This document shows, piece after piece, positions 1-64,000 of a DNA stretch of 64,000 bases. Source of the DNA: Escallonia rubra (taxonomy: Eukaryota; Streptophyta; Magnoliopsida; Escalloniales; Escalloniaceae); assembly GCA_033065855.1 (NCBI GenBank), contig JAVXUO010000600.1, forward strand, positions 62,001 to 126,000, given 5' to 3'. The translations under genes were made by a program, and so were the position numbers. The notes beneath the pieces are model-generated. The model saw only the letters and a program-made list of their open reading frames with translations, was not told the origin of the DNA and searched no databases. How positions within the stretch are numbered: position 1 is the first letter of the stretch; every line of letters begins with the position of its first letter.

Positions 1-576
1 TCGCGGTTATGATTTTGCCGGTTGCTTCCACGTTCAACAGTTATGCCAACTTTGTTTGTGTTTCATAAGTTTTTTTTAACTGACCTCAGTGTGAAACTTT
101 TCTCGGATATCAACGTGGATGTAATACAATTTGGTGGTACATTTGATTTGTCTACTGTCAAAAAACGAAAAAGATTTTGTGAGTTGATTTAAAAGCATTT
201 GAGGTTTGGACAAGAGATACTGATCTTAACACAAGTATAAAAACAGTATTGTTGACAACACAAGTATTTTCATGACAGTTAATGCGTAAACGCGTGGCAT
301 GATGAGAACTGTGAAAAGTGCCTTGATGTGGGAAGTGGAAATAAGCACGTCTGTTACAGTTAATGATGAGATAATAGTTACCAATAGTGGAATGAAAAAG
401 ATAAGTGAATGGGAGAGAACACGCGGGAAGCAAAAATTCAAATGAGTCGTACATAGAGGAAAAACCACTAATAGGTATAACAAAATCGGCAATAATGGCT
501 AACGTGAAGACAGGGCAAGAAAATCGGTAGCAGTGGTTGATAAGCGGTTTCTGGAGTGGAGAACTGTCAACACTAT
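1..576. repeat. Paralogous 5' flank of an LRR-kinase gene (copy A)
   Basis: This stretch matches 52230-52803 along its whole length in the same orientation with scattered substitutions. At the second location the block begins about 1.07 kb upstream of the start codon of the minus-strand LRR receptor kinase. By analogy this is the upstream flank of another minus-strand LRR-kinase copy starting roughly 1 kb left of the window. The match resumes at 1684-1736 and again at 7338-7362, after two insertions. Short ORFs in it are not convincing genes. Confidence 0.85.
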
Positions 577-1683
577 TGTTGGAGTATTTTAATAAAATAG
601 TTAATAAGAATTATTGTGGGTGTTACCAATTATTTATTTCTCACATAAAATGACATTAAGATGAGAAGTAATTAGTCTTTGGACCATTATTATTCTAGCC
701 GTTAGAACATACTTGGCATGGTACCCAACGGTTGAGATTTAAATACCAAAGATACTAACCAAGGTTCCAGCCTACACCTGCACTAATTCATAAGGTGCCG
801 TTTCTTTCTTTTTCCATTTAAGACAATAGCCTTCCTCCTGCATATGTATGTCTCTGCTTTGCCCCTCTTTGTTGTTATTCTTTGGTTATTATTTAACCTC
901 AGGCAAGCAGGGACGCAGCCAGTAAGCTGGCAGTCCTCTTTGCTTTCCATGTCCTCTTCTTGATGCTAGTGATAAAATTACCTTAAGCAATCTACTAGAG
1001 CCCATGATAGCCGTATCTCAAAAATTGCCGATCATTCTAAACTTGCAGCAGCTGACCACTGCAGCGTTCAAAACTGTGCCTTGAGGTCCTAGAACAAAAA
1101 CATGGACCTATCTTGCACCTTAAGCTTGGGAAATTTTTGGGCAATCATTTCCTCCCCAGAAGTGAGCAAGGAGGTGGTAACAAAGCTGTAGCTTACTTTT
1201 GTCAGAGGCAAAAGCTCGTCTCGGTTGACACTGTCGGTTATGAATATTGAGTTTTCTTTATCTAAGTAATGCATTTTTGGGCAAAGAAGGGTGTTGTGTG
1301 GAGCTTCTGCTTCTCTAGTAATGCAAGCTAAGAGAAGTCACAGCAAAATCGCTGGGCTGTTGTATCCTGGAGGCGGCGTGCTATAACCTATTGCATCGGA
1401 ACACTCCGTAGGGGCGCGAACCGTCTTAAAGAGAGCGACCTAGTCCGCGCCTCAACCCAGTGTCAACATAACTTATTTCTAGGTGTTCGAGACAAATTCT
1501 TTGAACCCTTAGCGCACTTCATTTGGTAAGATCAATGTTGTGTTGTTGAAGAGCATTGAGGTAAGTTGTTTTGCATGCTCACAACTAATGGAGGTACGTG
1601 CTCGCATATATTTTTTTTACATTTCATTTCTTTTGTAAGATTACTAAAATATTACAATTGATTGTTAAAAATTGCTTCCAACA
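577..1683. mobile_element. Solo LTR of an LTR retrotransposon
   Basis: The unit starts TGTTGG and ends CCAACA, so it has the TG...CA inverted ends of an LTR. It is flanked by a perfect 5-bp direct repeat ACTAT (572-576 and 1684-1688). The paralogous locus near 52803 has the uninterrupted sequence with a single ACTAC at this point, so the empty site is visible. There is no primer-binding site, coding region or second LTR, hence a solo LTR of 1107 bp. Copia or Gypsy origin cannot be decided. The short ORF at 1089-1274 is not supported as a gene. Confidence 0.9.
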
Positions 1684-2202
1684 ACTATTGAAGAGACCTC
1701 GAACGGAAACGGCCGATCGTGGAGTTTAAGAAGTTTTCTATATATATATAAAAAGCTGAAGCTTTCGTTTAGAATCGCGACACGTAAGATTTCCAGAGCT
1801 CTATATTTATGCCACGTAGGACTTTTTAAGAACTTTCTCCTTCTGCCACATAAGCTTCAACTTTGCATGTAGTAGTCCCCTAACTTAATTGGTCTCTTTA
1901 TTTAAAGTCCAACTCTTTTGAATTGGATATATATAATCAAGAATCCTATTTGTTTTGGTATTCTTTTTCTTTTCTACTCTATTTAACTCTTTCTTATAAT
2001 TTAATATTAAAAAATTCGTAGGTCTACTTTACCCTATATTTGTAAACTTTATAAAACTAAGAAACTAATTTTACACATTCTAAAACTCTACCTAATTAAT
2101 ATACTCAGATATTAGGCCTTAATTTTGCTTATTAAAACCTCAAAAGTACTTTGAAATAACAATATAAAATCTCAAAAATATAAAGTGCGAAAATCATACC
2201 CT

Positions 2203-2838
2203 ACTTACTAATTCTTTTTGTAATTTTACAAAGTTCCATTCTAATCTATCATACAAATGTAGATATAATCAATTAATTCGTAATTATTTTAACTTCATTT
2301 ACGTGTAAAACTTTTTATATACAAGACTATGTCTTTTTTACAGTACATCAAATATCAACTTAAAAACGAGGTATTGCAACTACAACAATATGTACCATTT
2401 CTCTTTAAAATAAAGTTTGAAAAAATATTATTCTAATTTGACAATATTTTAGCATTTTGCATTATTAATTGGTTAACTTACTAGAATTTAATTTGATTAG
2501 TAGCACTTAAATAGACTTTTACTTACTAATTCTTTTTGTAATTTTACAAAGTTCCATTCTAATCTATCATACAAATGTAGATATAATCAATTAATTCGTA
2601 ATTATTTTAACTTCATTTACGTGTAAAACTTTTTATATACAAGACTATGTCTTTTTTACAGTACATCAAATATCAACTTAAAAATGAGGTATTGCAACTA
2701 CAACAATATGTACCATTTCTCTGTAAAATAAAGTTTGAAAAAATATTATTCTAATTTGACAATATTTTAGCATTTCGCATTATTAATTGGTTAACTTAAT
2801 AGAATTTTATTTGATAAATAGCACTTAAATAGACTTTT
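2203..2838. repeat. 318-bp tandem duplication inside the Helitron
   Basis: Two adjacent copies, 2203-2520 and 2521-2838, are nearly identical; both begin ACTTACTAATTCTTTTTG and end AATAGACTTTT. The few differences suggest a recent duplication compared with the age of the surrounding repeats. Confidence 0.93.
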
Positions 2839-3470
2839 AATATGAAAAATATTTACTATCCTACTTCCTAAGTTTTGACAATGGTTTTTACTTTTTTAAT
2901 TGTTTGACCTCAATATTGCAAAGTGTTACATGAGTAAGAATAGTCTTCATTTTATAACTGTTTAACATCAATCATATGCAAAACTTTTGTAAAACACTCT
3001 AAAATTTTTATAATGAATTAAGATAATCATTAGTACCACATTGTACGCATATGTTTAAATTGATTGTCTTAGAAAGTCTTCAAAAATACATCAAAACGAA
3101 TGGTCAAAAAATCATCAAACATGACCTTGAAGAAAATAATTACACACAAATATTGCGAATACATAATGCTATATAATCTCTTTTTATAGGGTGTTTATTT
3201 GAAAGTAAGTGAAATAGCTCCACGTGCTTTATTTTTTATTACAAAGTTTCACGACATGTTATAGTAAGTTATTTAAGTCTACCCAAATATTTACTAAATA
3301 ATAATTTGTGTCCTTTTTATCTTCTTTTATGAGTTTTAATACAAATGACTCTCAATTGTATTCAATTTAATAATAGTCATCAACTGTATTAGAATCATCC
3401 ATAAAATGGGAATGTTGATCAATGATGTGAACTGTAAAATGGAAAAGAAGAAAATGCCTACATTTACTTA

Positions 3471-3648
3471 GACCCCGTTTGACACTCGTTTTTTTTCCAG
3501 TTTTGGAAAATGAAAAAAATAAGCGCATTTGGTAACCCTTTTTTTTCCCCCTCTTCAGTTTAAAAAATCAGTTTTTAAATCAAGGCTGTTTTTAAAAACT
3601 CCAAAAACTGGTTCCAAAAAATAAAAAAAAAATTTGTCAAACAGAGTC
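3471..3648. mobile_element. Tourist-like MITE (PIF/Harbinger type)
   Basis: A 178-bp A/T-rich unit with terminal inverted repeats GACCCCGTTTGACA and TTGTCAAACAGAGTC, flanked by a TTA direct repeat (3468-3470 and 3649-3651). A 3-bp TTA duplication and a GTTTG-containing TIR are typical of PIF/Harbinger MITEs. It lies inside the Helitron, so it either inserted later or was carried along. Related sequences occur near 13.8, 33.2 and 37.0 kb. Confidence 0.65.
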
Positions 3649-4427
3649 TTAGATAGAATATTGATAAAAGTTCATCCAACGGTTAATAAGTAAATAAATA
3701 AAAATATATATAGATATGTTTGATTTCTTGAATGTGTATGCTCACTTTTTTTTGGTACAAAACTAAAATTAGTTCTAACATTACCTTAAAATGGAGTAAA
3801 ATTATAATTTGATGTGCAATAATTGATTATTTATTGTGCTTTACTTTTTGAATGCTTTATTTTGTATGTTTTAATATTGATATTATTAATAATTTTGAGT
3901 ATATAAAAAAATTGAACAATTACAAAACTATATGCAAATGTCCCCATTAAATTTTACAAATCTAAATTCAAAGACAATAAAAATTTTATAAGACACAAAG
4001 TGTTTTTTTGTATATGTGTAAGTACGATAAGCTAGGCATGAGTAAAAGTTTTTTCTCCATTTGACATTTCTTTTATTCAAATCACGTAGTAAAATATTAT
4101 TTCTAACAATACATATTACGTAATAATTAAAAGAGGATATAAAGAATTAGAAAATTAGAATGTTAGTGAAAACTAAATACATTTTCACTTTTATAGTAGT
4201 TTTAGATACATTGATATAATCTATTAGCATAGTGATGTACCAAAATGAGATACATTTTCAGTATTCTACACAGTTTTTGTCAAAATAATTCTAATTGTAT
4301 TAAGTAGTGGCTTATTTGATTCGTGAAATCTATATTCATGAGTAATCTCGATTATTATAATTATGCATATATGCATCGATACAGCGAAAGTCATTATATT
4401 TGTTATTATTTCAATTTAAAGCATTGT

Positions 4428-5275
4428 TAACTATATATATATAAAGTTGAAATCTTTGCTTAAAATTGCAACACATAGGATTTTATGAACTCTATCTTTG
4501 CAACATGTAAGACTTTTTAAGAGCCTTCTCCTTCTGACATGTAAGTTTCAACTTTGCATGTGATAGTCCCCTAACTCAGTTGATCTCTTTATTTAGAGTC
4601 CAACTCTTTTGAATTAGATATATAAAATTCAAGAATCCTATTTGTTTTGGTATTCTTTTCTTTTTCTACTCTACTTAACTCTTTACTATAATCTATTATT
4701 AAAAAATTCGTAGGTATAATTTATGCAATATTTTAAAACTTTATAAAACTAAGAAACTAATTATACACCTTCTAAAACTCTACCTAATCAATATACTTAT
4801 ACATTAGACCTTAATATTGATTATTAAAACCTCAAAAGTACTTTAAAATAACAATATAAATTCTCAAAAATGTAAAATACGAAAATCATACCCTACTTAC
4901 TAATTCTTTAGTACGAGCATAGGCCCGAATTTTCTATTTAACTCTTCCCTAACTTAGTTAATCTCTTTATTTAGAGTCCAAGATTCAAGAATCCTATTTG
5001 TTTTTGTATTCTTTTCTTTTTCTACTCTATTTAACTTTTTACTTTAATTTATTATTAAAAAATTCATAGGTATAATTTATGCAATATTTTTAAACTTTAT
5101 GAAACTAAGAAACTAATTATACACCTTCTAAAATTCTACCTAATCAATATACTTATACATTAGGCCTTAATTTTAATTATTAAAATCTCAAAAGTACTTT
5201 AAAATAACAATATAAAATCTTAAAAATATAAAATACGAAAATCATACCCTACTTACTAATTCTTTAGTATGATCA
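4428..5275. repeat. Repeated Helitron head sequences
   Basis: The first ~470 bases of the Helitron (1737-2205) recur, diverged, at about 4428-4900 and again in part at about 4925-5275: the TATATATAAA start, the motif AAGAATCCTATTTGTTTTGG, and the CATACCCTACTTACTAATTC stretch. The element is therefore a composite of at least three head-like modules, a pattern seen when Helitron ends nest or are amplified. Confidence 0.8.
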
Positions 5276-7629
5276 TTGGGCCAACTTTTGTAGTCTACTT
5301 CTTTTAAAGCTCTACATAATCCAAAAAGGCTTTATTTTGGACTACTAACTTCTTAAAAACACTTAAACAAATAAAATAAAATCTCGCAAATGTAAACAAT
5401 GAGAATCATGTATGAAATTAATGATTAATCTTTACAAATTAAGAGGTAAGCTTTTCATAGTGTGTATTTTCGTTTTTACCTCAATCTTTTAGTTATGCAA
5501 AAGATCATCCTATTTGTTTTGGCTTTTTTTTTCCTTTTTAAAGAAATCTTATTTCTCCTTAAGCTTTATTGTAACTTTCGTCTTTTGCACCAATCTTCTT
5601 AAAATCTAACATGTTACGCACAATATGAACAAAATATTCAGAACCAATTATATTGGATCTCCAAGAAAAATTAAAATCGACTGAAGAATAATATGTGACA
5701 AGCTAAGAATAAGTTTGTAGAATAAAAGAGACGAAAAGATAAATTAGTTATAACAATCATTTACCCTTCATAAACAACTACAAAAAAGGGAGAAGCCTGG
5801 GTGGGCCCCGGGTGGTAATGGTATAACCGATGTCGGTGCTAGATGTGAAAGTGTGAGGGTGGTAATATATGCAATTATGCGAGTGATCAGACATTCTAAT
5901 TACAATAGTGATAATTGTTGTGGTAGAATTGGAGTGTTGGTAGTGAGATTTGGATTATGTAGTGACAACGTGTAGTTATAGAGGTGTTGGCGTGTAGTAT
6001 GCTGATGTTTGTGGTGGTGATAGTCATAACTAAATGGTGGTAGTGCAAGAGTGATGGTTGTTGTCAGAGTTGTTGTAGCAGTAGCACTAAGGTGTTTCGA
6101 GGTAATATTAATATGCATTACAGTACTAATTAATAAGTTATGATCTAAATCTGGATTGAACAAGTGATGAACCTAAAAAAGCTGACGATAAAAACATGAA
6201 AGTGCACTGACGAGCAAGAGTTATGACTATGGTGAACGTAACTGCAAGTGTAATGGCTATGATAGCGCTAATTAAGGTATTTGGAGGTAGTGTTAATGTA
6301 CTATTCGTGGACGAGTTAGGCTGAGAATCTTATGTAGACAAGCGATGAACTTAAATAAAAACATAATGATTTTAGGTTAGTTCTACGAGCAACTTAAGGT
6401 ACATAAACTATGTTCAGGACTAGAAGCAATAATTTTTTTTTTCTCCCTAGAATGACATTATCTTTCAATTTTGATTTTGCTCCCACATTTTGATTCCTTA
6501 AAGTTTCGTTAATTAGGTAAGACGGATGTTTTTGTGATTAACCACTTTCTAGTCCCTAGCTACACTAATCTAATATTCTAATGGTATTTTCATAAAGTCA
6601 TGTTAGTAAAACTTTAATAAGTTATGTAGAGATAGAAATACTTTTAATGTTATTTTTCTTTTTCATTATGCATGGGACAAATAACACATAAAGAGTTTCT
6701 CATCAAGAAAGAAGATGAGTGAATTTGATTTATGCTTATAGGAAAATTGAGGTTCATATATACCACAAGTAAATAAGTTATAACACTCTTTACTAGCTTA
6801 AACTCACAAAAAAGGGAAGTGATGGTACAAATAACTGGCTTTTTTTTAATCATATTGGTTTCGGATATATCATTGATACATACTAGCGATTATATCTACA
6901 AAGCTCCAAATATTAAACTAAACAGTTTAAATTCAGTTAAATAGTAGTACGAGATTGTTGTCATGTGTCATCGCGAAACGTTAATGAAAAGGCACCCTAA
7001 GTCTATAATACGATTTTCTTTTAATTGTAACGTTCACATCTTATTTGTGAGTAAAAATTGATCACATTAAATCATGCATTCTACCTTTGTTGCTAAGGTA
7101 TGCTTTTATAATGCTAATTTTTCAAAAGTTCTATTCAAAGGCAATCTTCTATATAGTAAATTTCTTGTGTGCAGTTCAAACAATAACAGTTATAAACAAT
7201 TAGGAAAATTAACAGTTATAAAATATCTATAGAAAGTTAGGGAAATTAACGGTTGTAAAATATCTATAGAAATAAATAGTAGACAATATTTGAGAAATTA
7301 GAGAACGTCTCGTGCATTGCACGGGTCCCTTAGCTAGTTCTCAATAAAGATAAGGATAAGCAGTTACAGAAAGGAGACGGTTAGGACGAACATTATAAAA
7401 GAAGAGCAGAATAGTGATGAAAGGGGTCGTCAATTAATCCACAAACAAAACTAGACTTAGAAAAGATAGTCTGTAATGTTCTAGCCAGTTTCTTTTATCC
7501 AATTTCTTAAATGATCTGTCTTGTATCGATAGAAAATCCCATATGCTGCCGTACAATTGTGTTCGTTATCTTGTAACGATTGTCTTCATCATTTCGGTGG
7601 GAGCATCAATTTTAGATCTATTCAGTGTA

Positions 7630-7950
7630 TTATCGTTGAGGAGACACTGAACCCACTAAATATTGTGACAACAAGTCTAGTGCGGTTACTCGTTGATGCT
7701 GGCGACCGCATGTAACTCCTTTCCATTAGCATAAATGGAGAGAATCATTCCATGAGCTAAGGACTGCGAGATGGTTTTCCTGAATTAGATCCTTGAACGG
7801 GAGCAAAGCCTTTCGATCCGTCTCATTCATGAAACCGGCTGCGGCAACCGATCCTCTGCAGTTCATGGCAAAGACAAGCCAAGAGAGTATAAGAGACAAG
7901 TTTAGTGCCCTTCGAAACATATTAGAAGAGGCCATGACCATGTACATCAA
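7630..7950 (-). pseudogene. Truncated LRR receptor-kinase pseudogene (copy B)
   Basis: Homologous to exon 1 of the intact LRR kinase at 45-51 kb: a signal peptide (MASSNMFRR start, then a hydrophobic [10 protein letters not shown] core), the LRRNT_2 cap (NETDRKALLPFKDLIQ, SSWNDSL) and the beginning of LRR1. The C-E-W of the intact copy has become C-stop-W through a GAA to TAA change at about 7728, so the reading frame ends after the cap. Homology to the left stops inside LRR1 near 7630, and no more LRRs or kinase follow. The 5' flank remains similar to 51163-51560 up to about 8190, including a proximal copy of the GGTCGACCTCCAGTTGACC motif. It is a decayed tandem relative of the intact gene. 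Confidence 0.85.
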
Positions 7951-8335
7951 GTGTGAGGAGAAAGATGAGCTTCAACTGGTAATAAACGAATGGCCTGTTA
8001 GGGTCGACCTCCAGTTGACCTGCTTTTTAGTCTTCGGCTGCAATGGCTCCCACCTCTCTAACTTACGGCTTAATTAGTAAGCTGAATATTGCAATATCTC
8101 TTTCACCTATCTGCATGGAGTAGACAAGGAGCAGAGGAGGGAGCGCCACGAAAATGATGCTATTTTTCTATGATCGGCTATGCATCACTTTGATTAATGC
8201 CCAAAGCTTTGCGAGCATCCACTCCCTCTTGTGAGTCTTGTCCTTTTTCCCAACATATATCCAGCCATGTCTTCTCCTTTTCCCGTCTTCTTGAAAAAAA
8301 AAAAAAAAGAAAAAAAAGCATTAAACTTTGCAGCC

Positions 8336-8373
8336 ACTAAAGTAAAGTATGAATTTTCATACTTTACTTTAGT
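8336..8373. repeat. Perfect 18-bp inverted repeat, 2-nt loop
   Basis: ACTAAAGTAAAGTATGAA (8336-8353) is followed after TT by its exact reverse complement (8356-8373). A related AACTTTGCAG-CACTAAA-GTAAAGT segment recurs at 8425-8453, so a foldback MITE remnant is possible. No target duplication was found. Confidence 0.8.
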
Positions 8374-8589
8374 TAGGAACTACTATTATTTTATTCTGAG
8401 CAGTGCTGACTGAATTGCTGATTTGTAAACTTTGCAGTCACTAAATGTAAAGTTGGACATTCAATAATGGCAATACAGAGGTACTAAAGAGAGAACAAGA
8501 ATTATGTTTGATGTTGGATTGAGTAAACATGTGTTTTGAACTATAGACTATAAAATAAGCTAGTATATTAGGGATGTTTACGGGCATAG

Positions 8590-9310
8590 AATATGAATCA
8601 GGAACTTGTCGTTGGCGATTAATTCAATATTATCATCCTTGTAAGGCTGATGTGGTAGCTTTAGTTCCTACTCAACCTCTGTTGTTAGCGGACTTGTAGA
8701 GTTAAAGTCTGGTATTGGCAGTTCAGATGGCCAGCTGCCACATTTCCAGGTTGCCTTTGATATTTAGGAGAATCAAGTCTTTTCAAATCAGCCATCCAGG
8801 CTTAATTAGTATTATGGATGGCGCGAAGGTGGTTGAGGAACCTGAACTTTGTGTCGAGGATGAGGGTACTTTGCGGATGACCTCAAGATTTCAGAGTTGA
8901 GGACATAGTTGTGTATTTTAGCTCATACTTCGGGTTTTGTGGTAATCTTGGTAGCACTAGGACATATAAGATCTTTGTGAGAACTTAAGGCCAAACATCT
9001 GCTACATGCAGGCAAGTTACAACCATTAGAGGTACCTTAGTGAAAGTGGGACCATGTGTACGGAGACTTTGTAGTTGACTCGTCAAGGACTTTAGGTAAG
9101 CATGATGCAGTGCAGTGTGGGTTATTGTTGATCATTTGACCACATCCGCACTTTCCCCTTTTTTTTTTTGCCGACTTTACCATAGAGAAGTGGACCAAGT
9201 TATATATCCAGAAATATAATTTGGCTACACGATGTACCAGTTTATATTGCATCAGACAGGGGGCAACATTTCACTTGTTGTGATTGGACTAAACGTCTGA
9301 GGAATTCACC
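8590..9310 (+). pseudogene. Ty3/Gypsy pol remnant: RNase H end to integrase core
   Basis: Three collinear pieces match plant Gypsy polyproteins through many stops and shifts. Near 8620 there is YYHPCKADVVA (the family has YHPGKANVVADALSRK, the end of RNase H). Around 8750-8890 comes RRIKSFQISHPGLISIMDG followed by VEDEGTLRM (linker before the zinc-binding domain). Around 9010-9290 a frame reads LQPLEVP..KWDHV, SSRTLGKHDAV, VIVDHLTTSA and EKWTKLYIQKY, the start of the integrase core (family: VIVDRLTKSAHF). The first catalytic Asp of the core (VDH) is visible, but the frame is broken around it. Clearly dead and old. It continues after an interruption at 10584. Confidence 0.8.
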
Positions 9311-9419
9311 TATACTTGGCGTGAAGTATTATTTAGTTGGTTAAGAGAAATTAAGGTCGGGTCAGGCACGATAACAATTTCTATTGCATAAAGCCCCAGA
9401 TTACACGCCAACATTATCT

Positions 9420-9900
9420 TACCGCCTTCACCTGTGGTGGCAGGAACCACCATCGTAAACTTGCTACCATGCCACCAAACACCACCACATCAGCTATCTT
9501 CACCAACGGCAGCAACCATTTTCCTTAACCCACCTCCACACTACCAATGCCATCAACCAACCACCACGCTGCCATCACTGCAAACACCATTTAAACACTT
9601 GACCTATCGCCCGCCAAGCTCCATCACCTATAGATCGTACCCACCCCATTAGCAAGCCCACCTGCACCATAGCAAGCACTATCCAAATGCACGACCCATT
9701 GTCTATCAGGATCCATCACCACAAATCATACCAACCACTTATCGCCACCAAGCTCTGTCACCCATGATTTTTACCCACCACTCATCGCCACTAACCTCCA
9801 TCACCCACGATTCGACCCCACCATTAATTGCCACCAAACTCCATTACACATCTAGCTATGCCGTAAAAAAAATCACGACAGCACCGCTAATCACTCCACC
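9420..9900. repeat. CCA-rich degenerate minisatellite
   Basis: A C/A-rich stretch of imperfect units built around CCATCACC and CCACCACTTATCGCCACCAA, roughly 55 bases apart in the better part (9710-9850). It opens a 72-codon Pro/Thr/His-rich frame that looks like composition only. It lies inside the Gypsy remnant, so it arrived with an insertion into the integrase region. Confidence 0.6.
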
Positions 9901-10000
9901 CTCACCTCAAAGGGAAAGATAGGCGATCATTGATGGTCAGTGAAGAAGATCGGTGGCGGTGATGGGCTATATTATTAAACGCCTCGGATAAAAGTAATAA

Positions 10001-10031
10001 CCCCCCCCCCCCCCCACCCCCCACCCCCCTC
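10001..10031. repeat. C-homopolymer tract, G4-capable on the minus strand
   Basis: Fifteen consecutive C, then A-C6-A-C6-T-C3. The minus strand has at least four runs of three or more G with single-base spacers, fitting the G-quadruplex pattern. Homopolymer length may be uncertain in the assembly. Confidence 0.7.
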
Positions 10032-10199
10032 CCATCATGCAGACGATTGACACTCCAGTGGGATAAAACCAATGTGTCGAAAATGTTATCCACCTCTTAA
10101 ATGTATGGCCAATCATCAAATAGGAGCGGAGTTCAGTGGTTGTTTAGGATACTTATAAGAGAATATTTGATTAATTCATGATCGTTGTTTATACATCTA

Positions 10200-10583
<384 letters not shown>

Positions 10584-10885
10584 GCACAGAGTTGAAAAGT
10601 AAGCTACATAGGTAATTGTCGTGGTGACTTAGAGTTCAAGGTCAGTGATTATGTCCTTTTGCGAGTTTCACCCTAAAAGGGTTTGATGAGGTTTGAAATT
10701 GAAGGGAAAGTTGAGTCGTCGATATATTGGTCCTTACGAGGTCCTTGATAGAGTTAGCCCTGTTGCCTATTGTAAATTTGTAATCCTTTGCCACCAAAAT
10801 TTTCCTATGTGCACTTCCACGAATCTGTTTTGAGGAAATACTTGCACGAACCGTCCTATTTCTCCTTTGTGTCAAATTCTGTGAT
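10584..10885 (+). pseudogene. Ty3/Gypsy integrase C-terminal remnant
   Basis: Continues the Gypsy pol of 8590-9310. Frames in order give RGDLEFKVSDYVLLRVSP, then KLSRRYIGPYEVLDRVSPVA, then LPPKFSYVHFHESVLRKYLH, the conserved end of Gypsy integrase (family: GKLSPRYIGPFEIL..VGPVAYRLALP, FHVSMLRKY). Two frameshifts and one stop separate them. About 200 residues of the integrase core are missing between the two parts, replaced by the CCA-rich block and the plastid insertion. Confidence 0.85.
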
Positions 10886-12630
10886 CGTCCTTCTCAACAA
10901 GGACCATTGTTTCAACCCATTTTGGGCGTGAGCATAAAGGTGGATTGCCATGTGTCCCCATTTAAGTGGTGCATACACTTGGGTAAACTTTTACGCCATT
11001 TTTTGTTATTTCATAATCTCGTGCCCATACAAACTCGGATTCAATTGACTCAATTTCCATTGAACTCGCCTTTTCGTCCTCTTCGATTTAATTGTCAAAT
11101 TATATTTTCTAAAATTGTTAAGCTATCCTATTTGAAATGTTAAGTTTTGGATACTTTGTGGTTCCTATGCCATTGAAATATTTTAATGCTCATTAGACCA
11201 TTTTTGAATTGAACTAATATTTAGAACCTACACCTTCTTAGGTTAACATGATGCCATCGTGGGATATGTCAATTCTTTTAGTATTCATATTTTGAACTTA
11301 AAACCTTCACGTACTTAGGATAATATGTTTTACGCTCACGTATTATGAGTTTCAATTAATTTTTTTAATACGTTGCTTCGACTTTGATTTGATCTTTGTT
11401 GGATCAGTATGCCCAAATGAAAATATTTGTCGTGTTAAGAATATTTGACGTCGTCTTTGTACCTCTGATTCAATGTGTTACACTTTTTACTCTGGTATAT
11501 GTTATTGGATGTTGTACTCCGTGTGTGTGTGTGTGTGTGATATTTGCTGAGCTTTGTGCTCATGCTCCCTTATCTTCTCCTATCGTGTAATTAAGCTGAT
11601 ATGGTTTAAAAGAGGTTAATACTTCTTCCTTTTACTTTTAACACTTCTCCCGTTGGCTTTGGAGATATGAATATTTGTAACACTTAATGAATTTTAGTGG
11701 CTTTTCAGAATCCCATTTTGAAAAATGTTTATTTGTTTTTATGAAATCCGTTGCAGTTATCAAGATTGGTAGTTAATGCGTGTGTGCTTTGATTTGCATG
11801 AAGTTTTATCTAATTACCTATTATAAGGTAACATTTTTTTAAATGTTCGGGTATTATATTTCTCAGAAGCACTCGAAATAGTATGTGAAGGTCATCCTTA
11901 GGGTCCATCCCAAACTTGCCCAATAGTTTCAATCTAATTTATGTCGTGCATCGGGTAAATTTGACCAATTTTCTCTTGTACTTTAACAGTGTTTGATCAC
12001 GGAATTTCAAAGTACTTTACTTTTCAAAATCCATTCAGTCTAAAAGTCGTTGATCTACAAATTTTATGGAATTGCGAATTCACAATTTTGTAGTACGTAG
12101 ATTTACATTTGAAAATTTGAACCCAGATAACTTGATAGTGTATGGATACAAACCTTTTTTTTTATGACATAAATGTAGCTAAAATTAATTGTAGGGACAA
12201 AAAAGAGTTACTTTCTCTTAATAATTGTGGAAGAGATTTGACCAAAAACTAGCCTGGATTTCTTGAGGGAGATTTTAGCACACCAAATCTCCTTTGGAAA
12301 TCCCTTCTAGAATTTGGTAAATCTATCTTATCACAATCCAAATAAGGAATTTTGTGAAATGTATTTTCAAATCCGTTACAAAGTAAAATCCTTATTTTAA
12401 TTATCTCATCCAAACACACTCTAAATCTCTATTTTCAAATCCAATTTCTCGTTGAAGCTACCCACACCGGAAGCAAAGCTGAAGTTTAATAGTGCGCTCC
12501 ATTCTAAACCATTAAATACTTAGATCTCTAGCAGACACTAAGAGAGAGAACGCAAAACTGGGCCTCTTATTGAATAACTTACATAGACGGAGTGAGCGTG
12601 AGTTCATTTGAAGAACACGTGGTTGCTTTG
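10886..12630. other. Gene-free stretch after the Gypsy remnant
   Basis: No convincing gene. A 3' LTR would be expected here but I could not fix TG...CA ends or a polypurine tract. It holds a (GT)n run at 11521-11540. The phrase AGTATGTGAAGGTCATCC at 11880 resembles AATATGTGAAGGTCAGCC at 51880, so both may belong to one retroelement family. Confidence 0.4.
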
Positions 12631-12639
12631 AGGTGGTGG

Positions 12640-12815
12640 TACAGGAAGGGGCAGATAGCAGCTTTAGCGACAAAAGATTGCTACTAAAAGTATTTTGTCA
12701 CTGTTGCTAAAATTTATAACAACAATCTTTCATTGCTAAAATGCGTTTATGACATTTTTCTATCAGACCAGAGGTGATAGAAAATTAGTGCAGCGTAGCT
12801 AAATGCATTTTAGCG
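12640..12815. repeat. Possible CACTA-type subterminal repeat remnant
   Basis: TTTAGCGACAAAAGATTGCTACTAAAAG and repeated TTGCTAAAAT, TAGCTAAATGCATTTTAGCGAG motifs in both orientations resemble the TAGCGAC-rich subterminal repeats of plant CACTA elements. No CACTA terminus or transposase was found. Similar TAGCGACAAA words occur near 39130, 41070 and 42210. Confidence 0.35.
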
Positions 12816-12839
12816 AGTCTCCTCTGTAATTTTCGTCAG

Positions 12840-13400
12840 AGCTGTCTTGTGGAGCACACTTCCAATGCGATCAAACTCAGAACAGTCTTTGTCTTGTGAG
12901 AATGCAAGTCAAGAAGAGACTATGCAAAGGACGGCAAGTCCAATTGCAAGTCCTGTCGAGCACATCTTCAATACGGAAACTGCAGGTCAACTAAAAATGC
13001 AGGTCAACTAAAGAACATGCAAAAGAATGCAAGTCCAACTACAAGTCTCGTCTAGCACACTTCCAATGTAGCTAAATGCAAAATCGTCTTGATCATGTAG
13101 AAAATGCTCGGTCACCGGAGGACTTTGCACATGATGGTGAGTCTAAATGCAAGTCTTGCCGAGCAGATCTTTAAAGAAAACCGATAAGTCCTGTCACGCC
13201 TGTGTGCATAGTGCCAATCGACCAAGGACCTTGCATAAGAGGGAAAGTCCAAATGCAGATAAGCTGAGCGGCTCTTCAAAGGAGTCTTGTCACACTCACA
13301 TTATAGTAAACCACTTGGCACTGAAAGTCGAGGTGAGTACATTATCAAAACTAGTGTCGGGTGCACAACTTCACGCTAAAGAACATCCAACTTGCTTCAA
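12840..13400. repeat. Degenerate AATGCAAGTC-rich repeat region
   Basis: The words AATGCAAGTC and TCGAGCACA.CTTC recur irregularly (12900, 12945, 13030, 13150, 13205), suggesting an old short tandem or segmental repeat of roughly 100-120 bases. The 85-codon frame 13147-13404 lies in it and shows no recognizable domain, so I do not call it a gene. Confidence 0.45.
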
Positions 13401-13817
13401 GTAACAACAAAAAGGCGAAGAAAAGAACATAGAATTGTTCAAGTTGCTCGTGTGCAAAGGATTCAACATAAAATCAGCCACAATAAGATGTTCATATGGC
13501 AATGAAGGGAGCATTCAAATCATAATCAAGTCAAACCACAAAGTCCTAGCAACTTCGATGCATCCGTTGAAAAAAAAAAGAAAACAAAAATGTGGACCAC
13601 CAGCTATGAAGATGGTAGAAAATTGGTTCTAAGGCTACATGTATAATGAGAGGGAACAGTTGAAGATTACAAATAGGCATGTGATTGCCATGATGATTAT
13701 CAAGGCATGGCCAACATGCTGCAGAAAGAATGAAAGATGCGTTCCTACCTTGAACTAAAAAAAAAAAAATTTGGAAACTTGACATGTTGATGGCCTTAAA
13801 GATGAAGGGGAGGCAAG

Positions 13818-14274
13818 TAACGGGTATGTTTGAAAATTGGTTGGTTTTCAGATTTTTCTCTCTAGTTTTATAAACTGGAAAAAAAAAACGCGTTTGACAC
13901 ACAGTTTGTTTTGTTTTTTTTTTGTTTTTTTTCTTTCAGTTTTGAAAACCAGCTTTTAAAAGAGGGCTGCTTTTGAAAACTCTCATTTTGGAGTTTTGGG
14001 TTTCCAGTTTTGAGGACCCCCCCCCAAACAGCCACCGCTCGCCACCACTGGCCACCGCCTCCAAAGAAAAAATTCAAAATAAAAACTGGGTAATCAAACT
14101 CTCAAAAGAAAAAACTTAAAATAAAAATTGGGTAACCAAAAGAAAAAACTCAAAATAAAAACTGAGTAATCAAACACCCATTTATTTTTGTATAAAATAA
14201 AAACTAAATTGGTTTTTATTTTTATTTTTTTGAAAACAGAAAAGGAAAACTGTAAGTGATTTCAAACGCTACCG
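13818..14274. mobile_element. GTTTGA-type foldback/MITE with GCC-rich core
   Basis: Outer ends GGTATGTTTGAAA and TTTCAAACGCTACC form an imperfect terminal inverted repeat. Inside are A/T homopolymers, repeated AAACTGGGTAA.CAA(A) phrases and a short CCACC-rich core near 14030. It belongs to the same loose family as 3471, 33150 and 37005. The target duplication is unclear. Confidence 0.5.
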
Positions 14275-16340
14275 AAGTTATGCAAGCAACATGGTATGAA
14301 TCACAATCCACAAACTATAACCAATGAATTGGAATTTTGCTTCAAGTCATCGGAAGATAAGTTGGCTCTTGCATATGCTAAGGGCAATCAATTATAAGTG
14401 GGTGTATCATATATTTAAACATGGATTCGTGGCAGCAAAAACCACAAGACAAAAAATACAAGAAAAGTTCTCACGCATGTGAACAAGCCTGCACAGGCAA
14501 AAACGAAGGGGGCAGGGGGGGCCTGCCGATGAAGAGAAAAATTAAAGAGCAAAGCAGCCAAGGTGGTATAAGCTGTACGAAGAGAGGACAGGTGACAAGA
14601 CTTAAAAACAAAGGTAAAGGCCAAAACATGCTAGTTCGCCACGATTATGCAATCTTGGTTATGTTATACAAGCTACAGATGAAGAAGCAAAGCAAATGGC
14701 AGGAGAACTGCAGAACCGCACCAGTAAGAAACATGCTTGTCACTCCTTTCGGTGTACCCTAAAGGAGTGACATGATGAAGGTGCACACTGTAGAGATGTG
14801 TTTATAAAGCCGCGTAAGGTGATAAACCCTAACGTGTTTTGGCCCTTTTGATCCGTAAATTTGACTCCAATTTAAAAAGTTGTCTGCCAACAAATAAAAA
14901 GTATCGACTTTAAGACTAACTACACTACTTGACAAAAGAGAATATTGCACAGGTCTCATAGTGGGGGTAATTTATAGACACAATAAATATTTATACTAGT
15001 CAATAATGCAAAATGTTGTTGACCGGCCAAATCAAATATTCACCGTCGCCGCGACAAAAGCGGGTTTAAGTGCTGCTAGAACCAAGTAAAATTTGAACCA
15101 AGAATCATTTCATAATTAAAGAGGGACAAAATCTCTTTAATTACGTAATCAAGGCCTAATTCCTGGGTTCTTCAAAGCTAAGTTTACTATCTTGTCCATA
15201 ATAAAAAGGCTTGAGGTAGAGAAGAATGATACATATGGTCTTTGCAAACAAAACCAGAGATCTTTCAAAACTCTGTCGTCTCAAGAATTCTTGCGCTTTG
15301 TGATTCATTCGAAGAACAACTCACACGAATCTATGGTCGTTCTTCAATCGAGCACTTTCAAGAACAAAGATTAATTTCTCTTTGATCTTAAATATCAAAG
15401 AGAAATTCCCTTCCAAGGTTGGTGACTCTACAAGTCAAGGATTGTCACACTTGTTGGGTATAAAGCCTCAAACCACTCTATCAAGTACCGCTTCAACGAC
15501 CTTACAATCGTGAAGATTGAAGAAGTCAAAGTCAGCGTTACAAGATCAAGCTATTTCAGCCTTTGGACCGTGACCAATTCGAAAGTTGAATAAGAGGATT
15601 TGACCATATAGTTTGTGTAAATTCACAGAGTGGTGTAATTCCTTATCTTTTCATTTCATAAACTGAATTTTGTGCTTTGTTTTTTGTCTCGCAACTTAGA
15701 CATGAAATACATGAATTAGGTATACTTTACAAAAGTTACAAAGTAGATTTATTTCGTCACGGAATGAACATCACCGAAGATTCTTTTTTTGCGACTGTCT
15801 TGGAACGGTAGCTCCAGTCCAACGGTTTATAAGCCGTATAACTTCAAATGAATTTTTCCTAGATATTTTTCAAGGCGTTAACAACCATATTTTTGAAGAG
15901 TTGCGACTTCCAATGAGGGTTCTTATATATTAAGCACCAATTCATTGCACATAGAAGTGAAATCCAAAACCTCATTTGCAAATAAAATTGCAACTTGAAC
16001 ATTCTTCTCTATCTTTAAAAGTTTTGAAATTCTTTCTGATGTTCTTTGTATTTACTCTAAGTAAATTCTCAATAGTGTGAAAGAATTGTAGAAATGCAAT
16101 CTTCAATATTCAAGTTATTGGGCATTGTGTCATGGGGATAGATTTTCCTTGAGGCCACTTGCACCATAATGGGGAAAAAAAATACTATCTTTAAGATAGT
16201 TTCCTATAAGTGTCTTATGCAACAATCGCCTTATTATTTGCCTTCTTAGAGTTTTCTAAATCCAAACACCGCCTTCACAATACGACACTTGGGTGAAAGG
16301 TCAACATGTTGCTCTGTTCGTGGAAATTCTGAGGAAGGAT
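14275..16340. other. Gene-free stretch
   Basis: No supported gene. It contains an 11-bp perfect inverted repeat (14739-14749 with 14761-14771) and a 13-bp one (AATTTCTCTTTGA, about 15372-15408). The only longer frame (14421-14762, Lys/Gln-rich) has no domain. 15100-15700 has a texture like LTR/leader DNA but no definable ends. Confidence 0.35.
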
Positions 16341-16347
16341 GTGATAT

Positions 16348-17380
16348 TTTTTTTTTTTGCTTTTTGTGGGTGCAACTGCAGATTAAATTATGTAATAAGT
16401 GTTTAAATACGTATCAAAAGCTAAACCCCAGTTAGGGCAAGCATCCGCTATATTAGCAGCTAACAAAGGGATAACCCTTTCTGGTGGTTGCATGAGATAC
16501 ACAAAAGAATTCCCTTAATACTTGCCAATTTTGGCCAAATAATTTGTGCATTAGTTGCCCTCTCTATATGCATATACATGCTTAATTTCAGTATTAGTAG
16601 CTTGTATAAGGTGCCTAGCATCATAGATGAGGCTCTTCAAATGGAATAACTCAATGTTTTCTGATGTGACTAGGTCCACTGCAACTTTGGAGTCCGTTTG
16701 AAGGGCTACATCAGTGAAGCCTCTTTCTTTAACGACTGGAAGTCCTTTGATGATTCCAAATAATTCAGCCTCAAGAGCTATTGCAGTTTGTATGTTGTCA
16801 TAGAATCCTCCTAGCCATGTCCCATGACAGCTTCTCAGGATTCCTCCATATCCTCCCTCCATCTTTGAGTTAGCACAACCATCCATGCATAGATTGATTG
16901 TACCTGCAACAGGAGGACACCAGGTAACTATTCTTTGGTTTTTAACTGTGTTCTTCCTTTTTTGTTCAAAAGCATTTTCAATTTCTTTGGCAAAGCTTAT
17001 GCATAGTCTCCAGCTTGTCTCCCCAGGAATGTTCACATCTTCATAGTAGGCTTTATTTCTATTTTTCCAAATTGGCCAAAGAATAGCTATGAAAATGTAA
17101 TTCCATTGGGTATTGCCAAACTCAGTTCCTTGTTTCTCTTTGGTGTTAATTCTCAGCCACGTTTCCATGTCCAAATTCTCTTCTTGCTCAAGCTGGTAGG
17201 GGGGGGGGGAATATTTTCCTCCATAATTCACAAGCCTTCGGGCAACCTCTAATTATGTGCTCAGTAGTTTCGATCTCACTGTCACACCTCGAGCACCTGG
17301 CATCAATGGTTAAATTTCTAGAAGCACGGTGATAATTTGAAGGAGTAGTAAGCTGAAGGCAAAAACGTGGGCCATTGAAT
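16348..17380 (-). pseudogene. 5'-truncated L1-type LINE: zf-RVT plus RNase H
   Basis: From right to left, the first frame (to about 17210) has the zf-RVT signature CSRCDSEIETTEHIIRGCPK and LWRKI at the end of plant LINE ORF2. After a frameshift at the G tract (about 17199-17209) comes a 226-codon frame ending in an RNase H domain: CMDGCANSK (first Asp), LEAELFGIIKGL (Glu), LQTDSKVAVDL (second Asp). The stop after REGN interrupts the usual REGN.CAD.LAK tail, whose remainder is readable to about 16430. A 12-base A run on the minus strand (16348-16360) fits the LINE poly(A) tail. The reverse transcriptase is absent. It joins directly onto the last nucleotidyltransferase exon, so the LINE probably truncated that gene. 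Confidence 0.8.
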
Positions 17381-17383
17381 TCG

Positions 17384-17503
17384 ACCATCGATGAAGGCAA
17401 AAACATTCTGAATAGTAAGCTGGATACACTTGTATATGATTTCTACTTGTGCTCTTCCTACTGCCCTTGCAACATTTTGAGACCGATCTGTGAAATCCTC
17501 GAC
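17384..17503 (-). CDS. Nucleotidyltransferase last recognizable exon, truncated
   Basis: From acceptor GAACAG|GTCGAG it encodes VEDFTDRSQNVARAVG and IYKCIQLTIQNVFAFIDG. DFTD.SQNVAR.V and IY..I........F.. are the conserved end of the family's catalytic module. After IDG the frame passes into the L1 LINE, so no original stop codon is seen. Confidence 0.75.
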
Positions 17504-17602
17504 CTGTTCAATATTTGCTAGTAGCATTGATTTAGTACGTTCCAACTCAAAAGTAATCAAATTCAACAAATTAGAAAAAAAAAAAAAAAGAGCTGAAATT
17601 AC

Positions 17603-17704
17603 ACTGATGCAGCCAACTGTAGAATTCCATGTTTTAGATATCCAAGATCCCTGATATGTGCTGGCGCACAGACCTTTGGGCCAAAGCTTTTCAACGGATG
17701 ATAA
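17603..17704 (-). CDS. Nucleotidyltransferase exon (PAP-associated domain, part 2)
   Basis: A 102-base exon of 34 codons, from acceptor TTTGCAG|TTATCA to donor CAGT|GTAATT. It encodes LSSVEKLWPKGLCASTYQG and SWISKTWNSTVGCIS. The family reads L.SVE.LW..GLC.S...G.WISK.W....ISVEDF, so the join to the next exon (VEDF) is correct. Confidence 0.8.
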
Positions 17705-17806
17705 CTGCAAATCAATGATGAGAACCACCAAAGCCATCAAACCCATGACCGAAATTAACTTGCTACCAGCAAGTAATAATGTATAGGCATAACAATCTCC
17801 AATAAC

Positions 17807-17913
17807 CTTGATTAACAGAGTAACAAAGAGCTCAGCCAAGGATTCTTTGTTCTTCTCTCCATAGTTTGAGAACTTGTTAACCAACTTCTTCACCTTTGAA
17901 GGATCAGTGCCAT
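17807..17913 (-). CDS. Nucleotidyltransferase exon (PAP-associated domain, part 1)
   Basis: A 107-base exon from acceptor CTAG|ATGG to donor CAAG|GTTATT. It encodes DGTDPSKVKKLVNKF and KNKESLAELFVTLLIK, matching the N.ESL..LF...LIK helix of PAP-associated domains. Phase is consistent with both neighbouring exons. The 1.36-kb intron upstream of it contains an RTE tail and an Au-type SINE. Confidence 0.8.
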
Positions 17914-18311
17914 CTAGTACATGCAAAGACCACTTGATTGTCAATAATAACCAGTTAAACCAACGTAGCTTTCTATAAAATCAGAAGTACTCAAACCAAT
18001 AGAGCACACTTTGGGACCTTAAGCCCTCACGTTAAAAGGGAAACAGCAACTGCAGACAAGCTGATTGCAGAGAAAGGCCACATGATCACTTTATTAAACC
18101 AAGAATTCTATCTGCGCCTTCTTATTCCTTATACCTTCATCTTCCACCATTCATGGTGACAAATTTCAAGGGACGCCTCTCCAATCGGCAACGCAGCATG
18201 TCCGTCTGGCACCTGGCGTGTCCGATACAGATCCCATAACCGTATCATTGACGTGTCGACACAGTACTTTATCATAAAGTGCCGAGTCCATGTAACACAG
18301 ACTAAATCCAT

Positions 18312-18560
18312 TTATTGCTTCATCATAATCATCATCATCGTACCCTTGTCCAAGCTAGTTGGGGTTGGGTAGATGACTCTCTTCCATTCTCGCTTACCTA
18401 GGCGCATGTTCACGAATAAATTTATAGCAATCAGATCTTTTCTTACGGCCTCTCCCCACGTTATTCTCCCTCTGCCCCTACTCAGTCTTACCCCCATCAA
18501 CTTAGCAAAAATCACTTCATTCACACAAGGCAATCCAAAGGCCTACTGTCAATATTTATG
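18312..18560 (-). mobile_element. RTE-type LINE 3' tail
   Basis: A frame reads RGRGRITWGEAVRKDLIAIN, then KREWKRVIYPTPTSLDKG, followed by a (GATGAT)n stretch. Plant RTE-class LINEs end with RGRPKKTW.E.V.KDL..., W...IHVADPT..GWDKG and a GAT-type short repeat. Only this tail is present, as is usual for RTE copies. It lies in an intron of the nucleotidyltransferase locus. Confidence 0.7.
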
Positions 18561-18794
18561 AAATGCTCAATATATAACAAGAAGCAAGATCTAATGTTCC
18601 TAAAAATGTTGAAGTTCCCAAATTCATTTGGAATTTGTGACATGAGAACTACTCACATAAAGACGGTGGATAAACAGTTACCAAGTTCAGTGTTTTGATA
18701 TGGCTTCGCCTTCTCCTAACTCTTATCTAATTGGTCATTAGAATGAAAAACATTGTAATGTTATGATAGGTTGTCGTGTTAAAACAAATTTGAG

Positions 18795-18949
18795 TAAAAG
18801 GCCGGCCCAAGGCTGCCACAATTGTTTAGGTCTGGAAGGGATGACGCGTGCAGCCTTTACCAGCACCATTAAAGAGAGGTTGTTTCTGTGTCTTGAGCCT
18901 GTTAGCTCTAGATCACAAAGGAGCAAACTTACCGTACCGCCAAGGCTGA
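18795..18949 (-). mobile_element. Au-type plant SINE
   Basis: Reading leftward: CTTGGCGGTACGGTAAGTTT (A-box region), CCTTTGTGATCTAGAGCTAA, GGCTCAAGACACAGAAACAA (B-box region, from GGTTCAAGTC), then CCTCTCT...GGTAAAGGCTGC and a T-rich end (TTTTA). This order matches the tRNA-derived Au SINE family of flowering plants. B-box changes mean it is probably inactive. The 103-codon minus frame over it is coincidental. Confidence 0.82.
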
Positions 18950-19271
18950 AAACAAGTAGAAAATAAATGCGGATTACAATTTCAAATTGTAATAAGGTTG
19001 AAAGAGTTGCTAAGGCTAATACAATTTGCTGGTAATAACGTCTGTACAAGTTTCAGTCAAATGGCTCATACTTCATCACAAGTTTACAAAGTAGGTGTCA
19101 AAACCATAGTTAACCCACAGGCCAAGAGCAAGTATGGACTAAAGAGATTTCATTGAATTTTGTGCTGCTCAAGTTGATGATATACCCAATTTCTCTATGA
19201 GATCTACAACCCAATTTCTTCAAGTTAAATGCTAGGAAATGTATAACTACTCCAGATTAAAGGGTTAGTAC

Positions 19272-19317
19272 CTTCAAATATGACAGAAAATGGCGGTAGT
19301 ATAGGAGGATCCCAAGT
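19272..19317 (-). CDS. Nucleotidyltransferase exon (PPILPPF motif)
   Basis: A 46-base exon between acceptor TTTGCAG and donor AAG|GTACTA encodes TWDPPILPPFSVIFE plus one base. The family has LQT.NPPILPPFS.LFKDG at the hinge into the PAP-associated domain. Its last base completes a GAT codon with the next exon at 17913, which continues DGTDPSKV as expected. Confidence 0.75.
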
Positions 19318-19664
19318 CTGCAAAGCATAGATGGAAAGAAACGCTTAGACCAAATAATATTTTCCTATAACGCCTAAAATAAATGTCGGCAAATACAAGC
19401 AGTAATTTCACCTCTTGCCAATGAAGAAATCAAGCAGGTAAATTATGCACTTCGGGTCATGGTAAAGAGAGTTGGTATAGTCTTTTAGCAGCAATATAAG
19501 GGGTGGAGTGAGGGAGGGAGGGAAAACAATGAATATATGATTACTTCTGCAAAGCAACATCTTGAATTTGGCCATTCATTCAGTGACTAACCCTCTCAGT
19601 GGTATTTATACTCTCTTCCAAATGCATTAGGGACTCTTCTTGGATGGACAAGGGTATGGATATG

Positions 19665-21081
19665 CAGTGGCGGAACCAGGATTTTATTCCAGGGGGTGCC
19701 AAGAATATATCAAAGTCACTAATTTTTTTAATAAGTAAAATAATACACAAAAAGTGAGTGTACGTTTTTTCGATAATACACAAAAAGCATCCACAAGGTC
19801 ATATTAAGTTTCATGAGATTGTAGCCGAGTACCAAACTTAGTGGGAAACCCACTGCCTGCCGATAAGAATCAATAAAGATTTTCTGAATTTCTAGTCCAT
19901 TAAACGTTTCTAGTCCATTAAACTTGATAATCAACTAAGTTTTTCTGAATTGTCAATATAGCATCTCAATCAACAGCTACGCAGGGAATCAAATCTATAT
20001 GAAAATTGAATTAGGAAAGCAATTGGGATCCGAAATTGAACTCGTTGTTGCATTCTTTTGATGCATAAAGTCCTGGTCAGATGTTGTAAATATTTACTAG
20101 CACTTAGGGCTAAATGTGAATCATATGAAGCACATTGCAGCGCATCTTACAAGAATAGAGCAAGAGCACACACATACATATACATTAAGTAGAAAACATT
20201 GATGTACAACGTCATTCTTATTGTATTATCTCTTTTCTCCAAGCCAAAAACTGATAGCTATTATGGAGTTCAATGGAGAGGATTCATATATTTCGGCTAC
20301 CAGCTTATCTGATTGACCATTGTTACATGTCTAATCAATTAAGAACACACAGAATGAGTGAAAATGAACAAAAAGTTCCTACCTCCTCTCCATTTTCAGT
20401 ACCAGTAACAATGGTATACAAATTGCCACAGAAGCCAAGGAAGCACATAGCCAGCAATTCCAAGAAAATAAACCTCAATGTTATAAATGCTCATTTTTTT
20501 CCATCAAATGACGATGCTGAAACGACCCCAGGGATCTTTGGATACCAGTGAACATCAAAATTCCAGTTGGTTCCAACAAGCAGTTCAGAGACAATCTGGA
20601 AAAGAAACAGATAAACATCAAAAGCAGCATCACAAGGTCAGGAACGAGCAATGATTGGGAAACTACAAGCCCAAAAGAGACATAGAACAATAGACGCTAA
20701 ACATATAACATAATTTATAAATTAAGGTAAATAATCATACCTCTCATGAAACCATGTCCGAGCAAATAGTACGATTGTCCTTGGCACAGGTAAGCAAATA
20801 GAAGCTATCATTCTGTGAGTCGTCACTTCGTCCGGTTCGTCGCCACCAGCTAGTAGATCTAGGCTAGATCTGGCCGGAGTTGGTTGAGGTGAGGGCCGCC
20901 GACCACCGTTCGTGACCAGTGACTGTGAGGCGCTGTGGCCGTGAGACGGTGATAGGTCGTGAACTGAGAGGAGAAGAGAGAGAGTGTGTTCACGAGTGAA
21001 ATAAACTACATTTATATTTTTTTCCCCAAAATTTGAGGGGGTGCATTAGCCCCCCCTCGTGCAAGCGTGGTTCCGCCCCTG
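19665..21081. mobile_element. Non-autonomous hAT element carrying a SEC31 exon
   Basis: Ends CAGTGGCGGAACCA and TGGTTCCGCCCCTG are inverted repeats. The element is flanked by a perfect 8-bp direct repeat TGGATATG (19657-19664 and 21082-21089), the hAT signature. It is 1417 bp with no transposase. It contains a SEC31-like exon with its splice sites (20474-20595, minus) and a GC-rich CCGGCC/CCACC stretch near 20820-20960. A shorter element with the same TIR start lies at 33791-34259. Confidence 0.92.
20474..20595 (-). pseudogene. SEC31: SEC31-like exon captured by a hAT element
   Basis: After an intact acceptor (CTTTTCCAG|ATTGTC), 122 bases encode [19 protein letters not shown] and [14 protein letters not shown] before a slip at an A run; then YNIE-like coding (ATAACATTGAG) precedes a GT donor. 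SEC31 is the outer-coat subunit of COPII vesicles at the ER, and the phrase [16 protein letters not shown]...SSFDGK is typical of its WD-repeat region. The A-run frameshift makes this copy non-functional. It lies wholly between the hAT ends, so it is a transduplicated fragment, not the host gene. Confidence 0.8.
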
Positions 21082-21288
21082 TGGATATGTATCCAATACT
21101 TGTAATCGGATACAAAACCAAAGGCAACAATGTGTATGCTCGATTTCTTTCACTCATGCTCTAAGAAAGAAGTTAACAGTATATGTTATATCAGCTCGGG
21201 AATATTTTGCATGATCTCCAGTCTTCAATGCTGGACACTAGATAATGCAACTAAGTCACGTGAGTAACGACATAGTTCCCACAACTAT

Positions 21289-22094
21289 ATCCCAAATTTT
21301 GACTCCCCACCTGAAGTGGCACAGCATGTCATCACGCCACACCATCATAAGACCCACTTAAATGTAATTACTTTCTCCTCTCCTTTCCCCCCCCCCCCCC
21401 CCCCCCCCCTTCTTTTTGTGGTTTTAGCAACTGCCTACCTCCACCTCCAGCACCACCACCCCATCCCCTCTCGGACCAACCCCACATTCCTGCCCTGTTC
21501 TAGACCACGGCATTGAGACCACATCGGAGACAGCTGTTCTGTACAATTGTGTCCAGTCCCCTCCACAACCACCATCACCAGCTCGCCAAACCCGCCACCG
21601 CCACCGCCACCACCAGCTTCCAGCGCCACCGAAACACCTAGCTAACCCCAAACCATCATCACCACCTCGCCCCGCGATTGTCAGATATGTTGCCCACTCC
21701 CCTTCACCTCCATGGCCCCATCTCCTGACCACCGCCCCATAACAGCCAATGCCGTCATTAACCACTGAATTCCCACCATCATCATTACATCCCAACACAT
21801 TCGTGACCAACCGTCTAACCCGCCGCCATGAACCACCATCGCCATGCCACCACACCCACAAGCACCATACATCTGGCATCTTTAGACCTGACCGATATCT
21901 CTTGACGATGGTGGTGACTGGTGACAACATGGCTGGAAGGTATATAGATTGTAACGCCTCAGCAACCAGAGGAGTTGGCAATGTGGGGTAGGGGTTGGGG
22001 GGAAGATAGAGTGAATTTTGCTGGAATAGACAAGGAGAGAGAGAAAGTGATACTTTTAAGTGTGCCACGTCAAGTGGGAGTCAAAATTTGGGAT
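21289..22094. mobile_element. TIR element with C tract and CCACC-rich core
   Basis: Inverted ends of about 35 bp: TATCCCAAATTTTGACTCCC at the left and its near complement at the right (GGGAGTCAAAATTTGGGATA). The arms include ...AGTGGCACA and TGTGCCACGT...; the class cannot be set because the target duplication is unclear. Inside are a 23-base C run (21387-21409) and a CCACC/CACCAT-rich stretch to about 21870. The 214-codon minus frame (21424-22068) is a compositional Gly/Trp/Val-rich frame. Confidence 0.7.
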
Positions 22095-23810
22095 ACGATA
22101 CTACTCATAGACACGTAAGCGCCCTTGACAATAAGCACAAAGGGCAATAAGTTTCACCAAATACCAAATGTAAGAAAATCAGGAGGTATATTGTCTAGTC
22201 ATTATGAATGTATGGGTGTCATATACCAAAGTTAGCCATTATCCTAGACTATTCTCCTTCATAAATTCTCTTGGCTTTGCTATATTGCAATAACTAAACA
22301 AACAAAAAATGCTTGGGTCATCGTATCCATAAAAATATTATGCATTGGTGGAAGGGAAAGGACAGATGGACGCTTACAGTTTCATTGCTCGAACAACCTG
22401 CTTTCATCAGACATGTTCCAAGTGAAAGCATATCAAGGCTGCATAAACCTATTCAACAACTTATATAGACATGAATGTTCCCCTTTGACGGTTACAAAAA
22501 TTGAGGGATTCTTGAGTTAGGTTATTAAGGTCAAGCTACAGACTAAACGAAAATATATGCTGTAATATACATTGTTTTGCAGCGTCTATAACATAAGACA
22601 AAAGAGACAGAAATGTCAGTGAAAGGTAACCCATGTACTTTGTTTTGATCAAAACCCAACGGAGCTTGTCATCAAACTAACACTTTATTGGGCAGTTTTT
22701 TAATGAAAGTAGAATGCATGTGTGGCTTTTCTCATCTTTTTGATTGGGTAACACGTATATAACTGGATAAGAAAACTACACCAGACTTAGCTTTTTCATA
22801 TAAGAAGAGAAGTGCACAACTCATTGGATGATTCCAAATATTATTATTTTTCTTCCTTGCCTTAGTGTAGCTAAGAGGGGATTGCAGAAACCCTGTGGTT
22901 TGCCACTTGTTGTGTTCTCACCCACAATAAAACACCCAACCACACCCCCTTCCCCACTATCATCCTCATCATCGAACTTAGCAATTTACCTTCTTAATCC
23001 ATCCTAAGCTAAACCCACCAAGATACCACTTACCACTGCCGCCACGATCAATAACCCACTTGTTAAACTTTGTCGCGACCGCAGTCAATAGAACACCAAA
23101 AGGTTGATATAATTTAGCCTCCTTTAATTCCTTAATTCTACAAGATTGAAACTAGATCAGACAAATTGGTGATTGAAGTGGAAAATGTAGGGTTTTGAAC
23201 CTATCACTAAATTTCTCAATAAAGCTTGTATTCTTGCAACCACAGAGGGCGTTTAAAGCTGAGGGTTCGAAAACCAACCGCAAACAAGTAACTACACACA
23301 GAGAGGTGTACATATACAGGGCGAGAGTTCTCCTCTCTACCCACTTAAAAGTAAATGCTTTCTCTTTCTTATAGGTTTCCAGAAAGAGTCCTCTTTCAAA
23401 AGGTAACTGAAAAATGATCCATCTTTTTTGGGGGGGAATTGCTCAAAAAACCCTGTGGTTTGCTGCTTGTTGCATTTTAAACCTTCAAGTTTAAAAGGTT
23501 GCCATTTGGACCTCAAGATTGGGCCACTTGTTTGAAAAAGAACCTTCTGCAGGTTGTTGACAAAAAATGCTGAGGTAAGCATGATGTAGACTGGCAAATC
23601 TATAACTTTGTCCTTTTGGCTGTGTTGGGGAAAAGATCTATAAGGAGAATTGTCCAAGAAATTCTGAACTTTGCCCTGTGTTGCAATATGAACCGCTGTG
23701 TTACGAAAATTAGTAACTTTGTTTGGCCATAATTTTTTTGTACATACTAGGTAGAAATAAGACGTAAGAAGTTACAGCAGGGGCTAACATAGTTTCTGCT
23801 TAAACTTTAT
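22095..23810. other. Gene-free stretch with decayed repeats
   Basis: No gene is supported. The phrase AACCCTGTGGTTTGC.(A/G)CTTGTTG appears twice (about 22889 and 23449), marking related repeats. A 63-base exon-like open segment (about 22384-22446, minus) is flanked by AG and GT but has no recognizable product. Confidence 0.4.
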
Positions 23811-23814
23811 AGTC

Positions 23815-24005
23815 CCAGGTATGACTATTTAATAGCACTTGAGATGGTTTGGCCACATTGAAAAAGTCCAAAGATGCTACTTCATGAAAAGAAGTGTTGA
23901 CAAAGGACTCAAAATTGTAGACACATGTCACATATCAACAACACGAGTTCGGACAAGGGAGAATGGCAAAGAAAGTCTAACGTAGGCTCTTAAGTTGTCA
24001 TCTGC
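23815..24005 (+). mobile_element. RTE-type LINE fragment
   Basis: One frame gives RWFGHIEKVQRC, then a degraded RGRP..W-like segment (RTRENGKESLT). Plant RTE ORF ends read RW.GHV.R.P......, GRGRPKKTW.E.V. Its 3' end was lost where the GC-rich LTR-like unit begins near 24021. Confidence 0.45.
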
Positions 24006-24020
24006 TCTAAAGGCTCAAGT

Positions 24021-25927
24021 TGTTAGATAATGGGCCCGACAATGTATATCATGCTTAAATAGGTATTGCCGAGGAAAGATGGTTCGGATGCCACGTGAGG
24101 TGCCACAAAGGATGCAGTCTGCGTTAGCTTCCAAGTAGACAAAATGGGAGACAGCAAGGATGGAGTAAGGGCTGAGAGCAAGGCTCCCCAGGCAGGTCAC
24201 GAGGGCTGGCAGCGCCGCGTCAGCAGGGAGACGAGGAACCGGGGCGACAGTCAACAACCAACAGTCCACGTCAAGGGTGCAGCGCCAATGATCCAACGTC
24301 AGGAGGTGGAATGTCTTTCTCTCACTAGAAATCCAGAGAGAATGGGTTTTAGAGAGAGAAAGTGGAAATGTCAAATGAGAGAGAAGTCCTTGAATAAGCT
24401 CCAGAATCCACTATATATAGGCACAAATATGCGCGTGTCATCAGCCGACACGTGTCGTCCTCCGGGAGTGACACGTCGCTGTAGGGGGTCCCGCAGTATT
24501 GACTGTCCGTCGAATATGCCGGTCCCCGAGTTCGTGCTACACTGCCCTTACAACGTCCCTCTGCCTGTCTGAGGAGACTGACCACACCGCGGTAGCATGG
24601 TCAGAGCAGCCCGTTGCCCCAGCCTCCAGTCCAAGCCCTTACTGAATCCCACGAGATGCGTCATGAGACGCGCCGAGATCCTGGCAGCGGTGAGGGTTGC
24701 CCCTGCAGCCAACTGCCAGGCGTGCCGGACACGATGCCCTCCGAGGACCTGCTCCCGTCCCGGAGTGACTCGCGGTTCATTGCCCTGGCGATATCAATGA
24801 TCAATGGTAATATGAGTGCGCATGCTCACAGCTCGATACCCAGAGTCCGTGGTGGGGGGTCCTCGTGCTGGAACACTACGAGCGGAGCCCTCCCAAAGCC
24901 TGTCGGTTGATTGTGAGGGCGAGGGCCGGAGCCCCCGGTTGATTGAGCCGGCGAGGGCATTAGGGTTGCGAGCCCATCCCGGATGCGAGGGCCGGAGCCC
25001 CGTCGCTTTGATTGAGACGACGATGGCTATAAGGTTGAGAGCCCATCCCGGATGCGAGGGCCGGAGCCCCGTCGCTTTGATTGAGACGGCGATGGCTATA
25101 AGGTTGTGAGCCCATCCCGGATGCGAGGGCCGGAGCCCCGTCTCTTTGATTGAGACGGCGATGGCTATAAGGTTGTGAGCCCATCCCGGTGCGAGGGCCG
25201 GAGCCCCGTCGCTTTGATTGAGACGGCGATGGCTATAAGGTTGTGAGCCCATCCCGGATGCGAGGGTCGGAGCCCCGTCAGTTGATTGAGCCGGCGAGGG
25301 CTTAAGGTTGCGAGCCCGTCCCGCCGCGAGGGCCGGAGACCTGTCAGTTGATTGGGCCGGCGAGGGCTTAAGGTTGCGAGCCCGTCCTGCCGCGAGGGCC
25401 AGAGCCCTGTCAGTTGATTGAGCCGGCGAGGGCATTATGGTTGTGCGCCCGTCCCGCCGTGAGGAGTCCTTGTGCCGGAGCACTCTGAGCGCGTCAAGGT
25501 AGCATCCCGGAGGAGCCGTCTACCTGGCGGAAGGGGAGTTAAAGAGCTCCCTGGCAGAGATGGTGCGCTGGTGACGGGAGTCGCGGAGGTGGCGCGCAGC
25601 GACGGAGGTCGCTGGGATGATGCGCGGGCGCGGCGACGAAGGTCGCGGAGATGGTGCGCGGGCAAGGTGACGAAGGTCGCAGAGATGATGCCCGGGCGCG
25701 GCGACGAAGGTCGCAACTACGGCGTGCGCGCGACGGTAATCGGTCATCAAGGTAGGTGGCCGAACCCCCAGGGTGGCCGACCCCCTTAAGGGGGAAGACA
25801 AACCAAGACTGCTTCACAAAGGGAAAAAAAAGCACGTGACTTGAGCATGTGTCGCTTTGACCGGCCTGTGAGCGTTGAAAAGTTGACCGTTGAATATGCC
25901 GACGTGTCATGAGAATTGGGACCCCCA
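24021..25927 (-). mobile_element. GC-rich LTR-like unit, probable solo or truncated LTR
   Basis: A sharp GC-rich island. On the minus strand a TATA box (CCTATATATAGTGG, about 24410-24422) is followed by a leader-like TCTCTCTCTAAAACCC segment, as in the R-U5 part of Gypsy LTRs. Possible ends are TGGGGGTCCC at 25927 and TAACA at 24021 (minus), but no clean 5-bp duplication and no primer-binding site were seen. It holds the 66/69-bp minisatellite and a (GAGATGGTGCGC) related stretch at 25550-25730. Long frames on both strands (for example 24794-25483) follow from repeat periods divisible by three. Confidence 0.5.
24900..25455. repeat. 66/69-bp GC-rich minisatellite
   Basis: About eight units containing GCGAGGGCCGGAGCCC, a variable GTCGCTTTGATTGAGAC or GTCAGTTGATTGAGCC block, and AAGGTTGTGAGCCCATCCC. 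AGCCC anchors occur at 24971, 25040, 25109, 25178, 25246, 25313 and 25379. Spacing is 69, 69, 69, 68, 67 and 66. There are two sub-types: 69-bp GCTTTGATTG units on the left, 66-bp GTTGATTG units on the right. Confidence 0.9.
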
Positions 25928-26158
25928 GTTGGCCTATAGGTGTAGCCAAGATAGAGTGGGAACAATATGTAAGCCAACTAGTTTGGGACAAGGCTCAATT
26001 AGTTTGAGTAGATGTTGTAGATAGATATTTTTTAACTTGTCTCAGCAGGCTCCACGTGACTCTCTCGTGTATATGACTATCATGTAGCAATGCCCATCAG
26101 AAGAAGTAGATAAATCAAGGGCAGGATTTGTCTCAGCACACTCCACGTGATCCTCTAG
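25928..26158. other. Short intergenic stretch before the Copia
   Basis: Contains two related ~33-base segments, CTTGTCTCAGCAGGCTCCACGTGACTCTCTCG (26038) and TTTGTCTCAGCACACTCCACGTGATCCTCTAG (26127), which look like an old direct duplication. The Copia element entered at the end of the second. Confidence 0.5.
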
Positions 26159-26424
26159 TGTTGCAAATTGCACTTACTGAAGAACTAAGAGAACTCTCTT
26201 GTTGTTTGATGATTGACAAATAGAACTTAAGACTTACATTTATAGACTTCAAAATTAAACTAACAGCCTAAATAAAAGCAACAGACTCCAAAAATAAAGC
26301 CACATTCCACAGAAATAGCAACCACCTGCCACATGATTATCTACTTCCTGTAGACCAGGTCTAATGTGATTACTCCAAACTGTCCTCCTCATTAGTAGCC
26401 TTTGGTTGGTGATGAACCTTAACA
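26159..26424 (-). repeat. Copia 3' LTR
   Basis: 266 bp, 97.7 percent identical to the other LTR by direct comparison (six substitutions, no indels). Ends TGTTGC and TTAACA on the plus strand. Confidence 0.96.
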
Positions 26425-27954
26425 CTTCCCCTCAGTGCCAACCTTCTACACGTTACTCCTAATAAATCTCTAAATTTTGAGAATTTATTATAGCAGAGAG
26501 CTTTGGTCAGTACATCTGCTACTTGATCATCTGTCCGAATTGGCATCAATCTGATATCTCCCTTGAGAACTTTCTCCCTTATAAAATGATGTTGTACCTC
26601 AACATGTTTTGTCCTGGCATGGAACACAGGATTCTCTGCAAGTTTGATTGCACTTTCACTATCACAATGTAAGGTGATTGGACAATCCACATGTTGATGA
26701 AGCTCTTTAAATAACATGGCTAACCATGTGCTTTCTTGTGCCGCCATTGCTGCTGCTCGATATTCAGCTTTTGTGGTTGACAAAGACACGGTTGGTTGGC
26801 TCCCGATCCGAGATTAAAACAATAACATGTTGTCGACCTTCTTGTTGATTTATCCCCTGCATAATCAGCATCACAAAATCCATTGATTTTGTAACCTCCT
26901 CTTCTATACATGATACCAAAATCAATAGTTCCTTGTAGATACTTTAGTATTCGTCGAGCAGCTTCAAGATGAGGCTTCTTAGGAGCTTGCATAAATCTGC
27001 TTACCATACCAACTGCCTGAACAATATCGGGCCTAGTTAGTGTCAAATATATCAAACTCCCAATCAATTGTCTGTACTTAGTTGGATCTTTGATGTCTTC
27101 CCCTTCATCCATGTGAAGATTAGCATTAACTTCCATTGGAGTTTCAATAACATTGCTTCCAAACAACCCAAAACGAATAAGTAGATCCTTTGCATATTTC
27201 TGTTGACACAGAAATATGCCTTCTTCATTTTGCTCAAGTTCAAGCCCAAGAAAATGATGTAGCTCTCCTAGCTTCTTCAAATGAAATCGTACTCCAAGAT
27301 TGACTTGAACTCTGTCAATTTCTTCACTATCATCACCGGTTATAATCAGATCATCAACATAAATTAAAATGACAGAAATCTGCCCATTTGCGAGTTTCAC
27401 AAACAGGCTAGAATCTGCAGCAGTCATTGAGTAGCCAATCGCTTGAAGAAATTCTGCAATTTTTCCAAACCAAGCTCTTGGAGCTTGTTTCAACCTGTAA
27501 AGTGCTTTCCGCAATCTGCATACATAGTGCGGATATGTCGTGCTCTCAAAACCTTTGGGTTGTTCCATAAAGATTTCCCGATCAACTTCACCATGCAAAA
27601 ATGCATTTTTACATCCATTTGCCACAACCTCCATTTTAAACAAGCGGCAAGAGCAATAAGAACTCTAACTGTTGTAATTTTAGCCACAGGACTAAAAGTA
27701 TCATCATAATCATGCCCGTATTGCTGAGAAAAACCTCGCGCTGCAAGTCGCGCCTTGTACCTTTCTATGTCACCATTCGCCTTCATCTTAATCTTGTATA
27801 CCCATTTACAAGAAATGGTCTTCACATCAGATGGTCGTGGCACAAGATCCCATGTCTCATTTTGTTGCAAAGCCTTGATTTCTTCAATCATTGCTTCTCT
27901 CCAATTGATGTTGCCTTGTGCATCTTCAAAAGAAATTGGCTCATCTTTTGTTGT
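26378..27954 (-). pseudogene. Copia reverse transcriptase and RNase H, frameshifted
   Basis: Continues in frame after the TGA: WREAMIEEIKALQQNETWDL, CKWVYKIKMKANGDIERYKA, RLAARGFSQQYGHDYDDTFS. Near 27610 one base is lost in an A run, breaking the DVKNAFLHG motif. The next frame (27643-26720) holds EVDREIFMEQPKGFE, the catalytic YVDDLIITG, and RPDIVQAVGMVSRFMQAPK. A second break after LGSGA (about 26790) removed around seven codons. The last frame (26789-26370) has SLSTTKAEYRAAAMAAQE of RNase H and runs into the LTR. Confidence 0.92.
26425..26433 (-). promoter_or_regulatory. Copia polypurine tract
   Basis: GAGGGGAAG on the minus strand lies directly against the 3' LTR, the normal place for priming of plus-strand DNA. 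Confidence 0.9.
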
Positions 27955-30636
27955 TCATGTGAATGCAGCTGCAACACTCAAATTTGCATACCTTAGATTC
28001 GGTTTTGAAATGCGTTTAGATCGTCGTGGTCCTTCACTAACACCTTCCACATCAGATGTATTGTCCTGAGGACCTCCTGATGATCTGACCATCTCTTCTT
28101 CGTCATGACTACTCGTATCTTCATGAGTAGATATGGGTTCTGTCAGAGCACTTGCTTTCTCTAGCATCTCCATCTCGACTTGCCGATTTTCTGGTGCAAT
28201 TGCTTGATCAGATGGCCACCACGAAGATGATTCATCGAACACTACATTTCTTGAAATGTGTACACGGCCCGTGTTGGGATCAATGTATCTCCTTCCCTTT
28301 CTCTCGGAGTCATATCCAGTGAATATGCCTATAATGGATCTCTTGTCAAATTTACTACGTAAATGATCAGGTACAAATACATAGCAAACAGACCCAAAAA
28401 CCTGAAAATGGTTTACACTAGGTGTATGCGCAAACAATCTTCCAAAAGGCGACACGAAACCCAGTCTTGCTTGGGGTAACCTATTTGCGATGTCTATGGC
28501 AGCACCCATGCATTCTGCCCAGAATCTTGTTAGAACATTTTTGGCAGGCAGCGTACTCCTTGCTGCCTCGGGAAGGTGTCGATTCTTCCTTTCATCTATC
28601 ACGTTTTCTTGAGGTGTGTTCGGACAAGTGAATTGCCTTGAGATCCCTTGCTTTTGAGTATACGTTGAAAACTCAAGAGAAGAGTACTCACCACCATTGT
28701 CGGACCTCAAACATTTTATTTTACACTTGAGACTAGCTTCTACTTGATTCTGGAATTCTACAAACTTTTTGAACACTTCAGACTTTTCTTTAATAAAATA
28801 CGCCCACACATATCTAGAAAAATCATCAATGAAAGTTACCATGTACTTTTTGCCTCCAAAAGATTTTGTTTTGCCTTTGCCAAACACATCTGAATGTACC
28901 AGTTCTAGCGGCATTTTCGCTTGAAACTTTGACTCAGCATATGGAAATTGTTGGGCTTTGCCATATTGACAACCTGAACATACAACATCATATCGTACTT
29001 CCAGTTGAGGAAGCCCTCTTACCAGCTGTGTTTGCATCATTACCTTAAGTTTTGTGAAGCCAACAGGAGGAAGCCTCGTGTGCCATAGATCAGTTGTTTC
29101 ATGCTTCCTTGTTCTGTCAACGTATGCTTCTTGAGCTGTCATAACATAGACAGATTCAAGCCTTCTTCCCTGCATGTAAGGTTCCCCTGAAATTTCTACA
29201 GATTCATATACTTTTACATCATCAGGCCCAAACACAACATAACCACCAGATTTGGTTAGTTGAGACACTGAAAGCAAATTTTTCTTCATATCTGGAACAT
29301 GATATACGTTTTCAAGCACAAGATCTTTTTGAGTTGATGCTGGTGTACATGATACATTACCGACATGAGCAATGGAGAGTTTGGCATTATTTGCAGTGAC
29401 CACACTCCTCTTCCCTTTGTAGTTAGTCTTGCAAACAAATTTCCTTTCATCACCTGTCATGTGATTGGAGCAGCCGGAGTCGATAATCCATTCTTTGGAG
29501 TGGATTGAATTATTCAGTCTGCTTGCTTCTGCCGAGCTAGTAATGTCGTCTTCATCAACCGCTGTGAAAACAACATCGTGTTGATGTTTACGAAGCACGA
29601 ACTCCTCCCATTCTTGGTCTTCAGATGCGTACTCAATTGATTGATCTTCGACAATTGAAATGAATGCTCCCCATTCTTCTTCACTGTCATCATGAGATTT
29701 GTTAGAACCCGCTTTATAATTATCAACAACAGCATTACCTTCCTCAAACATCTTCATTGGTGTGCGGAAATCTTTAGTAAGGTGGCCGGTTTTACCACAA
29801 TTACAGCAAAGTGCACGACAATTTCTAGCAAAATGGCCAACCTTACCACAATTGTAACAGGTCACTTTGGTTTTGAAGTTGGATTCTTGCTTTTCTGATT
29901 CTCGACCATTTGAAGCTTCCCCTGTTTGGAGACTTCCTTGGCTTTGCTTATTCTTGTTTCTGGACTTATTCCCTCGTCCCACAAAGAGTGCTTCTTCATT
30001 ATCTTTGACAGATAGGCCTGCCATTTGCTTTGCCAAACTCTCCTGATTTGCTAGAAGACTTTCTAGCTCAAGTAAAGATGGTTGACTAGGCCACCCTTGA
30101 ATAGCAGTAATAAAACCACTATATTCTGGCTTTAATCCGCGGATAATAATTCGCCGTTGCCTTGCATCTGAGATTCTTGATTCCTTGTCGAGTTGAGAAA
30201 TCTCTTGACAAATCATTTTAACTCTTATAAAGTAATCTGAGATAGTCATAGTACCTTGGCTTAATGACCCGATCTCATTTTCCAGCATTTGTAGTCGAGC
30301 TCCATTCTTTTTCGAAAACAAAGTGGCAAAGGCATCCCATGCCTCTTTAGGAGATTTTGCATCACGGATGTGATCAAGCAGATCCTTTTGTGTGGAAGCC
30401 TTCAGTACAAACAAGGCTTTTCCAGCTTTAATTTTCCATTTTCTCAGCACCTCGCCAAATTCTGAAGCAGCATTTGGTGGAGTTGTATCAGCTCCGTTGA
30501 CGACATCCCACAAATCTTGCCCTTGGAGATACGACTCTAGGCATGACTTCCAATCATTGTAGTTGGTATGAGTCAACTTTTCAATTCCACCAACAGAGTT
30601 AGGAAACTCCATGACAGCAAAGTACTCTTTGATCAA
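27955..30636 (-). pseudogene. Copia gag-protease-integrase ORF (ends at a nonsense codon)
   Basis: An 893-codon frame; the likely start is MEFPNSVGG, a few codons in. GAG has KLTHTNYNDWKSCLESYL. Zinc knuckle 1 is complete (CYNCGKVGHFARNC). Knuckle 2 has lost its last Cys (CCNCGKTGHLTKDF). Protease has WIIDSGCSNHMTG. Integrase has the zinc-binding region ending CSGCQYGKAQ, then the core with HSDVFG (Asp), DDFSRY and RSDNGGEYSS (Asp); near the third acidic position NTPQENVIDERKN differs from the usual N.TPQQNGVVERKNR, but the Glu is present. The C-terminal GKR-type region is VFGSVCYVFVPDHLRSKFD. The frame ends at TGA (27957-27955) after RRSKRISKPNLRY, where reverse transcriptase would continue in the same frame. 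Confidence 0.93.
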
Positions 30637-30672
30637 ACACTCTCTATTTCAGTAAGGGGATTACTTGAACCT

Positions 30673-30685
30673 GGCTCTGATGCCA
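30673..30685 (-). promoter_or_regulatory. Copia primer-binding site
   Basis: TGGCATCAGAGCC lies three bases after the 5' LTR. Plant initiator Met tRNA priming sites read TGGTATCAGAGCC; one position differs. Confidence 0.88.
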
Positions 30686-30688
30686 GAA

Positions 30689-30954
30689 TGTTACAAATTG
30701 CTCTTACTGAAGAACTAAGAGAACTCTCTTGTTGTTTGATGATTGACAAATAGAACTTAAGACTTACATTTATAGACTTCAAAATTAAACTAACAGCCTA
30801 AATAAAAGCAACAGACTCCAAAAATAAAGCAACATCCCACAAAAATAGCAACCACCTGCCACATGATTATCTACTTCCTGTAGACCAGGTCTAATATGAT
30901 TACTCCAAACTGTCCTCCTCATTAGTAGCCTTTGGTTGGTGATGAACCTTAACA
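30689..30954 (-). repeat. Copia 5' LTR
   Basis: 266 bp; would hold the element's promoter. Differs from the 3' LTR at six sites only, pointing to a fairly recent insertion. Confidence 0.96.
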
Positions 30955-30959
30955 TCTGG

Positions 30960-32375
30960 TGCACATGATATCAGGTAACAACACCCATCATTCTGTCCCC
31001 TACAAATATCTTTCATTGCAAGAACTAATCAAGGATGATAAAGCATGATCTGAGAAGAATATCTACCTCTTTAAAAGAGGAGAAAGAGAAGGCAAAAGTA
31101 AAACTTACAAGAAGAAGAAGCACAATAAGACGTCGGTTAAAACTTCTCAAAAGGAAAGATGCCAAAAAAGTAAGCCAAGAATGAAATCCTAAGCCTAGAC
31201 ATTTTATGTTTAGAACAGAAGTGGTAGTGATCAGAAGCAAATCGTCGATATAGAAGTTTTTTTCTTCAATCTAACCAATACTCTTGCTTGCGCTTCTTTG
31301 ACAGGTTAAAGTTCACTTGAAACACACCAGTCTGACATACCAGAATCATTCTCCCAACAATAACTTCATATTACGAACTACATTTACTGATACATCTCTT
31401 CCGGTGAATATACTTCCCAAAATAACTTTAATGGACTCAGGTGCATATGTACAATACAACTACAAAGACGTGATCAGTGCATACCAATTGTCAAAGTCAT
31501 ATACCATACCATCATTTTTATCTACAAGACACACTCAACCCACTATTGCCTAGGCTCTCAGCTTCAAGCATGACTGACTTGCCTACAGTCATTTACTTAC
31601 ATTACTACCCGCTGTCATTCATTTGTCATTAGAAATAGAATCCTTTATTTCTGTAGTCCGTAAACCAAACCAGGAAAAGATGAATTAACGTACTCAGTTG
31701 ATACCAGAGCATCTTGAAGAAGGAAAAGAGTGCATTATCGTATTAGAACATTTGAGTTCATATCTCGAACTATCTATCTTGTTGAAGGTCTAGTCCAATA
31801 CTACTACATTAATGGGGCATTGGTAGACATTTTATGTGAGTTTTAAGGTTTTCCAGAATCTAGAGAGAACATTCAAAGCGTTGCACAAAAAAATTACTTG
31901 GAATAAAGGTTGAGGGCGAAACTCTTCTACATATTTAGGCATCTATACTGACCAAGCCCTTGGGCCGTAGCCAATCATATTCACTTCGCTTTCTCCTATT
32001 TCTTGCCTGATGGATTTTCCAGTTATTTCACCACCGGTGTGTGCAACCCAACCAAGACTTGAACAACCCGAAAAAAATATTTTTAAAATATCAACGACAA
32101 CTTTTCCCCATAATTCAGCCCAGAATACAAGAATTCTAAAAAGTCCTGCATCACCATACAGTTTTAATCAAGCTCCTGGCGAAATTTTATATAACTCACT
32201 AATTCTTCTATAAGGCATATGCAAATAAAGTGACTGAGTTGAAAGTTTTGTTGAAGCTCCCGATACATGGCATAGAAGCAAAAGAATCTGTCTTCTGTAA
32301 TATAAAGAACACATCTCAAGCCTTTTAAAAGCAGAACTAGCAGCTATAATAGAAGGAAGGATAAGTTTCATTTAC
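30960..32375. other. Gene-free stretch within the nucleotidyltransferase locus
   Basis: I searched the minus strand for the missing family motifs (VPI.K, CD.S..N, RF..L..L.K.WAK) and did not find them. No other gene or clear repeat is visible. If the gene is alive, its missing exons should be here or between 22.1 and 26.1 kb. Confidence 0.4.
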
Positions 32376-32523
32376 TTTGAAGTGCATTCAACTTTTTAGC
32401 AAACTTCCTAAGTGCTCTAATCTTCTTTTCTTTAGGGAACTTAGCTGCATCGCTGTTAAATTTTACAGACAGATCCAGATCACTTGTAGAACTGAAGATA
32501 TCCATTGTAGAGTGACCAATGAA
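32376..32523 (-). CDS. Nucleotidyltransferase exon with SDLDLS motif
   Basis: Reading leftward from an acceptor (TTATAG|TTC) to a donor (CAAA|GTAAAT), 148 bases encode FIGHSTMDIFSSTSDLDLSV and continue through FPKEKKIRALRKFAKKLNAL. The family pattern is YGSF.MD.FS..SDLDLS...; the two Asp of DLD bind the catalytic metal. The residues before MDIF (FIGHST) differ from the usual YGSFV, so the upstream boundary or the motif may be damaged. The following exon was not identified. Confidence 0.7.
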
Positions 32524-33147
32524 CTATAAGATGTGTGGAATACCCACCTTTCTCACATATTGCCATGATGCATCCTACAATGCCTTTAGCAACCAGTCCT
32601 AGTAGCTCTACATACAAATATGACCTCTATCACGCCATCATCAGTTCAACTCTGCAAAAGAAAAGCTAACTAACCGAGTATACTTTTCAACCAATACAAT
32701 AAAAAGGCAATGAGGCCTTGGATAAGCAACATTATAGAGTAAAAGCCACGGACAGCTTCAACTTTAATATAAATACGAAAAAGCTGGAAAGGAAGATGGA
32801 AATCGGAGGAAGATGGACGGCATTGTGGTTGAATTTTGGCGTTGTAGGCTCACTAACCTGGATGGCATTGTGGTTGCTCACGAAATCCAAAATCAAAGAG
32901 TGTCATCTTCCTCTATTTCCATGCATTAATCTTTGTAAGACTTTGAATTTTTTAACTTTTCTACTCATATATTCTTCGATTCCTCCATTTCATTGTGCCA
33001 TCTACTGCTGTCTTCCTGAATTTCTCAGTTTACTATCTCATACTTGTCGGTGTGCACCTGCCCACTACATGTTTTATGATATGCCAAGACCAAAAGCGGA
33101 GAATGCACAATTTGGGAATTAAAAAGGAAGGGTTTACATTTCACATG
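32524..33147. other. Gene-free stretch, possibly 5' part of the nucleotidyltransferase locus
   Basis: The 134-codon plus frame (32718-33122) has no domain and unlike codon texture. No N-terminal nucleotidyltransferase exon was recognized. Confidence 0.35.
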
Positions 33148-33707
33148 TTGGTTGGTTTGACAAAACTTTTTTTTTTTTGGTTTTCAGTTTTTAAAGAGTA
33201 GCTTAAATTTTTTTTTTTTACAAAAATAAGTAGGTGTTTGATAACCCTATTTTTTTTTAGTTTTTTTTTTTTGGTTTTTTGTTTACCCTTTTTATTTGGA
33301 CTTTTTTTTTTGGTGGTTTGCGATGGCGGTGGTGGGCGTAGCGGTGGTCGACGGTGGTGGTGGCCGGCGATGGTCGCCGGCGGCCGGAGGTGGCTGCCGG
33401 TAGTCGTCGGCTGCCGACAGTGGTCATCGGCGGCCGGCGATGGCTATCGGCAGTCGCCGGCGGCCGGAGGTGGCTGTCGGTGGCCGGCGGTGGTCGCCGA
33501 TGGCCGGAGGTGGCTGTCGGCGGTGGGAGGGTGGTGGTGGTGGTCTAAAAAAAAAACCAGTTTCTGGAGTTTTTTTTTTTCTTCAGTTTAAAAACTGGTT
33601 TTCTAAATTGGAGAAGGAAAAAAAAATGGTTATCAAACACACTTTTTTTTTCCAATTTCCAAAACTGAAAAAAAAAACTGGAAATTTTTTTTTTGTTAAA
33701 CTGGGCC
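33148..33707. mobile_element. GTTTGACA-type element with GGCGGCCGG minisatellite core
   Basis: Outer ends TGGTTTGACAAAAC and GTTAAACTGGGCC form an imperfect inverted repeat, and subterminal TTTAAAAACTGG/CCAGTTT phrases pair too. Between homopolymer A/T arms is a GC-rich core (33320-33545) of repeats such as CGCCGGCGGCCGGAGGTGGC. Same family as 37003-37425; more distant from 3471-3648 and 13818-14274. Frames in the core are compositional. Confidence 0.6.
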
Positions 33708-33790
33708 TAAGTGTTATTGAGGTTGGTTTTAAAGGGATAGCAAATTAATTCTACTATCAAACTAGAGCACCACTATGGTGTCATTGGTAA

Positions 33791-34259
33791 CAGTGGCGTA
33801 ACCAGAAATTTTGTATAAGTTGGACACCAAAATTTTAAATGTATCTTGACGTGTTCGGTTCAAAACAAACAAATATGAAACTTAAAATGTTATTTTGAGA
33901 AATAAAATTTGCATTCTATTTTTTAGTATTTGTACTGTATTTTGAACATTAAAATCAATAAAACATCGCTCAAAGGAAATAGAAGTATTACTACAGATCT
34001 ATAGTAATAAAGGGAAAATATTTTGAAGTGTTAGGATTTCTTGATTCTTATGTGATTGGAATAATTTTGTGTATATTGAAAAAGAATCATAACTTCAAAA
34101 AAGTTATTTAAATCTACCAAATTAGCAAAACAATTAATATAACACTCAGAGTACACAAATTACTTCATGCCAAAGGATGGAGGTGGGCAAAACCTACTAC
34201 ATGCTAAGGGGTGGAGATGGGCACGTGTCCATTGTGCCACCCCCTTCCCTCCGCCACTG
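33791..34259. mobile_element. Short non-autonomous hAT element
   Basis: Ends CAGTGGCGTAACCAG and CTCCGCCACTG are inverted. A perfect 8-bp duplication ATTGGTAA flanks it (33783-33790 and 34260-34267). It is 469 bp, AT-rich and without coding. The TIR matches the hAT element at 19665-21081, so one family is likely. Confidence 0.9.
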
Positions 34260-34267
34260 ATTGGTAA

Positions 34268-35198
34268 ATTAAAGTAAATTTTTTTTTTGGTGCAAGGTAA
34301 ATTAAGGTAATGCAAAAGGCATATGAAGGATTAGTTCCTTCAGTAGTTTTAATGATAATAGACTATGCCATTGGTTTTTTCCCAATACATTCATCCTTTT
34401 ACGGTTTTGCTTTCATCTTCTAAATTGTTTCATATATCCTTATCATATCATTCTGAAAATTCTTGATATAAACTACCCTCACTCTTTCTTTTTCCAATGT
34501 TTACTCCTTCCCAATTATGTAGCAACTTGGCAAAAAAGGTTTAAGTCATATCATAATCTGTGAAACATGAAACCAAAGGGGGGCACACTTTTAGTGTACA
34601 TTATCGTTGCCCCATTTTTGTATCTGATTCGTGAATTGAAAATGTCAAATCGAGGTACAATGGGACTCTTCCGGGCTCTCCAACATTTTGGTCACTTGAA
34701 CCCCTCAAAAATTTAGATGATTATAGGCAGTTTGTATTTGCTCATTATTTTATTGTACGGTGGGAGTAGTAAGAACTAATATGCAGCTTGTCACGAAACG
34801 AAAGTCTCTTTGTATGATTGTCTTCCATCTTTTAGGCAAATGTGCTTGAATATAGATGTATAATTGTGTAGAACATATTTGCATCCCCGTCTCATCATTT
34901 TTCCCAATCGTATTCACTATCTCGTTTCTTATGTTCCTTTTGTTGAACAACTGTAAATGGCAGCATACATCTATATGGCAAGTCATGCATCTACAATGGC
35001 AAATCTGGTAAGGAATTGGTTAGCTTCCGGTTATTTCTTGATCAAACATTGACTTCAACGTGAAAATCAATGAGGAGTAATTTGAAAAGAACATTTTATG
35101 GCAGATCCAAGTAGCTCTGAGCTAATTTTTACTCAAATCTATTCCGGTATGCCTTGTGTGTCCTCTACTTTACTGGAACATGCGTTAACAGATTCTGT
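34268..35198. other. Gene-free stretch
   Basis: AT-rich, no supported gene or RNA, no repeat with definable ends. Confidence 0.4.
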
Positions 35199-35595
35199 AT
35201 TATAGTAGTTGTCAAAAGAAGTGAAAACGAAACCAAAGTGAGTGCTCTAGATGGTACCTAAGATGTCTACTATGCTAAGAGTTTGTTAGCTTCCTTTTAT
35301 TTCTTGATCATATGTTCAATGTTGACTAGGATGTCAATAAGAAGTACTTGAAATCTACCAAGATTTTGCTTGTTTTTTGTCATGCTATAGTTTATGTATT
35401 ATAGTAGTTGTCAAAAGAAGTGAAAACGAAAGCAAAGCGAGTGCTTTAGATGGTACCTAAAATGTCTACTATGCTAAGAGTTTGTTAGCTGCCTTTTATT
35501 TCTTGATCATATGTTCATGTTGACTAGGATATCAATAAGAAGTACTTCAAATCTACCAAGATTTTGCTTGTTTTTTGTCCTGCTATAATTTGATA
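35199..35595. repeat. 199-bp tandem duplication
   Basis: Two copies starting ATTATAGTAGTTGTCAAAAG at 35199 and 35398 run in parallel through GGTACCTAA, TTTGTTAGCT and CTACCAAGATTTTGCTTG, with few differences. Confidence 0.92.
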
Positions 35596-37000
35596 CAAGC
35601 ATTTGACTTTGTTGACAAAGAGGAATAGATAACTTGACTCATTTACTCGTGCATAAAATTTTAGTTTCTTGAGATAACTCCATTCGCAATTCTCTATCAA
35701 AGAATTAGTTTACGTCTCTGTGTTCATCTAATGGCTTCTTTGCAGCGTGCAGTCTATTGGTGAAGTTATACTACTGTAATATGCTTAAACATTAAAGTTT
35801 TAAATAATAAACTTAAAATCATTTATATTTATCTGGTATGTCTTCTAGAAACCAGTATGACATACTCGTTGCCAATGGAATCTGAATTGGCCAGCCTAAT
35901 CTTCAAAAAGGATGGTAGTCAATGGGGCTATGGGCTACATGCGAGGACACAATATTGAGCCAATGGAACGGTAGAAACTGATCAAAATTTGGGTTAATTG
36001 TTTTGTCTCAGTATGTTTTTGGCTTTCAACATTTTCATATGTGATCCTCTTAACACTACATCTGGTATGTAGATTTCCTTTTCTTAATGCAAATTGTGTA
36101 CTTTTAATGCAAAACCGCTTATTAAGCCTTCGTAACTTTGCGTCTGCTCATATTTTTACAAATGTCAGCACACATGTGCTTTAATTGCAGGCTCTTGCTT
36201 TTTTTTTTTTTTTAAATATGAATGGGCTCATATGACTTGGGTATTAAACTCATTCAAATAGAAGGTTGGAATCTATGGAAATGAATGATGACGCTTGTAA
36301 TTGCAAGAATTTATAGTAATTGATATGGAGATGCTCATGCTTTTGATTGTCAAAGAGAACCCCTCTTAAATATGAAATTCATGGACATGGTTGTCACGAT
36401 GGTTATTAGAGTAAGAATCAATTCGCTACTACTTTCATGACGAGAACAAGTGAGATGTGAAGTAATAATGAAAATGAGAGCTTCCTTCTTTAGCTTGTTG
36501 TAGTAACTTGTTAGACAGTGTCATAATGAGGCTAGGGGGACTAGAACAAAATTTTCTTGAATGCAAACACGATACCACGTCACACTACCCCATGGATCTT
36601 ATTTGATGAAATCTTTGTGACCATCCACGTCAACTAGGTGTGGAACCATATCTGAGACCGAACATGGAAGGAACCTCGATAGCGATTGTTGGGGTGAAAG
36701 AAGGACCTTTGAACGTGACAACTTTGTCAAATACAGGGTCCTCTTATGAATCTTGTCATCAATGTATGTTCCATTATATTGGGCCATGATGACGTGTCAT
36801 CGCGTGACTTGGTATTAGGTTGTATTCAATATATACTCGACAAGGTGAGTTGCATATTTTATATTGCTTTATTAAGGGGTAACACTTGGTCGTTCATTTT
36901 ATGATGGATTCCTCCCTTGTATTTGACTTACATTAGTAGGTGCTTGCACCCCTAGGTTCCTTTTCCTCATTTCTTTGACATTTCAAATTCTGTGCAAACT
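35596..37000. other. Gene-free stretch
   Basis: AT-rich intergenic DNA with no supported feature. The 62-codon minus frame at 36599-36787 has no domain. Confidence 0.4.
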
Positions 37001-37002
37001 TT

Positions 37003-37425
37003 CGTTAGACAAAACTTTTTTTTTGGTGTATAGTTTTTAAAGAGCAGTTTAAAATTTTTTTTTTACAAAAACAAGTGGGTGTTTGATAACCCTTTTTTTT
37101 TGAGTATTTTTGTGGGGTGTTTGGTAACCCTTTTTATTTTGACTTTTTTTTTTGTGGTTTGCGGTGGCGGTGGTGGGGCGTAGCGGTGGTCGACGGTGGT
37201 GGTGGTGGTGGCCGGCTGCCGGAGGTGGGAGGGTGATGGTGGTGGTCTCAAAAAAAAAACCAAAAGTGAAAGAAAAAAAAACCAGTTTTTGGAGTTTTTT
37301 TTTTACTCTTTAGTTTAAAAACTGATTTTTTAAATTGGAGAAGGAAAAAAAAATGGTTACCAAATGCACTTTTTTTTTCCAATTTTCAAAACTGAAAAAA
37401 AAGAGGAAAAAAAATCACGTCAAAA
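37003..37425. mobile_element. GTTTGACA-type element, second copy
   Basis: Parallels 33148-33707: CGTTAGACAAAACTTTTTTT start, AAAACAAGTGGGTGTTTGATAACCC, GCGGTGGCGGTGGTGGGGCGTAGC, then AAAAACCAGTTTTTGGAG and GGTTACCAAATGCAC. The GC core is much shorter (about 90 bases), so the core length varies between copies. Confidence 0.6.
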
Positions 37426-38004
37426 CGTGGCTTGGGAACATATGTACTATTTGATAAGTGAAATGAGGGTAAGAATAAGAAGATGGTAAATGTGCATATA
37501 TTCCATCGTCTTTTATATGGAGTTTGCTAGAATGTCAATGGAACTAATCGGGGAAAGAAAAAAGTTAAATCGCTCATATATATCGGGCGTTTGATTTTGA
37601 TTGCATAAATGAAGAGTGCAGACTACGATGACTGATTCCATGACAAGTGTGATGATGTTATTTCTTGATATGATTGTGCAATATTCAATGGTACTTATGA
37701 TTGCTTTGGGGTTAATAAGTGATTCTGTTAACTAAGCTATGTAGTGTGCATCTTATTCTTTTTATTGGGCTTAGAATACATGTCATAGATTGATAATTCG
37801 TGGGCTTTGACCTTATATTCCAACATGTTTCCTTGATATGGCTCCTTTTTAAAATCTCTAATTTATTTTGCCACTACAAATACAGTGTAGTCTCCAAAGT
37901 GATTCTGATTGTTATGATGCTTGGTAGTTCTAACTTAATAAAGAACATCTCCTCCTCATTTTCATTTATTAGACAGCCTCTTAGTGTCTAAATTAATGTG
38001 TTTG

Positions 38005-38535
38005 TCATTGCTTAGTTGAGTGTATGATCACAGTAGAGTTTCCTCTCTTTGTAAAACATGCTGTTAAATGTAAGTAAAGAATAATATGATAGTGAGGAAT
38101 GAAGTTACTAGATAAATAACAATAACAATGTATTTTTATCACTGCTTAGTTGAGTGTATGATCACAATAGAGTTTCCTCTCTATGTAAAACATGCTGTTA
38201 AATGTAAGTAAAGAATAATATGGGAGTGAGCAATGAAGTTACTAGATAAATAACAATAACAATGTATTTTTATCATTGCTTAGTTGAGTGTATGATCACA
38301 GTAGAGTTTCCTCTCTTTGTAAAACATGCTGTTAAATGTAAGTAAAGAATAATATGATAGTGAGCAATGAAGTTACTAGATAAATAACAATAACAATGAT
38401 AGTATTTTTATCATTGCTTAGTTGAGTGTATGATCGGTTTCCTCTTTTTGTAAAATATGCTGTTAAATGTAAGTAAATAGTAATATGATAGTGAGCAATA
38501 AAGTTTCTAGGTAAATAACAATAAATAATGATTGT
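38005..38535. repeat. 134-bp tandem array, four copies
   Basis: CTTAGTTGAGTGTATGATCA occurs at 38011, 38145, 38279 and 38417 (spacing 134, 134, 138). Each unit includes GTTTCCTCTCTTTGTAAAAC, GCTGTTAAATGTAAGTAAAG and AACAATAACAATG. The fourth copy has small internal changes and fades near 38535. Confidence 0.93.
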
Positions 38536-40199
38536 AATTTTACCTTGTAGGTGACAGACTTAAGAAGTTTGTTAGACTGTTGTCAGTGTTATTTTATCTT
38601 GTCTTGATACTGACTCAAGCTGTCGATAATTTGTGGCACCTTTTGGATAAATATGGACAAGACGACGCTGTATAAGCTCCATATCGGTTAGAACGCTTAT
38701 TGTTGGGAAGCTGAGTTCAATTTGGTTAAGCAATATTTCGGAGGTAGAATTCGTGCGGCTAAATAAGGAAACTAGCTTTGGCTACCGCATAAAGTTTCAT
38801 TATAAGGATGGCATGGAAGGAACTTTTGTACTGGAGTTACAAATGAATTTTGATTTGAGTTTCAAGTGTTGATACCGCCTTTCACAAGATAGTTGCGGTC
38901 CGAAATCGATGTCGCCTTAGTTGAATGTGTGTGGGTTGATTATATTGTTAAGAATTGTTGCGGTTAATCTTTTTTATGGATAAATGGTGATAATTTTCTT
39001 GAGATTAATATGGTAGGTTACTGGGTTTTAATTTTTGCCAGGGTCCTTGACATAATATGGAATACAAGATGAATAAGTCCTACACAGCTACACTTCATTC
39101 TTGTCTTTAATTAAAGTATTACTATACTTTAAGCGACAAAAGTAAAATGTAGGCAATGAAAAAGTGCCGCGTGATTACCAATTTACTATATGAACCATTT
39201 TAAAACTTTAAATGCATATTATTCACGTGCATTGCATGTGAAAGCTGGACAAGAGATATTTCTAAAAGTTAAAGTGGTGCATTCAATGGTCTACATGCAA
39301 AGACAACGACATTATGACACATACGGAACACTCAAATAGAAAATACCAAGAACCAAAAATAATAAAAAATGTGAATGGCAACACTAAAATATGTTAATTA
39401 TATGAGACTTCTTTGTCAACATTCCAAAGCTTGATTGTTATTTTCAACTTTTTGTGAATTCTTAGGATAGTACTCTAGTATGATATAAAATCGAATTGAA
39501 CGCAAAGTCCAATCATAGAGTAACTACAACGAGTAAAGTCAACATTTATATATAGACTAAATCCATCACAAGAATTGGCAAACAAAAAGTCAATGGAAAA
39601 GCCCAAGTAGAGATGATCAATCATTTCTACATCGAAAATGGCATAGTGGGCACTCTTTCTTGGCAATGTCTACGGCCGACATGCAACGGCAATCGATTGT
39701 ACATGAATTGTCAAAGAAAGATCAATATTTTCGCATGTAGCGGTAATTTCCATAATCGACGCTAAACTGTTGAATTCATTTTCTTAGCAGTAGCACTTAT
39801 CAACGTATGACTTGCCAAAGCCCATTTGAAATAAGCTGACCAATTGACAAATCCCCGTGCAAGGTAGGTATCCATTCTTTTGAATCCCCCGTGCCTTCAT
39901 GAGATGGTTGAGTGGCCAAAATGTGATGGAAATCGGATCTGAAAGCGGGGAGCTCGGGTTGGGTGGGCACGTTCTCCTGAATTGGGAGAGCAAGCAAGAA
40001 TCAGTCTCTGCTGGCTGGCTTTCCCTTGTTTGATCTGATGGCGACCCAGTCGACTCTCTCTCTGAATTGCCTTTGACTATCCCATCCACAGCAGTACAAG
40101 AAGGCGGACCTCTCCTTATTGTGGAGAATAGTTCTATCATTCCAATGCGGCCGCCCGCCTATACTAGAAAATTTAAAAGGATAATATGCATGGGGAACA
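38536..40199. other. Gene-free stretch
   Basis: No supported gene. The 118-codon minus frame at 39784-40140 has no recognizable domain; it lies just downstream (minus) of the LINE fragment and may be its unrecognized continuation. Confidence 0.35.
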
Positions 40200-40880
40200 A
40201 CTCACATAAAATTTCGGGGTCCCAAATGAAGGTACCTGAACGAAACAACTGAGACGTATATTGTATTGGGCAGTCTACTATCTGTTAGTTGGCCCGGTAG
40301 AATTTTTAGGATCCAATAATCATTCAAGATGGCAATCTTTCGACCATTGCCCACTACCCACCTCAAACCTTGTTGTAACAATCTGCGTTCGGCCAAAATG
40401 CTGTGCCGCACCCATGAAAAATTCTCTCGCTGAGGCGAACTGGAAAAGTACTCTCTAGTGTCTAGTACAGGATCGGCCACACAGTACTCGGGCCAAAATT
40501 GTAGATAATCCGGCCCAAATTCGCCACGATTGTGTAGCCAAAAGAGCCTAATTAAAATATCGAGTCTTCCAGAAATGCAGGCCACCCAAATGCTTAGGGA
40601 GGAAAAATACATCCCAAGCGATCTAGTGAGTCCATCTACGTTCCCCACCACCCGCCCACCAAAACCGAGCAAATATTTGATCTATCTACTCACAAACATA
40701 TATTAGTAGTTCGTAAATCTGCATAACATGCAATAGTAGGAAAGACAAAACTGACTTGATAAGCGTGCCTCGAACTGCCTTGTTTAAAAGTAAACCTTTC
40801 CATAGCACGCATCGATTCCTACTTTTCTGAATTAGTTCCAAAAAGAACCTTCGTCGCTCCTGTCCAACATCCATGTCTAT
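40200..40880 (-). pseudogene. L1-type LINE ORF2 fragment
   Basis: From right to left: WKGLLLNKAVRGTLIKSVL (family W...LLS.AG.E.LIKSV), then in another frame RFWWAGGGERRWTH, PKHLGGLHF, ATQSWRIW and LARVL, then HSILAERRLLQQGLRWVVGN followed by GRKIAILNDYWI (family RSI..GR..L..GLRWRVG.G..I.IW...W). This is the connection domain after the reverse transcriptase in plant LINEs. There are several frameshifts and no intact ORF. It is a separate copy from the one at 16.3-17.4 kb, covering a more upstream part. Confidence 0.75.
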
Positions 40881-42298
40881 ACCTAAGTATATTTATGAAT
40901 ATTTCATACATAAGTCTATGGTTTCAAATAGGGAATTGATGATGACAATCTACTTAGCACTCCTTACTTATCTACTTTGATTGTTATACATTTGCAAATG
41001 ACATTGAGAAATGTAATGTACAAATATTTCAACGACAAAGCAGAACGAATTGTCAATTGAAAACTTTTAGCGACAAAAGTAGAGCTCAAGGATACCCAAA
41101 CCCTTATTTGTTAGCCATCTTTTTATTTCCTTTAGGACCTTTTATTACCTCTAGTGGCCGGTCGATCTTTAGGAAGACAAACAATCCTTGTTCAAAAGCC
41201 GGGTTAAATACCCCTGCAGATAAGTCATGACAGCAGTCACTAATCACCAATATGGAGACTGAGAGCTAATCCCATAAAGAGCGAAGATCAAGATACCCCA
41301 TCTGTAGAAACACCCACTGGATTTTGTAAATCAAACATTCGGCTAGCTTCTTGTAAGTCTCTCTTCTTTCTCTCTCCCTCTCCCCCGAGCGTCTCTGTTT
41401 CGATAAAAAAAAATGCAGGGCATTTCATGTTCCGGTGTTGCACTACGTTGCATGGTGTAGTACAACTATACTCCTTGAGAATATGAGCCTCAGTGGCCAT
41501 ACATGCAGGTGCCTCTGTGTATTGATAAATTTTTGGTGGTTGTTTGTACCAGATATATGTTATAATTTCTCAAAGATGGTGAACGGTGGACGGCCTCGGT
41601 TCTTCAAGGTTTTTCTACCGTTTCGTCACACGAAACGGCTGGTAACAACCATCTTCTCCCACTCTGCATATTTGGTTGGATTTGTTGGTCCCAAGTTCTT
41701 TAGGTTGTGATTAATGTGGGATATGAAAATATCCCATCCTCATGCTCTTGCATTAACGTCATTTCGGAGGCCCAATCTCAACTTTGTCACATACGACCAA
41801 GTCTTTCCATCTGCCCAATCGGATCTGCCCGATTGGAGTTTTCCTTCCAGTCGTAACTATAACAATCCGACTCGATGGTCAGCCAAGCTTTTGTAAGTCG
41901 GCTTTCATACTATCTATAATGACCGGGTCGACGGCCCTAGGACAGGGTAATGCGTTCATTAAAATGCCTAGGCAAAGTAGGTACTCATGAGTTCCTTGGC
42001 GGGGCCTTTCGGTTAGTCGGTTCATCGCTTCCAAATTCATGTTTTAGATAGATGAGAGAGACTCTGTCTTAGAGACTGCCAAACATGCATTACCATATTG
42101 TGATACCATTTTCAAAATTTTAAAATAGTTGAATTGGTCAACCCATGATGCTTCTCCGCACCCTGATTTGTCTCTAGAAGGTTAATAATACGTCAACAAT
42201 GCGCTCTGTAGCGACAAATTGAGGTGTAGAAAAGCATTTGACAGTATGAAATTAGACGTCTTTTCCTTCTATATATAATCTAAAATGTAGAATTACCC
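40881..42298. other. Gene-free stretch
   Basis: No supported gene. The 91-codon frame at 41435-41710 has no recognizable domain. A TAGCGACAAAAG word at 41070 hints at CACTA remains. Confidence 0.35.
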
Positions 42299-42481
42299 CT
42301 AAGGTGTTTGGATGCCATTTTCTGATACATTACAGGCTTATGTAAGTTTTTAACAGGGGAATAATGTCATGGAAAACGAAAAGTAACTTTGGTGTTTTTT
42401 GAAACGAAATTTGATAACGATAAAGAAACACAATTTCTCTGAAAATGCGAAAAGGCTATCTGAATCCCAACATAGCCTTAG
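42299..42481. repeat. Possible MITE
   Basis: CTAAGGTGTTTGGATGCC at the left pairs imperfectly with GAATCCCAACATAGCCTTAG at the right. AT-rich centre. Target duplication not resolved. Confidence 0.35.
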
Positions 42482-43366
42482 CTTTTTCTATTTTGTTCTT
42501 TTTCTTTCCTTCTTAGATGTTAGAAGGCAATCCTTTATTAAGGCTTGATAATTTTAGGTAATTGCACCTGTTGGGATTAGTCATAATATTAGCATAATTC
42601 TGTTATGGGTAATGGATGCAAATCCAATGGAGGCATCTTCTTCTATATGTTCTCCTGTTAAGTTCGGCAACTTAGAGGTCGGCCAATGTCCATATGCAGC
42701 TAACTACAATTTGAGAAGTCCCTATGGCCGAATTGAGAGATGGCTGCTAAGATTATTTGGTTGCCCGCGTCGTCTGCGGCCTTTGCTATATCTGCTTGGC
42801 CTTCCTTGAGGACTAGGAGTCCTTTTGTTGCTTGACAGTGAGGCGATGATGCTCCCTGCTTCAGAACCTCGCACCTGCTCCAGAACCTCGCACCTGCTCC
42901 CACTTTCCCCATGCTTTGTGCAACTAAGCTGCTCTATATGTCTCACAAAAACAACCATCAAGGTAAAATTATCATTAGAATTGATAGGAGTGTTGCAAAC
43001 TTTCACTTTTTTGTTAAAAGCCTGTAATTTTAAAGCAAGTGTAATGCTTTTACTTATCTATTCGTAAGTTATTCTAAATAGATGGAACATAAACATTTGT
43101 GTAATAACTTTTGTTGGCAACCTGAAGCAGCAAAAGTCATAGATCCTCGAAGCTAAGATAGACTTACACATCAAGTTGTAAGGATATGTTGTCGAAAAAA
43201 TAGTTTTAGTATAGCACCACACATTCTCGATTGAGAATTCATTTTGTTATGTATAGGAGCCTACAAGGGTTAGATATCTTGTAATGAAATTTCCTGAACA
43301 TCTGATTTTGCCTTCTAAAGGGGTATAGCTGCATTCTTGGTACTCAAAAAGTAATATTTACTGCAG
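42482..43366. other. Stretch upstream of the B3 fragment, no gene assigned
   Basis: If the B3 gene had further 5' exons they should be here, but I recognized none. A 19-base unit AGAACCTCGCACCTGCTCC is repeated at about 42862 and 42881. Confidence 0.35.
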
Positions 43367-43834
43367 AGGATACCTTTAAGCTTTCTTAAGCACTTCTGAT
43401 GAAACATCAGGATCAGTTTCCTTGATGGGTCCCAGAGGTAATACTTGGGAAGTTAATTTGATGAAGAACAATGAGAGTCTGTTCTTCAACAAAGGGTGGT
43501 CTGCATTTGTGAAAGATCACTTTGCTGAACTCTGGGATTTCTTTGTTTTCAAATTGATGTCAATTCTCATTTCACTGTGAAAGTATTTGATAAAACTGGA
43601 TGCGAGAAAGAAACTGCATTTCTTGCAAAATGCAGCCAAGGTGCTCTCCAAATTAGTCAAGAAAAGGGCAAGAAGAGAGTAAGAGAGCAAGCAGAACCCT
43701 GTTTATTTGGGACTACTGAATGTGCTCAACAGAGGAGAAGTGCTGCTGTGCCAGAAGGTACTGCTTATGATTCTTTTTATCTTCTGCTTCAAACAAATGA
43801 GTGGATAACAGAAGAAATTAAGCTAGTCTTATGA
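43367..43834 (+). pseudogene. REM-type B3 DNA-binding domain gene fragment
   Basis: After an acceptor (TTTACTGCAG|AGG) the exon encodes RIPLSFLKHF, a one-base slip, then DETSGSVSLMGPRGNTWEV, NLMKNNESLFFNKGWSAFVK and DHFAELWDFFVFK. A second slip follows, then VNSHFTVKVFDKTGCEKETA and FLAKCSQ. This is a complete plant B3 domain of the REM type (family: L.GP.GNTW.V.L......F...GW..FV..H......L.F.Y.G...F.V.IFD...CEKE). The two slips break the frame, so it is probably dead. The part after the domain is Lys/Arg-rich (KGKKRVRE, nuclear-targeting-like) and runs to a stop at 43832. B3 REM proteins are nuclear transcription factors. Confidence 0.78.
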
Positions 43835-44164
43835 TTATTGTACAGACAAACCATTTCAGCCGAAGGAGAAAATTCTAGACATCATTTAGCTGTCTTACAT
43901 AGTGTAAGAAAAAGTCATTTTTGAATAAGAAAACTTTGCTCTTCTTTTATCCTTCCTTCTCAGCTAAAATTGCTTGAAGGATGGGCATGCTAAAGGTTTT
44001 AGAGTGTAATGTTGATCGGTATATATTTATAGTTTACATGAGAGCCTATTGCTGTGAAAATATGTAGCCCAATCTCTATTAGGCAATGTCGACTGGGATT
44101 TCGTTATATATCTGTGTTAGCTACTCTGCGTGCTTCACAAACAAACTTTTACGTTGTTGTCTAC

Positions 44165-44350
44165 CTGTTTCAGCCGTCCTGGGTAAAGGAAATGGAAAGG
44201 ATTCTGATCAGCTTGTATGCAAGTCGCGTCTCCATGCTCAATGCTGTTTACCAATGTCAAGATCTGACATTCTAATTATTAACCAGCCCTCCTTTGCCAG
44301 CCGTATGAAGAAGTTCAATGTTCAGCATTCAATGCTTCTTGTGAGTTCTT
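44165..44350 (+). pseudogene. Possible second B3 exon
   Basis: After CTGTTTCAG at about 44172 an open frame runs through a polar linker and then NQPSFASRMKKFNVQHSMLL. REM proteins often carry a second B3 domain starting .P.F...MK.FNV...Y.L.IP. The similarity is short. It lies 330 bases after the first B3 piece on the same strand, which favours the link. Confidence 0.4.
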
Positions 44351-44399
44351 ATATCACCCCTTCTTGTGGCGGTAGTCACCTGAGCAAATATTTGGGCCT

Positions 44400-45125
44400 A
44401 ACTGGAGACTTAAGGTCAGGAAGGAAGTTCAGTAATTTGCTTAGGTATCAGCACAGTCGAGCGACTGAGTTGTAGGCCTCCAAATGATTGTAGACTTGTG
44501 CCATTACCCAATACAATATGTATGTTTCCGTCAAGCATATTCCTTCTCAATATGAGAGTAAGCAATTGAACAATGTTGCCAATAGATGTTGGATTTTTCC
44601 TGAGATATTTTTTGCTGACATGCGTAGTCCTACCAACTCGAAAAGTTATCAAATGGGTTTAAGAACACTGCCTCTGAGTGTATTTTGAGCTAATGTCAAG
44701 GACATCAGGTAGATAGAAGTGGTATGCTTTCAGATATGTGGTAGCTTACTGGAGAGATTGGTAAAGGATTTTGGATACACACCAACCAAACCATTGTCCT
44801 CTAAAGCCATTGTTTGTGTACCGGTATAATTGACTGAAAAATCGAGGAGTATCAAGTCATTGGGTTTATCAATTTTAAGTTGGTTTCCACCAAGACCTAG
44901 TCTTTCTAGGTCGTGAAGGTTTCCCAGATTCGTTGGTTCAGACCATAAGAATATCGAAAACTACAGATTCAGAAGCATTAGGCATACAGTCTTCCTTGTG
45001 GCATAGTTCCATGAAAGCTGTTATTCTTAAGATAGATTGCTGTTTCTGACATGAGGAGATGCTGAACCCACTGATTTTTTGAGACGACAAGTCTAGCACT
45101 GTTAGCTGTGGCAGCAAAGCAGATC
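44400..45125 (-). pseudogene. LRR receptor-kinase pseudogene (copy D, LRR part)
   Basis: Reading leftward: SARLVVSKN and KNNSFHGTMPQ (LRR1-2 of the intact gene: [23 protein letters not shown]), then NLHDLERLGLGGNQLK and KSFTNLSSKLP (intact: [27 protein letters not shown]), then PTSIGNIVQLLTLILRRNML and DGNIHIVLGNGTSLQSFGGL (intact: [21 protein letters not shown]). The order matches the intact gene but blocks of LRRs are missing and frames shift. No kinase part. It lies 290 bases beyond the intact gene's stop, same strand: a decayed tandem copy. Confidence 0.82.
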
Positions 45126-45411
45126 AAATAACAGTAGCTTAGAAAGTATGTTTATGTGCTACTTGGTTTTAGAGGACAGCACACCAAGTGAAAATAGAAT
45201 CAAAGATTTCTGTATGTATGACTGATTAAAATCTTGTTGGACTGAAAATAGTTTACTTGAAGTCAAGAAATCGACAGTGAAAACTTCCATCGATTGGATA
45301 AACATTGTAAAGTAGACTTGAGTCCATCATTTTTTCCAAATTGAGCGGTCTATAACTGCAATTGGCTCCACCTCTTTAAGCTTCTCTCTCTGTGTGTGTC
45401 CATCTCTCTCT

Positions 45412-45782
45412 TTACCCATTATAATCCTTTCTAATCCGATGGAGCTCTTTGACAACATTCCCACTGTCCATTCTCTCATGTGGCAATTCTGCAGAGCATA
45501 TAACTCCAAGTTGGAGAATAGACTCCAAACATGACTTGAGTTTAGCAAACTCGCCTTCGCCATGCCTGTTCTTATTCAAACCTTCCAATTCTTCAAGTAT
45601 GATCGTTGAATCAACAATCTCCATCATGCGATCAGGGAGAGCAAACTTGACATAGTTATGAAGGCTAAAGTTGTCTATAAACATGTTGTCAGTAGGTCTT
45701 TTTCCGGTAAACATTTCCAACAACATTATTCCGTAGCTGTACATGTCAGCTTTTGTTGATGCTTCCTCCCCCATGCCATATT
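45412..45782 (-). CDS. LRR-kinase exon 3 (kinase C-lobe)
   Basis: 371 bases from acceptor CACTACAG|AATATGG. It encodes [35 protein letters not shown], a lobe with [14 protein letters not shown], and the end [18 protein letters not shown]...TAA. The 463-bp intron before it lies at the usual place for class XII kinases. Confidence 0.9.
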
Positions 45783-48700
45783 CTGTAGTGTGGAACAGCT
45801 TAGATACTTCTTTAGACATGTAGATGGAACTGTATAAGCAGATTAGCAGCTTCATCACAGATTCTTTTGGTATGAAACGCAACAAGGAGTAACTTAGTAT
45901 ATATCAGGCTCCAAATCTAAAATCATCTCTAAATCTCCAAGATGAGATTCGGTTAGCAGCTACAATTTGCAAGATCAAAATGAAAGGAGGACTAACTAAT
46001 ACTACCACCGTTTCACTGGATTTTCCCCTTTTACCGTCTGGGATAGGCTTGGAGTAATTCTGGTACAGGCAACTACTGAACTGCACTTCAATGGAGAGCA
46101 CATATTAAATAAGTAAAATTTGGCAAGGCAAGCTAGGGTCAATATAACGAGTAAAGTCAACGTTTGCAAATACTAAATCTATCCTGGGAATTTTTAACTG
46201 TCTATGGGGAAAACGAAATGGAGTATATGAATGAGCATTATGTACCTGGAGCGACATATCCAAGTGTTCCTCGAATCCCAGCTGAACTAAAATGTGCATT
46301 GTTCGATAAATTTGTATTGGCTGACAGAAATCTTGCGAGGCCAAAATCACCAACATGTGCACAAAGGTCATCGTCAAGAAGAACATTTCTTGGCTTGAGA
46401 TCACAATGGCAGATTATCGTTTCACAATGATGGTGAATATAATCCAATGCAGAAGCCACGTCAATTGCAATGCTTAGTCTCTGGACCAAGTTCAAGTTCG
46501 ACCCCTGCTCTTCAGCTTGAGTTGGATGCAACCAGCTGTCTAAACTCCCATTTGGCATAAATTCGAAGACGAAAGCCTTGAAGTCTTTGCCTTTGAAATC
46601 TAAGCTTGAGCAAACAGTGATGATCTTGATGAGATTCCTGTGACGGAGGATTCTCAACACATCGCACTCTGCCATGAAACTCTTGTTAGCTCCACGTTCT
46701 TGAAGTTTAAGTACCTTCACGGCAACAATGTGTTCACCAGAATTTAGACTGCCTTTGTAGACAGAACCATACCTACCCTCGCCAATCAAATTACTTGGGG
46801 AAAACTCATTGGTAGCATGAAGAAGTTCTGCATAAGTGATTTTTGGATATTGGTTTTCCAAGAGTGAGGCAGAAGAGGTTCTCTGTTGGGATTTTTTGAG
46901 TCTATAAAAGATCAAAAAAAGACTTGCTAACAGCAGAACAATGGGAAGAGTGATTAAAAGAGGTATCATTTTGTCAGGAAATGGTCTTTTATTCTTCTTT
47001 GAGGACTTTATGGGACAGGCAGGCAAATGCAGTGGGCCAATTCCTCCACAAAGCTTCATATTTTTTCCCACGACTGAAAATGCACTAATGTTGTTGAAAA
47101 CTCCCACTTTTGGAACTTCCCCCTCAAACATATTATGCGAAAGGTTGAGGAGGCGCATAAAAGGTAGCTTGCCTAGAAACTCTGGAATCGGCCCAGACAG
47201 ATTATTTTGGGACAGATCAAGTTGTTGGATGCCTTTTAATTGGTCAAGTGATGATGGAATGGCTCCATCCAAAAAATTGCCATGCAAATATAGGTACTCC
47301 AATACTAGACAATTACCAAGAGCGCTTGGGATTTCTCCTGTCAATTTGTTTCCTGAAATAGACAATTTTCCGAGGTTTTTCAAATTGCCCACTTGTGATG
47401 GAAGTGGTCCTGTGAATTCATTTAGCTCCAAGTAGAGGGCGACACTGAGGGAAGAAATTCCAATAACTTGCTCGGGTATCACGCCAGTTAGGCGATTGAT
47501 TCCTAAATCAAGTGCTTGCAGATTCGTGCAGTTACCCAACTCAGCCGGTATACTGCCCTCGAGCATGTTTTCTGCAGCAGCCAGATAGCTCAGTCCGGTA
47601 ATGTTGCCAATGGATGATAGAATTTTTCCAGAGATGTTATTTCTCACAATTCGCAGCTGTTGCAACTTGGAAAGTTTCCCAATGGATTCAGGGATGCTGC
47701 CTGAGATCATGTTATGACCTATTTTTAGAAGGTACAAGTTGTTGAGGTTACCAATCTCTTGTGGTATGCTTCCGGATATTTTGTTCGCTCCCAGCCATAA
47801 TGTCTCTAGTTTAGACGACAGATTTGTAATAGAACCCGGCAACACACCTCCAAATTGGTTTTTTGATAGTATCAACTTTCGTAGATTAGTGCAATTTGTC
47901 AAGGAACCAATGAAGCTCAAGTCGTCTAGTTTATTCGACCCGAAGCGGTTTCCATCAAGTCCTAGAGTCTTTAAGTCGCGAAGGTTTCCCATATTCGACG
48001 GTATAGGCCCTGCGAAATCGTTCGAATCCACACTCAAGAATAGAAGTCCAGAAGCGTTAGCCATCGAGGGTGGAAACGAACCCGAGAAATTGTTTAATCC
48101 AAGGTAAAGGTATTTGAGGTTTGGCAGTGTGAGGCCCAAATCTAGTGAAAGATGACCATGCAATCTGTTGATTGAGAGGGCAAAGGAATATATGGATGAG
48201 ATATTGTAAAGCTGCAGGGGAAGCGTACCGGACAACTGGTTACGATCTAAATACAAAAGATTCAAGTTGCGAAGCTGCCCAAGTTCCGAAGGAATGTTTC
48301 CCTCCAGTTTGTTAAAGCCCAAATCAAGCGCAAGAAGAGAGGTGAGATTCCCGATTGAAGGTGGGATTCTGCCTGTGACATGAAACAGTAAAGTTTAGCT
48401 TGTTAAGCATGAATTCTCACCAATGCTCATCGCCCATGTACATAGTTTAGCTCTAATTTTGTGCCAAATGTCACCTTTTTACTTCCAACTCTCTGGTAAA
48501 GTTTTACTTAAATAAATTGGACAATTTAAATGGAACTCTATCTAGTTTTTTTTTTTCCAATTTAGTTTTTCTAGGTATATTGTGTTATAACCCATGAATC
48601 GAACTCTATCTAATTCTTTAGTTAACTTTTCTAGATACATTGTATCATAATTTATTATTATCACTGTCATAATCCTTCTAATTGATTATTTATTTCATCA

Positions 48701-51162
48701 AACAGATCGTAACAATTGCTAAAGAGATTTAATGTATTTTACTAAAATTACATTTGACTAATTACACCAGATTTTACCTACAAGTTGGAAGAATACACCA
48801 TTTGTACACGTGTATTACTAATTAGGCAATAAACTTTTAATCAATGTTTTGTCACTGAGAATATTTTGGTGCCCTCGGTTCACTTGTGAGGTACGAATGT
48901 CGGAGTAGAATAGCAAATTAGAAAGTGAAAATAATCTTGCGGCCTTCGAGAACAAACAACAGTTAAAGCATGTTATTATATAGAATGTTATAGTTTCGTC
49001 TCAAAATATCATACAATAACTTGTTTTAGTACTGGTATCTTTCAAATGTTTATGTTTTTATTTTGGTATAGAACTCGAAAATATAGGCTTATCATTTTCT
49101 TCTTCTTTTTGTAGTGAAAGTGTAATGAGCAAAACTTAATTAATTATCATTGCGCAAAAAATAAGGATCAGGAGAAAAGAATGGATTTATCTCATTTGTT
49201 TGACAAAGGTAGTTAAAATACTATATAGAAAGTTACATCTTCATGTAAATTAAAAAAACCATATAATTAAGGAAAACTTCTCTTGGTCGCGGCAATTTTC
49301 GTCCCACTCTAGAAAGACACGTCATTATCGCTCTTGTAGACAAAAGTGAAAAAAGAACGTCTCCTCTCATCGTCAATGCCCTGCTTCATTTGTTCTACAA
49401 TAATGCATGTCATAACAATAAGACATGATATGAGGAAGAGCTTAACGTATAGTACTGATTCTTTCAAATATTTATTTTTTATCTTATTAAATGATTAGAA
49501 AGTATCTTGATCTTTTCTTGTTCTTTTTGTATGAAAGTGTATGAGTAAAGCTTAACTAACAATTATTCTCCAAATCATACGGACCACAACAAAATAACGG
49601 ATTTGTCTCATTTGTTTATAGGGTAGTTAAATACTATAAAAAAACGTTACAGATTTATGTAAAAAATTATATGATATACATTTTTCTTGGTCAAGACAAC
49701 TTCCGACCCTCTTCTGAAAGAAATATTATGCACTTATTGACATATGTAAAAAGAGAGAGCCTCCATTAACCGTCAGTTTGTTACTTCATTTGTTCTTTCT
49801 CTCTCTCTCTCTCTCTTTGTCTGTAATCTGGCACCCCCCCCCCTCCCCGGCGCAAAAAAGCCTCATTTCGGCATCAAAAGTTGGAAGGCCACCTTGGATC
49901 TCAGTTTTCCCCCATCGACATTTCCTGCGCCGCAAGTTCACCGTAGAATCACACTGACCTTCGAAATCGACGCCGCGGTACCGCCTCCACCTTTTCCCAG
50001 AAGAAGACCGGCCCCTAGTGCACTCGCCAAGCACAACTCCTAGTGCACCCCCTCCACCCTGGCAGCGCCGGCGGCCTAGTCGTCTTCAACCTCGAGCTCG
50101 CGACACGCACCTAACAACCACTCCACAACCACGGTAGAAAATCACCACTCAACCCACACGTTGCCGCACGAACCACCACACACTGCACGATCATCAATCA
50201 CCACGCCACGCCACACGCTGACAAATCGCCGCATCACTACCCCAGATGCGCAGTTGCCATCACCACTCTATTCACCAACCACCGCGTCCACCAATCACCA
50301 TACTCACCACCGTCGACGATTGGATTTTATTATTTGGATTTGGTTTTGAATTGGTAAGGGTAGGCGTGGAGGTTCATAGCGACAAGCTGGTGGCGGTAAG
50401 TGCGGTGGTTGATAGGGGGGAGGTGATGGCAGTAGGTGTGGCCGGTGTGGGTTGCAATGGTGGTCGAGGTTGTCCAGTGATTGGAAGAAGGAGATTAGAA
50501 GGGAAAAAAAGGCCAAAGAAAATTGTGAACTCTTCAGATACCTGAAAATTTTGCAAGCTCGTCACTTTGACGAAGATCTTGACAGAATTTGGTCGGAGAG
50601 TGCTAGATGTCACATTTATGTAACTTTGTAATGTGGGATAGTTAAAACGAACTTTATGATGCCAAACTCTTTCATGCGCCTTATCTAATTAAGCCTTGGT
50701 GAAAAGTATAGGAAGCTTACCTCGGAAAGAGTTGTTAAACAGCGAAAGAGACTGTAGGCGAAACAATTGGCCTATCTCTGGAGGAATGGTGCCATGGAAG
50801 CTATTGTGGTCGAGACGGTGCTCCCTAAGGAATGTCAGTCTTCCGATTTGGGGAGATACTGAGCCCACTAAATTTTGTGACACCAACCATAGTGCGGTTA
50901 CTCGTTGATGCTGCCGACCGCATGTAATTCCTTTCCATTCGCAGAAATTGAGAGAATCATTCCATGAGCTAAGGACTGCGAAAGGGTCTTCCTGAATTAG
51001 TTCCTTGAACGAGAGCAAAGCCTGTCGATCCGTCTCATTTGTGAAACCGGCTGCATCAACCGATCCTCTGCAGTTCATGGCAAAGAGAAGCCAAGAGAGT
51101 ATAAGAGACAAGTTTAGTACCCTTCGAAACATGTTAGAGGAGGCCATGACCATGCACATCAA
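45412..51162 (-). CDS. LRR receptor-like kinase, class XII (non-RD), three exons
   Basis: Exons 51162-50721, 48372-46246 and 45782-45412 join in frame to 979 residues. The likely start is MASSNMFRR (51147); three Met codons precede it. Order: signal peptide ([14 protein letters not shown]), LRRNT_2 cap ([31 protein letters not shown]), 20 LRRs of about 24 residues, cap with CGG and LPAC, transmembrane segment ([20 protein letters not shown]), kinase. Kinase motifs: [19 protein letters not shown] (Lys), [26 protein letters not shown], and a final ERM...VV.EL. HCD instead of HRD marks a non-RD kinase, as in EFR, XA21 and FLS2, which sense microbial patterns at the plasma membrane. The kinase intron splits the Glu of APE. 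Ligand unknown. The gene is somewhat shorter than XA21 or EFR, and a 2.35-kb intron interrupts the LRR array. Confidence 0.9.
46246..48372 (-). CDS. LRR-kinase exon 2
   Basis: 2127 bases from acceptor TGTCACAG|GCAGAA to donor CCAG|GTACAT. It encodes [19 protein letters not shown] onward, LRR3-LRR20, transmembrane segment and kinase subdomains I to VIII. No stop or shift inside. Confidence 0.92.
48373..50720 (-). other. Large intron inside the LRR array
   Basis: 2348 bases. The part next to exon 2 is AT-rich, with an imperfect direct repeat (about 49020-49390 against 49440-49795, offset about 418). The part nearer exon 1 has a (CT)n run (49797-49816), a nine-C tract near 49833 and CCACC-rich sequence (50040-50310). 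No LRR coding is recognizable inside. Small frames at 49786-50034 and 50246-50545 are compositional. Confidence 0.75.
50721..51162 (-). CDS. LRR-kinase exon 1
   Basis: 442 bases: signal peptide, N-terminal cap and LRR1 to the middle of LRR3 ([10 protein letters not shown]). It ends CGAG|GTAAGC, a strong donor, in phase 1. Unspliced, the frame would read GKLP and stop 12 codons later. Confidence 0.88.
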
Positions 51163-51199
51163 TTGTGAGAAGAAAGATGAGCTTCAACTGGTAATATAG

Positions 51200-51430
51200 A
51201 GGAGGCCATGACCATGCACATGTTAGGGTCGACCTCCAGTTGACCTGCTTTTTAGTCTTCGGGTGCTATGGCTCCCACCTATTTGAACTTAAGGCTTAAC
51301 GTCATTAGTAAGCTGAAGTACAAGGTGCAGTTAGGGTCGACCTCCAGTTGACCTGCTTTTTAGTCTTCGGCTGCTATGGCTCCCACCTCTTTGAACTAAA
51401 GGCTTAACATCATTAGTAAGCTGAATCTTG
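51200..51430. repeat. 108-bp tandem duplication just upstream of the LRR-kinase gene
   Basis: GTTAGGGTCGACCTCCAGTT starts at 51222 and again at 51330, followed in both by CTGCTTTTTAGTCTTCGG and CCATGGCTCCCACCT-like text. A short copy of the start region (GAGGCCATGACCATGCACAT) is also repeated at 51139 and 51201. Copy B near 8000 has the GTCGACCTCC block only once, so the duplication is specific to the intact copy. It lies in the leader/promoter region. Confidence 0.88.
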
Positions 51431-51565
51431 CAATAGGTGAAAATGGACATGGATATCCATTTTCACCTATCTGCATGGAGAAGACAAGGAGCGGAGGAGC
51501 GCCACGAAAATTTTATTGGTGGGGCGCCCCAAAGTGATGCTATTTTCCTATGATTGGTTATGCAT

Positions 51566-52229
51566 CACCTAATCGACGCATGCTGAACAAAGAAATGTTC
51601 GTGGCACATCATTTTGAGTTGTGACCAATAGATTATGTCCGTCGGTTAGATATAGAGGTGGTTAAGGTGTATATTGTTTTTTTTTTCAGCAGCTTGTTAA
51701 TTGTTAACATATATAGGAGGTACTACTCTTGCTTGGTACTTGTCACTGGTATATTTCATTCCCATATCAACTCAGTCACTTCATCTCTGCCTGGATCGAG
51801 CTTTCCATATGATAAACTTTAAACGTTATGTATTTGTGCCTGTTTGAATATTATATTTCTTGTAAGTCAAAATACTATGCAATAATATGTGAAGGTCAGC
51901 CTCCGGGTCGGAGCCACGGCATCTTTGTTATCAGAGCCTAGACTTAAGATTATGTAGACTCCCCGGCCTAAGTTTTTAGTGATCACATTTTATATGTTTG
52001 GAATAGTGTATAGGATCTAGCTTTTGTTATGCCTTGCCTTGAAACGTACATTTCCATAAGTAATTTATCTAGATTGTTAAACATTTTATAAACCCGGAGT
52101 AAAAGCCGTTGAACTAGTTATCTATTCCTTCAGGAGGTTTTCACACCTTCGATGCTTTATACGTATATGGTCTGCTTCTTGATGGTCGTGGTTATGATTT
52201 TGCTTTATATTCATACCATGAGATGATGG
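51566..52229. other. Upstream stretch with a retroelement-like scar
   Basis: No gene. TTTGTTATCAGAGCCTAGAC at about 51930 resembles a Met-tRNA primer-binding site (TGGTATCAGAGCC) and follows GTGAAGGTCAGCCTCCGGGT, so the end of a degraded LTR element may lie here. A 44-base direct repeat of GATGGTCGTGGTTATGATTT occurs at 52182 and 52226. Confidence 0.4.
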
Positions 52230-52877
52230 TCGTGGTTATGATTTTGCCAGCTGCTTCCACGTTCAACAGTTATGCCAACTTTGTTTGTGTTTCATAAGTT
52301 TTTTTTAACTGACCTCAGTGTGAAACTTTTCTTGGATATCGAGTGGATGTAATACAATTTGGTGGTACATTTGATTTGTCTAGTGTCAAAAAGCGAAAAA
52401 GATTTTGTGAGTTGATTTAAGAGCATTTGTGGCTTGGACAAGAGAGAGTGATCTTCACACAAGTATAAAAACAGTATTGTTGACAACACAAGTATTTTCA
52501 TGACAGTTAATGCGTAAACATGTGGCATGATGAGAACCGTGAAAAGTGCCTTGACGTTGGAAGTGGAAATAGGCACGTCTGTTACGGTTAATGATGAGAT
52601 AACAGTTACCGATAGTGGAATGAAAAAGATAAGTGAATGGGAGAGAACACGAGGGAAGCAAGATTTGAATGAATCGTACAGTGAGGAAAAAACTACTAAC
52701 AAGTACAACAAAATAGGCAATAATAGATAACGTGAAGACAGGGCAAGAAGATCTGTAGCAGCAGTGGATAGACGGTTTCTGGAGTGGACAACTGTCAGCA
52801 CTACAGGAGAGAGTTTAAACGAAAAAGGCCGATCGTGGAGTCTAAGACGTTATTCTCAATAAAGATAAGGATAAACA
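52230..52877. repeat. Paralogous 5' flank with two empty insertion sites (copy C)
   Basis: Matches 1-576, then 1684-1736, then 7338-7362 without the intervening DNA. The solo-LTR target (ACTAC, about 52799-52803) and the Helitron target (A52852|T52853) are both uninterrupted. The short frames here are the counterparts of those at 158-492 and show no domain. Confidence 0.9.
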
Positions 52878-52878
52878 T

Positions 52879-53110
52879 TCAATAACATTCACTTTGATGC
52901 CTCAAACACTGCAAGATATATCACAGTCACATTAGAATGCAAAATCATAGTTTCCCACGATCAATAACATTCACTTTGATGCCTCAAACACTGCAAAATA
53001 TATCACAGTCACATTAGAATGCAAAATCATAGTTTCCCACGATCAATAACATTCACTTTGATGCCTCAAACACTGCAAGATATATATCACAGTCACATTA
53101 GAGTGCTTAT
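52879..53110. repeat. 82-bp tandem array, three copies
   Basis: AATAACATTCACTTTGATGC occurs at 52881, 52963 and 53045. Units include CACTGCAAGATATATCACAG and TCATAGTTTCCCACGATC. The third copy is partial. Confidence 0.93.
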
Positions 53111-54499
53111 TCAAAATAAAACTACACCAAACACAATTGTATAACATACCTAGATAAAAAAATTACTCATTTGTACACATCAACAGGTCTTTAAGGGTTC
53201 TACCTTAGTCTGTCCATTCATTCAACAAATTTCTTTCGATTTTTTCTCACATAACTGCCAAATCTCGAATGTCAACGAACTTCTTTTTTAACTTTTGATG
53301 AATGCTTTCAATAGGCCATATAGATGAAAGTGTAACCACAACTGCATGAACTAAAGTTGCTATGTTTGGACTAAATCCTATGCTCTTGAGGTTGTGGTAA
53401 ACTTTTACGCTTGCTAGCATGTGAGATGTGACAGTGGTGTTTGGATTCATATTCTATTTTTCTAATTGAATCCATACGGGATGAAGCTTTCTTTCTCTAT
53501 TTTCCGAATAGTTTACTAATTTTATTGCATCATATAAGTTATGATTCTCAAATGTAATTTTTTTTGCTCCATCCTAGGAGGGCAAAAGATCTTGAACAAT
53601 CTTATGAATCAAATAATTTTTTGAAATTTTGTACTCACAATTTCATAATCGCAAAGCTCAATTTTTGTACGGGAATACTTGGTTATTGGTGTATCTAGCT
53701 TACAAGTTGTATTTTCAAAATCTTCCAAAAGTAATCTAGTGCGAAGGCACGCATTACGAAGCTGCATACTTGAAAAAGACCTAGAAGACGAAAGATATTA
53801 AGTTACAAAAACATATTATTTTTTTAGAGCAACATAAATATAGAGACGATATGTGTATATTGGCAAGTGATGATTGAATAAAAAGGAAAATATGATGTTA
53901 GAAAGCGAGACACTATATCTAATCAAACCATGCAAAAATATATTGCATTAAATATTAGCTGAAATTAAAGACAGAGACCAAAAAGGGGAAAAAAGAATTA
54001 TTCAAACGAACATATTTGAATTTCCACAGCCTTAGGTTCAAAAAGAAAATATTCTACTCCCAATAGAAAAGTAATACGGCATGAACATGAAAATGCCTAG
54101 TAAAAGCAGTAAATTGACAACAACACTTGTAATCCGTCAACAAGGTAGCATTAATGACTAATATTTATTTTTATCAAGGTTTGGTGGTGCACTTCCTTCC
54201 ATACTTAAGTTACATTTGTCTCCATGGTCAACAATGCTAGTAGCTTCAAAGGGATTTTCTTTACAATTTCTATCGGTTTACAACAAAATAGATCAATTAT
54301 ACAACACACCGAGTGTTTTCTACACTTATTGCTCATAAAGTATAGGTATTTACCATTTTATGCACACCTTTTTTGATGGGGGTTCATTGACTAAAAAAAT
54401 TTGTTTTATGCTTTGCCCAATCTCCAACGATGATGACATGATCTTGGGCTATAAGATTTTGTACATGTAACTCAGTGTACCACTTAAGATTATAATATA
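53111..54499. other. Gene-free stretch, expected 3' side of the decayed Helitron
   Basis: AT-rich. The Helitron terminus (minus strand CTRR after a hairpin) should be here but I could not place it. No gene is supported. Confidence 0.35.
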
Positions 54500-55220
54500 C
54501 CTAATTTAATATCTTTCTTGCCTCAAGCTTATAGTTGGGATCAAAGGTCTTGCTAATAGTTAGTCTTTTATTTCCATGTTACAGATTGTAGTCATTCAAC
54601 TTAATTTGGAAGACATATATTGTTCCCAAGAACCTTTCTTCCAACATATCATGAACCAAGTTTGGATTCCTTCTCTTGTCTGAATTATGTAAATTAATAG
54701 CAAAAGGTAGTGAAAAAATTATGTAAAACAATAGGAGAATTAAGGTGGCCAAGAAAGTAAATATGATGTACAATTAATCTTCTCGTGCATATCAAATAGA
54801 CGAGGGATTGAATATCCCAACCATTTTTTCACTTCTCTTTCGAATATCGTACGTATTACAACAGCGCTTTGGTCGTCTGTTTAAAAGCATTAGCCTATAT
54901 CTACAATTATAAAGACCAAAAGCATTCATACTATGATAAACTTAAACATATTAAATAAAAACATAGTTACAATTATCATGTCCAAAATTACCTTGGAACT
55001 GGATGTAAAATCTCTGCGTTGCATGTTTCACACGATAACTTGGACTCCTTTTGCAACGGTCTTCTTTCAACATGGGCATGACATGTAGTACCTCCATGAG
55101 CACTATCCTCGGGACAATTGCTTTGCATGTGTAAGTTGTTTCCTGAAAAAAAATTAATAATCGATGTATAAGAATTTTACACCATAAAAGAAAAATCATT
55201 AAACCATCCATAGACATCAA
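54500..55220 (-). pseudogene. Helitron RPA-like gene, 3' part
   Basis: Reading leftward after an acceptor (TTTTTTTCAG|GAAACA) come ETTYTCKAIVPRIV, then in a second frame YYMSCPC and LQKESKLSCETCNAEILHPV, the zinc-ribbon of the RPA1 C-terminal domain (..Y..C..C.......C..C). Further left: DMLEERFLGTIYVFQIKLND and FDPNYKLEARKIL, the end of that domain in plant RPA1-like proteins. Frameshifts and a stop after CPC. RPA-like genes are typical passengers of plant Helitrons. The 5' part lies beyond the MULE at 59509-60420. Confidence 0.72.
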
Positions 55221-55579
55221 AAACCAATTAAACCTTACAATCGGTGGAAGATCTCATCTCAAAAATCTTTGACAAAGTTGTCCTGTTAACAAATATAATT
55301 TCTTTAGGTTTCAGTAAAACACTGGGAGGTGTAAGTGTTTTACCGGTTTGATCGGAAAGTAGACTTGGATTGCCGACACAAAAATGACAAACTTACAATT
55401 TGCAAGTATGCGAAACGAATGAAACTATTCAATCAAGAGTACGAAATATACCTAATCACATACTCCGAAACTTCAGGTGTTGCCAAGTTGGTAGAAAATT
55501 TAGTAGTACTAGTTAAAGACAAATTATACCTTCCCGTGGTATTCATCATAACAACATTAGACTTTAGGCATTCATAAAA

Positions 55580-55691
55580 GATTTAATTATGCCATTGACC
55601 ATTGAACTATTAGGCAAATTTCACTTTGGCCACTGAACATCAATTTGTGCCAAAGTGACCACTGACTTTTTAATTTTGTCCAAATAAGCCC
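55580..55691 (+). repeat. MULE left TIR
   Basis: 112 bp, about 88 percent identical to the reverse complement of 59388-59499 by eye. It contains TTTGGCCACTGAACATCAAT and ends near CCAAATAAG. Confidence 0.93.
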
Positions 55692-56293
55692 ATATGTTAG
55701 GTTTTGTCAGCAGCAAAACCGTTAAGTTTCAAATTTGAAGCGTAAATTCGTGACTCTACCTGTCTTTCATTTCTTCAGAGACACACATCGCTTCTTCTCT
55801 CTCTGTCCTTCCCTCTTCTTTGATTTTCAGAGAACATGGTTATCTGTTATGGCGTGGGTTCTTAGACAAGTGAGAGAAGAGATCATCGATTAAGAGGGAG
55901 ATCGTCGTTTCCTTTACTCGAATAAAGTAAAGTCCACGGAGAGAAATAATTGCAATGACGTGGGTTCTTAGATATGAGGGTACACATCCTGAAACACACG
56001 ATCTTTACGGTAAGTTTTTCTATCCATTCTTTAGATTTAGTGATATGTTTTTGAAATCAACACGAATCCCGATATAGCCACCCACACAATCCTGATCCGT
56101 GAAATAATGTTGTTTACACAGATTCACGAACTAATTTTTAGATAGAATGCATGATGTTAAGTTAATTAAATTCAATTTTTTTTTTTATTTGTTTATGGGC
56201 TTGGGATTAGCGATTTGCTATTCGAAATTACTATAATATGCATTTCATAATGTGGAATTGGAGTATTAATTAGTAAATATCTTATAAGCAGGA

Positions 56294-56944
56294 ATGCCAG
56301 TAGACTTCTTTACAATTGAGTTGCACAATGGTGGGGAGTTTGTTTACATGCCAAATAGGCACTACATTGGTGGCCTTGTTAATTATTTCGATTACTGTGA
56401 GTGTGATAAGATGTCAATGCATGAAGTGGATGAAATGTTAAAGGAGTTCGGTTATGGGCATGAGGTGATGTTTTATTATTACAGGGTTCCTGGGATGAGC
56501 CTTGACAATGGGTTGAGGGGTCTAAGGGGTGATGATGATATCAGGGAACTAATAAGAGTTGTAACTGAGCAAAAGGTTAATGTTGTAGAAATCTATGTTG
56601 AGCATGGAAGCGCATCAGTGGAGGAGTATTTTGTACCTCCACCTGTAACTGGTTCATCAGTTATAATTGAGGAGATTGATTTAGGTAATGATCATCCATT
56701 GGGTACTCAGGATGATAATCGAGATGACAATACCTATACAGGTCATGCACATTTTCGTGACCTGGATGCATCATACTTTGAGAACAATAAGTTTACCCAG
56801 CTTCTTCTCCCTCCATGTGAAACTGAACATCCCAATGAGCAAGAGTTACACACTGTTAACAGCAACATTGAGCATGAGCATGTAAACACTGATCTGATTG
56901 AGAGTGGGCATGGGAATGAGAGTGAGCATGTTTACTTTATTTAA
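56294..56944 (+). pseudogene. MULE transposase N-terminal region (PB1-like)
   Basis: A 216-codon frame after an intron acceptor (ATAAGCAG, 56291). It starts MPVDFFTIELHNGGEF, with YIGGLVNYFDYCECDKMSMHEVDEM and YRVPGMSLDNGLRGLRGDDD as in the N-terminal domain of plant MuDR-family transposases. The second half is acidic and His-rich. The stop at 56942-56944 comes where the DNA-binding and DDE domains should begin; those are missing. Confidence 0.8.
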
Positions 56945-56954
56945 TCATTTTTTT

Positions 56955-57893
56955 AGGGTTTGATGTCAGCACTTGAAACAGTTCTACCTCTGTGTGAGCA
57001 GAGGTATTGTGTAATGCACATGTACCAAAATTTTAAAAAGTAGTTTGGTAGTTTTAGATCTTAAGAATGCCATGTAATATGCTGCAAGGGCTCCTAATGC
57101 CATATACTTTGGGAGATGCATGCAACAGATAAAAGAAGACTGTGTAGGTGGTCATGAGTACTTAGCTAAGATCCCGCCCTCTTATTGGTCTAGATCTCAC
57201 TTCTTACTGAAGACCAGGTGTGATCTATTGGGGTGTTTAATGGGCCCATTATCAATGCTAGGGATAAACCTATAATTACATGCCTTTAGAGCATTAAAAA
57301 TCATGTAATGCAAAGGATTGTGAATAAGAGAAAAGAGATGGAAAAGTGGGATGGTTTGTTGTGTCCCAAGATTCAGGCTAAGTTAGAGAATTTGAAGTTA
57401 AAGTCTTGCAACTATGATTGTGCTTGGAATAGTGGCAGTCTATATAGTGTGAGGGTTGTAAGTGGGGAAGGTTATGTGGTTGACCTGCGCAAGAAAACTT
57501 GCAGCTGCAGAAAGTGGGATTTATGTGGAATTTCATGTGCACATGCAATTTCAGCCATTTACAATGACATGGCTAATGGAGGGAGTGGGGGTGAACCTGA
57601 GCAGTGGGTTGATGAGTGTTTTAGGGTTGAGACTTTCAAGCAAGTATATGACAACTTACTGAACCTTCTTAATAGTCCTAACCTTTGGTAAGCAACAAAC
57701 AAAGGGACCATTCTTTCACCTATATATCTTATGCAACCTTGTAGGCCTAAGAACCTGATAAGGAAGGATTGGGATGAGGTCTCGGAGTCTAAGAGGGGTG
57801 TACCTGATGGGGTTGAAAAATTAGGAAGAAAGGGAACAGTTATGACCTGTAGCAATGCTGGGCACAACAGTAAGGGTTGCAGGGGGTAAGGGT
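56955..57893 (+). pseudogene. MULE transposase C-terminal part (SWIM and zinc knuckle)
   Basis: Begins GLMSALETVLPLCEQRYCVM, HMYQNFKK: the helix just after the second catalytic Asp (SD..KGL..A), whose Asp is absent. It continues in shifted frames with IPPSYWSRSHF, CDLL, a gap where the catalytic Glu motif (N..E.FN) should be, VFNGPIINARDKPIIT, then a clean frame (57308-57691) with the SWIM zinc finger CSCRKWDLCGISCAHAISAI. Finally CSNAGHNSKGC is a zinc knuckle with its second Cys changed. All three catalytic acids are missing, so the enzyme is dead. Confidence 0.85.
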
Positions 57894-58771
57894 GTCAACC
57901 AAAAACAAGAGAACCTAAGAAAGGGAATGAAGGTCGAGGCAAGGTCATGGGGAAGGTGACAGCTAGAGGTGGTCATAACACTGGGAAGGCAAGATCCACT
58001 ATACAAGCCAGTCAAAAGAGAATGCAGCCTAAGAAGAAGAAGGTCACAGATCCAAACCCTAAAGGCCGGCTACAACCTAAAGCTGGAAGGAAGAAATATG
58101 CAGTGAGTTTGAACATATTTCCTATTAGCCATCTACATTTTTTATGTGAATTACTTATTCATTAGTTATTTTGTGATTTACAGGTGAGGAGAAACAATGC
58201 AACTTCTGGCCAACAAAGTGCAACAAGAGGTGCAAGTATAGCAACTTGAAGCCATGGAACAAGACCTACAACAAGACAATCAGCTAGGAGATAACTTGTG
58301 TACATGGGAAGACTAAAGCCTTTTGTGGATAGCTTTTGTGAACATTATGTTGATACATACAGGCTTTTGTGTTGGCTGTAGCCTTGTGCTTTAGGAAGCA
58401 TATGGGGATAGATGGAGTCTTTTGTGGATAGCTTTTATGGACATAATATTCTACAGCCTTTTGTTTAATAGCTATAGATAGGCATATTTGTAACTCTAAC
58501 TAGTATTGATGTTATGTTGGTAAATGAGCATTGACAAATGCCATTTTGGAACAGAAACAATTATAGTCAACAATATTCATACATTACAGCTGTTTCCATT
58601 ATATTCTTTCCATTACATTTTTTCCATTACATCACAATCAAGCACAAACAAACTGTTAAGCATATCACACTCTAACATTCATTACATGCACAGCCCTTTC
58701 CATTACATTACATTAAAAACACTAACATTACAAAGAACACAAGTCCCCAATCTCATTACATTACATGTTAG

Positions 58772-59190
58772 CTAGATCACAAGTCCCCAATCTCCAAAAG
58801 CAAATTGTTGTTTGCGGTTCTTTTTTACTTGAAGCTCGTTACAAAGAACACCCATGAGCACAACAAGACAAACCAAAAATATCTTTTCCTTCCATTGATA
58901 GCTTCTCAATTTCTTCTCATATGTCACCAATTGCTCATGTTTCCCTTCAATTTGCACCATCTCCTCAGCATTTCCATTGATTCTTCTTAGCAGTCCAGGT
59001 ATCACTTGCACAGCCCTTTCACACATGGGTGGATCAATCCAAAAGAAATACTCACATTGATCTTCATTTTCAGCTCCGCAAGCCATGAATCTTATTCCTG
59101 AATTTTTTTGGGGTCTATGATGTCTTAATTATTGGACTCTTTCGACAATAGCAACCCGTGGAAGGAGGAGTGGAATGAGAGTTTTTGCTA
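58772..59190 (-). pseudogene. GRF-type zinc-finger ORF inside the MULE
   Basis: The open part (58772-59086, 104 codons) reads CGAENEDQCEYFFWIDPPMC, ERAVQVIPGLLRRINGN, a coiled-coil-like EEMVQIEGKHEQLVTYEKKL stretch and a transmembrane-like IFLVCLVVLMGVL. Upstream, in other frames, are CYCRK and TP.N.G.RFMACG, completing the GRF pattern (C.C......T......GR.F..C......C.FF.W.D). A stop and a frameshift separate these. GRF ORFs with a C-terminal hydrophobic segment are common in plant transposon-rich DNA. It runs opposite to the transposase. Function unknown; GRF domains in other proteins bind single-stranded nucleic acid. Confidence 0.72.
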
Positions 59191-59387
59191 TGGAAGGAGG
59201 AGGGGAATGTCTTGTGATGTGGAAGAATGAAAAGGAGGGAAAAGGAGATGAAAGGCTGGGCGGGAAAGAAGAATGGAGGGAAAGAAGAATGGAGGGAAAG
59301 AAGAGGGGAAGATAATATGCAAATTGACGTGTTTACCCCTCACTAAAGGGAATTAACGGGACGCCGGTAGGCTCGATTCAACGAAAT

Positions 59388-59499
59388 GACCTTATTTGGA
59401 CAAAATTAAAAAATTAGTGGTCACTTTGACACAAATTAATATCCAGTGGCCAAAGTGAAATTTGTCTAATAATTCAATGATCAATGGCATAATTAACTC
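59388..59499 (-). repeat. MULE right TIR
   Basis: Inverted partner of 55580-55691; ends CATAATTAACTC at 59499 next to the second target duplication. Confidence 0.93.
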
Positions 59500-59508
59500 T
59501 TCATAAAA

Positions 59509-60420
59509 TGAGTTTTAGTTGAGCATGCAAAAATCACATCTAAACAACCCAATTTCTGAGTTGTATCCTTAAATTCCTTCACCGTCGCCGATGTAACAAC
59601 TAACATCCACGTGTCATTGCTTGTGATACAAAGGTCATCAATAATCTGATATGTTGCTCCAAACCACAATGTCACTGTCAAAGTTTGTCCACTGTATGAG
59701 TTACAAAAACTCATGTCATAAATTAATCACATTTTAGTGGTTTGAATGCATTCATAAAAAGATATGACTATAAGATAGCATCAAACATTAATTGATAACA
59801 CCTATTTTCAATCAACGGGATGTCTCTCTTGGTCACCATTTTTTCCTGAATGCATTTTCCATGGACATTGTTTTTCTTACATAGCACACTAACCAAATCT
59901 GTAGATGAAAGGGAAAAAAGTAAGATGAATGCAATACCAGATTCATGCACGTATTTATTGATTACTGGACAAAAAGTACCTATTAAGAATGTATCAATTT
60001 TATAACGGGAAACAACATTACTAAACTCAACAAACTAAAAAATTGTTGATTGAAGCGTTTATCTTCATCAACTACTTGCTTGACAGTTGTTACAACGGTA
60101 AAGTTGATAAAAAGGGAATGCAAATTAGGTATAAAACTTCGTTTGGGATCTAAAACGCTAAAGTTGTCAATGAGGTACATACATCCTTCCTATAGAAGTG
60201 CGCTAAACTTAACAATAAGCTCTTTTTGGGAATTGCATGTATGTGATTATAAAAAGAATTTTGATGTTAGTAAATAAGTAACACTTAAAGTCATTAATAA
60301 AATTACTTAAGAATTTATTACCTGCTTATCTAGCAATACCATATCCAAACTCATTACATCATTGTTATTTTTTATAATGACTGCATCCCACGTACGTGTA
60401 ACCCGACCATGATCTTACAG
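59509..60420 (-). pseudogene. Helitron RPA-like gene, 5' part
   Basis: Reading leftward, the region near 60400-60310 gives RVTRTWDAVIIKNNNDVMSL and DMVLLDKQ (RPA1-like OB fold: V.R.WDA.....E..SLDMIL.D..G). At 60180-60050 it gives CMYLIDNFSVLDPKRSFIPN (family EG..Y.I.NF.V....K.YRP). At 59714-59500 a 73-codon frame holds VTSATVKEFKDTTQK (family VTSTTVK.F.G...LS.T.A). Intron-like gaps separate these pieces. The MULE entered just after STKTHFMN. RPA binds single-stranded DNA during replication; this copy is decayed. Confidence 0.75.
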
Positions 60421-60608
60421 CGGTAGTTGTTCTTTGTCAATTGATGTAAGAGTGGTAAGAAGTTTTCTCTTTTGATTAAGTGAACCGTCATTTTGTTCGA
60501 GCAAGAAATTACATCCACGAAAAAGAAATGTTATGTCAAGAGATAAATAGTTGCATGATACATAACAACAATATATCAAAAGGAAAAATATTTAAAAATA
60601 AATAAAAA

Positions 60609-60962
60609 CAATATTATAGCACTTTCCTCATATTCGACACAAAAATATCTAGCAATTACATGAAATAACCTATTACCAATACCTAGAGTTAAGAGAAGTA
60701 AATAATAGTTTAGCCAAAATAACAAACTAAAAACTAAATTTGCTTACCAAAAGATAAGAGACCTTTTACACCTTTTTTAAAGTAACAATATTATAACACT
60801 TTCCTCATCTTCAACACAAAATTTTCTAGCAATTACATGAAAGAACCTATTACTGATACCTAGAGTTAAGAGAAGTAAGTAATACTTTAGCCAAAATAAC
60901 AAACTGAAAACTAAATGTGCTTACCCAAAGATAAGAGACCTTTTACACCTTTTTAAAATAAC
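60609..60962. repeat. 177-bp tandem duplication
   Basis: CAATATTATA(G/A)CACTTTCCTC starts at 60609 and 60786. Both copies contain CTAGCAATTACATGAAA and AAGATAAGAGACCTTTTACA and differ at scattered sites. Confidence 0.93.
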
Positions 60963-60996
60963 AATAAATAACACCTTAGGATAAATTATTAAATAT

Positions 60997-62460
60997 TTAA
61001 TTATGCACAATGTTTTTTGTGTAACAATTCTCGCATTTGCCGGCATTGTCAATAAGAAATTTCAATCCACGACGTGAAGTTACTCGAGGCACAGCGACAT
61101 ACAATTGCCCGTGACTGAACACATACTTCGGCAAGTAAACACCAACATCTTCAAAGGTCTGTCCTTGATTGAAAATTGCCTTCTTGTGAAATTGGAAGGT
61201 CACTTCGAGTCGGTTGGAGTCATTCCTACTCTATGCACGAACATTCTATCACCCATATGGCTACCCTTTATTATTTCAGCTTCAATTACCATGTCTTCCA
61301 AATGTATTATAATCAATCTCGTACCATTGCAAAGTCCCTTGCCAAGATTGAGATTTCGCAAAAGAATAATAGCAATCCCTTCAACTCAATCTCATGACTT
61401 GGTATCCTGGGAAAGTTTAATGTAATCAAGAATTCAGTGGGATACATCACAGATAGATCATGTATGTGGTTGGAACTTGTTGATATTTGGTTAGAGCTTA
61501 AATACTGTCTCCTTTTTCCCGGAAAGGATGAGAGAATATGACGATTGACCTTATCGACGATGTCATTTCTTGATGCTAAAATAGCTCTTTACCTTAAGTA
61601 CTTATGATCACCATACCGATTAAATAAATTAGCATATATCCTAGATACGCTAGCATCAAGGGAATCTATTGTTGCAGGAAGTAGAAGATCATCCAGTAAG
61701 GTTCATCCTCATCTTGCAATGCAAATGTAGGCAGTTATCCATCTCCAAGATCTAATACTCACTTGCTAAACTCTCGCATGGACTCCATTGAAGATTGATT
61801 TAAAGATGAGCGCATCCCTCAATATCATGTTAATTATTAGAATAAAGACCTTGCTTGCAATGATCCCAAATAGAGGCAGATTTATTTATTGAAGCAGCAG
61901 TAATATCCCCTCTGGTCCCATCGGCTACAACCAGAAGAATTTGCCTGAAGTCACCTTCAAGTACCCCAGTTTCCCCACCCCCAAAAACATTGTGTTCAGA
62001 TTGCGGGCAGTGAAAATGCATTATATCCTTTAATGCGAGATTCACTGCCTCAAATGCATTCATATGTTCCATTTGTGCCTCATTCCAAATTATCAACTCT
62101 GTCTTGCATATCAACTCTACCAACTCAAAGCCTTAATTGATTAGACAACGTGAATCATCATCTAGTGATATTGGAATTTTGAATATGGAATGTGTAGTTC
62201 TATTACTGGGAATAAAAGGGAAGCAATATCAGATGACGCTATAGCTAAAACAATCTGTCGTTAGGGACGAACACATGAAATCATGGTTCTCCATACATAA
62301 GTTTTATTGGTTCCTCCATTTCCATATACAAAGAAAAGACCACCCTTTCCTATCGACAAATTGTGAAATAGAGTCGTAGACAATTTTTTTCTGCTTAACA
62401 TTAAGGCATGCATATAGTTGTGCATGTTCTTAAGCAAGTACATCAAAATCATAGTTCAAC
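60997..62460 (-). pseudogene. Helitron PIF1-like helicase, broken
   Basis: Pieces in order from right to left: Walker A at 62330-62300 (FFVYGNGGTNKTYVW; intact family members have GTGKT); Walker B and motif III at 62123-61830 (KTELIIWNEAQM in place of WDEAPM, then FGGGETGVLEGDFRQILLVV and SINKSASIWDHC); the 3' end at 61203-60997 ([40 protein letters not shown]). This is the helicase half of plant Helitron RepHel proteins, which unwind DNA during rolling-circle transposition. Frame breaks lie between the pieces, and several motif residues are changed. It is continuous with the Rep half to the right. Confidence 0.85.
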
Positions 62461-63849
62461 CCATTGACAATTAATCTATTTCTGCACTTATTAATAATGG
62501 CAAGTCAAGAATGGAAGGGAATTAAATTCTTTCAATGGTCGACTATTGCTGATAAATATCTTCTCAATTTAGCACAAGGTGTAATTTTTAACTTATTCAG
62601 TTGACATATTCAATTCTACCATGCCGAAGACACATCACTAGGAGAATGTCCTCTTAAAGTAGTTCCTAATTTTGCTCCCATAGATCTAAAGGATCATTGA
62701 CCACGTAATGGAGTAACATGGATACAAACAAACTTAAGTAGTTGGTGGCCTATTTGCCAAATTGCCGCTTCCTGTATGGCCTGAGGCCAGTCATCATCCT
62801 CCCTAACAGACCTATGGCCTGACATGCTGCTTTATAAGTAGGATGAATAACACCGCATACAATCCTGATATAATAATCAACTCAGAATCCTTGACAATGT
62901 TCAAAACCATACATGAGACCAATTTTTCTCCAAAAGATCGATGAGCATAATACATCCTACCAATCTTGTAGCATAACTTCATGAGATCCCACCTTTTTTC
63001 CTTATGTTTTCATGTAAACTTAGATGGGAAATCAGCTAGGTGAGTTGTTTGGCAATGTTATTTACCTTGTTGGCCTCCATCCCTTCTATGAACATGGTTT
63101 TGTGAATATTGTCACGATTAAGTACATCATCCAATTCTGCATCATCATAAAACATCACATCTATTCCTCGGAAGGTGATAGGACAAACTTTCGACAGTGA
63201 GAGTACGAAACTGGACATCAAACTCAAAAATCCGCCAATAGGCCTCTGAGGCTGATACATAAGGACAATCTAAGTACTTTTTGATTGCATCAACGTCGCG
63301 CAATTGTCTAGCACCTGTGCTATTGGTCAACATATTCTCTTTAATGAAAAAATTTGCCCGATCTTGGCCTTTGTTGATATATGTAAACAAATACTTTCTC
63401 AGTCTACCATGATTGCAAAATTCTATGTTTATATGAACTCGGAATCTAACAATCATATCAACATTATGGAGCACCGCATCTCTATCATCAATATTATGAC
63501 CACATTTCTTTGATGTCCTATGATTGTTTCTCTCTCGGCAATGAGGAAACCCATCTTCTCCAATTATAGTTTCAAAATGAAGCTTATCAAGATAGAATTT
63601 AGAACATTTTATGTCAACCCTGCAAGGACATCTCGTATCTCTGGACCTGCACAGCCCATGTATTAAAAACTTCACTACAGACTCGTAGGCTAAAGGATTG
63701 GAATCTTTATCGGGGAATTCAGCAGAAATGGTCCTATCTGTATCAGAAGTAGTTCTTGGCTTATCATGTGGGTGTAGGAAGAGCAAGCTATTAGCGTGGG
63801 GTAAACCTCTTTTCTGAAATTCAATTGTGCATATAGCTATAAAACACAA
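62461..63849 (-). pseudogene. Helitron Rep (HUH) domain, broken
   Basis: A 234-codon frame (63849-63145) starts in the Rep catalytic module: IEFQKRGLPHANSLLFL is the two-His HUH motif with the second His replaced (PHAH to PHAN). Then DRTISAEFPDKDSNPLAYES, GLCRSRDTRCPCRVDIKCSK, and LRKYLFTYINKGQDRANFF with the tyrosine motif KYLF.Y. After a shift: GGFLSLMSSF, VLNRDNIHKTMFIEGMEANK, and further left FPSKFTWK, KIGRMYYAHRSFGEKL and CQAIGLLGRM. This matches plant Helitron Rep to the start of the helicase. The upstream end was not recognized here and may lie right of the window. Confidence 0.85.
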
Positions 63850-64000
63850 AAAAAAAGGGTCCTTTCAAATGAGAGTTTTAGCAAATATATCCAAAAAGAT
63901 GTTTATAAATTAAATTACTTGCTATAATTCTGCCAAAATATTCGTTTCCTTATATATGTTAGTAGTTCATCGAGCATAATTTTGAAAACTCGAGCAACAA

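Follow-up and report, generated by a model that had tools for sequence, protein, structure and literature searches.

A probably transposon-derived intron splits the leucine-rich-repeat exon in a subfamily of class XII receptor kinase genes of Escallonia rubra

Receptor kinases of LRR-RLK subfamily XII are those of the FLS2, EFR and XA21 type, and an LRR array held in one exon is a trait of the class. On the minus strand of the 64,000-nucleotide stretch of Escallonia rubra DNA analysed here (the window), a class XII LRR receptor kinase gene has its LRR exon split by a 2,348-bp phase-1 intron (48373-50720). How could an intron enter such an array and leave a readable receptor? The features of the gene, in the order of transcription, are as follows (a slash within a motif marks the splice or insertion point).

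51159, minus strand: upstream in-frame ATG of exon 1
50721..51147, minus strand: exon 1, with signal peptide, LRRNT and first LRRs, ending NNSFR plus G (phase 1)
50715..50720, minus strand: donor GAG/GTAAGC, read as former Gly-Lys codons of LRR3
50696..50720, minus strand: decayed LRR3 coding text (GKLP...) in the opening 25 nt of the intron, including the left target-site copy TTTTCACCAA
49885..50695, minus strand: MULE-like element with terminal inverted repeats (TIRs), a MITE; the window copy is without its right terminus
49797..49884, minus strand: low-complexity stretch of poly-G/C and GA repeats, partly read by eye
48444..49796, minus strand: second dispersed repeat, part of which (about 400 bp) is duplicated in tandem
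48373..48443, minus strand: unique 3' intron tail, with branch-point-like CTAAA at -26 and acceptor TTTCATGTCACAG
48151..48372, minus strand: E2a, the first 222 nt of exon 2, three LRRs
46246..48150, minus strand: remainder of exon 2, with the remaining LRRs, the transmembrane segment and the first part of the kinase
45783..46245, minus strand: second intron, within the kinase domain (AP/EYGMG)
45412..45782, minus strand: exon 3, with the end of the kinase domain and the stop codon

Exon 1 ends at 50721 as TCCGAG/GTAAGC and exon 2 starts at 48372 as TTTCATGTCACAG/GCAGAATCC. The LRR at this junction is split in phase 1, and the 24-residue LRR spacing is kept after splicing. The predicted spliced protein is 978 residues long if started at the first ATG (51159) and 974 if started at 51147, with 20 LRRs by count. 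A first-pass annotation had placed the intron at the same coordinates and in the same phase and had counted 20 LRRs; its length of 979 residues was one too many. Pfam LRRNT_2, LRR and Pkinase all scored above cut-off, a transmembrane segment was read by eye, and FLS2 was the best solved-structure match by sequence. Both the names of the matches (At3g47570, At3g47110 and XA21-like) and the tree group the protein with class XII. The gene resembles subfamily XII in its LRRNT, LRR solenoid, transmembrane segment, kinase with HCD for HRD and kinase-domain intron. For the position of that second intron, matches of protein P0038 at uninterrupted places mostly end at residue 941-947, and six rows restart at 939-942. 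The gene differs in the extra intron within the LRR array and in lacking two LRRs that 69 of 73 homologues have. Because the other class XII features are present, we read the split array as a derived exception within the class. An Rfam scan of window 40-56 kb gave no match.

The comparison with relatives was informative on what is missing. Between the same anchors, 69 of 73 aligned homologues from outside the subfamily carry 48 residues, or two LRRs, that the window protein lacks. Twenty-three uninterrupted class XII places were found in the same genome; 12 slices were fetched, 11 were read through, and nine of these carry both repeats. Relatives without the insertion show continuous coding at the site, the intronless L040 reading SNRFTGRIPPS at the corresponding place. 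The earlier suggestion that about two LRRs had been lost, and that paralogues might keep an uninterrupted exon with two more repeats, is thus sharpened to a loss of exactly two. No hidden exon carrying the missing LRRs was seen by eye inside the intron in the three sense frames. A plain in-frame deletion of one LRR is present in two related class XII exons, L044 and L050.

An intron at the same codon was found in 16 other fetched paralogous loci, and the intron DNA of the paralogs is mostly 76-93% identical. As judged from these sequences, the intron is common to the E. rubra subfamily and old within it, and an insertion private to the window gene is ruled out. The event is an old, subfamily-wide one and not special to the window gene, which corrects the first-pass annotation. 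On the presence of the same intron in distant class XII genes, which that annotation had named as contrary evidence, the outcome favours its claim within this genome. Two further published models, P0001 and P0016, also stop at NSFQ; the reading that they share the intron was dropped, because their presumed contig, C1030, has uninterrupted class XII exons (L041 and L042) with the same text, SLSLNSFQ and SLYLNSFQ. These exons probably represent the P0001 and P0016 genes.

The splice sites were then compared among 17 complete introns. GT and AG stand at the identical place in all 17. The donor reads GTAAG in 16 and GTTAG in L026, and L014, which lies outside this set, reads GA. Every intron ends [CT]ATGTC[AG]CAG; 13 have the branch-point-like motif CTAAC at -27, the other four CTAAA at -26. 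When 16 gene models were built with these sites, seven had an open frame from end to end: the window, L015, L025 and L026 (974 residues each), L012 and C1608 (973 each), and L019, which is stop-free inside its slice. The sites are evidently conserved beyond chance, because GT and AG are kept in 17 of 17 introns and seven of 16 models remain open. No spliced Escallonia transcript across the junction was evident among the rows inspected of two junction-aimed protein searches, one with a fragment and one region-restricted; the list of the latter was swamped by other LRR proteins, many of them non-plant.

Published E. rubra models omit all or most of E2a. Among the 14 models P0002-P0015, 12 restart past it at [DP]LGLTLP, nine of them directly from NSF[QR], and the other two restart near the E2a end. 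These models would place the true acceptor just before DLGLTLP (window 48150) and make E2a intronic as well. We consider this unlikely, since such a join disrupts the LRR spacing, the common intron end noted above lies upstream of E2a, and the alternative AG is TTG in L025, whose model P0005 takes another site. Furthermore, of the 18 E2a copies lying next to the remainder of exon 2, 17 are open. With the broken L028 copy left out, no stop was seen in the 17 open copies against 7.9 expected (p 0.0003), indicating at the sequence level that E2a is constrained.

The interior of the intron consists mainly of two dispersed repeats, which were read at ten loci with no receptor-kinase coding in the slices fetched. 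The proposal that the intervening DNA had been replaced holds in that both repeats are insertions, but the coding DNA was interrupted and decayed, not simply replaced. Copies of the MITE occur on 16 contigs outside the subfamily, of which five were read (L034-L038). Within the intron, the MITE starts about 25 nt past the donor, inside former LRR3 coding sequence. In L018 its TIRs (intron 26-124 and 701-799, 77% identity) bracket intron 26-799. TIR pairs of 99-104 bp at 75-77% were found in L015, L016 and L018, a weaker pair of 114 bp at 67% in L011, and shorter inverted matches (30-42 bp) in L021, L024 and L026; the remaining ten introns, among them that of the window gene, had none of the TIR type. 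MULEs make a target-site duplication of 9 bp. The copies in L018, CTCTCAGCAA and CTTTCACCAA, are imperfect (8/10), and the window left copy agrees with the L018 right copy at 9/10; no clear duplication was read at solo MITE copies. The right copy is present in seven of the 17 introns, in which TTTCACCAA (TTTCACTAA in L023), TTGCTAA and CTAGCATAG come after the right end of the MITE.

Where the window gene has its low-complexity stretch, paralogs have the right terminus of the MITE together with the left end of the second repeat, whose start lies 7 nt past the right copy of the target site. Helitrons carry a 3' hairpin near a CTRR end and insert between A and T. The second repeat has in paralogs a Helitron-like left end (A/CTAG plus hairpin) in reverse orientation, its other end not being defined. 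A/CTAG is present in seven of 17 introns, with the hairpin CCCGAGCA-ATGCTCGGG perfect in L020 and imperfect in the other six, and similar ends occur at L030 and L031; a Helitron 5' TC end was not found. From these features we infer that the elements are a MULE-like MITE and a Helitron-like repeat.

LRR text adjoins the elements. GKLP after the donor, pointed out in the first-pass annotation, is real and present in 15 of 17 introns (L020 has GKFP, and L026 has G, stop, LP). When the MITE flanks are joined as an empty site, a 10-residue reading (window left, L018 right) or GKLPLTFTNC (L018) is obtained, both near the class XII consensus (shuffle p 0.0003 and 0.001, respectively) and matched by none of 38,802 interior windows; the donor-side text alone gives only p 0.02-0.03. 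Before the acceptor, some paralogs carry the LRR4 relic LCLTENRF, followed by 4 nt and then TG, a reading that requires a 4-nt insertion. Its p value is 0.00005-0.0005 in L026, L023 and L019; among the seven introns tested, L021 scores -5.1 and L018 and L020 only 0.4, and no relic is readable in the window copy (-19.5, p 0.63). The VTG that had been taken as LRR text at this place is present, but its frame scores poorly (window -15.7, L018 -12.2, L026 -7.7), the better relic lying in the frame shifted by about 4 nt, in paralogs and not in the window copy. These relic tests were chosen after the sequences had been seen, and free local alignment of relics with intronless paralogs gave p < 0.05 in one of 35 tests. 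Coding sequence of intronless paralogs at the donor reads CAA/GGTAAG (L044, L050) or CAA/GGTAAA (L043, L049). As the annotation had proposed, both splice sites fit a derivation from coding sequence.

These observations support the view that the intron is probably a genuine spliceosomal one, which arose through transposon insertion when the Escallonia class XII subfamily was still at its ancestral stage. The insertions would have been intronized with former LRR coding sites, because LRR3 text flanks the MITE and the LCLTENRF relic persists in paralogs. A MULE-like MITE would have landed first, in LRR3 of a formerly uninterrupted LRR exon, and a Helitron-like repeat afterwards, just downstream of it. 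The transcript may have been saved by splicing in vivo between largely pre-existing sites, the donor being a GGTAAG (Gly-Lys codons) that precedes the MITE and the acceptor a TTCACAG/G-like sequence (Thr-Gly codons) where LRR4 ends. Because the two sites would occupy the same consensus glycine, in the same phase, of LRRs that are two repeats apart, splicing would drop exactly two LRRs with frame and solenoid register kept, and the coding DNA enclosed in the intron would later have decayed.

Alternatively, two LRRs might have been deleted in frame first, the intron arising later from filler DNA or by insertion at the join. The one-LRR deletion of L044 and L050 gives this a precedent, yet the MITE has LRR3 text to its left and to its right, and LRR4 text precedes the acceptor, and therefore the two LRRs were still in place at the time of the insertions; the prospect is slim. 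It is less credible still that the insertion killed the gene and that the splice sites are chance features of pseudogenes: nine of 16 models as built do contain a stop or a shift or have exon 1 broken, but seven are open throughout, E2a is constrained and the splice signals are conserved. Least probable of all is an intron ancestral to class XII and lost elsewhere, with the two-LRR loss an unrelated deletion, for although the intron is old within the subfamily and its paralog copies are similar, the same genome has the uninterrupted places, nine of the 11 read carrying both repeats, the content is dispersed repeats beside LRR relics, and a survey counts subfamily XII with the groups that have kept their basic gene structure throughout the vascular plants (PMC5296948).

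The preferred origin by insertion has partial parallels. In transposon intron gain via latent splice sites (PMC3443670), the element is likewise removed using nearby host sites; here, the sites lie in two repeat units, so whole LRRs drop in frame, two element types are involved, and the adjoining host relics can still be read. An exonic ONSEN insertion in Arabidopsis AT4G34215 is also a plant transposon spliced out as a new intron, but a new laboratory insertion (PMC12112155), whereas the Escallonia one is inherited by a whole subfamily. Some Introner families have TIRs and target-site duplications and may co-opt splice sites from the insertion site, and a broad survey reports no Introner families in land plants (PMC9860276). 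Unlike Introners, the Escallonia element gave no sign, at the loci read, of having made many introns. A search, short of a full literature check, for intron gain in LRR receptor kinases or for MITE exonic insertions making introns returned no matching report. To our knowledge, it is uncommon in land plants for one genome to show a gained intron together with its element, its target site, relics on the flanks and relatives that remain uninterrupted.

In some paralogs the unit of intron part and exon start is tandemly duplicated, with five copies at C1608. Over 219 nt, copies 1 and 2 there show 16 nonsynonymous against two synonymous changes; of the nonsynonymous ones, 13 fall at 14 exposed sites, and the flanks of the copies differ by 1.3-1.5%. 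The inner copies 0-2 have a good phase-1 donor, CAG/GTACG, after NQLS, which is a better candidate than LHG/GTCATC. Differences among the inner copies concentrate upstream of CAG/GTACG (10:2, 16:2 and 16:2 over 144 and 78 nt). Splicing at this donor would let each cassette contribute exactly two LRRs in register and would place the stop of copy 0 in an intron. We tentatively suggest that the intron made a single-exon LRR array modular, the inner copies possibly being LRR cassette exons under diversifying selection, a duplicable and fast-evolving recognition module.

The case suggests a reason why such insertions may be tolerable in repeat proteins. A donor (GGTAAG) and an acceptor (TTCACAG/G) in the same phase can both be made up of LRR consensus codons, and therefore skipping between them removes whole repeats. 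It further suggests that, through the gain of the intron, part of a receptor array became a duplicable unit.

The gene model of the class XII LRR receptor kinase was re-derived.

Class XII LRR receptor kinase gene, window positions
51147 or 51159 to 50721, minus strand: exon 1
50720-48373, minus strand: intron 1, 2,348 bp
48372-46246, minus strand: exon 2
46245-45783, minus strand: intron 2, in the kinase
45782-45412, minus strand: exon 3

The predicted spliced product is of 974 or 978 residues, depending on the start chosen (the 979 of the first-pass annotation was one too many), and carries LRRNT_2, 20 LRRs by our own count, a TM segment and a kinase with HCD where HRD is usual; its best-scoring protein matches are Escallonia rubra models. 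The intron 1 junction is in phase 1 and preserves the 24-residue LRR spacing, and the model bears out the coordinates, phase, register and 20 LRRs that had been read from the sequence alone. By eye, short repeats (GGAGGCCATGACCATGCACAT and GGGTCGACCTCCAGTTGACC) were seen upstream of the gene at 51140-51420, and Copia-type retrotransposon text, in several open frames, at 26720-30648, minus strand.

Window intron DNA matched paralogs on 19 contigs, C1000 of the window among them, mostly at 76-93% identity. Among 20 paralog slices fetched, 16 held complete introns as far as the first copy of E2a (the first 222 nt of exon 2, three LRRs), making 17 with the window; left out were L010 (a slice without E2a match), L013 and L014, and L022 (continuation of L021). 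All 17 introns begin with GT (GTAAG in 16, GTTAG in L026) and end with [CT]ATGTC[AG]CAG, and lengths range from 792 to 4,311 bp. CTAAC stands at -27 in 13 of them; the other four, the window's included, have CTAAA at -26. When gene models were built with the conserved sites (n=16), seven were open throughout and nine were broken as built. Intron 1 is thus a family trait of the E. rubra subfamily. The seven subfamily members placed in a 34-row tree grouped together in a single clade (100/100) whose stem measures 0.44, and the tree singled out no nearest relatives for it. L013 and L014 (C2534:52001-70000), with exon 1 donor GAAAGC and a much longer intron, are probably one subfamily gene over two slices.

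Loss of about two LRRs had been suggested, and the alignment made this exact. It comprised 94 rows of 500-1,150 residues, from the best 120 of 4,261 homologues plus the window, 27 being dropped for length. In 69 of the 73 rows outside the subfamily the anchors NNSF.G and G.IP..GNL are separated by exactly 48 residues, the length of two LRRs, and in the other four by 47, 49, 96 and 144; the window protein has none of the 48. A search of the 566-Mb E. rubra assembly (3,222 contigs) with the class XII protein P0038, in which 42 of 3,406 candidates were scored, gave 52 listed matches, some of which may be haplotype copies. As the first-pass annotation had proposed to check, uninterrupted paralogs with two more repeats exist: 23 of the listed matches ran in one piece across the intron site, and both LRRs were present in nine of 11 uninterrupted slices read through by pattern (12 fetched, L045 unmatched). 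A further 17 matches, beginning only at residue 216-231, are the window's subfamily; the rest were two loci split without intron and ten smaller pieces. The uninterrupted exons L044 (C669:85950-86550) and L050 (C669:158600-159250) have lost one LRR by plain in-frame deletion. A short class XII model of Camellia fascicularis, P0292, stops directly after NNSFQG, at the codon from which the intron begins in Escallonia; a truncated annotation or an insertion could account for this.

The intron interior consists of repeats. The 5' part (49885-50695) recurs on 16 contigs outside the subfamily, and ten other contigs have matches to the 3' part (48444-49796); tblastn detected no receptor-kinase coding at the copies in slices L029-L038 (five loci per repeat, 4-10 kb). 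In the L018 intron, inverted repeats (77%) occupy positions 26-124 and 701-799, with similar pairs in L015 and L016 (75%) and L011 (67%). Inverted matches of only 30-42 bp were found in L021, L024 and L026, and the search of all 17 introns gave no such pair in the window copy or the remaining introns. The right end of this element in seven of the 17 introns reads TAACCC, then TTTCACCAA, TTGCTAA and CTAGCATAGTACCCGA[AG]CAATGCT, with TTTCACTAA replacing TTTCACCAA in L023. Comparison of the left flanks, CTCTCAGCAA in L018 and TTTTCACCAA in the window, with the right-end sequence suggests a likely, imperfect target-site duplication of 9-10 bp, and we infer a MULE-like MITE. The second repeat begins A/CTAG with a hairpin, perfect in L020, and so resembles the 3' end of a Helitron that lies in reverse orientation; its opposite end was sought and not found.

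The MITE starts about 25 nt beyond the donor. Removal of the MITE and one target-site copy gives GKLPLTFTNC in L018 (compare class XII text GEFPTNLTHC), and joining the window left to the L018 right flank gives another 10-residue reading, compared with the same kind of text. With GK omitted as donor-constrained, these joined sites gave shuffle p values of 0.00028 (window/L018) and 0.00095 (L018), with scores that no interior window out of 38,802 attained; the donor-side text by itself gave only p 0.02-0.03, with a different profile. Before the acceptor, LCLTENRF in L026, L023 and L019 scored 6.84 (p 0.00005-0.00045; seven introns tested), set apart from TG/RIPP by four extra bases; scores of 6 or above occur in about 0.02% of interior windows. 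This relic is weak or absent in L018 and L020 (0.4), L021 (-5.1) and the window (-19.5, p 0.63). The VTG reading earlier proposed before the acceptor did not hold, its frame scoring only -7.7 to -15.7 as LRR text in three introns tested. When the short relics were aligned freely and locally to five uninterrupted paralogs, one of 35 tests fell below p 0.05. The uninterrupted L040 reads GELPLNLTRC at the donor side and SNRFTGRIPPS at the acceptor side. At matching codons, uninterrupted paralogs carry donor-like CAA/GGTAAG (L044, L050) or GGTAAA (L043, L049) and acceptor-like TTCACAG/G (L040, L043, L049).

With the position, content and LRR relics of the intron seen directly in the DNA, we propose that a MITE inserted into LRR3, presumably followed by the Helitron-like repeat immediately downstream of it. 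Latent splice sites would have lain at glycine codons two LRRs apart, the donor at the one upstream of the MITE and the acceptor at the other; splicing between them, if it takes place in vivo, would take out both elements together with exactly two LRRs. The gain is older than the subfamily's duplications. Activation of nearby latent splice sites by transposon insertion is a model stated in PMC3443670, and PMC12112155 describes a new ONSEN insertion in an Arabidopsis exon that became intronized. Transposon-derived intron gain is thus already known, and the Escallonia case is a variant of it. The survey in PMC9860276 reports no Introner families in land plants, and PMC5296948 places subfamily XII among those with basic gene structure conserved in vascular plants.

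E2a (48151-48372, minus strand) is open and conserved. Its 17 adjoining copies, the broken L028 copy excluded from the stop count, carry about 197 substitutions and no stops, versus 7.9 expected by a simple neutral count (p 0.0003). Among the published subfamily models P0002-P0015, 12 of 14 resume at [DP]LGLTLP, past E2a, nine of these directly from NSF[QR]; P0005 and P0013 resume at NRLHG, close to its end. The joins disrupt LRR spacing, and these models appear to miss this three-LRR stretch of exon 2.

On C1608, five tandem E2a copies (0-4) were found, each behind a copy of the intron's 3' part.

Loci with tandem E2a copies
L021+L022 (C1608:28001-46000), joined positions 4500, 6367, 8291, 10155, 11839: the C1608 copies
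L023 (C125): two copies, the inner shortened
L027 and L028 (C3129, two loci): two copies each, the inner of L028 shortened
L051/L052 (C1733): two copies

C1608 copies 1 and 2 differ at 18 of 219 bases (8.2%), by 16 nonsynonymous and 2 synonymous changes, 13 of the former lying at 14 exposed sites. Their flanks differ at 13 of 998 bases upstream and 8 of 543 downstream (1.3-1.5%). At flank rates 2.2-2.5 nonsynonymous changes are expected versus the 16 (Poisson tails 2e-9 and 9e-9). Other flanks are less alike (copy 3 downstream 2.8-6.9% different, copy 4 upstream 8-9%, copy 0 upstream about 65-70% alike); calculated with the worst flanks, the tails rise to 2e-4 and 4e-4. Over all ten copy pairs, which are not independent, the 14 exposed of 73 sites account for 100 of 148 amino-acid differences; the split is similar (1,354/1,962) in the 17 adjoining copies, which represent one gene each and include the last copy of C1608. 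Among 22 copies compared, out of a larger number in the genome, none was similar enough to be a near-identical donor for gene conversion, the nearest being 12-24 differences away. After NQLS, a phase-1 donor-like CAG/GTACG occurs in copies 0-2 and CCG/GTACG in copies 3 and 4; CAG is found there in one of the 17 adjoining copies (L020). Differences before and after this site among copies 0-2 are 10:2, 16:2 and 16:2 (Fisher p 0.22, 0.04, 0.04). This crowding before the site is absent from other pairs, and in adjoining copies the last 78 nt vary at least as much. The comparison points to the C1608 inner copies as candidate two-LRR cassettes, which may be under diversifying selection.
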